Made by a program: the position numbers and the translations under genes
The notes under the pieces: generated by a model
Told to the model about the DNA's origin: nothing
Seen by the model: only the letters and a program-made list of their open reading frames with translations
The model's database searches: none
In this document: in pieces, positions 1 to 41,175 of the stretch
Layout: each line of letters opens with the position of its first letter
Position numbering within the stretch: the first letter of the stretch is position 1
Virus record (IMG/VR): IMGVR_UViG_3300022690_000268
Coordinates: 1 to 41,175 of that record
DNA from: a virus
Reading direction: 5' to 3' (one strand)
Length of the DNA stretch: 41,175 bases

Positions 1-144
1 TATGGTTCCGGATTTTAATGATATCTCTTCGCAATTATGGGCAGTGCCTTCATCTGCTGGGCTATGTCCATATTCAAATAGACCACCTTTAACTCCAAGT
101 AATGGATAAATACCAGAACTTCCAAACCAATAAAGCGCACCAAT
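1..144. repeat. terminal direct repeat, left copy
   Basis: These 144 bases are identical to the last 144 bases of the window (41032-41175). Joining the copies gives a circle of about 41,031 bp and restores one uninterrupted reading frame. This is what an assembler produces from a circular or circularly permuted genome, and P22-type headful packaging makes such permuted molecules. A true short terminal repeat on the virion DNA is possible but less likely, because the repeat lies inside a coding sequence. Confidence 0.95.
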
Positions 145-180
145 CTGATAAACCTTACCGTTAACCGTTACTGTTTCCAT
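1..180 (-). CDS. hypothetical protein, N-terminal part (gene split by the window ends)
   Basis: First 60 codons of a 121-residue protein that continues at 41031 and stops at 40846. The ATG is at 180-178. Its first bases overlap the TGA of the upstream gene as ATGA, so translation is probably coupled. The protein is soluble and rich in Gly, Trp and Tyr. It has scattered Cys and His residues, and no signal peptide or membrane segment. I recognise no family. Coding is supported by the open frame across the junction and by tight packing with both neighbours. Confidence 0.8.
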   Translation of the reverse strand, partial: METVTVNGKVYQIGALYWFGSSGIYPLLGVKGGLFEYGHSPADEGTAHNCEEISLKSGTI

Positions 181-452
181 CACCCCTTACCCTCTGCTAT
201 CTCTTTGTTAATATCATGCTGGTACTCATAAAAAATACCGGTCAGCTCAATTGAATCCTTGTGACTGATCTTTAGTTCAATCTTGCCTATCCATGCCCCT
301 GATACGTCACCATCCTCATTGATGCCTATCTTTACATCAAGGCTATCATCACCCGAACAATAGTCCTGTGGTACTTGGTGCCACATATCAACAGGGGCTT
401 CTTCAATATCAATTATGAAGTATTCAGGTGTTATCTCTTTAATTTTCGTCAT
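180..452 (-). CDS. hypothetical acidic protein, 90 aa
   Basis: Small acidic protein with no recognised family. The pattern is alternating hydrophobic and charged residues, with one GDDSLD stretch near residue 34 and no membrane segment. An AGGGGATA ribosome site precedes the start, as in most genes of this arm. Its TGA overlaps the next gene's ATG by four bases (ATGA). It belongs to the minus-strand accessory array that runs leftward across the genome junction; function unknown. Confidence 0.75.
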   Translation of the reverse strand: MTKIKEITPEYFIIDIEEAPVDMWHQVPQDYCSGDDSLDVKIGINEDGDVSGAWIGKIELKISHKDSIELTGIFYEYQHDINKEIAEGKG

Positions 453-466
453 GCTTTACCTATCCC

Positions 467-862
467 CTAATCAAAAGCAAGATATTGGCGAACCAGATCT
501 TGTGTTTCAGGCACGCTAAATACTTGAGAGGCGTTATATTCATTTTCAAGTTTGTCCGATTTAGAGAGGAAGCTATCAATAAATGCCTTTTCTCGCTCCA
601 TATGCATTAACTGCCTACGCTTGATTAGCTTAAGGTGATCTATAGCTTTTTCTATAGACTCTTGAGCAAATCGGCTGCCAGCTTTATATATCTTCTTTTG
701 TTTCGCTTTTATACCAAGGTAACTACCTCCAATATCATGTTTTTGTACGCAAAAATGAAGGCACTCAGTTTCTTTTATTGAGTGCCACTCCTCAATAAAT
801 ACCTGAAGTCCGTACGCTTCAGCGTATAACTTTGCCTTATAAAAAACCTTACCTTCAGCCAT
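467..862 (-). CDS. hypothetical protein, 131 aa
   Basis: Unrecognised protein. The N-terminal half is mixed, with aromatic and Cys residues. The C-terminal half (about residues 66-110) is a long, charged, probably helical stretch, which would suit a small coiled coil. No signal peptide. The ribosome site is AAGGGGATA just before the ATG at 862, the arm's standard form. It lies between a 90-residue hypothetical protein and the YopX gene. Confidence 0.75.
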   Translation of the reverse strand: MAEGKVFYKAKLYAEAYGLQVFIEEWHSIKETECLHFCVQKHDIGGSYLGIKAKQKKIYKAGSRFAQESIEKAIDHLKLIKRRQLMHMEREKAFIDSFLSKSDKLENEYNASQVFSVPETQDLVRQYLAFD

Positions 863-922
863 TCGTTTATCCCCTTAGTGATGAATCAATAATAGGCCAC
901 TCTATATGTTTTAGCAGTGACC

Positions 923-1363
923 TTAACTTTCAGTGTCGGTAGCCATTTCAATCAAATCATGGTTTTCGTAAATATTACCGATAACAGCTATCTGGCCATG
1001 GGGTCCGGTAAAAATCGAGTCTGTATACCCATCATCATTGAATTGAATGCAAAATCCACAACCGGAAAATATAACTTTCCCAATATTTGATATAGAGTCC
1101 TTATACTCATCTAATTCCATTGAGTGCCGACCTTCACTGTTTAACGATTGAGATGGCCAATCTGTATACAAAATACGTACAATGTCCCCCTCGTATATCT
1201 CTTTTCCGTTCTTATCCTTTAGCCCTGTGTATTGCATGAAAATATACTCATCCACATCAGCCATCCTCCGGCCTTCATATGAATATATCTCCTGAATTGT
1301 CGCTGTAACATTACCCATCTTTTTGTGTGGCGCTATCCATGTCCTAAACTTAATTTCTCGCAT
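923..1363 (-). CDS. YopX family protein
   Basis: A 146-residue protein of the YopX family, common in phages and prophages of many bacteria. The diagnostic parts are the opening MREIKFRTW, the central QYTGLKDKNGKEIYEGDIV (about residues 44-62), and the closing VIGNIYENHDLI. The fold is known to be mostly beta, but the biochemical role has not been settled. Length is normal for the family. An AAGGGGG site lies before the ATG. As in many phages it sits among small accessory genes, away from the structural region. Confidence 0.93.
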   Translation of the reverse strand: MREIKFRTWIAPHKKMGNVTATIQEIYSYEGRRMADVDEYIFMQYTGLKDKNGKEIYEGDIVRILYTDWPSQSLNSEGRHSMELDEYKDSISNIGKVIFSGCGFCIQFNDDGYTDSIFTGPHGQIAVIGNIYENHDLIEMATDTES

Positions 1364-1374
1364 AACCTACCCCC

Positions 1375-1548
1375 TTAATTACCCGCTATCTCTTCGACTT
1401 TAGGACCCCAATACCACTTGTGGCCACCCTCATGCTTTGCGACATTAATTCTATCTAGCTCGTCTTGTGCTGACATCTCATGGCTAATTCCAACCAATAC
1501 AGTAATGAGAGCACCCCCGATCAATCCCAATACAAAAGACCTACCCAT
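1375..1548 (-). CDS. small membrane-anchored protein, 57 aa
   Basis: The first 20 residues form one hydrophobic segment rich in Gly, Leu, Ile and Val after an MGRS start. A polar tail with two HEG-type sites and Trp-Tyr-Trp follows. It could be a single-pass inner-membrane peptide or carry an uncleaved signal anchor. The ATG lies eight bases inside the end of the preceding gene (1541-1720), so translation is likely coupled. No family recognised. Confidence 0.65.
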   Translation of the reverse strand: MGRSFVLGLIGGALITVLVGISHEMSAQDELDRINVAKHEGGHKWYWGPKVEEIAGN

Positions 1549-1720
1549 TATCAATAATCCCTTTTTCGGTCAGCTTATCCTGAAGATCATCACTCAGCTT
1601 ATTAATAGCTATGATTTCATCATGAATGTCCTCGAAGTCTAAAAGTGCTGCTGCCGAACCAAGTATCTCAAGATCATTTGCCAGCTTTAATACCTTATGG
1701 ATACCTACTAATCTCTGCAT
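1541..1720 (-). CDS. small helical protein, 59 aa
   Basis: Leu-, Ile- and Asp-rich sequence predicted by eye to be almost all helix, with no membrane segment. An AAAGGAT ribosome site lies about nine bases before the ATG at 1720. The end overlaps the start of the small membrane protein gene by eight bases. Function unknown; the overlap suggests the two products are made together. Confidence 0.65.
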   Translation of the reverse strand: MQRLVGIHKVLKLANDLEILGSAAALLDFEDIHDEIIAINKLSDDLQDKLTEKGIIDNG

Positions 1721-1782
1721 GGGTAAATCCTTTTATATTATTATGGTTTTACTGCCGTTAAATTAGATCTAGCCTCATTATT

Positions 1783-1953
1783 TCAGTGCTTGCACGCATT
1801 TTTCTTTACATGCCGCTTTAGTGACACGGGATATTTGCTTGAAAAGTCACAATCATTACATGAGTACATCTTCTCACCCGTGTACTGCTTAGCCTTCCTG
1901 CTCACTATTGTCTTTGCGTGCAGTTTAGTTGTCTCAATTGTTGTAAATATCAT
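1783..1953 (-). CDS. single C2HC zinc-finger protein, 56 aa
   Basis: Basic protein whose second half is a compact zinc-finger motif: Cys32-X2-Cys35-X12-His48-X5-Cys54, with a further His at 56. The hydrophobic positions Tyr30, Phe37 and Leu45 are placed much as in C2H2 fingers. A TGEKMY segment at 25-30 resembles the TGEKPY linker of eukaryotic fingers. The basic residues suggest nucleic-acid binding, perhaps regulatory. The ATG overlaps the TGA of the upstream gene (ATGA), which supports translation. The spacing between Cys35 and Phe37 is shorter than the C2H2 standard. Confidence 0.7.
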   Translation of the reverse strand: MIFTTIETTKLHAKTIVSRKAKQYTGEKMYSCNDCDFSSKYPVSLKRHVKKNACKH

Positions 1954-2438
1954 TTGTCAGACTCCGGAATTACCAAGCAGCCTAAATCTAGCATCTTGTT
2001 TATCATTATGGCCTGATCCATCTGAAAGTCCTCTGTGCAGTCGATCTTGGATTCTACCCACTCCTTTATCTTTTCACGCTTTGTTTTGATGGGGCGGAAG
2101 TCAGCTGACCACTTCAAGCAATCACCAAAGTCAAAAGCTATTGCACCGCTACTGGCATGATGTTTTAGTGCTTCTGCATAAAGCCATTCACCCTCAAGCA
2201 ATGCTTCACACTCTTCACCCACTACAGGGATGTATTGCTCTGGCTCTTGCGGCTCTTGTGGTAACTCCTCAATTGGCCCGTTTGTTTCAGGGCTTTCATC
2301 AGCTTTCCAGGCAAAGCTATCGGTACGAACAAAAAAACCATCCTTGACAAATAATGATATTTTCAAGCCCGTGCCAGCAATAAACCCAGTAGCCCCTTCT
2401 GGTACATCATGTCCCTGATACGTTTTTACTGTGCTCAT
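1950..2438 (-). CDS. phage hypothetical protein, 162 aa
   Basis: Acidic protein with three parts. Residues 1-45 are beta-rich and resemble small barrel domains. A Pro/Glu-rich linker follows at about 50-68. The second domain starts IPVVGEECEA, a wording often seen in modular phage proteins before a barrel-like segment. The C-terminus is charged and helical. No catalytic motif is visible. An AAGGGGATA site precedes the ATG, and the stop overlaps the zinc-finger gene by four bases. Confidence 0.75.
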   Translation of the reverse strand: MSTVKTYQGHDVPEGATGFIAGTGLKISLFVKDGFFVRTDSFAWKADESPETNGPIEELPQEPQEPEQYIPVVGEECEALLEGEWLYAEALKHHASSGAIAFDFGDCLKWSADFRPIKTKREKIKEWVESKIDCTEDFQMDQAIMINKMLDLGCLVIPESDK

Positions 2439-2457
2439 GTTCTATCCCCTTAATCGA

Positions 2458-2760
2458 CTAATCTTCAAATCTAACTTTCTTAGCAATTAGCAACTTCATT
2501 GCCTCGCTATAAGCATCGTCATCAAACGCTATTCCAGCGCCACGCTCTGAAGGCTCATAAGCACACTCGCCGAATACCTGTGAAAGCTCCTGAATAAGAT
2601 CATTAAGGCTTTCCTTTAGCTCATTCTCAGCATTCCACTCTGTTAATGAGTCGCCATAAAACTCCCAATTATCAACACCTCCAGCCTCAAGCGCGTTTAG
2701 TTTTGACTCGGCGAGTTCTAACTGCTCAAGTCTGACTTTTGAAATTTCTTCTTGTTTCAT
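2458..2760 (-). CDS. hypothetical coiled-coil protein, 100 aa
   Basis: Strongly acidic and mainly helical. Residues 1-26 and 44-62 have heptad-like Leu spacing, suggesting a coiled coil and probably an oligomer. There is no membrane segment and no recognised family. The ribosome site is AGGGGATAG ahead of the ATG. It is one of the many small accessory proteins of this arm. Confidence 0.75.
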   Translation of the reverse strand: MKQEEISKVRLEQLELAESKLNALEAGGVDNWEFYGDSLTEWNAENELKESLNDLIQELSQVFGECAYEPSERGAGIAFDDDAYSEAMKLLIAKKVRFED

Positions 2761-2830
2761 TCTTTCTATCCCCTGTGATTTGGTTTTATACTACTACGCT
2801 ACTGGCTGTGAAATACTTCCAATATCAATG

Positions 2831-3013
2831 TTATATTCTTACTTTCATCATGTTTTCTATGGCTGTGTTTGCAATAATATAACAATGCAACCCTTTAGGC
2901 TGTTGTGCCGTTATTCCGTATGGGTAGCGCTCCTTAAAAGTCTTTTCCGAGAACTGAAAGTCTAACAATCGACCGTTATCCCATGGGCCGCTCTTATCCC
3001 TTCTATCTGTCAT
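2831..3013 (-). CDS. small basic hypothetical protein, 60 aa
   Basis: Short protein with many Arg, Lys and aromatic residues in the first 40 positions. The ATG overlaps the TGA of the upstream replication-like gene as ATGA, the main reason to accept it. Function unknown. Seventy bases without a gene follow before the next start at 2760; I see no clear terminator there. Confidence 0.6.
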   Translation of the reverse strand: MTDRRDKSGPWDNGRLLDFQFSEKTFKERYPYGITAQQPKGLHCYIIANTAIENMMKVRI

Positions 3014-3363
3014 AATCCATCCGCCCAGGTAAGATCAAGCATCTTACCGGCCAATACCTCTTGCTGGCTCATATGCTCTGCAAACCCCTCAAGCTTGACC
3101 CCATCACGGCAAATCAACTCAATATCGTTGAATGGCTTATTCCGGTTGTTATCGCCCATATAGAATGGTGATTTACGGCAGCCATCGATAGCGGCCTTGA
3201 AGTCTTCCCACTCATAGCCTTCTTTCATGCGGTCAATAATCGCCTTCTTGCGCTTGGCGTTCATCCTGGCGCGCGGTTTGTTCATGACCTGCTTCCAGTA
3301 ATCAAATACCTGATCTTGCAGGGGTGTTACTTGCTGGGATTCATTATCGATTACTAGTTTCAT
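3010..3363 (-). CDS. replication-initiator C-terminal-like domain protein, 117 aa
   Basis: Most of the protein (about residues 18-95) matches the C-terminal module seen at the end of many phage replication-initiator or helicase-loader proteins: FDYWKQVM, a Lys/Arg-rich KRKKAIIDRMKEGY helix, an AIDGC segment with SPFYMGDN, then an ELICRDG-type helix. In those proteins the module follows a winged-helix DNA-binding domain, which is absent here, so this is a stand-alone form. It probably helps recruit the host replisome. It lies beside a J-domain protein, which makes a replication role more plausible. It is the only replication-like gene recognised in the genome. Confidence 0.65.
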   Translation of the reverse strand: MKLVIDNESQQVTPLQDQVFDYWKQVMNKPRARMNAKRKKAIIDRMKEGYEWEDFKAAIDGCRKSPFYMGDNNRNKPFNDIELICRDGVKLEGFAEHMSQQEVLAGKMLDLTWADGL

Positions 3364-3365
3364 GG

Positions 3366-3662
3366 TTACCCTCTCAGTAGCAATAGTTTTTGAGTGATAT
3401 TCTTTGCCAAGTCTTTTCCACCATGCTTATCAGGGTGGCACAATGACAATAACTGCTTTATTTCCTTACCATTAAACTGTTGAGGCGGGCCAAGTAAGGC
3501 ATTATCAAGAAATTCCCTTCCGCCTTTTTCATTTATTTTATCAACTAAATTATCCCATTTTTCAGTTAACTCATTTTTAGCCTTTATCAGCCTGGAAACC
3601 TCAGACCAAGCCCTATCGAGATCTGCTAGGGTTTTATTGTGAGTTGAATCCATTACAAACAT
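3366..3662 (-). CDS. J-domain-like protein (HPD motif)
   Basis: A 98-residue protein. The last 35 residues contain LLSLCHPDKHGG followed by a helix ending TQKLLLLR; the His-Pro-Asp at 76-78 is the signature by which J proteins stimulate DnaK ATPase. The first 60 residues are helical and charged, possibly a substrate or partner-binding part. The domain order is reversed relative to DnaJ, where J is N-terminal. Lambda replication needs DnaK/DnaJ to free the helicase, so with the neighbouring replication-like gene this may be a phage-made J factor. An AAGGGG site supports the start at 3662. Confidence 0.7.
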   Translation of the reverse strand: MFVMDSTHNKTLADLDRAWSEVSRLIKAKNELTEKWDNLVDKINEKGGREFLDNALLGPPQQFNGKEIKQLLSLCHPDKHGGKDLAKNITQKLLLLRG

Positions 3663-3664
3663 AC

Positions 3665-4024
3665 TTACCCCTTAGCCTTTTTAAGCACTCTATCTGCCTG
3701 CTTGTAAGTCCAAGAATCCTCTCTATCTACACATATCAGTTCGCTCATTACAGCCTCTAAAGCCTCTACTAACTCCTTGTTGGCTTCCTTTAGCTTGTCG
3801 TTTTTTTCTCCATAATCAAAGCTTATGGATAGCGCTTTCTCCCACCCGACTTGCAGCCGAGCATTTTCCTCTACTAGCTCATCATGGCAGTTATACCGCT
3901 TCACAACCTCAACAGTCAGGGCTATAGCATCGTCATTCCTGGCGCCGCAACTAAGCGAAAACCCACTTAAGGTGGCATCTTGGCCATTGTTTAGTTTTAC
4001 ATTTCCGTATTCATCTATTTTCAT
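3665..4024 (-). CDS. hypothetical coiled-coil protein, 119 aa
   Basis: An N-terminal 30 residues with alternating beta character is followed by long charged helices: residues 50-62 with ELVEENARLQ and 74-92 with repeated Lys/Glu/Leu. This arrangement is common in phage ead/eae-like or structural-maintenance hypothetical proteins, but I cannot assign a family. Ribosome site AGGGATAA. The next gene begins three bases after its stop. Confidence 0.75.
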   Translation of the reverse strand: MKIDEYGNVKLNNGQDATLSGFSLSCGARNDDAIALTVEVVKRYNCHDELVEENARLQVGWEKALSISFDYGEKNDKLKEANKELVEALEAVMSELICVDREDSWTYKQADRVLKKAKG

Positions 4025-4042
4025 TGTTCTTATCCCTATAGG

Positions 4043-4405
4043 TTATTTATTCGGCTTCATTGTTGGCATGCCGAAATAACGTCTTGATTTCAGATTGCTG
4101 ATTTCTTCCTTTAACCGCTCATTCTCTGCCTTTAGATCGGCTATCTGCGCATCTTTACCCACGTTTTCTTTTGTTGATATAGAATTATAAGGCGGGTAAA
4201 GGGCCGCTTTTCTACCTGACCACCAAGCCGCCTGTTGTTCATCGGTAGCTATACCGTGAGGTCGGTTTTTATATCCGAGATATCTATAATCTGGATGGTT
4301 ATTACCTGCATTATGGTGAATGTCTAAGTTGTGATCCATTAAGCATTCATCTGAATGACCTACACCATCTACAGCTTTACAGTTAAGTCCTTTGCATTTA
4401 CTCAT
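4043..4405 (-). CDS. Cys/His-rich N-terminus plus coiled coil, 120 aa
   Basis: The first 35 residues contain Cys4, Cys9, Cys21 and several His, in a layout able to bind zinc. A WWSGRKAALYP segment lies in the middle. Residues 85-107 form an Asp/Glu/Leu-rich coiled coil (ADLKAENERLKEEISNL). The middle tryptophan segment with an upstream AAWWSGR is typical of small phage proteins of unknown function. The ribosome site AAGGGGAA overlaps the end of the preceding gene. Confidence 0.75.
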   Translation of the reverse strand: MSKCKGLNCKAVDGVGHSDECLMDHNLDIHHNAGNNHPDYRYLGYKNRPHGIATDEQQAAWWSGRKAALYPPYNSISTKENVGKDAQIADLKAENERLKEEISNLKSRRYFGMPTMKPNK

Positions 4406-4409
4406 TGTC

Positions 4410-4574
4410 TTATTCCCCTTGTGGCTGGTTTAGTGCGGCTTCAATCATTCTTTTAACGCTCTCATAATGATGTATGTAGGTATCCATATCCGCGTGAGTT
4501 GGTAGTATTTTATCCTTCACCGCTTGTTTTACAGCAGCATGGACCATTTCATCTGTTACTTCTGCGTTATTCAT
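4410..4574 (-). CDS. small helical protein, 54 aa
   Basis: Compact, helical, slightly acidic protein without Cys. Good AAGGGATAG ribosome site six bases before the ATG. Its own last codons contain the AAGGGGAA site used by the following gene, which starts five bases beyond its stop; such sharing is a sign of real, coupled genes. Function unknown. Confidence 0.65.
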   Translation of the reverse strand: MNNAEVTDEMVHAAVKQAVKDKILPTHADMDTYIHHYESVKRMIEAALNQPQGE

Positions 4575-4596
4575 TGTCTATCCCTTATGTGGTTAA

Positions 4597-4767
4597 TTAC
4601 TTGTTATCCAGTAGCTCTAGAAGCTCTACAGATGCTGCTGATAGCTTACTTGCTAGACTTATAATGTGATCACCCGAAAGCCATCCAAGATCATGCTCAG
4701 AGCTGTCCAGTTTAATCTTAACTTCAACATATTCTGTTTGCGGTATATCTCTAATATCTATTTCCAT
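4597..4767 (-). CDS. small acidic protein, 56 aa
   Basis: The first half is beta-like (MEIDIRDIPQ and VEVKIKLD). The second is a Leu/Ser/Ala-rich helix suitable for dimerisation. The ribosome site is GAGGGAGAA. About 80 bases without a gene separate it from the next stop at 4852; nothing clear is seen there. Function unknown. Confidence 0.6.
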   Translation of the reverse strand: MEIDIRDIPQTEYVEVKIKLDSSEHDLGWLSGDHIISLASKLSAASVELLELLDNK

Positions 4768-4851
4768 ACTCTTCTCCCTCGGTTTATTTAATCTTAGGCT
4801 TTACTCTGGCTTTATCATTAACCATTTATTTAATATTTAATGATGATTTCG

Positions 4852-5016
4852 TTAATAAACCTCCCAATACTTGCCATTACTGCGCAGTATCATTTCTCCC
4901 AAGTCGCCGGTTATCACCTTTAAATCCGGTTCGCCTTCGTTTATATAGTCAATCAAACTTTGAAGCCCCTCTTCAGTTATAGGCTCTTTGTGGATTTCGC
5001 CTTTTTCATCTATCAC
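4852..5016 (-). CDS. small hypothetical protein, 54 aa, GTG start
   Basis: An upstream ATG in the same frame would give 74 residues, but its first 20 codons overlap the Cys-rich gene in another frame and lack a ribosome site. I prefer GTG at 5016. An AAAGGAGG site lies about seven bases upstream, and the GTGA exactly overlaps the TGA of the preceding gene. The product is acidic with a helix at about residues 15-30. No family recognised. Confidence 0.6.
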   Translation of the reverse strand: MIDEKGEIHKEPITEEGLQSLIDYINEGEPDLKVITGDLGEMILRSNGKYWEVY

Positions 5017-5180
5017 TTGCCATCCTCCTTTATTTCCAAACTGTACATAGCTGGCCTGTATTTGCAGTACTGGCAATCACCATCATTGCACCTGTCTTCT
5101 TGCCATTCACCGCACTTAGAGCAGTAATAAGAATCATAATTAATGCATCGCTCTAACTTCCTGTCTTTACATTTGCACAT
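5013..5180 (-). CDS. Cys-rich zinc-ribbon-like peptide, 55 aa
   Basis: Eight cysteines in the first 40 residues, including CKC at 2-4, a CSKC pair at 20-23 and a CQYC pair at 36-39, fit one or two small zinc-binding knuckles. The C-terminus is charged. AAAGGGATA lies before the ATG, and its stop overlaps the next gene (GTGA). It is too short for most gene finders. Possible roles are nucleic-acid or protein binding; nothing more specific can be said. Confidence 0.65.
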   Translation of the reverse strand: MCKCKDRKLERCINYDSYYCSKCGEWQEDRCNDGDCQYCKYRPAMYSLEIKEDGK

Positions 5181-5183
5181 GAT

Positions 5184-5411
5184 TTATCCCTTTAAACCGG
5201 TTTCATTAATTACATATTCAAACCCTTCAAAATCATCTATAGCCCTAACGAATCGACCAGTCCTGCCAAAATACAAAACTCCATGTTGCCATTTCCCATT
5301 GATTTTAATATCGAGTATTTCCTTAATGTAATAATTTCCATCGGTTTTAATATGCCTAATTACTGGCATTCCACCAAATTCTAGAGTTTCTTTTATTAAT
5401 TCAGGTGTCAT
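5184..5411 (-). CDS. hypothetical protein, 75 aa
   Basis: Starts with a short helix (TPELIKETLEFGG), then has alternating beta segments including a GNYYIKEILDIK strand and a turn at INGKWQHG. It is a likely small beta-barrel fold with no visible active site. The start lies 11 bases inside the end of the membrane-protein gene upstream, which argues for coupled translation. Function unknown. Confidence 0.7.
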   Translation of the reverse strand: MTPELIKETLEFGGMPVIRHIKTDGNYYIKEILDIKINGKWQHGVLYFGRTGRFVRAIDDFEGFEYVINETGLKG

Positions 5412-5616
5412 TTTGCTTTCCTTTGGTTAATTTAATTGAACCCAACCATTCACATAAAGCTATGAATAAACCTGCTACGATTATCACCGGCAGACAAGGC
5501 CAAAAGTAGCATAGAACAAACCCACAAGCCCTGACCTCCTCATGTTCATCGCTTAGCATCCAGCTAACCAGTAAATGGCCAGCCAGTGCGATTAATACGT
5601 ATATTTGTAGTTCCAT
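5401..5616 (-). CDS. two-pass membrane protein, 71 aa
   Basis: Two hydrophobic helices, about residues 3-20 (IYVLIALAGHLLVSWM) and 33-54 (a Phe/Val/Leu/Ile-rich stretch with Cys and Trp), are joined by an acidic loop. A Lys-rich tail lies on the cytoplasmic side. An upstream ATG would add 11 residues, but GAGGAAAAG directly before the ATG at 5616 favours this start. It may be a membrane-acting early protein such as a superinfection or host-takeover factor; holin is less likely, as it is far from the endolysin. Confidence 0.65.
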   Translation of the reverse strand: MELQIYVLIALAGHLLVSWMLSDEHEEVRACGFVLCYFWPCLPVIIVAGLFIALCEWLGSIKLTKGKQNDT

Positions 5617-5662
5617 ATCTTTTCCTCTTGGTTTATACCCACAGTACACTCATGGGTTATTT

Positions 5663-5872
5663 TTAGTCTAATTTGTCAGGTATTGCGTTCCCCTTCATTC
5701 CATCTATATCTCTCTGGCATCTAATCCTGGCCCTAAAATAGATCCCGAATAATCTTTGATAATACAGATAATCCTCAGACCCAGTTTTATGAGTATCCCT
5801 AAGATCTAAATGTATATCCTCCTGAAATGTCAGATATTCAAGGTCATCATGCTTTTGCTTTAGATTGTTCAT
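5663..5872 (-). CDS. hypothetical helical protein, 69 aa
   Basis: Charged, aromatic-rich and probably all-helical; residues 33-55 (a Tyr/Phe/Arg segment ending RCQRDIDG) form an amphipathic helix. The start overlaps the TGA of the upstream gene (ATGA) and has a GGATAGAAAG site. Function unknown. Confidence 0.7.
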   Translation of the reverse strand: MNNLKQKHDDLEYLTFQEDIHLDLRDTHKTGSEDYLYYQRLFGIYFRARIRCQRDIDGMKGNAIPDKLD

Positions 5873-6048
5873 CTTTCTATCCTCATCCAGTGTGTTGGGT
5901 TTAATTTCTTGCCAGTCTCATAATTAAAGTACATACCATCAACGGTCTTTGTTTTGCACCACTGCCATCGCCCTGTAAGCAGCCCATTATCCCATCCAGT
6001 TAGGAATGAACCATCTTTAGGTGCGGTTTCAATGTCTAGCCATTTCAT
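5869..6048 (-). CDS. small protein of the IETAPKDG...PTHWM phage family, 59 aa
   Basis: The pattern WLDIETAPKDG near the start, a central Trp-containing strand, and PTHWMRIE at the end is shared by a large set of small phage proteins of unknown function, some labelled DUF551-like. A longer in-frame start exists at 6117, but AAGGATAGAG just before the ATG at 6048 and the family's usual start favour 59 residues. It is the first gene of the leftward arm, after a leader of about 500 bases. Confidence 0.75.
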   Translation of the reverse strand: MKWLDIETAPKDGSFLTGWDNGLLTGRWQWCKTKTVDGMYFNYETGKKLNPTHWMRIER

Positions 6049-6097
6049 ATCTCTATCCTTATATCTATTCAGGATGGTGGATTTGGGGAGTCTCAGA

Positions 6098-6522
6098 CAT
6101 AAGAAACCCAAACCCAAAAAAATGAGTTTAGTTCTTATGGCTCGTCATACATTCAGGCTTGGAGCCATCCGGTACAGCACGAGACAGTCAATAATTGTTA
6201 AGGTTATATTGACTCGACATCTTTCCCACCCTTAAGCAGTCCAGCCCCTGTAATGTCTTTAGAACTCAGTTGCACCATGGGCTATCTTTCAGTGCTTTAA
6301 ACCTAGGGCGGTGAGTGGGCCGGTGTACTGGCTGACATATCCTTCTAGGTCGTATTGGGCTATCTGCTTGGAGAAGATAATTAATCGCTCTGGCTGCGAA
6401 CCGGAGGCTTCTGGGAAGGGTCTAGATAGGAAAATTAGGCATGAAAAAAGGCTTATGTTTGAACAGATAAGGCAAAGTTAATAACCGCTAAGTTAAAGAC
6501 CCTACCTATCCAAACATAAACC
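6098..6522 (-). promoter_or_regulatory. gene-free structured leader of the leftward arm
   Basis: No convincing gene lies between 6049 and 6686. The region holds perfect or near-perfect inverted repeats: 6098-6105/6132-6139 (8 bp), 6137-6143/6162-6168 (7 bp), 6187-6193/6207-6213 (7 bp), 6243-6247/6279-6283 nested in 6232-6238/6293-6300, 6301-6306/6345-6350 (6 bp), 6387-6392/6400-6405, and 6450-6461/6511-6522 (12 positions, one wobble on the minus strand). A leftward promoter at 6578-6606 would transcribe all of it as a roughly 520-nt 5' leader. It could be a long regulatory leader, a processed small RNA, or contain a replication origin. Strand evidence is mixed. Confidence 0.45.
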
Positions 6523-6577
6523 TTCTTCTAACTTATTTAACTTTCTAGGCCTTAGCGGAAGCCCGTTAACGAAATGG

Positions 6578-6606
6578 ATTATAACAAACCGTCATAATAA
6601 ACCCAA
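6578..6606 (-). promoter_or_regulatory. leftward promoter, extended -10
   Basis: On the minus strand, TTGGGT (6606-6601), a 17-base spacer, then TATAAT (6583-6578) preceded by TGT, which gives an extended -10 element. It lies upstream of the structured leader and the leftward gene array and is the best candidate for its main early promoter. Confidence 0.65.
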
Positions 6607-6633
6607 TCCCTAATTTCGATTTATTCCTACACT

Positions 6634-6669
6634 GCCCGAAATATAGGCTAGCTGTGGTATAATTCGGGC
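6634..6669 (+). promoter_or_regulatory. rightward promoter inside an inverted repeat
   Basis: TGGTATAAT at 6655-6663 is a perfect extended -10 hexamer with no good -35. GCCCGAA (6634-6640) and TTCGGGC (6663-6669) form a perfect 7-bp inverted repeat around it, the second arm starting at the last base of the -10. A protein binding the repeat would block the promoter. The first rightward ATG is 24 bases beyond the -10. Confidence 0.65.
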
Positions 6670-6686
6670 TCAAATAAGGGGTAAAT

Positions 6687-6872
6687 ATGAAGAATGCGTT
6701 CGCAGAGAAACTAGCCGAGTTAATAACCCAAGAATTCGAGAAGGAAGCTGAGTTTTGCGCCACGTCTACCGGCGATAACGAGTGGGCTCTGATATCAGAT
6801 GACGGGGAAGGTAATTTGATGGAAGTTAAAATTAAGCTACGGCCTGATCTTAAAACCTGGGTGGAGGTATAA
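6687..6872 (+). CDS. small hypothetical protein, 61 aa
   Basis: First gene of the rightward arm. Helical N-terminus (AEKLAELITQEFEKEAEF), then a short acidic beta part with a GDNEW turn and a basic end. Strong AAGGGG ribosome site. No recognised family. Its position next to the extended -10 promoter suggests very early expression. Confidence 0.75.
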   Translation: MKNAFAEKLAELITQEFEKEAEFCATSTGDNEWALISDDGEGNLMEVKIKLRPDLKTWVEV

Positions 6873-6874
6873 TC

Positions 6875-7144
6875 ATGGGTAATATAATCCAGTTTCCATG
6901 TATAAACTCCGAGAACATCGGCTATGATATATCTAATGGCAATGGCGATGCTGTCATGGATAAAGGGCTTGATCTTATCGTAGGCTTTGATGAGGGCAGC
7001 GTAGAAAGCGTTTTCATAGCTGTTAATGGCGAAGGTATCCATACAGACAGAAAGCGCCTAGCAGAGTTCCTGTGGTGTGCTGCGTACATGGTGGATAGTG
7101 AGCAGCGGTTTGCAGAGGGAGAATACCCAGCAAGGAACTATTAA
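6875..7144 (+). CDS. hypothetical protein, 89 aa
   Basis: Acidic mixed alpha/beta protein. The start MGNIIQFP resembles small regulatory phage proteins, and the C-terminal third (RKRLAEFLWCAAYMVDSEQ) is a helix. Two bases separate it from the previous stop, so the two are one transcript. No domain recognised. Confidence 0.75.
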   Translation: MGNIIQFPCINSENIGYDISNGNGDAVMDKGLDLIVGFDEGSVESVFIAVNGEGIHTDRKRLAEFLWCAAYMVDSEQRFAEGEYPARNY

Positions 7145-7146
7145 TA

Positions 7147-7314
7147 ATGACTGAACCACAACTAGGCAACCTAATGGTCTACATCACTGCAACGGCACGG
7201 CTTGAGGCTTTGTCAGCTGTTAACGAGCACCCAGCATCAAAGAAGTACAGGGACGCTTTAAATGTTGCAGCCGAGTATGCCGATAAGTTAAGGGAGTCCG
7301 TTAAAAATGGATAA
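7147..7314 (+). CDS. small helical protein, 55 aa
   Basis: Almost entirely helical, Ala- and Leu-rich, with Lys near the end. Begins two bases after the preceding stop and overlaps the next start by eight bases. The ribosome site is a modest AAGGAA about ten bases upstream. The tight spacing on both sides is the main support. Function unknown. Confidence 0.6.
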   Translation: MTEPQLGNLMVYITATARLEALSAVNEHPASKKYRDALNVAAEYADKLRESVKNG

Positions 7315-7471
7315 CGTAACAGCGATTAAAACCGTAGACCGGCCTCACACTGTTGCCTTGATTACGGCGATTGAAGAGGCTATTGAAGAGGTAGCTCTTG
7401 GTAATATGACTGCCGTAGAAATCATTGGGTGCCTGCACATGGTGGCCGCTAACTACCTACCTAAAGATTAA
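7307..7471 (+). CDS. small helical protein, 54 aa
   Basis: Residues 13-32 contain duplicated AIEEAIEE-type helical text, followed by a hydrophobic C-terminal helix (TAVEIIGCLHMVAANYL). It is probably a small oligomer. The start lies inside the end of the preceding gene, and a terminator follows ten bases after the stop, so it closes the first rightward operon. Confidence 0.6.
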   Translation: MDNVTAIKTVDRPHTVALITAIEEAIEEVALGNMTAVEIIGCLHMVAANYLPKD

Positions 7472-7481
7472 CCAACCCTTT

Positions 7482-7534
7482 AAAGCCCTTACCGTGTCAC
7501 GCCTTAATTGGTTATTTCAGGGTAGGGGCTTTTT
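7482..7534 (+). terminator. rho-independent terminator, large loop
   Basis: AAAGCCCTTACC (7482-7493) pairs over 12 bp with GGTAGGGGCTTT (7521-7532, one G-U) and runs into TTTTT. The loop is 27 bases, longer than usual. It closes the 6687-7471 operon. Confidence 0.75.
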
Positions 7535-7549
7535 AATGCCTGTTGAACC

Positions 7550-7600
7550 TGTAAGTATTTCTTACAAGTTGCTTGATTGTGGCCACAGATGGGTTATAGT
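7550..7600 (+). promoter_or_regulatory. promoter with upstream operator-like dyad
   Basis: TGTAAG-N5-CTTACA is a perfect dyad at 7550-7566, lying just upstream of TTGATT (7573-7578), a 16-base spacer and TATAGT (7595-7600). The promoter restarts transcription after the terminator. A 17-bp dyad is the size bound by small phage dimeric regulators, and a ribbon-helix-helix gene lies downstream at 7825. Confidence 0.65.
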
Positions 7601-7625
7601 GTGGGCACACATAAGGGAGAAGATA

Positions 7626-7778
7626 ATGAAGACAGCAACACACGCCACAAGATCATGGCCTAGAGATCTATTTAAAATGATAGATGGTAAATGGCACACA
7701 TGGTCGCAAAATAATAAATGGGTAAGGTGCCACAATGGTTTCAATACATCTAATTTAGTAAGACTAGGTGGCGGGTAG
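7626..7778 (+). CDS. small basic Trp-rich protein, 50 aa
   Basis: Basic, with four Trp and several His, and a WHTWSQNNKWVRC segment in the middle. The frame is open further upstream, but the promoter and the GGGAGAAGATA site place the start at 7626. No family recognised; the charge suits nucleic-acid binding. Confidence 0.65.
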   Translation: MKTATHATRSWPRDLFKMIDGKWHTWSQNNKWVRCHNGFNTSNLVRLGGG

Positions 7779-7824
7779 GTTAGTACAGTACTAATTAACT
7801 AATAACCATTAATAAGGGGATTAC

Positions 7825-8013
7825 ATGAAAAAACTAGGTGTTAGATTTGATACTGAAAAGGTTAATAGCGATCTTGGCAGGATCGGCAAGCATACGGGCA
7901 AATCTAAGTCTGAGGTAGCTAGAACTGCTATGCAAATTGGACTGGACTGCCTTGACGGTTATTTATTAAATAGGCGTGAGATTGCCATTCAGCTTATAGA
8001 GGAGTTTAAATAA
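7825..8013 (+). CDS. ribbon-helix-helix (CopG/Arc-like) regulator, 62 aa
   Basis: Begins with a short basic beta strand (KKLGVRFD), followed by two helices. The second starts GKSKSEVARTAMQIGL, the typical turn and dimer helix of ribbon-helix-helix DNA-binding proteins. These bind operators as dimers through the strand. The dyad at 7550-7566 is a natural candidate target. The ribosome site is AAGGGGAT; its stop overlaps the next start as TAATG. Confidence 0.7.
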   Translation: MKKLGVRFDTEKVNSDLGRIGKHTGKSKSEVARTAMQIGLDCLDGYLLNRREIAIQLIEEFK

Positions 8014-8297
8014 TGCCTGACCATATCAAGCGGGACAAGATAATAGTGAGCGAATTAAAGCCATGCCCATTCTGCGGCGATACACCAAAACTTCCAAGTG
8101 GTGACGGCACTGAATACGAAATAGAATGTAATTGTGGTATGGCCATGTCATCAGTGCAGATATGCGACCTAATGACAATTAACGAGCGGCAGTCTGATGA
8201 GTTTATTGACCATCGCTATCAAGAGGTTTTTGTCGCGAGGGCAAGAGATCAAGCTATTATCAATTGGAATAAGCGGGACAAGGAGGCGGGGAAGTAA
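8013..8297 (+). CDS. Lar family restriction-alleviation-like zinc ribbon
   Basis: A 94-residue protein with LKPCPFCGD (Cys18, Cys21), a CNCG pair (Cys39, Cys41) and the closing INWNKR. This is the layout of the Lar family, whose founding member on the Rac prophage lessens type I restriction by promoting modification. Many phage homologues are untested, so the role is inferred. The start overlaps the preceding stop (TAATG), and the next gene starts the same way. Confidence 0.85.
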   Translation: MPDHIKRDKIIVSELKPCPFCGDTPKLPSGDGTEYEIECNCGMAMSSVQICDLMTINERQSDEFIDHRYQEVFVARARDQAIINWNKRDKEAGK

Positions 8298-8500
8298 TGG
8301 AATACCAAGAAGCGTGTGAAAAATTAGCCCTGATGATTATTAAGGATAATCACGCCAGGGTGAGCTATGGCTGGCCAATTGAATACTTTCATAAGTTAAT
8401 TGGTGATGGCGAAACGAATGCGATGGCCTTATCAATAGTGAAGGCAGAGGGCGGTTTTGAAGGTTACGAAGCTACGCACGATGAGAGATTCGAAGCTTAA
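8297..8500 (+). CDS. hypothetical protein, 67 aa
   Basis: Helical N-terminus, an aromatic middle (WPIEYFHKLI) and an acidic end. AAGGAGG lies ahead of the ATG, and TAATG coupling links it to the Lar-like gene. It is the last gene of this coupled trio. No family recognised. Confidence 0.75.
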   Translation: MEYQEACEKLALMIIKDNHARVSYGWPIEYFHKLIGDGETNAMALSIVKAEGGFEGYEATHDERFEA

Positions 8501-8538
8501 ATATCAACCCATAGACTATAACTAATAAGGTGATGAAT

Positions 8539-8820
8539 ATGATTGTAACGAAAGAGCTTAAGAGTTTAGAAGATTTTCAAGGACTAAAGAAAGGTGATGT
8601 TGTTGCGGTAGAGTGGCGTCGAGATGTACCTGTGAACAAGAGAGGCACAAAAAAAACTCGTTTTGCCAGTTATGAAATTGCGGATAATCTAGAGCGCACA
8701 ACAGAGATAATCCTACATAAGCCGATGAATATTTATTTCAATTACTCAATGTTTCTAAACCCAGAAGAAATGGGTGTAAGCAATGTTCGTACGATTACGC
8801 TATTAATCGCTGAAGTTTAA
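8539..8820 (+). CDS. hypothetical protein, 93 aa
   Basis: Starts MIVTKELKSLEDF; a GLKKGDVVAVEWRR segment suggests a small beta-barrel of the kind found in translation or DNA-binding proteins. An earlier GTG or ATG is in frame, but the spacing from AAGG matches the arm's standard site only with the ATG at 8539. No catalytic residues seen. Confidence 0.75.
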   Translation: MIVTKELKSLEDFQGLKKGDVVAVEWRRDVPVNKRGTKKTRFASYEIADNLERTTEIILHKPMNIYFNYSMFLNPEEMGVSNVRTITLLIAEV

Positions 8821-8851
8821 TAACCGCCCTATGGGCATAAGGGATAGACAA

Positions 8852-9136
8852 ATGAATAAGCACAGCAAGTACCGCAAGTTATTAGACGATGTAAAGGATC
8901 AAGTATGCAATGCTGAAATAGGCGTAACTGGCGTTTACCAGTTAATGCTTGAAACCCTGCATAAGGCTGAGAAAGAAGAAGAGGCGCTACAGGCTCATAT
9001 AGTTTCGTTAAGAAACGCTATTGCAGGCCCTAGTGCATACCTTGACAGCAATAAAATGAATACCCTGGGGCGTGATTGTGTTTACCACCAGATAATGAAG
9101 GAAGCATTAGAGAATACCGAACCACCAACCCTATAG
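8852..9136 (+). CDS. hypothetical coiled-coil protein, 94 aa
   Basis: Charged helices at about residues 6-24 and 36-60 (a Lys/Glu-rich run ending in VSLRNAIAG) resemble small phage proteins of the ead or DUF class, but the match is not firm. I set the start at 8852, behind AAGGGATAGA, rather than at 8831, which has no site. Function unknown. Confidence 0.7.
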   Translation: MNKHSKYRKLLDDVKDQVCNAEIGVTGVYQLMLETLHKAEKEEEALQAHIVSLRNAIAGPSAYLDSNKMNTLGRDCVYHQIMKEALENTEPPTL

Positions 9137-9182
9137 CACTTAATATGCTATATAAGGCCATTACATTTTAAAGGGGTAGGAT

Positions 9183-9365
9183 ATGTATAAGTATATTTTA
9201 ACCGTGTGGTTCAAGTTTAAATACCGGCATATTTCTTATAATGAAGTTTGTTGTTGTGGCGAGGGCATGGAAAGCCACAGTGCTTATTCCAATCATAGCC
9301 CCGTTTGCGAGAAGGAATGGGCAATAGAAAGCGCAGTTGATCGGATTATTAAGGGGGGTAAGTAA
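9183..9365 (+). CDS. small Cys/His protein, 60 aa
   Basis: N-terminal aromatic and basic stretch, then CCCGEGMESH and a later HSPVCEKEW: four Cys and several His in about 25 residues, probably a zinc site. Strong AAAGGGGTA ribosome site. The stop overlaps the next start (TAATG). No family recognised. Confidence 0.7.
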   Translation: MYKYILTVWFKFKYRHISYNEVCCCGEGMESHSAYSNHSPVCEKEWAIESAVDRIIKGGK

Positions 9366-9715
9366 TGGATATATCTACACTAAGCGATGAAGAGCTTAAC
9401 AGGGCTATGATATGGATTAATCCTCCAGCTCATGGAGTTTTTACGGATGATGAATGTGGCGTGTATTCAAACTCTGTTCGTGGCCATGGTTGCAATAAGA
9501 TTGACTATTTAGAAGACTGGTCATTAACTGGGCCTCTTATGGTTAAGTATATGGGCAGTCACAGGTATGAGATTGATTTTTATCGCGACAAGGACGATGA
9601 CGAATACAAAGTGGAATCACTTATCGATGATTGCTGCTATATATTTGCAAATATAAACCCACTACGCGCCATATGTGAAGTAATTATTATGATTGAAATG
9701 GCTAATAAATCTTAA
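9365..9715 (+). CDS. phage ABA-sandwich-like protein, 116 aa
   Basis: The opening helix LSDEELNRAMIWI, a mid-protein DYLEDWSLTGPL, and an ending NPLRAICEVIIMIEM follow the outline of the phage ABA-sandwich (formerly DUF2591-type) proteins. In these, a conserved N-terminal helix is followed by a W-based strand and a C-terminal P-x-RAI helix. The function of the family is unknown. It precedes the long gene-free RNA region, with nothing resembling a terminator between them. Confidence 0.65.
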   Translation: MDISTLSDEELNRAMIWINPPAHGVFTDDECGVYSNSVRGHGCNKIDYLEDWSLTGPLMVKYMGSHRYEIDFYRDKDDDEYKVESLIDDCCYIFANINPLRAICEVIIMIEMANKS

Positions 9716-9752
9716 AGTAAATATCAGTGATATTAATCTAATAAGGTTTATT

Positions 9753-9758
9753 ATGTAG
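9753..9758 (+). other. start-stop element ATG-TAG with ribosome site
   Basis: The arm's usual leader (CTAATAAGG) ends six bases before an ATG followed at once by TAG. The pairing region of the structured RNA starts on the next base. This is either a minimal one-codon ORF able to hold a ribosome or the remains of a lost gene start. Confidence 0.4.
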
Positions 9759-10310
9759 TTGTGGTCGCGGTGGGATGCCCTATGAAATGAAGCTTAGTGC
9801 ACTGAGTGGATACCCTGGCAGTCTCGGGCTATGACTGTCCGCCACAAACCTCCGTTATCACTATTCTATAGGTGTTAGAAATGTGGACTGAAACTGGGCA
9901 GTATATCCCGGTGCCAAATTAAGGGGGATTGAATGCTATTATTTCTTATTCAGTTGTCCGCATGTATCGCAGAGAAAAGTCCAGCGCCTAGAGAAGATTT
10001 ACCTAGCTGGCACACCTCAAGAACCAGCCGACCCCTACAGGTAGGCTATGGCTGAGACAGCTTTAGGTGCAACTGCGATACTGTCGGCACCGGTAACAAA
10101 TGGCAGAATGATTTATGATTCGACTGAGACAACAGTAAATCCGTGTTCTCGTGCCGTACCACGGGAACCAATAGAGTTTATTTGGTAGCTATCTTACTTG
10201 GTGACGTGTGTTCTGAAAGGTTCGATTCCTTAATTTGCCTTGGTGGCCGGATAATGCTGGAGGGTTCGATTCCCCGGAGATAGCTACACCAATAGGCTTT
10301 AAGTCTATTA
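9757..10310 (+). ncRNA. large structured RNA region, about 550 nt, unassigned
   Basis: No gene fits this stretch. On the plus strand it folds into successive helices: 9759-9764/9842-9847 enclosing 9793-9797/9802-9806 and 9817-9823/9833-9839; then 9894-9898/9907-9911; 9981-9984 plus 9988-9991 with 10003-10010; 10027-10032/10083-10088 enclosing two small hairpins (10034-10045, 10051-10061); 10110-10115/10136-10141; 10145-10153/10160-10168 (9 bp); 10185-10194/10278-10287 (10 bp); and 10291-10297/10303-10309. Every non-Watson-Crick pair in these stems is G-U on the plus strand and would be A-C on the minus strand. Two terminators follow at 10385 and 10477. A promoter of its own was not found, so it is probably made by read-through and processing. 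Confidence 0.6.
10185..10291 (+). ncRNA. tRNA-like element with duplicated T-arm motifs and encoded CCA
   Basis: GTAGCTATCT (10185-10194) pairs perfectly with AGATAGCTAC (10278-10287). The 3' strand is followed by ACCA, which reads as a discriminator base plus CCA end. Inside are two imperfect copies of a roughly 45-nt unit: CTTGGTG, 9 or 11 bases, CTGRARG, then GGTTCGATTCC, the last being the classic T-arm sequence. No anticodon arm or normal cloverleaf can be drawn, and at 107 nt it is too long for a simple tRNA. It may be a tRNA mimic, a fused or decayed tRNA pair, or the 3' domain of the larger RNA. Confidence 0.55.
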
Positions 10311-10384
10311 AACCATATCAATCACTTAGGAGGTGTCCGAGATTAGAAGTGTAGTACTTGAATTTGGATATTCACAAAACCTTT

Positions 10385-10417
10385 AGGCCCTTTTCATTAT
10401 GACTAGGGCTTTTTTTA
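10385..10417 (+). terminator. rho-independent terminator
   Basis: AGGCCCT (10385-10391) pairs with AGGGCTT (10405-10411, one G-U) and is followed by a run of eight T. It ends transcription through the structured RNA. Confidence 0.75.
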
Positions 10418-10476
10418 TATCTGGGTTATACTCAGCGCAGGTGTTTGAGATATAGTGTTTCTTTCGTCTATCCCTT

Positions 10477-10515
10477 AAAACCCTAATCTAGCTAATCACT
10501 GGATTGGGGTTTTTT
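10477..10515 (+). terminator. second rho-independent terminator
   Basis: AAAACCCTAATC (10477-10488) pairs over 12 bp with the GATTGGGGTTTT strand (10502-10513, one G-U), then T. It lies 60 bases beyond the first terminator, so the RNA region is well insulated from the genes downstream. Confidence 0.8.
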
Positions 10516-10529
10516 AATGCCTATCTATA

Positions 10530-10558
10530 TTGACTTAGTACCTATAACCATATATATT
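10530..10558 (+). promoter_or_regulatory. sigma70-type promoter
   Basis: TTGACT (10530-10535), a 17-base spacer and TATATT (10553-10558) make the best consensus promoter in the window. It restarts transcription after the double terminator and would drive the Arc-like gene and the recombination block. Confidence 0.75.
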
Positions 10559-10592
10559 CAATACACATTCAGCCAATACAGGAAATAAACAA

Positions 10593-10754
10593 ATGGCACA
10601 AGATGGAAGAGTTACAGTTGTACTTGGCCCTAAGCACGACAAGAGTTTAATCTCTGAACTAGAGGCTTATGCGCTTAAACACACAGCTGGCAATGTCACA
10701 CAGGCAGCTCGCGAATTAATGGCCAAAGGTTTGGTTAAGGGGTTAAATAAATAA
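10593..10754 (+). CDS. Arc/ribbon-helix-helix regulator, 53 aa
   Basis: A basic beta strand (GRVTVVLGP) leads into two helices, SLISELEAYALKH and NVTQAARELMAKGL, with the Gly-Asn turn expected in ribbon-helix-helix proteins such as Arc and CopG. It is probably a dimeric DNA-binding repressor that acts on the promoter directly upstream. It is the first gene of the operon carrying the exonuclease. Its length is ordinary for the family. Confidence 0.7.
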   Translation: MAQDGRVTVVLGPKHDKSLISELEAYALKHTAGNVTQAARELMAKGLVKGLNK

Positions 10755-10762
10755 GCGATTCA

Positions 10763-10972
10763 ATGAATGAGCTAAAGGAGAGAATGAAGCACGTTAATAG
10801 TTCCATCAAAGCAATACATGAGAAGCATGGCAGTGGAAAGCCTGAATCTCAAATTTTCGATTCCATTGAATGCCCGCAGTGTAAAGGCGTTCTTGAATAT
10901 ACAGTTTCAAGCTATAACGGACACATTCATGGCAGATGCAAAACAGATGATTGCTTAAGCTGGATGCAGTAA
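10763..10972 (+). CDS. small zinc-ribbon protein, 69 aa
   Basis: A charged helical N-terminus is followed by CPQCKGVLEY (CxxC at about 38-41) and a second pair, Cys59 and Cys64, giving a four-Cys zinc ribbon. Two starts are possible: 10763 with a weak site, or 10784 with AAAGGAG very close to the ATG. Similar peptides accompany phage recombination genes; this one has no proven role. Confidence 0.7.
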   Translation: MNELKERMKHVNSSIKAIHEKHGSGKPESQIFDSIECPQCKGVLEYTVSSYNGHIHGRCKTDDCLSWMQ

Positions 10973-10993
10973 TTAACTAATAAGGGGATAGAT

Positions 10994-11512
10994 ATGACAG
11001 ACGAAGCTAATAAAACGCATTACAGGAAGGCTTTCAAATCACCGTATTTGAGTAGCGCTGATATTGTCGGGCCAACAATCCTAACAATTAAGCGCGTGAA
11101 CCTTGTTGGCGATCAAACCAAGAAAACTAAAGACTCATTTAATACTGCCTATTTTGTCGAGTCTCACATTCGACAAGGTGAGCCATTAAAGCCAATGATC
11201 TTAAACGCCCATAACTCTAAGATTCTCAAGGACTTGACCGGATCACACTTCCTAGAGGACTGGGTTAACGTACCAGTGACTATCTACGTTGATAGCAATG
11301 TAAGGTTTGGCCGGGACACCGTAGAGGGTTTGCGAATTAGCCCGCAGCCACCCGCATTAAGGAAGCCGGTAATCACACCAGAAAATACAAAGATGTGGAA
11401 TAACGCCAAGAATGCATTTAATCGTGATGGAAATCTAAATGCAGTTTTAGAAAGGGCTGATATGTCACCTGAACATCAGAGCGCCTTGGCTGCTGAGTGT
11501 AGCAATGTTTGA
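10994..11512 (+). CDS. conserved phage protein next to the exonuclease, 172 aa
   Basis: Opens with HYRKAFKSPYLSSADI and has strands around LTIKRVNL, NTAYFVES and ILNAHNSKILK, then LEDWVNVPVTIYVD. This outline is shared by a phage family found beside YqaJ exonucleases and thought to help recombination or bind single-stranded DNA, though I know of no direct proof. The C-terminal 45 residues are helical and may contact a partner. An AAGGGGATAGAT site precedes the ATG, and the end overlaps the exonuclease start by eight bases. Confidence 0.65.
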   Translation: MTDEANKTHYRKAFKSPYLSSADIVGPTILTIKRVNLVGDQTKKTKDSFNTAYFVESHIRQGEPLKPMILNAHNSKILKDLTGSHFLEDWVNVPVTIYVDSNVRFGRDTVEGLRISPQPPALRKPVITPENTKMWNNAKNAFNRDGNLNAVLERADMSPEHQSALAAECSNV

Positions 11513-12140
11513 GTTCCATGACATAGAGCAAAACACTGATGAGTGGCTGTCTATGCGTGGCGGCAGGCTTACTAGTTCTAAGCTTGCCGTTATCATGGCT
11601 AACTATGGTAAAGCCTTTGGTGAGCCTGCCAAGAAGTACGCGGTTAATATTGCAATAGAGCAGATCACCGGTAATGCCATAGCTAGTACTTATTCTAACG
11701 AGCACATGGAGCGGGGGCACGAACAGGAACCAATAGCCCGCATGATGTATGAAGGTGAAACGTTCTCAGTAGTTGAGAATGGCGGATTCTTCTGCACTGA
11801 CTTTATAGGCTGCTCACCTGATGGACTGCCAAGTGGTGGAGTAATTGAGATCAAGTCGGTTATCGCCAGCGTTCACTATTCAAACATTAAGCGCCAGGGC
11901 GTTGATCCCGCTTACCGGTGGCAGTGCATTGGCAATCTAAAGTTCACCGGTCGTGATTGGTTGGACTTTGTTAGCTACTGTTCTGAGTTCCCACTAGATA
12001 AGCAGCTATTTGTTCACCGCATAAAGAAAGAAGACTTAGAAAAAGAGTTTAAAATGATAGACGATAGGGTGGCTGAATTTAAAGAGCTTGTTCAATCGTC
12101 CAAGAAATTAATTTTAGAAAGCAGTTATTCAAACCACTAG
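11505..12140 (+). CDS. YqaJ/lambda-exonuclease family recombinase
   Basis: A 211-residue nuclease of the PD-(D/E)XK fold. The visible motifs are the N-terminal DEWLSMRGGRLTSS, the MERGHEQEPIAR helix, and the catalytic triad Asp106 (CSPDG), Glu115 and Lys117 (IEIK), followed by a WQCIGNLKFTG strand. By family it degrades one DNA strand from the 5' end, leaving a 3' overhang for an annealing protein. No recognisable RecT, ERF or Bet annealase accompanies it, so the proteins on either side are candidates for that step. Length is close to lambda Exo (226). Confidence 0.93.
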   Translation: MFEFHDIEQNTDEWLSMRGGRLTSSKLAVIMANYGKAFGEPAKKYAVNIAIEQITGNAIASTYSNEHMERGHEQEPIARMMYEGETFSVVENGGFFCTDFIGCSPDGLPSGGVIEIKSVIASVHYSNIKRQGVDPAYRWQCIGNLKFTGRDWLDFVSYCSEFPLDKQLFVHRIKKEDLEKEFKMIDDRVAEFKELVQSSKKLILESSYSNH

Positions 12141-12149
12141 GGGTAAAAC

Positions 12150-12446
12150 ATGCCACAAGTACTACGACGTGAAAATATAACCATCTCAATCGGCACATAC
12201 GAGAAAGATGGCGCGACTAAACAGCGATACAAAACAATTGGCGAGCTAGTAACCATGCAAGGTGATGACGGTTCTGTTTACCAGTTTGGTGAGATGTGGG
12301 GGCCGACCGGCAGCACGAAGTTCAATGTTTATGAGCAGCAAGATAAGAATGCAGCGGCTCCACAGCAGCAATATGCCCAACCTCAACAGCAGGCACCGGC
12401 AGCACCTTATGGCCAGCCACAGCAACAAGCTTACCAGAAGAAGTAA
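12150..12446 (+). CDS. SSB-like protein with a Gln/Pro/Ala tail, 98 aa
   Basis: Residues 1-65 are beta-rich, with a TISIGTYEKDG start, a KTIGELVTM strand and EMWGPTGSTKFNVYEQ. The remaining 33 residues are low-complexity Gln, Pro and Ala, ending in Lys. This resembles SSB proteins, where an OB fold carries a flexible Gln/Pro tail, but the acidic SSB tip is missing. It may bind single-stranded DNA produced by the exonuclease. AGGGGTAAAA precedes the ATG. Confidence 0.6.
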   Translation: MPQVLRRENITISIGTYEKDGATKQRYKTIGELVTMQGDDGSVYQFGEMWGPTGSTKFNVYEQQDKNAAAPQQQYAQPQQQAPAAPYGQPQQQAYQKK

Positions 12447-12486
12447 TAACACTAACAACGCCCTTAGGGGCTATAGGGATAGGATA

Positions 12487-12684
12487 ATGAATACTATTTG
12501 GCAGGATTTTAATAGCCCAATACCCAAGATTAAGCGCGTCTGGATTCGACTCCCAATTGCCTTAATAGAGATTTGTATTGGATCGCCAATTATTATTGTT
12601 GCGGGCGTTGCTGGCGGCATTCTTGATGGGGTCATAGAGTCTTACAAGCTGTCAATAATCCTTATTTTTGGTGATGGGGGATGA
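12487..12684 (+). CDS. small membrane protein, 65 aa
   Basis: Basic start, then a hydrophobic stretch from about residue 22 to 46 rich in Ile, Val, Gly and Ala, and a second near the end. One or two membrane passes are likely. The AGGGATAGGATA site is typical of the arm. Its stop overlaps the next ATG as ATGA. It is unusual between recombination genes; function unknown. Confidence 0.65.
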   Translation: MNTIWQDFNSPIPKIKRVWIRLPIALIEICIGSPIIIVAGVAGGILDGVIESYKLSIILIFGDGG

Positions 12685-13097
12685 GTGACAAGTGGACAGT
12701 CAATTCAGTTCAAACCAAAGATGACCTAATCAAGCATATTGAAATGATGTTTGAACAAAAGAAATACCTAACGATTGATATTAAGGCTGGAAAGCCTCGT
12801 ACATCATTGCAGAACAACGCTTTGCACTTGTATCTTAGTCGGTTATCGGTCGCCATGAATGAGGCTGGCCTGGATATGCCAACGGTACTCAGTCATCATG
12901 ATTTAATACCATGGGATGTAAAGGGACTTAATGCCAAGGAAAGGCTATGGAAGCCCATTCAAGAGGCGTTAACCGGCAAGGAAAGCACAACTAAACCAAA
13001 GTCTAGCCAGTATGCCGAGATATACGACACGCTTAATAGCTTTATGTCTTCCAAGTATGGTATTTCGATTCAGTGGCCAGTGAAAAGTGATAAATAA
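12681..13097 (+). CDS. conserved phage protein with RTSLQNNALHLY motif, 138 aa
   Basis: Contains KPRTSLQNNALHLYLSRL, then EAGLDMPTVL, an IPWDVK segment, LWKPIQEAL with GKESTTK, and an ending GISIQWPV. This set marks a large phage family that sits with recombination and Nin-region genes, and some members are annotated NinB-like. The biochemical role is not known. The ATGA and TAATG overlaps with its neighbours fit coupled translation in the recombination block. Confidence 0.75.
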   Translation: MSDKWTVNSVQTKDDLIKHIEMMFEQKKYLTIDIKAGKPRTSLQNNALHLYLSRLSVAMNEAGLDMPTVLSHHDLIPWDVKGLNAKERLWKPIQEALTGKESTTKPKSSQYAEIYDTLNSFMSSKYGISIQWPVKSDK

Positions 13098-13303
13098 TGG
13101 AATTCTTACACGTTAGTTTTAGCAAGGTTTATGAGTTCAAATCAATTCTATTTGAATGGCATAGTTATTGTGGCCCTCTATTTCTTAGGTTTAAAGATTG
13201 CGAGCCAAAGAAGGAACAACAAAGACCGCTGCGTGATTATGGCGTTCTGAATCAGTGGTGTAGATTGAGCGACGATCAAAAAGAACAATATAGGGTTTAC
13301 TAA
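13097..13303 (+). CDS. small conserved phage protein, 68 aa
   Basis: Aromatic-rich start with HSYCGPLFLRFKD, then RPLRDYGVLNQWCRLSDDQKEQYRV. This short protein type often lies between the RTSLQNN protein and the HNH-like gene in phage genomes. Coupled at both ends by TAATG. Function unknown, possibly an adaptor for the adjacent nuclease. Confidence 0.7.
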   Translation: MEFLHVSFSKVYEFKSILFEWHSYCGPLFLRFKDCEPKKEQQRPLRDYGVLNQWCRLSDDQKEQYRVY

Positions 13304-13707
13304 TGGGAATTAAGATAAAACCAGCGGACAAGGCATTTAGTGATGTTGTCCATGCCGCATACAATCATACCTGCGCTCGATGTGGCCGTGTTGGCCGTGT
13401 TGAAAATTCACATATACATACGCGTGCACACAGGACAATAAGGTGGTGTAAGGAGAATGGTGTAGCCAAGTGCCATACCTGTCATCGATGGTGGCATGGG
13501 AACCCGACAGAAGCTGGTTTGTGGTTTATCGCTACGTTTGGCCAGGGTGTTGAGGATCTATTGATTGAAAAGCGTAACCAGAAAGTAAAGATTCCTAAGT
13601 CTGAAGAGAAGGAAATAGCTAAACACTATAGGGAGCAACTTAAGCTCATTCAGGAAAAGAGGGCTAATGGAGCAGAGGGATTCATTGATTATGTAAGTTG
13701 GCAGTAA
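13303..13707 (+). CDS. HNH-like zinc-containing recombination nuclease candidate
   Basis: A 134-residue protein starting IKPADKAFSD. It has CARCG (Cys24, Cys27), an NSHIHTR segment with His37 and His39, and a second CHTCHRWW (Cys57, Cys60, His61). The two Cys pairs around a His segment are the outline of HNH-type nucleases of the NinG/Rap kind, which cut branched DNA. The C-terminal 50 residues are basic and helical. It closes the coupled recombination genes. Activity is inferred from the motif only. Confidence 0.7.
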   Translation: MGIKIKPADKAFSDVVHAAYNHTCARCGRVGRVENSHIHTRAHRTIRWCKENGVAKCHTCHRWWHGNPTEAGLWFIATFGQGVEDLLIEKRNQKVKIPKSEEKEIAKHYREQLKLIQEKRANGAEGFIDYVSWQ

Positions 13708-13799
13708 TTATCAATGATGTTGAAAGTTAATCCCCTACACATAACCAGGGATGGAGCTATAGTTAATTTGTAGTTAACAAACATTAAGGGATAACGATC

Positions 13800-14099
13800 A
13801 TGTTTAAGACTTTCACTTTTAATACTAATGACGCTTCAAAGGCCTGCCGGTACTACCTCGACATCCATACTCCAATGCATGCCAATACAGAGACCTTAAA
13901 GGTTTCCGTTAGCTTTCACCGCCTACGAACGAAAGAGCCTATTTCAATGTCCTACATGGGTGGCGTGATAATCAAGAAAGGATTGCCACACTGGGATGAG
14001 TTTAAAGTTATGCTAATGGAATGTATTGCAAGACAAGAAGCTGATCAAAGATTAGACGATGAATGCCTTGAGATAATCCCACAGTTGAGGGCTATGTAA
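13800..14099 (+). CDS. hypothetical protein, 99 aa
   Basis: Beta-rich N-terminal half with TFNTNDASKACRYY, then VSVSFHRLR, and a helical end containing LMECIARQEADQR. AAGGGATAACG ribosome site after a gene-free gap of about 90 bases. Coupled to the next gene by TAATG. No family recognised. Confidence 0.75.
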   Translation: MFKTFTFNTNDASKACRYYLDIHTPMHANTETLKVSVSFHRLRTKEPISMSYMGGVIIKKGLPHWDEFKVMLMECIARQEADQRLDDECLEIIPQLRAM

Positions 14100-14458
14100 T
14101 GTGCGAAATTGATCAGTTTTTAAATGATCACCGGTTTGAAATAAACAATGGGATTGTAACCATAAAGCCAACACTAGATAAGATTGTAAGGGATGGTATG
14201 AAAGCTATAAGTAATGCAGTTGTAGAAGTAATTGAGCGCCATGAAAAGGCTATTGAGGGTGAGTTTATACCGGCTGGTGAAATTTCAGAATCCGAAAAAT
14301 ATGATATATTAAGAAATTCTCTCCACCTTCAAAGTCAACAAGCTGGGTTACAGGCTTATTATCAACAACAACAAGGGATTTCAAATCAATTAAGTGGGCT
14401 GTGCGGGTTTTCAGCTGATACCGGTCAAGCTGTATTTAATCCATTTAGGGATTTCTAA
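14099..14458 (+). CDS. hypothetical protein with Gln-rich segment, 119 aa
   Basis: Mixed N-terminal half, then a helix at about residues 40-57 (AISNAVVEVIERHEKAI). A Gln-rich part around residues 80-95 includes YYQQQQ. No membrane segment or known motif. The TAATG overlap at both ends places it in the same translational chain as its neighbours. Confidence 0.75.
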   Translation: MCEIDQFLNDHRFEINNGIVTIKPTLDKIVRDGMKAISNAVVEVIERHEKAIEGEFIPAGEISESEKYDILRNSLHLQSQQAGLQAYYQQQQGISNQLSGLCGFSADTGQAVFNPFRDF

Positions 14459-14580
14459 TGAAAGCTTATTTTAAAGATGGTGTTTGTTATTTAAACGATA
14501 AGCCCACCGCTGAATCTAGCGTATGGGCTGCACTTAAATCTGAATATATCAAAAGGCTTAAGCATGATAACAGAAACTAA
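14458..14580 (+). CDS. very small protein, 40 aa
   Basis: Short basic protein. The ATG overlaps the previous stop (TAATG), and the last 17 bases overlap the start of the next gene. No independent ribosome site is visible, so it depends on coupling. Function unknown; its existence rests on the overlaps. Confidence 0.5.
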   Translation: MKAYFKDGVCYLNDKPTAESSVWAALKSEYIKRLKHDNRN

Positions 14581-14770
14581 AGGCGCTCAAGAGTGGCTGG
14601 ATACCATGAAGATAAAGCATTTCGGAAAGGATACAGAGTGCCGCCCAGAGGGAAGCTTCATTCATATATTCTTAAAGACTGGAAATGACGATCCGGTTAC
14701 CGTAATCCTTGGCCTGTATTGTAAGGATACAGGCCAGGGCAAGGTGTTTAGCGGGCCTCCTTCCGTATAA
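14564..14770 (+). CDS. hypothetical protein, 68 aa, end of rightward arm
   Basis: Starts with a helix (KGAQEWLDTMKIKHFG), then a beta part with FIHIFLKTG and VILGLYCK. It starts inside the preceding gene. It ends 23 bases inside the oppositely directed holin-like gene, so the two arms overlap tail to tail. A perfect 9-bp hairpin lies in its last third. No family recognised. Confidence 0.65.
   Translation: MITETKGAQEWLDTMKIKHFGKDTECRPEGSFIHIFLKTGNDDPVTVILGLYCKDTGQGKVFSGPPSV
14711..14735. other. perfect 9-bp hairpin at the convergent overlap
   Basis: GGCCTGTAT (14711-14719) and ATACAGGCC (14727-14735) pair completely, with a 7-base loop. It sits in the coding end of the last rightward gene, just before it meets the leftward holin-like gene. 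There is no T run, so it is not a classical terminator. It could slow polymerase or be a processing site on either strand. Confidence 0.6.
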
Positions 14771-14915
14771 GCTCAATAGCTCCATATATCACACCAAGGC
14801 TAGTTCCGATCTCCATTAGGAGGTCTGGAGCTATCATCAATCCAAGTGCACCAAGCGCCAAGCTAATTCCCTTATAGGTCGACGGCTCTTTTAGTCTTTC
14901 TAATATCCATTTCAT
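14748..14915 (-). CDS. holin-like small membrane protein, 55 aa
   Basis: The sequence MKWILERLKEPSTYKG leads to two short hydrophobic helices (about residues 17-29 and 32-49), with Arg/Lys at the end. This kind of protein is regularly found directly after or before the endolysin in Gram-negative phages and annotated as holin or membrane protein. An upstream ATG at 14990 would add 25 residues, but AGGAG before the ATG at 14915 is decisive. A second holin-like gene lies at 38702, so which one triggers lysis is unclear. Confidence 0.65.
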   Translation of the reverse strand: MKWILERLKEPSTYKGISLALGALGLMIAPDLLMEIGTSLGVIYGAIELIRKEAR

Positions 14916-14925
14916 ATGAAGGCTC

Positions 14926-15312
14926 CTAATAGTTCCAAGTTGGTACGTCTTTTCGTTCTGTTTCAGTCCATGCCATGTGTATAAAACCACAATAAGTACC
15001 GCCAGCTACTCTAGTTGCTCCGTGACGGCCAGCAAGAACCTTAAGTTTAGTTTCCATTACTGAGTTATCACATCGTACGTCAACGGCTTTACGTAGCTGA
15101 TGATCACCCGCTTTCTCCTTTTTAACTTCATTAGGATGATTGGGGCACCGGCCACCTGAAGTGATGACCATTGGTAAATTAAGATCATCACGGATAAGCT
15201 GAATTTTATCTAACGTCTCTTGGTCCACACTCCTTCGGTCACAATCATTATGGCCGCAAGTGCATAGTAGTTTTTTGTCAGACTCAGGATTAAAATTATT
15301 TGTTTTAATCAT
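14926..15312 (-). CDS. endolysin, peptidase M15 family
   Basis: A 128-residue zinc peptidase of the M15 type. The first ligand group is GDHQLRKAVDV, with His71 and Asp78 (H-x6-D). The third ligand is His112 in FIHMAW. An SGGRCPNHP loop at 52-60 is typical. By family it cuts peptide bonds in peptidoglycan (D,D-carboxypeptidase or L-alanyl-D-glutamate endopeptidase). There is no signal peptide, so it needs a holin; the membrane protein gene lies immediately downstream, 10 bases away. The N-terminal CTCGHNDC stretch may bind another metal. Confidence 0.9.
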   Translation of the reverse strand: MIKTNNFNPESDKKLLCTCGHNDCDRRSVDQETLDKIQLIRDDLNLPMVITSGGRCPNHPNEVKKEKAGDHQLRKAVDVRCDNSVMETKLKVLAGRHGATRVAGGTYCGFIHMAWTETERKDVPTWNY

Positions 15313-15339
15313 GGTTTCTCCGTGAAGGTTAAGTTGTGT

Positions 15340-15381
15340 TATCTTATCTTAAAACTTCGCACTAATTTTATTCAAGATAAG
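15340..15381. other. inverted repeat upstream of the endolysin gene
   Basis: TCTTATCTT and AAGATAAGA pair over 9 bp across a loop of about 23 bases. It lies in the gap between the tailspike stop (15393) and the endolysin start (15312). There is no T run, so it is more likely a pause, processing or protein site than a terminator. Confidence 0.4.
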
Positions 15382-15392
15382 ACTCTCTATGT

Positions 15393-17930
15393 TTATATTA
15401 TAATACCTCTAACCGTAGTTGTTATAGTGCCGGTATAGTTACCCGATGGCGTAATGCTTAAATCTCTGTTAGTGCCATCATGATTCCGTTTTGCTAATGT
15501 GTAATCGCTAAAGCCATTTATTACCGCCGCCGCTGATACCCAATAATCCGCCGCTGATCCATCACCATAAGTCACGTTAGCGCCTGCCGCTGTACCTACG
15601 TTTGATATGCTAGTTATTCTGACATTGCTAGCCGATAGAATAGGCGTGTCAACATCACCTAAATACTGAAGTTCGCTAGTGCCTGCCCAGGTATTAGCCC
15701 AACTGATTTCAAACTCTCGCATAGGTCTTGCTAGTGTTGAAAGTGATGTAGGGTGTCTGCCGTGGTTGTTGTTTGTGGATGAATCCAACCATAAGCCAGG
15801 AGGTGGCTGTATTCCTTCAGGCTCTAAAGCAAATGTACAATTAGACCATTTGTCTGTTTCTGCTATACCGTCCCTGTACAGGTCTATGTGCTGTTGTGGA
15901 ATTAGTACGCTTGAGAAGGTAGCCATGGTTTTCAAGGCTATTTCTTGTTGTGATGTAGTGCTACGCCCTCCAATATGTAAATTACCTGTATTGGTTAGCG
16001 TTACAACTGCCGCCGCATCAATAGAAACGGATTCAGATAAAACGCCGTTAATGTAAAAGCTAACACCACCCGCTGTACCTGCGACCTCTCTTAATACACT
16101 TACACCAATTGAGTTAATAGTGTCGTTAGCAAAATAATTACCCGCTACTGTGGTGAAAGTTGTGCCATCATCATTTCTATATAAATAAAGCCTAATTTGA
16201 CCTGTTGGGGTAATAGCTAGCAATACCCCTGTAATATTTGGTGATACTCCTGAAGTTTTCCAGTATAAATAAGTCTCTGATGCGGGGGTCCAATCGCCCT
16301 GACCGACTTGGCAGAAAATCGTGAAGTCAGCAGTACCAAAGTTAATAGCGCTATCATCTAGAACCTTAACACCTGTCACAACTCCACTTGCAGCCAGCAT
16401 CACGGCCTGTGTTCTTTCGTTAATATTAATGGCATTGCTAATTGATAGTGTTGGTAACTGCCCCGTTGAATTACTATCTACAAGACAAGTTTCTGTACCC
16501 CACACAAGCAAATCTGAACTAGTATTACCGTATGAAACGTTATCGTTCACTTGGCTAAAAAAGCAATTATGCGCAACTATGCCGAAAAGGTTATTACGGG
16601 TTGTATTATGATGGAATTTTAGGTTTGTGATCGTACCTGCACCATCAGCAACAATTCCCTGTGTGCCGTTGCTATTAGCTATAGCCCCAGTTACCTCAAA
16701 GTCAGCAACTATCGCCGCCTCTCCATCTGGTTTAATCGCATTTGGCTCAATATCTATTCCTGCTTGTGGTGGTGCGCCTGTATTATTTGACCAGTTACCA
16801 CCCTGAATTGATCCACCTATACACCCTATAACCGCACCGCCGTTTCTTTGGTTAGCTGTGCCGCTACAGTTTATAAGCTGAACATTTGTTGACTCTGGTG
16901 AAGGTGAGTTCAAGTGATCGTATAGGATGCCAAAACCGTCTGTATAACCTTCAATACATTTTAGATCATATATAAATATATCGTTTGACGCTTCAATCCT
17001 GAATTCTGTAGATTGAAATGTTGTCCCTTCTCTTGTTCCTGTGAAGGTTATAAGGTCGCCGCGCACCGTTGCGCCGTTACCCTTTACTACTACATTTGTA
17101 GCCAAATAAGTATGGAATACACTGGCCCTAATGTCTGGGCTAGGAATATGCATCCAGATTGTACCAGCGTGAAATTCTAAATATGAATCGCTTGGTATCC
17201 TTACGCCCTCTAATGAGTTACCCGCTCTTACCAGCCCCGCATCAATACCATATGTTTTAGGTGATGATGTGCACTTAGCTATGCCTGCGCAAGCAATAAA
17301 CGCCCTTTCAACTGCTGCTGTAGAATCTGCAACTATGGCAATATCATCAGCACCGAAAGCATCAACGTTAACACTAAACCCTATTCTAAGAACTAGTGAC
17401 AGCGTGCCAACACCAGTTCCTTGGACTATATCATAGGTGTTCTCTGTGACTGTAGAGCTTAGAACTACATCCCACATAGCCCCACCACCGTTTCCAGTGG
17501 TTCGCTCTTTAATATTCAAGGCTTGGCCGTCTACAAGGGTTGTACTTATTACAGCATCATTAAGGGTGTCGTAATTAAATACAACGGTATTACTTTCTAG
17601 TGTAATTGGTACGCCATCATTAACATCAGCCTGCTTTAGAGCTAGATTTCCCTGGGAGTCATTAACCTGAATTGCATAGTTTCCATCCACCAATAGAACA
17701 ACAATATTCCCGCTAGCATCAACAGCATAGCCGCCCGAGTTGGTGGATATAGGCTGTGAAATAGGAACCTTTGTGCCGTCTTCTTGTTTAGCTGTTACCT
17801 CTAACTGATTGGCCACAATGGTCGGATCAAGATCGGGCTTGCCAATAAAGATCTCCCCATTGAATATAGGCTTACCTTTGTTCCGTGCGTTATAATAAGA
17901 ATATGGGTTGCTTACAAAGTTAAGGGCCAT
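15393..17930 (-). CDS. tailspike with P22-type head-binding domain
   Basis: An 845-residue virion protein. Residues 1 to about 110 match the P22 tailspike head-binding domain (start NPYSYYNARNKG, then NGEIFIGKPDLDP and ISQPISTNSGGY). From about 188, FGADD and following text start a pectate-lyase-like right-handed beta helix that runs to about 500. Residues about 510-690 look like a LamG/concanavalin fold, and the last 150 residues are beta-rich. By family it binds and probably cleaves host polysaccharide. The conserved N-terminus with a different body is the usual modular design that changes host range. AAGGTG precedes the ATG. Confidence 0.88.
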   Translation of the reverse strand: MALNFVSNPYSYYNARNKGKPIFNGEIFIGKPDLDPTIVANQLEVTAKQEDGTKVPISQPISTNSGGYAVDASGNIVVLLVDGNYAIQVNDSQGNLALKQADVNDGVPITLESNTVVFNYDTLNDAVISTTLVDGQALNIKERTTGNGGGAMWDVVLSSTVTENTYDIVQGTGVGTLSLVLRIGFSVNVDAFGADDIAIVADSTAAVERAFIACAGIAKCTSSPKTYGIDAGLVRAGNSLEGVRIPSDSYLEFHAGTIWMHIPSPDIRASVFHTYLATNVVVKGNGATVRGDLITFTGTREGTTFQSTEFRIEASNDIFIYDLKCIEGYTDGFGILYDHLNSPSPESTNVQLINCSGTANQRNGGAVIGCIGGSIQGGNWSNNTGAPPQAGIDIEPNAIKPDGEAAIVADFEVTGAIANSNGTQGIVADGAGTITNLKFHHNTTRNNLFGIVAHNCFFSQVNDNVSYGNTSSDLLVWGTETCLVDSNSTGQLPTLSISNAININERTQAVMLAASGVVTGVKVLDDSAINFGTADFTIFCQVGQGDWTPASETYLYWKTSGVSPNITGVLLAITPTGQIRLYLYRNDDGTTFTTVAGNYFANDTINSIGVSVLREVAGTAGGVSFYINGVLSESVSIDAAAVVTLTNTGNLHIGGRSTTSQQEIALKTMATFSSVLIPQQHIDLYRDGIAETDKWSNCTFALEPEGIQPPPGLWLDSSTNNNHGRHPTSLSTLARPMREFEISWANTWAGTSELQYLGDVDTPILSASNVRITSISNVGTAAGANVTYGDGSAADYWVSAAAVINGFSDYTLAKRNHDGTNRDLSITPSGNYTGTITTTVRGIII

Positions 17931-17962
17931 TTTTTACACCTTTTGATTTTGATTTATGGTGA

Positions 17963-19828
17963 TTATTGTTCTTTAAGTAATTCTTTTATTGCTCTGAATG
18001 CGCCAGATTCATTTATTCCACGGGCCTTCTCGACACCTTTTGCCACACCTTTTATTGCAAGATCACCCATGCCTGTTGGAGTTGCCGCTCTTGCTGCGCC
18101 TTCAATTGCTTGCCCTATTTGACCTTGAAATGAAGTTCTGGCAGTTGCACCAAACATACGATCCAGCTCATCAAAAAACAAAGTTTGAGACATTAAATTA
18201 TCATCAAATTTACCGCCATATTTTGCAGCAACGCCCTCAATTTCATCTATTGAATCAAGCAATCTAACCCTGGACTGCGAATTACTCATAACCCGTCTTA
18301 ATAATGTTCCTGTGGCTTTATCGGCCCTACCTCCTGACAAGTCCATCTTACGACCCGCTACGTCCTGAATGTCATCTAGTGCTGATATTGTGTCCGCGTA
18401 TTTTGTATTTGCAGCGTCATAATCTTTAAACTCATCATCAAGAATACCGTCAATATTCCGCCTTAAGTTTTTTAGGATTGATTCAGTCTTACCACCAAGA
18501 CCCTCACCTTGCTTTCCATAGGTTACATTCTCATCAATGTACTTTTTCACCCTATGTAATTCGTAAGCATTTGGGGCTTTGTCTTTAGCAAGCCTAGCTA
18601 CCATTCGTTTAATGGCTGATTCAGGCGCTGCTAGATCTTCAATATCCGACCCTCTAAAGTCAGGTGATATTTTTCCGTCCTTGTTTCGTGTAAGGCGAAT
18701 TCCCATATTATCCAGGTCATCCATAAATCTACTAATAGCCGATGAGCTATCAACATCCTTACCTTTCAGGGACTGGGCGGCGATCTCCAATTCCTTGCCC
18801 GCCTTCTTATTTGTACTTCTTATATAATCAATTCGATCAACAAGGGATTGCCCGGCAACATCAGCAGGCCTATTTTTCAGAGCATACTCTTGATTTTTCT
18901 TGCCCCTCTCCATGATATTGACCATCTTTGCCATCTTGGATCTATCTTCTTTAGACGACCCTTTAACAGATGCTATTACACCCTCATCAAACCCCTGTTT
19001 AATAGATTCAATTGCTGCCTTGTCTTTAACTATTTTTGGGCCTCCGACATCTAAAGCCTTCTTGAATTTACTGGTCGCGGTTTCTGGCCCCTCAAGTAAT
19101 GCTTGGCCCTCTACTGCACCAGTTCTGGGTTCTTTTAATTTGAACTTGGCTGTTTCAACATCAGTCTCACCGGCTTCCAGTAATCGCCCTATGCGCTGCT
19201 TGGTTGGGCTTTGATACTGGAATACGCCCTTGGCCACTTCCGCCGCTGGCTTGGCTGCCTGAGTTGCTGCCTGAGCAGCGGTTTTAGCCGCCCGGGCTAT
19301 TTGTGGGCGTGCTGCCTTACCAAGTTGACCTATCTGCTGAGCTGCACCACCAAGACCTGCCAATGGGGCTAGTGCCTCACCAGCCTCTCCTATGGCTTGA
19401 ACATATTCTTGACCGGTTTCGGTTCTTGGTGCATAGGTAAATTCAGCCATGGCCGCTTCTGCACGGTCAGCTATTCTATTCGCCGCCTCGTTACTGCCAA
19501 ACTCGCCTGATCTAAGTTCGGAAATAATCCCCTGTAAAGTACCGCCAAGCAATCCAATTGTTCCACCTGTAGCGCCTGTGGCCGCTGTTAATGCAGCCTC
19601 GGCGCCACCTATTACTTGCTCACCTATCGTGGGTTCTGACTCTGGCGCTGGTGCTTGGGGAATTATCTCCCCATATATGTCAGGGATATCGCCACTTCGG
19701 GCGGAAAACTCTTCCGCCGTCAATGATTGAGGTACAGGTTGCCCGGCAACTTCTGGCTGATCAAACTGATCAAATACATTACCGGTTTGCTGAGCCGGCT
19801 CGTCAAACTGATCGAATACATTGGCCAT
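17963..19828 (-). CDS. ejection protein, P22 gp16-like
   Basis: A 621-residue protein in the gp16 place, last of three ejection genes. The N-terminus repeats FDQFDEP-type motifs twice (residues 5-31), then a Pro/Glu-rich linker. A long Ala/Gly-rich part follows (about 65-200) with hydrophobic helices able to insert in membrane, and the rest is helical and charged. In P22 the counterpart is ejected with DNA and helps it cross the envelope. Identity rests on order, size and composition rather than a strong motif. The start overlaps the gp20-like stop (TAATG). Confidence 0.75.
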   Translation of the reverse strand: MANVFDQFDEPAQQTGNVFDQFDQPEVAGQPVPQSLTAEEFSARSGDIPDIYGEIIPQAPAPESEPTIGEQVIGGAEAALTAATGATGGTIGLLGGTLQGIISELRSGEFGSNEAANRIADRAEAAMAEFTYAPRTETGQEYVQAIGEAGEALAPLAGLGGAAQQIGQLGKAARPQIARAAKTAAQAATQAAKPAAEVAKGVFQYQSPTKQRIGRLLEAGETDVETAKFKLKEPRTGAVEGQALLEGPETATSKFKKALDVGGPKIVKDKAAIESIKQGFDEGVIASVKGSSKEDRSKMAKMVNIMERGKKNQEYALKNRPADVAGQSLVDRIDYIRSTNKKAGKELEIAAQSLKGKDVDSSSAISRFMDDLDNMGIRLTRNKDGKISPDFRGSDIEDLAAPESAIKRMVARLAKDKAPNAYELHRVKKYIDENVTYGKQGEGLGGKTESILKNLRRNIDGILDDEFKDYDAANTKYADTISALDDIQDVAGRKMDLSGGRADKATGTLLRRVMSNSQSRVRLLDSIDEIEGVAAKYGGKFDDNLMSQTLFFDELDRMFGATARTSFQGQIGQAIEGAARAATPTGMGDLAIKGVAKGVEKARGINESGAFRAIKELLKEQ

Positions 19829-21093
19829 TATAAGCCCTCTGGTAAGTAACCAAACTTAGCCTTAAATTGTTCCGCTGCCTGAGGGTTAGCCAGAAGGTAG
19901 TCAATGGCACCCTGTGGCGCTTTATTTTGTTCTTGCGCCTGTTTCGCCTGCCTACGATCTATCTTCTTCTTCTTTAGCCATCCCACTTTTGTATTGCCAG
20001 GGGTTCCTAGGTAGATAGCAGCAGACTCTAGGTAATCAGCTAGCTTCTGTTGCACATCTCGCTTTTCAATCATCCATTCTTTTAGCTCTGGGCCATCTAA
20101 TGACGTTGGTAGTGCGGTCGACATTGCCATAGCTAACTCACCGGCTGATAAAGCTCCGAATGTAGTGTTTGAAACCACATCTAAGCCCAATCTATTTGCC
20201 AAGTTATCAAGTTTTATACTGGCAGTTTTGAAGCTTGGGAACATCTTTTCTATTCGGCCCGTTCCTGCGCCCTCGTCTATAAGTCTGATTCCCTCATCAT
20301 AAAGCCCTATCTTTTCATTGATGGCCTCTATTTTATCAAAGGCAGCTATCGATGCATTGGCCGCTTCTTTCTGGCTTATAATCCCAGCCTGAACTTCACC
20401 TTCTAATTCATTTTGAGCTTCAAGGGTTGCAAGTTTCTTTTCGCCTGCTGCCTTTCGAAGATTTGATACCTTTTCAGCTCTGGCCGTTCTAATGGTATCG
20501 GCAGCGGCTTGCCCTGTTACTAGCTCACCAGTTGGGCTAAACACTTTAACGCCCTTTCCTGTAGACTGAATTACAGTGCCATCTTCAAGAATTTCCTGAG
20601 CGCCAACCTTTGTTTCTTTTGTGACGCCAGCCAAGCCAAGATCACTAACCGCCTTAATCTGCTCGGGCGTACCATACTGGGCAAGCATGATCCTGGCTGA
20701 TTGCATGGTTTCCTCTGGCGTATCATCCAATCCCTCTAATGTTTGCGCCGGGCTGCCACCGGATTGAGATACAAAGGCCGCTCGGTCACGAATTACCGTG
20801 TCTTTGTCTTCACCTTGTAGGATACGAAAAGCACTGTCGGCCATATTCTTTCGTGTGGCGTCATCCTTAAATTGGAACGATGCCTCTAATCCTTTAGCCA
20901 TTTGGGGGTTGGCCGCCATGAAGCTAGCCATCAATGACACGTCACCGCTAGCTAGAACGTCTTGGGCTTCTTGTTGCTTGGCTTGCTGGGCTTGCAATTG
21001 CTTTTCCTGCTGCTGCTTCTGGCCATAGGCCTGGGCAATGTTACCCAATCCTTGAAGTGGATTACCAACATCTATTGCAAACGGATTAGGCAT
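19828..21093 (-). CDS. ejection protein, P22 gp20-like
   Basis: A 421-residue protein. Residues 20-45 are Gln-rich (QKQQQEKQLQAQQAK), followed by helices with regular Ala/Asp/Glu spacing. The end is basic with DRRQAKQAQ. It occupies the gp20 position between gp7-like and gp16-like genes, overlapping both. The P22 counterpart is an internal head protein ejected into the cell. No enzyme motif is seen; assignment is mainly by synteny. Confidence 0.75.
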   Translation of the reverse strand: MPNPFAIDVGNPLQGLGNIAQAYGQKQQQEKQLQAQQAKQQEAQDVLASGDVSLMASFMAANPQMAKGLEASFQFKDDATRKNMADSAFRILQGEDKDTVIRDRAAFVSQSGGSPAQTLEGLDDTPEETMQSARIMLAQYGTPEQIKAVSDLGLAGVTKETKVGAQEILEDGTVIQSTGKGVKVFSPTGELVTGQAAADTIRTARAEKVSNLRKAAGEKKLATLEAQNELEGEVQAGIISQKEAANASIAAFDKIEAINEKIGLYDEGIRLIDEGAGTGRIEKMFPSFKTASIKLDNLANRLGLDVVSNTTFGALSAGELAMAMSTALPTSLDGPELKEWMIEKRDVQQKLADYLESAAIYLGTPGNTKVGWLKKKKIDRRQAKQAQEQNKAPQGAIDYLLANPQAAEQFKAKFGYLPEGL

Positions 21094-22009
21094 TTAAACG
21101 CTCCTCAATTTTATCTTTGTAAATTCGCTTATATCCGTCATCAAGAGTTATAACTAAATCAGGATAAACCTTCTCGACCTCTTGAGCCAAGAATCCCTCT
21201 TCTGATCCAGTCTTGCCAGATTCTGGTTTCCAATCCCACTTGTATCTCTGTATTCCTGGGTTAGAGGTTGATCCTATTTTTACAATATTGTCTTTAAGGT
21301 TTACATCAGATATAGCCGCCACTCCAACTTGGCCACCAAGATTCATGATATTACCAAAAGCCTGTTGCTTGGCTTGAACTGCTGCAATCTGACCCTGTGC
21401 TTGAGTCTGGCCTATCTGCCCATACTGCTGAGATATTTGAGGTGCTGCGCTTTGCAATCCTGCTAAACCCTGAATTCCACCTAATTGCTGATTATAGGAT
21501 TCAAGCAAAGCCTCTTGCTGTAGATTCTGATTGTAGTTGGCCAACTGTGAAGCAGTTCCACCACCTCGAAGACCCCCTGTGGCCGAAGCTGTGCGGGCTA
21601 AAGCTTCCTCACCTGCCGCGCCGGTTCCTAGGATTGATTGATATAGTGGCGATAGCTGAGCCTGATCAATTAACTGCTGCTGCCCTCCGTACTGCTCAAA
21701 TCCAGCAAGTCCAGCAATGCCGCCAAGCTGCTGCAATCCAGCCTGCCTAAGCTCCTGTGGGATAGCCTCTGTCTCTTTTAGGTAGTCTAGACCCTGCTGC
21801 TGGTATCCGGCCTGTATGGCTGCGGCTTCTAGCGCTGCGTCTGCTGCCTCTTCACCACTTAGTTTTGCACCAAGTTTATCAGCACCCTCAGATAACTTGC
21901 CATATGGGTCGGTCGCCCCGCCACCAATAATACCGCCCAAGGCTACATTTCCAAGGCCTTGAGATGTCGAAGGATCTATATTCCTTCCAAATTGTCTAAC
22001 TGCGCCCAT
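21086..22009 (-). CDS. ejection protein, P22 gp7-like, with S74-type C-terminal domain
   Basis: A 307-residue protein. The N-terminal 230 residues are Gly-, Ala- and Gln-rich with coiled-coil character, as expected for a gp7-type ejection protein. The last 70 residues form a separate domain: SDVNLKDNIVKIG, then GFLAQEVEKVYPDLV. This is the pattern of the peptidase S74 intramolecular chaperone that usually caps trimeric tail fibres. Starts inside the gp14-like gene and overlaps the gp20-like start by eight bases. Whether the Ser-Asp site cuts itself off is unknown. Confidence 0.8.
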   Translation of the reverse strand: MGAVRQFGRNIDPSTSQGLGNVALGGIIGGGATDPYGKLSEGADKLGAKLSGEEAADAALEAAAIQAGYQQQGLDYLKETEAIPQELRQAGLQQLGGIAGLAGFEQYGGQQQLIDQAQLSPLYQSILGTGAAGEEALARTASATGGLRGGGTASQLANYNQNLQQEALLESYNQQLGGIQGLAGLQSAAPQISQQYGQIGQTQAQGQIAAVQAKQQAFGNIMNLGGQVGVAAISDVNLKDNIVKIGSTSNPGIQRYKWDWKPESGKTGSEEGFLAQEVEKVYPDLVITLDDGYKRIYKDKIEERLNA

Positions 22010-22463
22010 TTTTTATTTCCTCTCGAAGAATGCCCAATAAGTGTTGATCCACTAATTCTCCACCCTTCATAATAGATTTACGGTCAATACCTTCATCTTT
22101 AAATCCAAATTTCTTGGTGAAATTATACACATCTTTATAAACGACCGGAATCTTGCAGTTTATCTTCTTGATATTGCTAGAGAAGTTATCATATACGTGA
22201 TACAGAAAGTGCCAGCCAGCCTCTACACCATACTCACGATATGGCTTTAATATATTGCAATGAATCTCAATGGTCGTGCTGTTTTCAGGGTGAATCCACC
22301 AGAACCCAATCATTAAATCATCTTTAACAATACCCAGATAAATATGATCATCAGGCGGATAATAGTCACTATAACGAATTCCATCCTCTGCTATTCGCTC
22401 AAATAGCTCTTTGTCGGCCAAGAAATCCATTACCTTGTCTTGTGTGATTTTAACTAATTCCAT
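21996..22463 (-). CDS. P22 gp14-like protein with GNAT-like fold
   Basis: A 155-residue protein located exactly where gp14 lies in P22, between the needle and gp7. The text IYLGIVKDDLMIGFWWIHPEN followed by an EIHCNILKPYREYG helix and a KFGFKDEGIDR ending reads like an acetyltransferase (GNAT) fold. The acetyl-CoA loop is not obvious, so it may be a structural relic. gp14 is involved in head assembly or DNA delivery. Coupled with the needle gene by TAATG. Confidence 0.7.
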   Translation of the reverse strand: MELVKITQDKVMDFLADKELFERIAEDGIRYSDYYPPDDHIYLGIVKDDLMIGFWWIHPENSTTIEIHCNILKPYREYGVEAGWHFLYHVYDNFSSNIKKINCKIPVVYKDVYNFTKKFGFKDEGIDRKSIMKGGELVDQHLLGILREEIKNGRS

Positions 22464-23113
22464 TATGGGGCCATCTGCTTAGCGGCTTGGTTAGCTGCAA
22501 GGAATGCATTGAATTTTGTTACTAAATTATTAAAATCTGTAACCAATTGATTTACATCGGCTTTTGTTTCATTGGCCAGGGTTATTACTGATGGTAAGTC
22601 AGTGGCATCAGGGCTTGTTACATCTACGGTTGAGGCAGCAGCATTGGTAATATTAGCCGCCAGCAGCACAACGCCGCCAAGCAAAGCTGTTGCGAAGTTT
22701 CCAGTGCCTACGACATCACCAGCCGTACCATGGGCCGAATCTGCATTAACGTGATCAGTAAGATCGCTGTCAACCTCATCTATAGCGCCCTGAACATCTG
22801 TAGCAGCTAACCCACCTGAATTATCAAAGGATATTGCTGAGGCGTCATGGGCGTCATCCGTATCATCAATATGATTGGTTAAGTTTTGGGCGTTATCAGA
22901 AATTCCTTGGGCATTAGTGATTATGTCTGCGGTATTCTGAATTACCTGATCTTCAGCACTTCCGCTAACCTGGGCTAGGTCGTTGATATTGCTCTGCTTG
23001 TTAAACAGATCTTTAATCAAGTATGCAGGGGCCTCAGGGAGGGCCTTCTGAATATCGTTATAGCTTAAGTTTATGGACTGCCTAAGTACCAATTCAGCTG
23101 CTGTTTGAGCCAT
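22463..23113 (-). CDS. tail needle protein, P22 gp26-like
   Basis: A 216-residue protein. The N-terminal 45 residues carry the plug-type start with Gln, Leu and Tyr. Residues 45-90 and 180-216 are heptad-rich (repeated Ile/Leu/Asn/Asp), suited to a trimeric coiled coil. The middle has DDAHDA- and GLAATDVQGAIDEV-type repeats that recur in phage needle and fibre stalks. Size is close to P22 gp26 (233) and the order is right. It seals the portal channel and touches the envelope at infection. Confidence 0.75.
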   Translation of the reverse strand: MAQTAAELVLRQSINLSYNDIQKALPEAPAYLIKDLFNKQSNINDLAQVSGSAEDQVIQNTADIITNAQGISDNAQNLTNHIDDTDDAHDASAISFDNSGGLAATDVQGAIDEVDSDLTDHVNADSAHGTAGDVVGTGNFATALLGGVVLLAANITNAAASTVDVTSPDATDLPSVITLANETKADVNQLVTDFNNLVTKFNAFLAANQAAKQMAP

Positions 23114-24531
23114 TAGCTAGCCTCCACATTCAGTAATCCAAAGGCCATTCTAGACCTCGATGCACCTCTAAACTTAAAACCCGTCCAGTGACGTACATAG
23201 CCCATTCTTACCGGTCTAAATCTTCTGTTGTATTCAAATTCCCCGCCGTAAAGAATAGTCGCCTCTTGTCCATAGGTTCTTCCATTCTCAGTCCTACTTA
23301 CGAACACCGTTGCGTCTTTAGTTGCATCCACGATACCGGGAATCGTTTGCAGCTCAATGTTATTTATTGATAGAGTTTCAAGATTAAGAAATGGCGTAAA
23401 CAGGAGCCACTCGGCTATATCACCATATTGAGTTGCCACGGTCTTATCGAATACACCTAGTCTGGAATCCAGCTTATCACCCACCAGCCATTTACCGTTT
23501 CGAGGATCACGAACAAACCCTTTTCCTCGGTAATCAGCATCACCAGTACCAGCCTTAACCAATGACCATGCATTATCAACACCTTGTGACTCTGCAATAG
23601 AAGCGTTAAACAAATATGTGACAGTTGGGAAGTGATAAAAAACAAGGTTAACTTTATCCAAAGTTATACAATCAACGGTAGTTGTTGATAATTCATCATC
23701 TGTGAAATCTTCCAAAACCTTCTCTATCTCTCTAGAAGCTATCTTTCTGCCTGATCCAGCCGAATACATGTAGCATGATGGAGCTGTCTCCTCACGGCGC
23801 CCTAGGGTGTACCACATACCCTCAAGCTCATCGATTGTGTTGATACCAGATAAGCCAAGCTTAGATGCCTTTCTATCGAGGGGAGTAAATGCAAAGCCAG
23901 AAGGAGCGGCATTAAATATGAAGTGCTCGGTTGAAAATTCACCCAGGGCTAGCAACTCGTTGTCTTCATTCTTCTTAAGCGTTAGGGTAATGTCAGGCTC
24001 AAACTCTGCCACAGCCTCGTTGGCAAGGGGGAATGACTCTTCGTCCAGTATCTGGGAATGATAAATTCTAGTGCCGTCAGTCAGAACCACGAATTGAGCA
24101 ACAAAGACAACGCTAATAGGGCTACCTACATTGGTGCCATCAGTTATCTGCCTAAAGCCGTCAGTAGGATTGAAATAGAATAGTTTCTTGTCAGCCACCA
24201 AGATCACGTTATTAAACGTAAACGTCATGGGACATTCCTCAGTGCCGGGTACCGTACCAAGAATAGTTACCACTCCAAACTCATCAACAGAGATTAAATT
24301 GGTACCCGACACACGATAATGATTTTCAAAACCTTCTGCGCTGCACCATATTCCGCCACGATCTTTACCCGAACCAGTTCCGTAATCGGTTAACCCAGGC
24401 ATCTGATACATATAGCCCGCACTTTGAAGCTCTGGGCGCAATACACCGTACATATTGACCGGTATGGCATCCCTGTAGTCAACGCCATCCTGCTCCATCT
24501 TGGAGCCTTTTATTAATGAAACAGCAGGCAT
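23113..24531 (-). CDS. packaged DNA stabilisation protein, P22 gp10-like
   Basis: A 472-residue head-closure protein, the length of P22 gp10. The N-terminus, with IKGSKM, DYRDAIPVNMYGV and a GYMYQMPGL segment, follows the P22 pattern; the middle and C-terminus form a beta-propeller-like repeat text. It plugs the portal below the gp4-like adaptor. The ATG at 24531 directly follows the T run of a terminator, and there is no Shine-Dalgarno site. An internal ATG 11 codons in has AAAAGG eight bases ahead, but the conserved N-terminus favours the longer form. Confidence 0.85.
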   Translation of the reverse strand: MPAVSLIKGSKMEQDGVDYRDAIPVNMYGVLRPELQSAGYMYQMPGLTDYGTGSGKDRGGIWCSAEGFENHYRVSGTNLISVDEFGVVTILGTVPGTEECPMTFTFNNVILVADKKLFYFNPTDGFRQITDGTNVGSPISVVFVAQFVVLTDGTRIYHSQILDEESFPLANEAVAEFEPDITLTLKKNEDNELLALGEFSTEHFIFNAAPSGFAFTPLDRKASKLGLSGINTIDELEGMWYTLGRREETAPSCYMYSAGSGRKIASREIEKVLEDFTDDELSTTTVDCITLDKVNLVFYHFPTVTYLFNASIAESQGVDNAWSLVKAGTGDADYRGKGFVRDPRNGKWLVGDKLDSRLGVFDKTVATQYGDIAEWLLFTPFLNLETLSINNIELQTIPGIVDATKDATVFVSRTENGRTYGQEATILYGGEFEYNRRFRPVRMGYVRHWTGFKFRGASRSRMAFGLLNVEAS

Positions 24532-24571
24532 AAAAAAACCATGTTAGTTTGTTTTTCACATTCTAACATGG
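24532..24571 (-). terminator. terminator abutting the gp10-like start
   Basis: On the minus strand a perfect 9-bp stem (24571-24563 with 24547-24539) is followed by seven T (24538-24532). The next three bases are the ATG of the gp10-like gene. Confidence 0.85.
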
Positions 24572-24595
24572 CTTAGGGCTTGATTATAGTTTGAG

Positions 24596-24700
24596 CTAAT
24601 AACCCGTCCCGCGTGACTTACTGGGCTTCTTAGCTGGCTTACGTTTAGCCGGTTTCTTCTTCATCGGCTTCTTCTTTGGGTATCCGCTTATTGCTGGCAT
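24596..24700 (-). CDS. Lys-rich 34-residue peptide
   Basis: MPAISGYPKKKPMKKKPAKR starts a 34-residue protein in which 13 residues are Lys or Arg and 6 are Pro, with no hydrophobic segment. It has a clean AGGAG site before the ATG and its own promoter and terminator, making it a single-gene unit inside the late region. The composition fits a nucleic-acid-binding or DNA-compacting peptide, perhaps packaged in the virion. Two other Lys-rich peptides are encoded at 38557 and 39393. Confidence 0.75.
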   Translation of the reverse strand: MPAISGYPKKKPMKKKPAKRKPAKKPSKSRGTGY

Positions 24701-24723
24701 GTCGTTCTCCTGTTTGAAGCTTA

Positions 24724-24752
24724 ATTATATGGCTGTAGTTTGATCAATACAA
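24724..24752 (-). promoter_or_regulatory. leftward promoter for the Lys-rich peptide
   Basis: On the minus strand TTGTAT (24752-24747), a 17-base spacer and TATAAT (24729-24724). It lies in the gap after the 1,141-residue gene and 24 bases before the Lys-rich ATG. Confidence 0.7.
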
Positions 24753-24768
24753 ATAAAGTCTTACGTAT

Positions 24769-27700
24769 TTAATCACCTATCCTAACAATATTCATTATTA
24801 TAGATGGGGTAAGCGGTATGTCATTAGGAGCTGTCCCGCTTGCTGGGAATGCATCTAATATAAGGTTTGCATCTTCAACTTGGATCATGAACCGTATCTT
24901 ATCACCTGAATTTACTCTAAAAGTAGATGTTAAGGGCGAAACAGTGGTGGCTCCTGCTGTATTTACGGTAAATTTTACATTTGTGCCCGGTACATTTACA
25001 AATCCTGATCCTGTATCTATTGCCAGGAACATGTTTAATACATCAGTGCCACCGCCTGTTGTTCTAGTATATTGAGGCTCTGCTGTTGATTGATACACGC
25101 CCCCACTAGTAAATGTGAATTCATCATTATTTACAGTTTCAGAATGCTCTATTCCTGAGAACTGCTCGTTTTTATTGAATTGTATGGGTGCAGATACATT
25201 TGCGGTAAATGATTGATCCAAAGAATGTGAGAATCCGCCAAAGATGCTTTTTTCTAACGCCCTTATTTCAACCTGAATAAATCCTATCGATGCATCTATT
25301 TTACCTATATGTCCCATTTGTATTGGAATTGCAGGCCTTGTTGAAGTTAAATCGCCTGCGCTAGTATCTGATAAGTAAACAAGCTCACCAGCAGAAAAGC
25401 CCGTAGTATCTAAATCGTTAACGCGTCCAAATACAGTAACTAATCCAACAGCTCCGTTTACCATTGTAGTAGTGGTTAAGCCTAATACCTCTGTGTTTTC
25501 AACTGTATCAGCTAATGCCAATATTATTTCCATGGCATCATTTGTACCATCATATCCGCTTACATTAACGACTTTTCCATCAGGAATTGTAGCCCCTGAA
25601 TTATTGACAACGAACACAACGCTCTCTTGTCCAACCTGTATAGACGATCCGGGGAAAATGTTTCGAACATTCATTGTTCCTTTTTCTGGGTCGTAGTTTG
25701 TTGATCCAGGCGTTGATCCTAGTGGGTCCTGGTTTAAAACTTCAGAACCTTCAATATAAATATTACTAGCTTCAATATTATTAGTCAGGCATATCTCACT
25801 AACTGAGATAATTTCCTTCTCGAGTTCTCTCAACCCATTGAATATCGATTGCGGTGCCGCTAGATTTTCTGTACGTAATGTTAGTTTTCCACCTACATTT
25901 TTTAGAAATAAATCTAACTTATCACCCAGCCCCCTCGGGTTTCCGTCCGGTAAAATAACGGTGTAATCCCGCTTTCCTTCAGGTACAAATATCTGGGCAA
26001 TATTAGCTTGCATTGTCGAAACAGATAATGTTTTAGTTGATGACTCTTCGTAAATAGTAACGCCAAAGTTATCATGGTAGGTTACGCGGTTAGAACCACC
26101 AGTTGAGCCTGAACTGATTAGAACTCTAGTTCCTAATCCGCCGCCATTGGTAAAAAATGTTGGGATAAATGTTGTCAATACCCCATTTATAAACACTTGT
26201 GCTGCACCCAAACCCGCCGGAACATTTACTTGTCTTGAAAAGTACTTATCGAATGTGACTAAAGGATTTCCTCCAGTTCCGTTCATTGTTACATTGTTGC
26301 CGGTATTATCTGCTTCAATCAGGCGCAAATTACCCGAGTTATTATCAAAAATAACCCCGTAACGGCGATTTCCTGTAGCTAGCGGATTTTCAGCAGCATC
26401 AGCTTGTAACCCTGAGAAAAAACCACTAGAGCCGTCGACTGAATCTAATCTATGAACGCCACTAAAAGACGCGCCGAAATCGTTAATATCTATCCAATTT
26501 TGAGCCGTTAGTGATATCTGAGATGTTGTACTGCCATCGGCAACATCGTCATTATGTCGGACAACCTGTTTTGACGTACCAAATACGTCTTCAGTTGCTA
26601 AGTCAATAGTCGCCGAGCCAGTAGCGATATCTACCCAGGTTTGTTGTCCCGCAGGCAGGCCTAGCTCACCGAAAAACCTATTGTTAGTGTTGGCGAACTC
26701 TTCTGTTGCCACAATCGGTACATCAGAAGCGTGAGCAAGTTGATGGAATGTAATGGGCGTAACACTACCTTCGCCATGCTCGGGCGTACCGGTTAACGAT
26801 GTTCTCCACACGGACACATTAACTTTAGTAACAGTCCCCGTTTCAACGGCTGTTACAACTTGATCCCTTGTAAAATCTTCTACATTTGCAGTGCCACCGA
26901 TGCCTCTTGCGAAAATAACAAATCCAAGTTGTACATCAACCTCATAAAGTCCTTTTGTCCGTAATGTATCAACAAATATAATATCATTTGGAGAAAATAC
27001 ACTAAGTGTATCAATTCCGATTAGCGGAGGCGTGCCATTGCCCGCCGTGAATTGCTTGGCGGTGACAGTTGCACCGGTGGACGTCGCTTGATAAACGTGT
27101 GTAGATCCTACGGTTTCAGCAGTAGTTGAAGTCTGATCCACGTTTTGAGTTATATAATTTACATCAAGTAGAAATTTCTCTCCGTCGTTTACCAGAGTGT
27201 CAACCGGCACGCCTTCCTGGATCAATTGGGTCAGGAACGGGATATCCGTAGCGGTTCCCTTAAGGCTCATCGAGTCCGCCTTTATTTCAACATCTAGTTG
27301 TTGGCCTTGCTCTAATTGAAATGTCGATAATCCTATATTGAAGATACCCGGGGTGTCATCAGCAACGCTGACAAAATCGACAACGTTATCCCCAGCTATG
27401 AAAGATAAGCCTGGGTTGGCAACTTTCTCTGCCGGCGTAACGGCGTTGAAAGCGGCCTCGCTGGGTATGTGTCGGATAACTATGCCAGTGGCATTGTCTA
27501 TAATTTCCGCCACAACGTTGGCCATGGGCGCGTCCGCGCGGAAGGTTACCTGGTTGGTCTGGCGCACCTTTGGGGCAGTAACGCCACCGATGATGACGAA
27601 GGACAGTGGGTTGGTCGTTATTACACTGGTATCGATCCCCTGCAACTCGTTAAAGAACTGAGTTTTTAGGTCGAGATTCCTAGACGCGAGAGACCCAGTT

Positions 27701-28194
27701 TCATCGAACTCTGTGGTCATAGCGTAGCCGTGCGTGCCATCCACGTTATTGCTTATGGCCAATTGTTTGGCGGCTTCTGACGCTGTTACCACGGGGCCAA
27801 ATTTTGCCGAGCCAGCAGGTAAATTTATTGCTTTATCAAAGGTCCATTCTTCTGTAGTGGGGTCGACCGTAGCCCCTGCATAAATAAGCTTACCCAATGA
27901 ATCCGATTTCGGTACTTGACCTTCTGTAAGCGTGGTGAATGAAGGATCTGAAGCAGGCGGGTTAGGAGTAACTGTACCGCCTGATGTTATCTCGCCAGTA
28001 TAAGAACCATCAGAACATTTACAGGTAATAAAAGATCCAAACCAGTCAGGGTCAAGATCTGAAAATCGAGATTGAACAAAATAACCCACTGCCTGAGTTT
28101 CTACAATCGTGTCTGTAGTTTCATAAACATACTGATTAAATATGCCGCGTGATTGTTCGGTAGCTATATCTAGTTTGAATTGTGTAAAGGCCAT
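24769..28194 (-). CDS. large modular tail-fibre or spike-like protein, 1141 aa
   Basis: Extra virion-type protein inserted between the gp4-like and gp10-like genes, where P22 has none. Several beta modules can be traced. An N-terminal attachment part covers about residues 1-70, followed by a Pro/Ser/Thr linker. A LamG/concanavalin-like region covers about 500-710, a small barrel with VFVVNNSGATIPDGKVV around 860-970, and a C-terminal jelly-roll of C1q/TNF type about 1000-1141. These are receptor-binding modules by type. Its N-terminus has no P22 head-binding domain, so it probably attaches elsewhere. AGGAG-type translation signal lies in a hairpin. Confidence 0.75.
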   Translation of the reverse strand: MAFTQFKLDIATEQSRGIFNQYVYETTDTIVETQAVGYFVQSRFSDLDPDWFGSFITCKCSDGSYTGEITSGGTVTPNPPASDPSFTTLTEGQVPKSDSLGKLIYAGATVDPTTEEWTFDKAINLPAGSAKFGPVVTASEAAKQLAISNNVDGTHGYAMTTEFDETGSLASRNLDLKTQFFNELQGIDTSVITTNPLSFVIIGGVTAPKVRQTNQVTFRADAPMANVVAEIIDNATGIVIRHIPSEAAFNAVTPAEKVANPGLSFIAGDNVVDFVSVADDTPGIFNIGLSTFQLEQGQQLDVEIKADSMSLKGTATDIPFLTQLIQEGVPVDTLVNDGEKFLLDVNYITQNVDQTSTTAETVGSTHVYQATSTGATVTAKQFTAGNGTPPLIGIDTLSVFSPNDIIFVDTLRTKGLYEVDVQLGFVIFARGIGGTANVEDFTRDQVVTAVETGTVTKVNVSVWRTSLTGTPEHGEGSVTPITFHQLAHASDVPIVATEEFANTNNRFFGELGLPAGQQTWVDIATGSATIDLATEDVFGTSKQVVRHNDDVADGSTTSQISLTAQNWIDINDFGASFSGVHRLDSVDGSSGFFSGLQADAAENPLATGNRRYGVIFDNNSGNLRLIEADNTGNNVTMNGTGGNPLVTFDKYFSRQVNVPAGLGAAQVFINGVLTTFIPTFFTNGGGLGTRVLISSGSTGGSNRVTYHDNFGVTIYEESSTKTLSVSTMQANIAQIFVPEGKRDYTVILPDGNPRGLGDKLDLFLKNVGGKLTLRTENLAAPQSIFNGLRELEKEIISVSEICLTNNIEASNIYIEGSEVLNQDPLGSTPGSTNYDPEKGTMNVRNIFPGSSIQVGQESVVFVVNNSGATIPDGKVVNVSGYDGTNDAMEIILALADTVENTEVLGLTTTTMVNGAVGLVTVFGRVNDLDTTGFSAGELVYLSDTSAGDLTSTRPAIPIQMGHIGKIDASIGFIQVEIRALEKSIFGGFSHSLDQSFTANVSAPIQFNKNEQFSGIEHSETVNNDEFTFTSGGVYQSTAEPQYTRTTGGGTDVLNMFLAIDTGSGFVNVPGTNVKFTVNTAGATTVSPLTSTFRVNSGDKIRFMIQVEDANLILDAFPASGTAPNDIPLTPSIIMNIVRIGD

Positions 28195-28198
28195 TAAC

Positions 28199-28230
28199 CA
28201 ACTCCATCATGAATTCGTGTGAAGGAGTTG
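28199..28230 (-). promoter_or_regulatory. hairpin hiding the ribosome site of the 1141-aa gene
   Basis: CAACTCC (minus 28230-28224) pairs with GGAGTTG (28205-28199) over 7 bp. The GGAG of the second strand lies seven bases before the ATG at 28194, the best position for the ribosome site. When the hairpin is closed, translation should be low. Confidence 0.6.
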
Positions 28231-28232
28231 TT

Positions 28233-28249
28233 AAAAAGCCCCGAAGGGC
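28233..28249 (-). terminator. terminator with TTCG tetraloop
   Basis: On the minus strand GCCC-TTCG-GGGC (28249-28238) is followed by five T. It lies between the gp4-like gene and the 1141-residue gene. No promoter is visible in the 40 bases after it, so the large gene depends on read-through or antitermination. Confidence 0.8.
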
Positions 28250-28283
28250 ATGAAGTGAAGGTTTGTGAAGGTTAGTTATGGGT

Positions 28284-28295
28284 GGCTGATCAGCC
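28284..28295. repeat. 12-bp perfect palindrome in the gap after gp4
   Basis: GGCTGATCAGCC is fully self-complementary. It lies in the 167-base gene-free gap between 28195 and 28361, which also has a small GGCAG/CTGCC hairpin and repeated GTGAAGG. It may stabilise the 3' end of the upstream message or bind a protein. Confidence 0.45.
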
Positions 28296-28361
28296 TATGC
28301 CGGCAGCCTTCACCCTGCCAGCCCCTTTATTTTAAATTAAAACAATATCAAATAATACCAA

Positions 28362-29105
28362 TTAAGTGATGTTGCCCACTGTTTGGCTGTCTTGTATGTT
28401 GAAATCCACCAAGCGACTGTTAACCCGACCTGAAACGGTGGTGATTACAATCTTAACCTGCCTGAATGACTGGGTATCTTTTGTGTCATCTGCTGTAATT
28501 CTAAAGCTAACAGACGTGTCATCATTTGAAGATGAAACTAATGTTAATCCTGTATCGGCCTGGATGGTAAAGGATGCAATCGTGTCATCGTTAATTAGAT
28601 AGGCCGTGAAGAACTCTTGATAATCTTGAGTGTCTCCGCGCAATATAATATTAGAATCTGATGGTGGTGTTTGCTCTTGGCTGTAATAACGGAACAAGTA
28701 ATTCCACCGTACTGTGTTGCCTGAACCACGCGCCATACGATCAGGGTAGCGTACCTCAGTAATTTGAGCAGCCGCCACAATAGAATTAGAATTAGATAGG
28801 GATTGATTAGCCTGCCTGTCTAGACTCACCGGTATCTCTTTACCAAAGTAAGATACAACCCTAGTGGCTAAATTAGCGGACATCATTTGTTTATGCTCTA
28901 ACCTTACCCCTGTGTCTGTGTTGGGGTCTGGCTCTTCCTCGAACTGATAGTTCAAGTTCATGCTGGTAGCCTCAAACTCAGCCATCATACTTTCAAGCTG
29001 GCCAAGGGCTATTGTTGTGTCTTCTGTTGTAGGGTCGACGGTTAGGCCAGATATACGAATCTTGGCATAAGCATCACCAATTACATCAATCTTTTTTATC
29101 GCCAT
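28362..29105 (-). CDS. head completion adaptor, P22 gp4-like, with C-terminal extension
   Basis: A 247-residue protein. The first 150 residues match P22 gp4: TVDPTTEDTTIALGQLESMM with the following helix, a KEIPVSLDRQAN segment, and RYPDRMARGSGN near 135 (PYPSRMPTGSGN in P22). P22 gp4 is 166 residues; here about 95 more form a beta-rich domain (about 155-247) that may be Ig-like. It binds under the portal and extends the channel. The ATG at 29105 is used; the longer frame would need a TTG. The start overlaps the gene upstream by 20 bases. Confidence 0.85.
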   Translation of the reverse strand: MAIKKIDVIGDAYAKIRISGLTVDPTTEDTTIALGQLESMMAEFEATSMNLNYQFEEEPDPNTDTGVRLEHKQMMSANLATRVVSYFGKEIPVSLDRQANQSLSNSNSIVAAAQITEVRYPDRMARGSGNTVRWNYLFRYYSQEQTPPSDSNIILRGDTQDYQEFFTAYLINDDTIASFTIQADTGLTLVSSSNDDTSVSFRITADDTKDTQSFRQVKIVITTVSGRVNSRLVDFNIQDSQTVGNIT

Positions 29106-29349
29106 GACCAAGCTCTTTCAGTAGGGTTTTCATCCGCTTCTTTTCCCAGTCTACAATGCCAGCCTTTTGAGCAGCGCTGCGTATTTCTTCTGTGGAAAGC
29201 TTGCCAGATTGGTTGGTGTCGATATCTTCAACTGAAACCGGTTCAATCACCTTCTCTTTAGTCAGTGACCAGCCAGCGTTCAAATGATCTTGAAGTGTGG
29301 CAGGCTCTACATTAGTCGGAGTGCCGTTTTTGTAAATAGTTACAGCCAT
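29086..29349 (-). CDS. small head-operon protein with EF-hand-like loop, 87 aa
   Basis: Starts with a beta-type MAVTIYKNGTPTNVEP, then LQDHLNAGW. A 12-residue loop DTNQSGKLSTEE (about residues 44-55) fits the EF-hand calcium loop at positions 1, 3, 5, 6, 8, 9 and 12. It is followed by EIRSAAQKAGI and a KKRMKTLLKELG helix. Related phage proteins with a GW and KR-IKTL-KELG outline lie beside coat genes and have no known function. The good AAGGAA site favours real expression. Confidence 0.7.
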   Translation of the reverse strand: MAVTIYKNGTPTNVEPATLQDHLNAGWSLTKEKVIEPVSVEDIDTNQSGKLSTEEIRSAAQKAGIVDWEKKRMKTLLKELGHGDKKD

Positions 29350-29365
29350 TATTATTCCTTAAGGA

Positions 29366-29385
29366 AAGGGGCCGTTAAGCCCCTT
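29366..29385 (-). terminator. hairpin after the coat gene, weak terminator or attenuator
   Basis: AAGGGGC and GCCCCTT pair over 7 bp with a 6-base loop. On the minus strand this is followed by TTCCTT, a poor T run. It may lower expression of the genes after the coat gene. A CCTTAAGG palindrome lies next to it (29357-29364). Confidence 0.5.
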
Positions 29386-29390
29386 ATGTT

Positions 29391-30674
29391 TTAGAAGGTT
29401 AAGGATACGCCGACACGGGAAGGATCTTTAATCGTGATGCCGTACCAAGTGAAGATACGGAAGCGGAATTGAAGATCGATCATGTTCGCATCATAGATCA
29501 TGTACATCTCTTGACCATTCGACATACGCTCAGTGATCACCTTCATACCGTCAAACTCTTTGAACAAGTTGGCCGGAATGGTTCCACCTAGAACCTCTAC
29601 AGCGTCCTTATCCCAGAACAAGTTGGTGCGGTTGATTGCATCAATGTTTAGACGATCCATTGTCGCAAGGTTTAAAATCTGCGTGTCAATGTTCGCATAA
29701 GCCTGTTCAGTCACGGTCAAGCCCGGGTCATCAACCGCGATAGGCTTAGGAGAAACCTTCACGCTTGTGGCTGATGGTTTGGATATGATGGTGAATGTCA
29801 TAGGCTGAAGGGTATCGGTCTTATCTGATACGCCAAGAGCATTAACAACGCCACCCGGGTTGGTGAATGTAACCTTATCGCCTATGTTATAAGCCGCGCT
29901 CGCGGCCACTGCGATGGTTGCGGAACGGTAATCGATGTTGGTTACAACACCTGATGCCGTGTCTACGCTACCCGCTTCAGGCTTAAAGCTTTGATCACCT
30001 GTTACCGTAGTGCCAGGATCTGCACCGCCTACAAGGTTTTGCAAGAATGATCCGGTATAAACATTAAAACCCGCAGTATTCTGAGATACTTGACCAGTTT
30101 TCCATACAGTTTCTGGACGACCTTGTAGGGTTTGACGTGCTGCTAAGTCCTGACCAAACAACTGATTATCTCGGTCATTTAAGAGGAACACACGCTCGCC
30201 TGAATTGTAGCCTTGGCGCTCGTTCATAAGGGTCTGTGATTCACTAATGAAATCCCAGCCGCTGGTTACATTAGAGCGGTTAAACAAGGAGCCCTGGAGA
30301 AACATAGCTTCAGCAATAGAACGGTTAAGCTCTGTTACCTGCTGCTTAGCGGAAGCCTGACCACGGCGGCGCCAGAATTGCTCGTCACGCAAATCATCTG
30401 CGCGCTGAGATACCAGGTCGTTCTTGGGAGTACCAAGGATTGCCGGATAAGTTTCTTCGATGATCTCTTGCTCTTGGCCCGTTAAGTCAAAACCAGACAA
30501 GATCGGCGCGTGCTGCTCAACAGTTCGCCAAATAAAGTTGCCCGAGTTCTGCATATCAGAAGCATTGGGTTCAAAGAAGGTGGTTAGATCCACAAGCTTG
30601 TCTTGTTTCTCGTAGGTCATAAGGTAATCTTCAAACATTACCTCCGCGATTTTACCGGAATTTAAAGCTGCCAT
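29391..30674 (-). CDS. major coat protein, P22 gp5-like
   Basis: A 427-residue coat protein, against 430 for P22 gp5. The N-terminal arm and HK97-type fold start with LNSGKIAEVMFEDYL. Residues about 220-335 hold a beta-rich insertion, the expected site of the P22 I-domain (NIDYRSATIAVAAS and KVTFTNPGG). The C-terminal IFTWYGITIKDPSRVGVSL fits the family end. It follows the scaffold gene with two bases between, and a hairpin after it may tune downstream genes. AGGA precedes the ATG. Confidence 0.92.
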   Translation of the reverse strand: MAALNSGKIAEVMFEDYLMTYEKQDKLVDLTTFFEPNASDMQNSGNFIWRTVEQHAPILSGFDLTGQEQEIIEETYPAILGTPKNDLVSQRADDLRDEQFWRRRGQASAKQQVTELNRSIAEAMFLQGSLFNRSNVTSGWDFISESQTLMNERQGYNSGERVFLLNDRDNQLFGQDLAARQTLQGRPETVWKTGQVSQNTAGFNVYTGSFLQNLVGGADPGTTVTGDQSFKPEAGSVDTASGVVTNIDYRSATIAVAASAAYNIGDKVTFTNPGGVVNALGVSDKTDTLQPMTFTIISKPSATSVKVSPKPIAVDDPGLTVTEQAYANIDTQILNLATMDRLNIDAINRTNLFWDKDAVEVLGGTIPANLFKEFDGMKVITERMSNGQEMYMIYDANMIDLQFRFRIFTWYGITIKDPSRVGVSLTF

Positions 30675-30675
30675 T

Positions 30676-31698
30676 TTATAAGTCCTGTGTATTTATACCG
30701 GCTCTACGCATTTCCATCCTGGCTGCAAACGATCCTTGAATGTCACCCTTCTTCTTAGCGTCCTTATAACGCCTTGTAAGATTCTTGGTGTCATCTTTAG
30801 AACCTGAACCAGAAATCTGTCGCGCCGGTTTGGGTGCATTTGATTTCTTTTTCGCAGGCATTGAGAACTCAGCATTTTTCTGGCCTAAATAAACTGCAAG
30901 TGTTAGCCCCGTTGGGTCGCTAATTAACTTAGCTCTAACCTTGTCCAGCTCTGACTCGCTTCGACCAATGGCATACAGTACCTTTTCGCTACCTTCACCA
31001 ATGATTGAAATAAGTCGATCGGTCGTGGTGTCACCTTGATTCGGCAGTACCTGCTCAATAGCTTCACGAACTTTACGATCCGCCTGGCCATATACTTCCG
31101 GGTTAATACCATGCTTTGTTACAAGTTCCTGCGCTCTTCGATAATGCTCATCAGACTTCTGCTGTATGTCATTGGCCTGCTTCTGCACCTCTGCTGCCTG
31201 GACGTTGCTCTGTTGAGTCTGATTCATACGAGCGTCAATCATGCCGTTGTAATGATTACTCACGGCCTGATGATACTTGTCTTCATCGTACTCAAAGTCT
31301 TCAAGCTTAGGCATCACTGTGGACGCTGCTTGCGTGACTTGAGGCTGTTGCACTTGCGTCATCTGTGCTTTTAGCTGGTCAATCTCACTGCGTAGATCTG
31401 AGTTTTCACCCTTCAGCTCGTTATTTTTGCCTTTCAGCTTACTGCGAACTGCCTGAAGTGCCGATAATGGAACCTCTTTAGGTGCTGCGTTATCTGTCTC
31501 ATCTTCCATCCAAGCTTCTGTTTCTGCTGGAGCTGGTTCACCTTCAGGGGTTTCCGCTTCCTCTTCTGGTTCTTCAGTTTCAACTTCTACCGCTTCTTCC
31601 TCTTCAGCTTCCTCAACCTCTTGCGGAGTGGCTGCCTCTTCTGCTTCAGGTTCTGCGTTTTCTGCCTTTAGGTCGGCTAGACTTTGGTGTGCTGACAT
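30676..31698 (-). CDS. scaffolding protein, P22 gp8-like
   Basis: A 340-residue protein placed directly before the coat gene. Residues 12-70 are extremely acidic (Glu runs with Ala and Pro). About 85-130 and 145-185 are coiled coil with Gln-rich parts. The C-terminus is basic (AKKKSNAPKPAR and NLTRRYKDAKKKG), as in P22 gp8, whose basic helix-loop-helix binds coat. A TTG would start one codon earlier; ATG at 31698 is taken. A promoter at 31788-31816 drives it, with two hairpins in the leader. Confidence 0.85.
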   Translation of the reverse strand: MSAHQSLADLKAENAEPEAEEAATPQEVEEAEEEEAVEVETEEPEEEAETPEGEPAPAETEAWMEDETDNAAPKEVPLSALQAVRSKLKGKNNELKGENSDLRSEIDQLKAQMTQVQQPQVTQAASTVMPKLEDFEYDEDKYHQAVSNHYNGMIDARMNQTQQSNVQAAEVQKQANDIQQKSDEHYRRAQELVTKHGINPEVYGQADRKVREAIEQVLPNQGDTTTDRLISIIGEGSEKVLYAIGRSESELDKVRAKLISDPTGLTLAVYLGQKNAEFSMPAKKKSNAPKPARQISGSGSKDDTKNLTRRYKDAKKKGDIQGSFAARMEMRRAGINTQDL

Positions 31699-31787
31699 CA
31701 ATTTTTCCCGTGCTGATACACTGATAACCGGCGTTAAGTACGCTGGAGGACTATTCGTATGTTTACCTCCACGACTGGAGTGGCCCC

Positions 31788-31816
31788 ATTTTAACCTAAT
31801 AGGCGTTAGCTTACAA
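31788..31816 (-). promoter_or_regulatory. leftward promoter for scaffold and coat
   Basis: On the minus strand TTGTAA (31816-31811), a 17-base spacer and TAAAAT (31793-31788). It lies after a terminator and 90 bases before the scaffold ATG. The leader has complementary GGAGG and CCTCC stretches able to fold. Confidence 0.7.
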
Positions 31817-31857
31817 ATTAGAGGGAGTTGATAGGTTTTATCTATGATGCGGGCAAT

Positions 31858-31889
31858 AAAAAACCCTGCTAACCGGCCAGTTAATAGGG
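31858..31889 (-). terminator. terminator after the inserted cassette
   Basis: On the minus strand CCCT...AGGG with an inner GTTA/TAAC extension runs into six T (31863-31858). It separates the small-gene cassette from the scaffold promoter. Confidence 0.65.
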
Positions 31890-31927
31890 CTTTAAATGTT
31901 CAACTTCGGTGACAGAGTTATTTTAGC

Positions 31928-32125
31928 CTAATCCTTGCAGTTGTGGCTATACTTATCATAAGCCCTATCCCAGAACTTAAGCTTCTTGCCAGCTCTGGTG
32001 TTTCTTGAGGTGTCATCAGCAGCCCTAAACAACCACTGAAGCGACATGCCCTTGCAGAACCCATCGAACTCAACCTTGGTTAAGTTCATGGATATTCGAT
32101 GCATGTTATGGCTAGTCTCGTCCAT
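31928..32125 (-). CDS. small basic protein, 65 aa
   Basis: Contains a MSLQWLFRAADDTSRNTRAGKK stretch and a charged end with Tyr and His. Its start overlaps the preceding stop by one base (TAATG). It is the last gene of a five-gene minus-strand cassette between portal and scaffold. No family recognised; the basic charge suits nucleic-acid binding. Confidence 0.65.
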   Translation of the reverse strand: MDETSHNMHRISMNLTKVEFDGFCKGMSLQWLFRAADDTSRNTRAGKKLKFWDRAYDKYSHNCKD

Positions 32126-32259
32126 TAAAATTTCCTTATTGAATAATGCTCAACCACTAAAATCTGGCCGGTTGGTATCTTCATCTCTGGAATATGCTCA
32201 AGATATAGGCCGTGCTTACCAAGTAGCATAAATAATCTCCATCCATAATTTTCGCTCAT
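32125..32259 (-). CDS. very small protein, 44 aa
   Basis: Short protein with an aromatic N-terminus (NYGWRLFMLLGKHGLYL) and a basic end. The ATG overlaps the antitoxin-like gene's TGA (ATGA), and the stop overlaps the next ATG (TAATG). The two overlaps are the evidence. Function unknown. Confidence 0.6.
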   Translation of the reverse strand: MSENYGWRLFMLLGKHGLYLEHIPEMKIPTGQILVVEHYSIRKF

Positions 32260-32456
32260 CTCGTCTCCACAGGGTTTAGAACATCATCTCGATATAAATG
32301 CATTATTGCTTGGCTGTCTTTGCTGATCATTACAAACTCATCCAAAGGCTTACCATTAGTCCCCCTCTTCTGAATGATAACCCCCTCCTCCTTGGCTGCT
32401 TCGAATACTTCTGTTCTCTTGTGTGATCCTAGGTCACTTGCGCTATAGGTTTTCAT
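32256..32456 (-). CDS. Phd/YefM antitoxin-like DNA-binding protein, 66 aa
   Basis: Opens MKTYSASDLGSHKRTEVFEA and continues with EGVIIQKRGTNGKPLDEFVM, the strand-helix-strand outline of Phd/YefM antitoxins (a start like TISATELR, then V-I-I-x-R-x-G-x-P). No toxin gene of the Doc, RelE or YoeB kind follows, as the next product has only 44 residues. It may be a solitary antitoxin that protects against host abortive systems, or a small repressor. The match is by pattern and moderate. Confidence 0.5.
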   Translation of the reverse strand: MKTYSASDLGSHKRTEVFEAAKEEGVIIQKRGTNGKPLDEFVMISKDSQAIMHLYRDDVLNPVETR

Positions 32457-32704
32457 TTTAGTACCTCATAAGCCTTGACTACAAAATCGGGCTGACCATT
32501 AAATTGAACATCGTCAAACCCAGCAGGAATATATAGATACAGGAGCACTCCATCTGAATTGAAACGGGCCTTTATCTTCTCAATGTTAGCTATGTAGTGC
32601 TTGCCATCATCACCAATCCATACCCACTTAAACCAGCGATAACCACAACGATAATACCTTGACGAATAGACTGGCGTAGGCAGCCAGCAGAATTTACGCT
32701 TCAT
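32453..32704 (-). CDS. aromatic basic protein, 83 aa
   Basis: Very rich in Tyr, Trp and Arg in the first half (RYYRCGYRWFKWVW). A beta-like second half includes LLYLYIPAG. It overlaps the antitoxin-like start by four bases (ATGA). Not obviously membrane-spanning, since the aromatic segment is interrupted by charges. Function unknown. Confidence 0.65.
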   Translation of the reverse strand: MKRKFCWLPTPVYSSRYYRCGYRWFKWVWIGDDGKHYIANIEKIKARFNSDGVLLYLYIPAGFDDVQFNGQPDFVVKAYEVLK

Positions 32705-32944
32705 TTAACTATCCTCCTCATAAATAAACATAATAAACTCCCAGATAACCCAAATAAAAAATGCAGCAGCTAAGTGGCCAATAAACCATGTTAGTGTAAA
32801 AACACTGAAAACCTCATGAAATGGAGCGCCGTTATCAAATGCTCTAATATGATTATCCATTCCATATTTCACAATAAATAAAGGAACTAATGTAAAGTAA
32901 ATACTAGGTACTGCTATCCACATTGATTTCTTTAGTGCTCTCAT
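32705..32944 (-). CDS. two-pass membrane protein, 79 aa
   Basis: Basic N-terminus (RALKKS), one hydrophobic helix at about residues 8-26, a polar loop, and a second at about 48-74 rich in Trp, Phe and Ile, then an acidic end. It is probably an inner-membrane protein with both ends in the cytoplasm. Possible roles in superinfection exclusion are only suggested by size and cassette context. Confidence 0.65.
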   Translation of the reverse strand: MRALKKSMWIAVPSIYFTLVPLFIVKYGMDNHIRAFDNGAPFHEVFSVFTLTWFIGHLAAAFFIWVIWEFIMFIYEEDS

Positions 32945-32955
32945 ATGTTTAGTTA

Positions 32956-33327
32956 TTATCCCTCTCCCTTGTTATCCATTTTTAGTTTGTCGTAATGACG
33001 CTCTATATCCGAAACCATTACATGAGTTCTATCATTATAAAGCGGGACATTATCAAGCATATCCATAACAGCCTTAGCCTTTACATCAGATAGGGATTGG
33101 GCTGGGGTGCAGAATAATAGATTTTCTAACCTTACATTCCCACCTGTTTTCCTAATATCGGTTTCAATAGTTTTCCTCATATCCTCTGTATGAGCTTTAT
33201 ACTCATCAAGTTCGGCCTGTAGTGATTCTACATCACTGTAAAATACTAATTCTCCAGACTCGCATTCTTGCAAATATGTGCAGTCATCTTCATCGAAAAG
33301 GTGTGTAATTGTGTTATATCGTTTCAT
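32956..33327 (-). CDS. hypothetical protein, 123 aa
   Basis: Acidic N-terminus with two Cys (DDCTYLQECESGE), a coiled-coil-like middle (about 34-60), then a mixed end. First gene of the leftward cassette, read from the promoter at 33359-33386. AAGGGG lies ahead of the ATG, as in the early arms rather than in the late genes. No family recognised. Confidence 0.7.
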   Translation of the reverse strand: MKRYNTITHLFDEDDCTYLQECESGELVFYSDVESLQAELDEYKAHTEDMRKTIETDIRKTGGNVRLENLLFCTPAQSLSDVKAKAVMDMLDNVPLYNDRTHVMVSDIERHYDKLKMDNKGEG

Positions 33328-33344
33328 ATATACCCCTTAACTTG

Positions 33345-33386
33345 TTAGATTTAATCTAAGTATATGCTATAGTCTAATTAAATCAA
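33345..33386. promoter_or_regulatory. divergent promoters sharing a palindromic operator
   Basis: TTAGATTTAATCTAA is a perfect 15-bp palindrome at 33345-33359. A leftward promoter reads TTGATT (33386-33381), 16 bases, TATACT (33364-33359). A rightward extended -10, TGCTATAGT, lies at 33365-33373 with a weak TTAGAT -35 inside the palindrome. A dimer bound to the palindrome would cover the leftward -10 and the rightward -35 together. The two genes start 70 bases apart. Confidence 0.65.
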
Positions 33387-33397
33387 TAGGAGGATTT

Positions 33398-33559
33398 ATG
33401 AAGTTTATCAATGAGAAAGAGATTAAGAAGTGTATTTATATGATTAAGCTGGGTGATAAGCTTAAGGTGGACCCTACTGCTTACATAGCTGAAGCAGTAG
33501 AGCTATTGAATAATAAGAAAGTGCCAACAAAGGACAGAGTAGTTAAGCCTGCTGTCTAA
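33398..33559 (+). CDS. small candidate autoregulator, 53 aa
   Basis: Only plus-strand gene within the late region. It begins MKFINEKEIKKCIYMIK, then a turn and helix (VDPTAYIAEAVELLNNKK), and ends basic. Size and layout resemble ribbon-helix-helix or similar small DNA-binding proteins, though the match is weak. It has a perfect AGGAGG site and its own promoter at the palindrome. Its last 17 bases overlap the end of the portal gene, tail to tail. I infer that it represses the divergent promoters. Confidence 0.65.
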   Translation: MKFINEKEIKKCIYMIKLGDKLKVDPTAYIAEAVELLNNKKVPTKDRVVKPAV

Positions 33560-35663
33560 TCGGTTGCCTTAAGCTGCCCTTGAGTATGTTGTCAATCTTC
33601 TGACCCATAGCCTGGGAGCGCTTGTAATCAATGTTGGCGCCGGCCTCTTGCGCCTTGACCTGTACCTCGGCACGGTCCGTCTCAGCCTTGAACATTTCAA
33701 CCTGTACTTTCTGTTGATCGTTCTGGGCTTTGGCCATACCAATCTGTGCCTTGGTATCTGCTTCCTTGTTAGCCGCTTGACCTTTTAGAATTTCTGCTTG
33801 AGCTGCCATTGCCATAGGATCTGGCTTCTGCTGTTGCTGTGATTGCTCCGCTAGCATCTGCTCTTCTTCAGGTGTTTCAGGATCTTTAGCGCCGCTCAGA
33901 ATTAGCTTCTTACGTGCCATCTTGCGAAGGGAATCCATACCAACACCATCCATCATAGACACCTGTGTTAGCATGATCTCTGTGGCCATCTGCGGATCAT
34001 ATGGCGCTATGTTAGACGCCATGTCCTTGAGCTCTTCCATGGTCTTATCGCGCATACTCGAATAAGCAGGGCCGATGTCAGCGTATACGTTCCATTCCAT
34101 ATTGGAAATATCGTTGATCACCTTTACTTGGCCGGTCTCTTTATCAATGATCTGCTCCATGACTTGAGACCTCTTGCGCGTACCGTCCGGCATTGTAAGC
34201 GTTACTTGACGTGGCGTGTCGTAGATAACACTGCCTATCTCAGCATATACCTTGGCATCGTATCGCTTGGCATGTTTGTTGTGGGTCTGATAAACCATTG
34301 ACTGCTGGTCAAGCCTTGCTTGTAATGCCAGGACAGCCTTACCACTTACATCAGGGTCGGCTATGTCTTGAGGTAGGCCAGGGTTGGCAACATCCTCTAT
34401 AGCCTCCCGGGTCATTGCGCTCAGCTGTAGAAGTGCTGTTGGTGCTGGTTGTTCCGGCATCATTGCTACCGGTCCAGCAGGAAGCTCTACCCCGTTAGCT
34501 GTGGTTCTATTCTGTAAGTTGTAAGGGAAGTTATTATCTGAACCACCATCCTCATACTGGAACTCAAACCCTCTAATCTGCTCAGGGAAGAAGATAGGCT
34601 TGGGTCGAGGACTACGGCTAACAATGTCAGCAAGGTAAGACATCTGAAAGTTGCGCAGGCGCTGAGGGTCTTTGGCTAGTCGAGTAATACCCTCGTAATG
34701 GATCTCTCCTTCAATGTAAGCGAACTCACCGTATATCGGTATGATTGGCAGGCATTCACCTGGGATAACCTCTTCTGACAGGATGGCTGAGCCTGACGCA
34801 ATGACTTTCGTAACTTCCCATCGTTCAATCTCTCGATCGCCTGAGATCTCAAACCCGTTGTCTAATAGGTCATCTTCCATTTCCACTAGCTGAGACTCAT
34901 AAATTGTGGTGTCTTCACCTAGTGGATTGGTCAGGGTGACAAGCTTGTCCTTGATCTTCTCCTTATAGTAGAACTCAGTAACATAGATTTTCTTGTCTGT
35001 GCCGCCGGATGTCCAGGGAAATACATAGCTTTGCTCTGGTTCACCAAAGCTGACAGGGTTGAATTTCTTAGCATCTTCACCCTTTGCATCGTCTTTTTCT
35101 TCGCCGGTCAACTCTTCCACTAACTCGTCATAGCCATCTTCACTGTATGCGCTCAGAACCGATACATAGTGGGCATCTGACCTATCTAGAAGATATGAGT
35201 TTGGATCATAGAATACTGTGTTGTTAGCTTCACGAATGGGTAATCGTTTAATGACCTGGCGATCTAGTCCGGCCTTGGTGGTTTCATACTCTGTGTACAT
35301 CTTCCAGGCACCAAACCCACACACCACACATTCATTCAGTGCATTCTCGTAGGCTTGTATCGTTGCGTTGTCTTGTTCATCCGTAAGATATAGTCCTTGG
35401 GCAAAGTCACCCGAGTCTTCACGCTCTGCGTCAACTGGTTCAAAGTCTATCTGAATAGGGTTGGCGGACAGGTCGGCCATGATCTGACGGCCTGCCTTTC
35501 GCAACATATCAAACTGGCCACGATAGGCTAGGTTAACTCCTACTAGCGTGTCGTCCCATTGGGTAATGTGATAAAAGATAAGGTCATCACTCGCCTTCTC
35601 TCGGGTAACCTGCCCAGCAATATAGGCTGCATCATGTTTTTCTTTTAGATCATTTAAATCCAT
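33543..35663 (-). CDS. portal protein, P22 gp1-like
   Basis: A 706-residue portal, against 725 in P22. Directly follows large terminase with a 14-base overlap. The acidic and Tyr-rich N-terminal half, QMSYLADIVSRSPRPKPIFF around residue 350, and GLPQDIADPDVSGKA near 425 follow the P22-type portal text. The C-terminal 100 residues are Gln/Met/Ala-rich helices, matching the P22 portal barrel. Twelve copies form the DNA channel and docking site for terminase and the gp4-like adaptor. Confidence 0.88.
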   Translation of the reverse strand: MDLNDLKEKHDAAYIAGQVTREKASDDLIFYHITQWDDTLVGVNLAYRGQFDMLRKAGRQIMADLSANPIQIDFEPVDAEREDSGDFAQGLYLTDEQDNATIQAYENALNECVVCGFGAWKMYTEYETTKAGLDRQVIKRLPIREANNTVFYDPNSYLLDRSDAHYVSVLSAYSEDGYDELVEELTGEEKDDAKGEDAKKFNPVSFGEPEQSYVFPWTSGGTDKKIYVTEFYYKEKIKDKLVTLTNPLGEDTTIYESQLVEMEDDLLDNGFEISGDREIERWEVTKVIASGSAILSEEVIPGECLPIIPIYGEFAYIEGEIHYEGITRLAKDPQRLRNFQMSYLADIVSRSPRPKPIFFPEQIRGFEFQYEDGGSDNNFPYNLQNRTTANGVELPAGPVAMMPEQPAPTALLQLSAMTREAIEDVANPGLPQDIADPDVSGKAVLALQARLDQQSMVYQTHNKHAKRYDAKVYAEIGSVIYDTPRQVTLTMPDGTRKRSQVMEQIIDKETGQVKVINDISNMEWNVYADIGPAYSSMRDKTMEELKDMASNIAPYDPQMATEIMLTQVSMMDGVGMDSLRKMARKKLILSGAKDPETPEEEQMLAEQSQQQQKPDPMAMAAQAEILKGQAANKEADTKAQIGMAKAQNDQQKVQVEMFKAETDRAEVQVKAQEAGANIDYKRSQAMGQKIDNILKGSLRQPIRQQA

Positions 35664-37362
35664 GGCTGGACCCTATAGTATTGATTGGACGCGGAATGTA
35701 CGCCTGTTCTTGGGTGGTTATTATACTAGCATTGTCAAATGATAACACGCAGGCGTCTAGAAGGTTAGGCGATGGTATAACCACCCTGTGGCCATCCGGC
35801 ATCATGATCCCTCTTCGCATCTCATCCTTAGTGTAGAACCTGATCTCACTCCCAGGTCTTAGAGGTAACTTGCAAGCCTCTGCCCTGAGCTTCTGCATCA
35901 TGTCTGCATCTATACCGGTGCGTGTATCAGGGTTATACGTTGCGAAAGATATTAAATCCTTAGGGTCGTGATACTTACCTAATACCACCGCCTCATACGT
36001 CTTGAACACTCGGTCGGCAAACGAGATTATGTTCTGGGCCTTCTTGTTAGCGAACACATCCTTATTGCGCTTCTGGCCACTTAGGTTAATAGCCGTATTG
36101 TCTGATTTATACATGGCCTCTGGAAAGTGTACGCTCTCACTGCCCTTATACATGAAGGTCTGCACATTCTTGCCGGTGAAGTTGGCAACAGCCTGGTCAC
36201 GTAGTAGTGCACCCATACCGTCACAGTCCCAACCGAATACATCCGAACCATACTCGTTAGCCATCCTACACGCCACGTCAAACGATCTATTGCCGTTCTC
36301 TGCGTCTATCTCTGTGACCTTGTTAAAGATCACGCCCTGTCTCTCTGAGTAGCCTGTCGCGTCCTTTCCTACGTCTGAGGGATCACATGTAGCAACCTTG
36401 CCACCAACCACATCAATCCCAAGTTTAACATGAGCATCAATACAAGCATCAAACCAATCAGATTGAATAACTGACGTGTCAATATCGTCATTAAAAGCAC
36501 CGTGCCAGATATGATTAAATCGGCTCTTCGACATACGGCCATCAGCCAATTTCTCCCGGTCTTTAGACAACTCAGCCTGTAACGACTCATCGTGCTCAAA
36601 CCAAGGGTTGTCTTCATAGCCTACCTTTATAATTAAGTGGTATTCATCTTCGTAGTAGCTGCATTTATCAAGATCAGCTTGATAGGGGATTATGTATTCT
36701 TTGGACATTGGGTCTTGTGAGCTTTCAGGGTTCCATAACCACCATAACTCAGCGCCTTCAACATCTCTCAAGGTTGGACCTAATGTGTCGATGGTGTGCA
36801 GTTTGGTCCTGGCGGCCTCTTCCATTAAGAATATCTTGAAGTTACTGGCGCCCTTCATATCAATTACATTTTGAAGACCTCCGAACTGAAGTAAACCACC
36901 GGTCTTATGTTTGATCCGCCACTTACTGGGTACGGATAGGAATCCCGATGCCGACATATCCTTAATGGCTTTCTCTATGCCTGAATAGATTGACTGTTCC
37001 AATGACTTCATACGCTCTCGCATTACAAAGACCTTAGAGCCACATGAGTTAACATCTCCCACCACGACATCCTGGGCCATGCGTGACTTAGTGCCACCTC
37101 GACCGCCAAATACAGCTTTATGCTTCTTGTGGATTAGGATTAAGGGTTCAAGCTTCTCGATTAGGCAGATGGTGGGCTCTTCTTCGGTAGGATTCATATT
37201 GCCTATGGTGCCCTTCCACTTTCTTAAGAAGTGAGGAACTATCACACCATCGATCTTATCTACCCTATCAACAATGCCATATACTGAAGGCTCTAATTTG
37301 CCTGCCTGGGCTAATGCCATTTCTGAAAATCGCTCAACCTCTTTAGTCATTGGACGGGGCAA
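35650..37362 (-). CDS. terminase large subunit
   Basis: A 570-residue packaging motor. The ATPase has a Walker A of the form GGRGGTKS (86-93) and a Walker B FLMEEA (178-183). The nuclease half shows CDPSDVGKDATG (about 325), WDCDGMG and a later DADMMQKLRAEAC segment, the expected acidic triad of the RNase H-like fold. It cuts and pumps DNA into the prohead by a headful process in P22-like phages. Its start follows the small subunit stop directly, and its end overlaps the portal start. Confidence 0.92.
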   Translation of the reverse strand: MPRPMTKEVERFSEMALAQAGKLEPSVYGIVDRVDKIDGVIVPHFLRKWKGTIGNMNPTEEEPTICLIEKLEPLILIHKKHKAVFGGRGGTKSRMAQDVVVGDVNSCGSKVFVMRERMKSLEQSIYSGIEKAIKDMSASGFLSVPSKWRIKHKTGGLLQFGGLQNVIDMKGASNFKIFLMEEAARTKLHTIDTLGPTLRDVEGAELWWLWNPESSQDPMSKEYIIPYQADLDKCSYYEDEYHLIIKVGYEDNPWFEHDESLQAELSKDREKLADGRMSKSRFNHIWHGAFNDDIDTSVIQSDWFDACIDAHVKLGIDVVGGKVATCDPSDVGKDATGYSERQGVIFNKVTEIDAENGNRSFDVACRMANEYGSDVFGWDCDGMGALLRDQAVANFTGKNVQTFMYKGSESVHFPEAMYKSDNTAINLSGQKRNKDVFANKKAQNIISFADRVFKTYEAVVLGKYHDPKDLISFATYNPDTRTGIDADMMQKLRAEACKLPLRPGSEIRFYTKDEMRRGIMMPDGHRVVIPSPNLLDACVLSFDNASIITTQEQAYIPRPINTIGSSHGFK

Positions 37363-37821
37363 TTAATTCATCTCCAGTACTTTTCGTATTTCTTCTAGCT
37401 GCTCTTTCAATACAGTGGATTCTTCTATTATGATAGCGTCCTTCACTATCCCCACAATCATACTTCCTACATCAGGCGTTAGTGAGCCATTGGATATTGC
37501 CTCAACTACTGCGAATGCTCTCTCTGCCGGAGTCCCGTCCATTGGGAAATCAAACTTAACGGCTGACATAGTAGGCTTAACATTAGACCAGCCCTTATCC
37601 CCTAGGAACTTAAGCAACATAGCGGAGTCTTTATCCTCTGAATTCTTTGCCCGTTTAACAACGCATCGAAAGTAAGCTACCTCAGCCTCATCGTTTGTAC
37701 TGTCCTCGTTAAGCATCTCAAATGACTCTGCACGCATAGCATCAATAATGATCCCTTTGGTGCCCCTGCCCCTATTGGGGAGCTTGTCGCCTGATTTGAG
37801 TGTTGTCTTGCTCTTGGCCAT
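37363..37821 (-). CDS. terminase small subunit
   Basis: A 152-residue DNA-recognition subunit of terminase. Basic N-terminus (AKSKTTLKSG, GRGTKG), helical middle, and a KFLGDKGWSNVKP segment common in small terminase proteins. C-terminal coiled coil EEIRKVLEM is suited to oligomerisation. It lies first in the packaging block, next to the large subunit. The pac site is expected within or near this gene but cannot be located by eye. A promoter with an extended -10 lies 32 bases before the ATG. Confidence 0.8.
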   Translation of the reverse strand: MAKSKTTLKSGDKLPNRGRGTKGIIIDAMRAESFEMLNEDSTNDEAEVAYFRCVVKRAKNSEDKDSAMLLKFLGDKGWSNVKPTMSAVKFDFPMDGTPAERAFAVVEAISNGSLTPDVGSMIVGIVKDAIIIEESTVLKEQLEEIRKVLEMN

Positions 37822-37852
37822 GCCAGCCCTTTAATAACCCTTTAATAACGTA

Positions 37853-37861
37853 ATTATAACA
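37853..37861 (-). promoter_or_regulatory. leftward extended -10 promoter before small terminase
   Basis: TGTTATAAT on the minus strand, with no clear -35. Between it and the ATG the 11-base unit TTATTAAAGGG occurs twice; the second copy supplies the ribosome site. Confidence 0.55.
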
Positions 37862-37864
37862 CAC

Positions 37865-37886
37865 AAAAAAGCCCCTTGATTGGGGC
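37865..37886 (-). terminator. terminator upstream of the terminase promoter
   Basis: GCCCC-N6-GGGGC (37871-37886 read on the minus strand) is followed by six T. It stops leftward transcription before the terminase operon. Confidence 0.8.
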
Positions 37887-37916
37887 CTGTTTATAGAAGG
37901 TTAATTATTGGTCGAG

Positions 37917-37942
37917 TTTATCACGTTTAGGCTTTATCACGT
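37917..37942 (+). repeat. direct repeat TTTATCACGT
   Basis: Two exact 10-bp copies start 16 bases apart, in the gap between the terminator and the secreted-protein gene. This is a possible regulator site for the gene at 38039; the gap (37887-38038) holds nothing else clear. Confidence 0.45.
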
Positions 37943-38038
37943 ATCACCTGTTTCCTTATAAGCAATCGATATTACACATTTCCATAATCCCAACTAGTCT
38001 TATTAATGTAGTACTTAATCATTAAAGGGATAAATGAA

Positions 38039-38449
38039 ATGCAATTCTTAACAATGCTCGCCATCGTTGCTCTGCTTGTAGTTCCTGACTTTTCTGAAGC
38101 CGATGAGATGTACCTTGGTCTCCGAACTTACCACTTCGACAGGGGTGGGCGTGACTGTATTAATGAGACCCATGACCTTGTTGCTTACAGTAAGCATGGC
38201 TATTACGGCGGAACATATGTTAATAGCCAGTGTCGCCGGTCTTATCTAGTTGGCACTAGCCATAAAATAAAAGGCGGGTTCGGTTATGACGTCTCAATTG
38301 TCACGGGGTACCCAAGTTCCATGCATTTAGTCGAGGGTGTTGTTCTTATACCTACCGTGACATATAAATATTATGTAGACAGTATTGGTGTGAAGATAAT
38401 TTACGTTCCTACCGTACTTGTGGGCATAGGTATGGCCATTATAATCTAG
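38039..38449 (+). CDS. secreted beta-barrel-like protein, 136 aa
   Basis: A signal peptide (residues 1-21, cleavage after SEA) precedes a mature part of about 115 residues. This has alternating hydrophobic strands, YLGLRTYHFDR at the start, a GGTYVNSQ strand and a TYKYYVDSIGVKIIYVPT end. The outline is like small outer-membrane barrel proteins such as PagP-type enzymes, and phage genes of this type are found singly. It may alter the envelope, for example to exclude other phages. AAAGGGATA precedes the ATG. It lies alone on the plus strand between minus-strand terminators. Confidence 0.7.
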   Translation: MQFLTMLAIVALLVVPDFSEADEMYLGLRTYHFDRGGRDCINETHDLVAYSKHGYYGGTYVNSQCRRSYLVGTSHKIKGGFGYDVSIVTGYPSSMHLVEGVVLIPTVTYKYYVDSIGVKIIYVPTVLVGIGMAIII

Positions 38450-38454
38450 TCATT

Positions 38455-38477
38455 AAAAAAGCCCCGGTTAAGGGGCT
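38455..38477 (-). terminator. terminator ending the leftward accessory array
   Basis: AGCCCC-N6-GGGGCT followed by six T on the minus strand (38460-38455). It ends transcription coming from the genes at 38557 onward, and protects the opposing gene that ends at 38449. The 80 bases between it and the DUF6496-like stop hold no other clear signal. Confidence 0.8.
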
Positions 38478-38556
38478 AAGCACATCCTTGTGGTCGCTAT
38501 CCTAATCACACTCCTTGCCGGTTGGTGTAATCGTTAAATGCTTGGTTGAATACCAT

Positions 38557-38712
38557 TCATTTCTTGTTCTTCTTTGTTTTCTTCTTTTTATTAGACTTTC
38601 CTGCCTTGGATAGGGCGATGGCCACAGCTTGTTTGGGTTTTTTACCTGACTTTATCTCTTCCTTAATGTTGGAAGAAATGACTTTACGGCTTGATCCTTT
38701 CTTAAGTGGCAT
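38557..38712 (-). CDS. DUF6496-like Lys-rich protein, 51 aa
   Basis: [20 protein letters not shown] with the following [12 protein letters not shown] is the pattern of a widespread small phage and bacterial protein labelled DUF6496, usually of the form [25 protein letters not shown]. The function is unknown. The last 12 residues are almost all Lys and Asn, extending the family's basic end. It starts 11 bases inside the holin-like gene. Basic charge suits nucleic-acid binding. Confidence 0.8.
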
Positions 38713-38911
38713 GCTCTTTTCCTCGTTGGCCTTCTTTATACTTTCGTTCTTTCGTTACTGCGAGATGATTCCTAATGGCAATGAAGCAGTGTACAGCCCC
38801 AAATACCACAAAGAATATTGTAGACCAGTTATTTACGACGAATCCGGTCAGTGCTGTCACCAAGTAAACGGCGAAGTTTGCGGACCCGCTTCCTGTCTCT
38901 AATGTATTCAT
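38702..38911 (-). CDS. putative class II holin, 69 aa
   Basis: Two hydrophobic segments (about 13-28 and 29-46) with a short NNWS turn, and a long Arg/Lys-rich cytoplasmic tail, a normal layout for class II holins. It lies far from the endolysin at 14926, near another membrane protein. The alternative holin candidate at 14748 is adjacent to the endolysin. This one may be the true holin, a second holin or an antiholin. Confidence 0.5.
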
Positions 38912-38928
38912 CTATCGCAGCCTTAGTC

Positions 38929-39393
38929 TTAACTATTGCCAGTATCGTGAAGGTCGCGCACAAAAAGATTGCGCATGCTTGAAAAAAGTCCAACTAAAGC
39001 CCCTTTCCTGTCATCCATAAATAGCACCAGAAACAGCTGAAATATACCTATCAGACCAGTAGATACACCAACTACAGGCTGAAGTTCGCTCGTTTCCATG
39101 AATATTACAATATGCAAAAAGGACAACATAACCTCAATTGAATAGGTTATACCGATTACAAGGGGTAGCAAAATCTTGGTTTTATTGAAGTGTGAGTAAG
39201 CAATTGCAGAAGATATTAGATTTGCTCCACAGAAGAATAGAAGACTTTGCCAGATATTCGCATCAGAGAAGGCTACAAGAGCCCCGGAAACTGAAACTAT
39301 CGCTAACCATACCGCCATATCTTTTCTGACATAAAGCGCAGCCAGGATGCATAGAATGGGTAAGATTGTGAATGTTATGGCTAAGTATTCCAT
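38929..39393 (-). CDS. polytopic membrane protein, 154 aa
   Basis: About five membrane helices (near 3-22, 26-44, 48-66, 74-97 and 105-127), separated by short loops, with a basic C-terminal tail including RNLFVRDLHD. No family recognised. It starts on the last base of the Lys-rich gene (TAATG) and precedes the holin-like gene, so it may take part in lysis timing or membrane takeover. Confidence 0.7.
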   Translation of the reverse strand: MEYLAITFTILPILCILAALYVRKDMAVWLAIVSVSGALVAFSDANIWQSLLFFCGANLISSAIAYSHFNKTKILLPLVIGITYSIEVMLSFLHIVIFMETSELQPVVGVSTGLIGIFQLFLVLFMDDRKGALVGLFSSMRNLFVRDLHDTGNS

Positions 39394-39518
39394 TATGCTA
39401 TTCGTGTCTTCTTTTTTGATTTAGGTTTAGGCTTTGTTTTAGCAACTTTCCGCTTCTTAGGTGTAGTTTTCTTTTGGTCTTTTTTGGGTTGTGTCCCGAA
39501 TCCCGCGCCTGCGCCCAT
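39393..39518 (-). CDS. Lys-rich peptide, 41 aa
   Basis: After MGAGAGFGTQP the rest is Lys, Arg, Pro and Thr (about 16 basic residues). The stop overlaps the next ATG as TAATG. Its first 62 bases overlap the end of the upstream gene in another frame, so both frames are used if both genes are real. The third such basic peptide in the genome. Confidence 0.55.
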   Translation of the reverse strand: MGAGAGFGTQPKKDQKKTTPKKRKVAKTKPKPKSKKKTRIA

Positions 39519-39645
39519 GAGTGTGAAGCCTCTGTAGTTCTAAGTTAGTGGTATTTACTTTAGCAGCTAGTATACCCATTTCCTCATGTACGGACAAATC
39601 ACTGGGTTTGGAGGTCATTATTTCCATAAATTTAGACTCGAACAT
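39457..39645 (-). CDS. hypothetical protein, 62 aa, overlapping the Lys-rich gene
   Basis: Helical N-terminal part (ESKFMEIMTSKPSDLSVHEE), then a basic end with HTHGRRRGIRD. Its ATG overlaps the lipoprotein stop (TAATG) and has a GGGTGA site. The last 62 bases overlap the Lys-rich peptide gene in a different frame. Function unknown. Confidence 0.55.
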   Translation of the reverse strand: MFESKFMEIMTSKPSDLSVHEEMGILAAKVNTTNLELQRLHTHGRRRGIRDTTQKRPKENYT

Positions 39646-39956
39646 TAAATCACCCTGCATCTGTTTAGATTGTCATCTGGATTAATCCAGCACTGAATTT
39701 TCACATTTTCACCCAGCATGAACGGGGGCCGAATGCTCCACACATCATCACTGAAATTAGACTTTATACGAACCTTGCACACTGCCAAATCGGCACCATT
39801 TGGAATGCCAAGAACACTTGTAATGCTAATGCCACCTCCACCAGTGCAAGTGCCAACCTCAGTTATGACACCATTATGGTAAGTCCAAACCTTCTCCGGT
39901 TCTCCACATCCAGACAATACCAATCCCGATAACAGTAACGCGCTAAATTTTGACAT
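39645..39956 (-). CDS. lipoprotein, 103 aa
   Basis: A type II signal peptide ends in a clear lipobox, LSGC (Cys17), after KFSALLLSGLVL. The mature part is beta-rich with a GTCTGGGGISI segment and several Cys. It is expected to be anchored in the envelope. Candidates are an outer-membrane spanin partner or an exclusion lipoprotein; it lacks the Pro-rich text of Rz1. An in-frame TTG one codon earlier fits the standard spacing from AAGGGGATA, so the true start is uncertain by one residue. Confidence 0.75.
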   Translation of the reverse strand: MSKFSALLLSGLVLSGCGEPEKVWTYHNGVITEVGTCTGGGGISITSVLGIPNGADLAVCKVRIKSNFSDDVWSIRPPFMLGENVKIQCWINPDDNLNRCRVI

Positions 39957-39988
39957 CAATGTATATCCCCTTACGGTCTATGTAGTAT

Positions 39989-40150
39989 TTAATCTCCATT
40001 ACCTACCCACTCTGTAACTATTACATAAGTGCCCGCAGCAATAGACAGGACGACCGCCATTTGCTCACCTTCTATTCCCACATACTTGTTAGCGTAGAAA
40101 CTAACAAACACTGTAAACACCAAACCTAAAACCCTAAACATCTCACTCAT
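39989..40150 (-). CDS. small two-pass membrane protein, 53 aa
   Basis: Two hydrophobic segments (about 4-20 and 31-48) around a short KYVGIEGEQ loop, with an acidic end. AGAGGGGTAGGG precedes the ATG. It is another small holin-like or membrane-modifying peptide, too small to classify. Confidence 0.65.
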   Translation of the reverse strand: MSEMFRVLGLVFTVFVSFYANKYVGIEGEQMAVVLSIAAGTYVIVTEWVGNGD

Positions 40151-40161
40151 ACCCTACCCCT

Positions 40162-40659
40162 CTATGTTAGTTCTTCATGTCCAAGTAATTTATTATTCTT
40201 TATACGGAACTCTGATGGTGACATATCATGACTATCTTTAAACCAACGATAAAATGATTGTACATCGGAATACCCCATAAGATATGATATTTCCTTCGTG
40301 CTTTTTCCGGTTGTTATTAGAAGCTCTTTTACTAAGTCCATCCGAATTACGTTTATCAATGTTGCGAATTTCTTATAGCTAGTCTCTGCTATCCTGCGTC
40401 TTACTGTCTGTTCATTCATGCCAATTTCATCACAGTACTTGCTTAATGTTGGCAGCCCAAGCATATAGTAAGGAGCGCAAACTCTGGCCCTAATATCGTC
40501 TACAATAAACTGTCCGCTTGTGCTTTCGTATTCATCAATTTCTTTTATTGCTACTTTTAACTGGCTAACCGCATTTATTAAATCAGCCTTTGTTGCAGTC
40601 CTGGCCGTTAACGCTATAAGCATCATCTTTCTAGACAAATCATTCCTACTAAATAACAT
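40162..40659 (-). CDS. AraC-family transcriptional regulator
   Basis: A 165-residue protein. The C-terminal 90 residues contain the double helix-turn-helix of AraC/XylS proteins: LSKYCDEIGMNEQTVRRRI for the first, then KSTKEISYLMGYSDVQSFYRWFKDSHDMSPSEFR, the characteristic second motif. The N-terminal 65 residues are helical and lack the usual effector-binding barrel, so it resembles the short, ligand-free type. Probably activates or represses phage or host promoters. It starts 11 bases inside the preceding gene with AAAGGGG ahead. Confidence 0.88.
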   Translation of the reverse strand: MLFSRNDLSRKMMLIALTARTATKADLINAVSQLKVAIKEIDEYESTSGQFIVDDIRARVCAPYYMLGLPTLSKYCDEIGMNEQTVRRRIAETSYKKFATLINVIRMDLVKELLITTGKSTKEISYLMGYSDVQSFYRWFKDSHDMSPSEFRIKNNKLLGHEELT

Positions 40660-40849
40660 TCCCCACCCCTTTATATTTCTGATTGTTCGTGTGGTTTTCG
40701 GCCAACTGCAAAGCCTCTTTTACTCTATCCTGCCTTAGGCAATCCGCTATATGCTTAACCAGATCGTCGGTCTTGTTCTTATGTATAGCGTATTCCTTTA
40801 TTGCCGCGTCATAAAATTTGTATTTTGGATCGTCTGGATCGTGTGTCAT
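40649..40849 (-). CDS. hypothetical helical protein, 66 aa
   Basis: Charged and mostly helical (about residues 11-52), starting MTHDPDDPKYKFYDAAIKEY. Both ends overlap the neighbouring genes: ATGA at its start with the junction-spanning gene, and 11 bases with the AraC-type gene. No family recognised; probably co-translated with the regulator. Confidence 0.7.
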   Translation of the reverse strand: MTHDPDDPKYKFYDAAIKEYAIHKNKTDDLVKHIADCLRQDRVKEALQLAENHTNNQKYKGVGNVI

Positions 40850-41175
40850 GCCTTTACCATTTTATATAGAGGCTTAACATTGCTACCCTCAATCCTGAAC
40901 GAATCATGGCCGTCATACCAAGTTGCACATTTACCATCAGAAGCTTCTGTATACTTATGGCAGATACCGCCAACCTGATTAGTTCCGCAAAAGTACCACT
41001 CACCATCTTCTAGATCTATTGGTGCGTCAGTTATGGTTCCGGATTTTAATGATATCTCTTCGCAATTATGGGCAGTGCCTTCATCTGCTGGGCTATGTCC
41101 ATATTCAAATAGACCACCTTTAACTCCAAGTAATGGATAAATACCAGAACTTCCAAACCAATAAAGCGCACCAAT
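40846..41175 (-). CDS. hypothetical protein, C-terminal part (gene split by the window ends)
   Basis: Continuation of the gene that starts at 180. On the circle it is one gene of 121 residues; here the 5' end runs off the window, and the last 144 bases repeat bases 1-144. This part contains GEWYFCGTNQVGGICHK and a Trp-Tyr-rich section. The TGA overlaps the ATG of the next gene (ATGA). Function unknown. Confidence 0.8.
   Translation of the reverse strand: MGALYWFGSSGIYPLLGVKGGLFEYGHSPADEGTAHNCEEISLKSGTITDAPIDLEDGEWYFCGTNQVGGICHKYTEASDGKCATWYDGHDSFRIEGSNVKPLYKMVKA
41032..41175. repeat. terminal direct repeat, right copy
   Basis: Exact second copy of bases 1-144. It lies within a minus-strand gene whose start is at base 180 and whose stop is at 40846, so the two gene fragments in this window are one gene. 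Confidence 0.95.

Follow-up and report, generated by a model that had tools for sequence, protein, structure and literature searches.

A probable tRNA-like RNA with two T-arms and no anticodon arm in the early arm of a P22-like phage

Here we analyzed a gene-poor stretch in the 41-kb viral contig IMGVR_UViG_3300022690_000268, whose full 41,175 nucleotides are called the window below. Portal, tail-stabilisation, P22 tail-4, and head-binding domains encoded in the window indicate a P22-like podovirus, and the closest known portals, from Pseudomonas phage AH02 and Vibrio phage 1.275.O, share 50-54% identity with its own. The stretch at 9757-10310 sits in the rightward early arm, 5' of a phrog_21613 gene and a YqaJ exonuclease gene, and there is no ORF of at least 60 aa in 9716-10762, the interval between 9715 and 10763. 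A -10-like TATTAT at 9749-9754 would place the transcription start near 9760; such sites are no more frequent in the region than in shuffles. Just 5' of this promoter-like site, a perfect inverted repeat (AATATCA-G-TGATATT, 9720-9734) is perhaps an operator. At the 3' side, two terminator-like hairpins were read directly from the sequence, having been missed by the terminator scan due to its loop limit. An earlier note, made from the letters of the same DNA, described the stretch as closed by two terminators; both hairpins exist, but both lie beyond 10310. A 53-aa ORF (MAQDGRVTVVLGPKHDK..., 10593-10754) directly 3' of the terminators weakly matches a transcriptional repressor in PHROGs (E 0.0018). 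Another gene-poor stretch lies on the minus strand at 6190-6565; at 6446-6526 (minus strand) it contains a long, highly stable hairpin with T6 behind it, which is terminator-like and folds with a z of -7.5. The features of the stretch, from 5' to 3', are given below.

9933-10055, plus strand: possible small ORF of 40 aa, with an AAGGGGG ribosome-binding site at 9921-9927 like that of the phage's other genes (AAGGGG)
9964-10082, plus strand: three-way-junction-like stretch, closing helix GTATCGCAG/CTGCGATAC, z -3.83 on the plus strand and -1.5 on the minus strand
10048-10188, plus strand: possible small ORF of 46 aa, scoring 0.216 bits per codon versus 0.229 in real genes
10145-10168, plus strand: hairpin GTTCTCGTG-CCGTAC-CACGGGAAC, z -2.3, just 5' of the tRNA-like element
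10184-10291, plus strand: probable tRNA-like RNA element (W-B), about 107 nt, two T-arms, anticodon arm absent; sole descriptor match in the window
10185-10194, plus strand: 5' strand of the acceptor-like helix, GTAGCTATCT, the perfect 10-bp complement of 10278-10287
10195-10208, plus strand: D-arm-like TAC-TTGGTGAC-GTG, seen in the sequence; TTTGGTAACGACGTG stands here in the closest relative, L336
10217-10231, plus strand: T-arm 1, AAGG TTCGATT CCTT, with an exact GGTTCGATTCC at 10219-10229
10237-10247, plus strand: mini-hairpin GCC-TTGGT-GGC between the T-arms, TTGGT loop at 10240-10244, at the same position in relatives
10262-10274, plus strand: T-arm 2, GGG TTCGATT CCC, outer stem imperfect, with an exact GGTTCGATTCC at 10263-10273
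10278-10287, plus strand: 3' strand of the acceptor-like helix, AGATAGCTAC, from the sequence
10288-10291, plus strand: ACCA, discriminator and CCA-like tail, from the sequence
10387-10416, plus strand: terminator-like hairpin 1, GCCCT/AGGGC then T7, read directly, within a weak SpF51 match
10477-10516, plus strand: terminator-like hairpin 2, stem of about 11 bp then T6, read directly, within a weak NsiR1 match

Within the 5' 430 nt of the stretch are one significant three-way junction and one small ORF whose codons look like those of genes. Coding is possible in this 5' part, at 9933-10188. The statement that no usable ORF is present stands at the 60-aa limit and is too strong below it, given one possible ORF of 46 aa with gene-like codons and one of 40 aa with a ribosome-binding site. 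The codon score of the 46-aa ORF is equalled by 0.6% of wrong-frame stretches, a p of 0.006 that is not decisive because about 20 frames were scored. The 40-aa ORF has its AAGGGGG at the usual spacing and overlaps the 46-aa ORF by 8 nt, which resembles the arrangement of genes 10994/11505, but its codon score is poor (p 0.36) and like that of noise. Homologues of these ORFs were absent from everything searched, which for the 46-aa ORF comprised known phages, PHROGs, and 25 related records. Two overlapping small genes in this part, with RNA confined to the 3' part, are possible though rather doubtful.

The 3' part most likely holds a real, uncatalogued tRNA-like RNA at 10184-10291. The earlier note overlooked its two exact T-arms (at 10219 and 10263), which are enclosed by an acceptor-like helix ending in ACCA. 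This helix has 11 pairs, 10 of them Watson-Crick (p 0.005 versus shuffled upstream sequence). The two identical 11-mers are 44 nt apart and are the window's only such plus-strand sites, and T-arm 1 is its only plus-strand T-arm-like hairpin with a perfect 4-bp stem. In T-arm 2 only one of the three outer pairs forms, so the window copy may be decayed. TTGGTG stands 5' of each T-arm, and a GG-containing D-like loop followed by a T-arm occurs twice in tandem, first as TTGGTGAC and T-arm 1, then as the TTGGT hairpin and T-arm 2. At 10263-10291 the T-arm is placed on an acceptor helix with CCA, as in a tRNA. The element cannot decode, since it has no anticodon arm. A structured RNA is thus most likely present and matches no Rfam family, so that of the two options in the earlier note, GOLLD or ROOL and a new class, the latter was in the right direction. 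What the evidence points to, however, is a compact tRNA-like element, 107 nt long, that occupies the 3' end. The proposed association with tRNAs was useful too, as the element resembles a tRNA and its relatives are in many cases located in tRNA arrays.

We next describe these relatives. A descriptor requiring an acceptor helix of at least 7 bp and two T-arms 29-64 nt apart matched once in the window and at 61 loci overall among 375 loci fetched, a figure that is not an independent frequency because most of the loci were fetched by T-arm patterns. The same descriptor gave no match in the reversed sequence of the 375 loci (2.9 Mb) and none in 64 loci fetched by protein, without a T-arm pattern. 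Scanning for two T-arms 20-50 nt apart returned many non-tRNA stretches among the matches listed, and a T-arm-TTGGTR-T-arm pattern was found in 42 viral contigs or stretches, where we estimate about one or fewer by chance. The class defined in this way, C2, comprises phage RNAs with two or three T-arms behind one acceptor helix and no anticodon. Of the features that mark the class, the window element has an acceptor helix of at least 7 bp directly 3' of the last T-arm, and T-arms 29-64 nt apart with a TTGGTR mini-hairpin between them (10219, 10240-10244, and 10263).

C2 relatives were judged by the descriptor and by re-pairing tests, as MAFFT could not align their acceptor arms. All of them came from T-arm pattern scans, so that letters fixed by the selection patterns prove nothing when invariant, and the independent evidence consists of the outer pairs, the acceptor, and the mini-hairpin only. 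The closing acceptor helix reached p <= 0.05 in 12 of 31 C2 elements without a tRNA call, with 1.6 expected, and p 0.005 both in the window and in L336. The sequence of these helices varies between loci. The two T-arms form 2.63 and 2.83 of their three outer pairs, versus 1.32 and 1.40 when re-paired (sd 0.15), and the stems of the TTGGT mini-hairpin covary modestly (p about 0.002). Acceptor, both T-arms, and mini-hairpin all covary across relatives, which are compact at about 95-135 nt and often located in tRNA arrays.

The closest relative, L336:6083-6193, lies between two phage genes and is compact, at 111 nt. It keeps the order seen in the window: a 10-bp acceptor, TA, TTGGTRACG, T-arm 1, the TTGGT hairpin, T-arm 2, the acceptor, and CCA. 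The likeness is one of layout more than of sequence. Both have a weak tRNA-Sec match, at 18 bits for the window (10188-10284) and 17 bits for L336. Three T-arms in a row were observed at L352:7309, L357:2897 (reverse), L344:2808, and L055:499-598, some of them closed by one acceptor-like helix.

A close homologue of the window copy was absent from the collections searched. With the whole region as BLAST query, phages, plasmids, and 21 related records yielded a single match, 20 nt long and inside a relative's coding gene; a reading as a shared pseudogene was dropped at a tblastn E of 0.08. The exact 26-mer of the 3' end was absent from the viral contigs. Among 34 loci fetched with the downstream gene, none had a homologous stretch at the same place, except that L005 has another structured, T-arm-bearing stretch there. 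This stretch, L005:1844-2240, is non-coding, has a T-arm near 2072 and a z of -5.9, and lies 5' of the same phrog_21613 gene. A scan of genome contigs with the neighbouring gene gave one MAG and no RNA. In Pseudomonas phage FBPa47, a non-coding stretch about 2.6 kb 5' of its phrog_21613 gene (L220:1772-1840) looks like the 5' portion of the two-T-arm RNA of the L081 type.

A second family of two-T-arm RNAs, F1, was found by a pattern with GCCGR between the T-arms. This pattern occurs in 112 stretches, with about one or fewer expected by chance on our estimate. In an alignment (A1) of 62 phage loci, including L293:1643-1717:-, L135:1693-1767:+, and L075:1507-1583:+, the common parts are T-arm 1, then a CTCGYTKGCCGAG hairpin, then GGTRAG, and finally T-arm 2. 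Covariation in the family is overwhelming: with the letters that the pattern dictates set aside, 133 two-sided changed cells are counted, versus 42.5 +- 4.9 in shuffles and at most 39 in slid controls. Rfam (15) gave no match at the element in the sampled F1 loci, and the family is ready now for an Rfam-style model. Several F1 subgroups also have a 3' part in common, in which CAGTG...GGCATGACAG occurs together with a GGGAAAGACC hairpin.

The window resembles F1 in the distance between its T-arms (44 nt, versus 41-46 nt in most F1 members), in the small hairpin between them, and in a GG loop nearby. However, it lacks the TCG...CGA hairpin: what F1 has at its centre (YTCG-YTKGC-CGA, and GGTRA ahead of T-arm 2) is absent, and the F1 model passes over this part. 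Scored with that model, the window reaches 26.7 bits (E 2.5e-7), from which we claim no F1 membership because unrelated two-T-arm and tRNA-array loci used as controls reach 24-37 bits.

To our knowledge, few tRNA mimics are known, namely tmRNA, Y RNAs, and plant-virus tails, and phage tRNA islands have been mined for canonical tRNAs only. tmRNA, including permuted tmRNA (RF04321), has a tRNA-like end without an anticodon, as the element does. It has one T-arm. Rfam tmRNA models had no match in the window, no believable tag frame was seen, and a tmRNA reading from permissive ARAGORN was noise. The closest functional analogue is the bacterial Y RNA YrlA (RF02553), with which the element shares a length of about 100 nt, ends paired in a long helix, mimicry of the D-arm, T-arm, and acceptor, and the absence of decoding. 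YrlA is an RNA of 90-150 nt that mimics the D, T, and acceptor parts of tRNA; it is a substrate for modification by DusA and TruB and a binding partner of PNPase (PMC8394870). Unlike YrlA, the element has two T-arms. The window has no RF02553 match at E <= 10 and no Ro60/Rsr gene (TROVE, PF05731), although the host might encode such a protein. RNAs built like the window element occur in dozens of other phages and are described in no RNA catalogue; in the papers covered by a literature search, no phage RNA without an anticodon or with several T-arms was described. Such RNAs are largely missed by ARAGORN and Rfam, yet they recur in dozens of unrelated phages and clearly covary.

On balance, we favor the reading that the element is a discrete RNA of about 107 nt that acts as a tRNA-elbow mimic and belongs to the recurrent phage class C2. 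Transcription would start at a promoter near 9755 and stop at the tandem terminators. Enzymes acting on tRNA would recognise its elbow and acceptor, with RNase P predicted to cut at the 5' side of 10185 and trimming at ACCA on the 3' side, perhaps along with T-loop modification. This processing would release a stable short RNA, a putative multivalent mimic that may occupy or misdirect a host factor gripping tRNAs at the elbow. With no anticodon loop, such a mimic would be immune to anticodon-cutting nucleases, which have been proposed to exert a pressure that shapes phage tRNAs (PMC10264068). The decoy role is suggested by analogy. As elbow decoys, if that is their role, these RNAs would form the nucleic-acid counterpart of those phage tRNAs that resist anticodon nucleases (PMC10264068). 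A broader reading, in which C2 and F1 form one large uncatalogued class of anticodon-free RNAs, each with a single acceptor stem and two or three tRNA elbows in a row behind it, that serve as multivalent decoys against elbow-recognising host factors or defences, is plausible but held only tentatively.

A stack of acceptor and T-arm suffices for RNase P. The fold could be a processing signal (t-element), a mark for RNase P and RNase Z cleavage in the early transcript, with the released piece having no role of its own. Its position is consistent with this, as the element ends in ACCA, is intergenic, and lies 5' of the terminators, and L336 likewise lies between two genes. A cutting mark needs one T-arm, though, and the relatives keep two or three along with covarying stems and the mini-hairpin. 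That more than one T-arm is kept favors binding over mere cutting, and we consider a signal without further function possible but somewhat unlikely. If the elements are cleavage marks only, phages would be cutting their own operons by tRNA enzymes.

The earlier note had instead proposed one large RNA of about 550 nt. In its present form this reading takes the tRNA-like part as the 3' domain of an ornate RNA of about 550-650 nt, in kind like GOLLD or ROOL. These are phage RNAs near or containing tRNAs, and published GOLLD linkers sometimes contain tRNAs (PMC12286853). The gene-poor stretch between the promoter-like site and the terminators would suit such an RNA, as would the significant three-way junction at 9964-10082, which none of 200 shuffles folded as well as. 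The non-coding L005 stretch also points in this direction, as does an annotation gap of 506 nt with a T-arm near its 3' end in a cultured phage, Faecalibacterium phage FP_Toutatis (L327:1261-1766, phage positions 5760-6265). The energy of the whole region is ordinary, however: on the plus strand, 9757-10310 folds with a z of -1.26, with 12 of 100 shuffles as good, while the minus strand has +0.27, and limiting pairs to 130 nt gives -0.9. A whole-genome fold scan returned many intervals with a z lower than the best one in this region (-2.6). Only three sub-domains stand out, namely 9964-10082, a hairpin at 10290-10318 (z -3.6), and the hairpin near 10150. The first of these overlaps a possible small ORF, and no homologue of it was found. 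The tRNA-like element taken by itself is also ordinary in energy (z -0.8 versus shuffles), which counts against the reading favored above.

A one-sided bias of G-U pairs had also been taken as the sign of a selected RNA. Tested as the difference in folding energy between the strands versus dinucleotide shuffles, it yields a z of -0.78 and therefore follows from base composition. The proposed cmscan check for GOLLD and ROOL was run and gave no match in Rfam at the gathering threshold or at E <= 10, and we reject both on this ground. With ordinary energies, no homologue of the 5' part, and one small ORF there that looks coding, and with L336 and other relatives compact at about 95-135 nt against a supported window element of only about 107 nt, a single large RNA is unlikely.

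A decayed or highly divergent tRNA gene appears less likely still. The element has the acceptor helix, GG loop, T-arm consensus, and ACCA of tRNA (RF00005) and tRNA-Sec (RF01852), and if its first hairpin were an anticodon arm, CGA would be a serine anticodon, to which the long variable region is suited. Relatives are frequent in tRNA arrays, and some of those in the class score as Rfam tRNA (L367, 46 bits; L074, 31 bits). The window element, in contrast, has a second T-arm in place of an anticodon arm and a 10-bp rather than a 7-bp acceptor, and it scores below every threshold. ARAGORN made no call at the element, with permissive settings giving poor cloverleaves only, and RF00005 had no match there at E 10. 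The seven-base anticodon loop with purine 37 and 5-bp stem of a tRNA was not found in the element. The loop of the first hairpin (T-arm 1) fits the T-loop consensus TTCRANY, its closing pairs fit a T-arm as well, and the base at would-be position 37 is U. A pyrimidine is found at this position in 22 of 30 C2 and 80 of 87 candidate F1 elements, which argues that T-arm 1 is not an anticodon arm.

An attachment-site remnant, that is, the 3' end of a host tRNA copied and used for integration, is very improbable: temperate phages often use tRNA 3' ends in this way, the phage is P22-like, and the element ends in ACCA, but an att core gives the 3' half of a tRNA only, whereas the element has another T-arm and, on the 5' side, an acceptor strand that matches, and the acceptors differ among relatives.

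Several other loci have unusual tRNA-like arrangements. L340:2265-2371, L367:4761-4869 (minus strand), and L082:1660-1830 are tRNA-like genes whose D-arm and T-arm are normal and whose anticodon loop has seemingly been replaced by a second T-arm and a hairpin; the L367 gene is still above the Rfam tRNA threshold. In L046, L097, L134, and L148, a second T-arm with a GG loop follows ordinary phage tRNAs by about 35-40 nt and resembles a mini-tRNA without an anticodon arm. Other atypical tRNA-like stretches in related phage records, L162:1208-1303 and L205 near 1501 (reverse), combine a T-arm with acceptor-like pairing.
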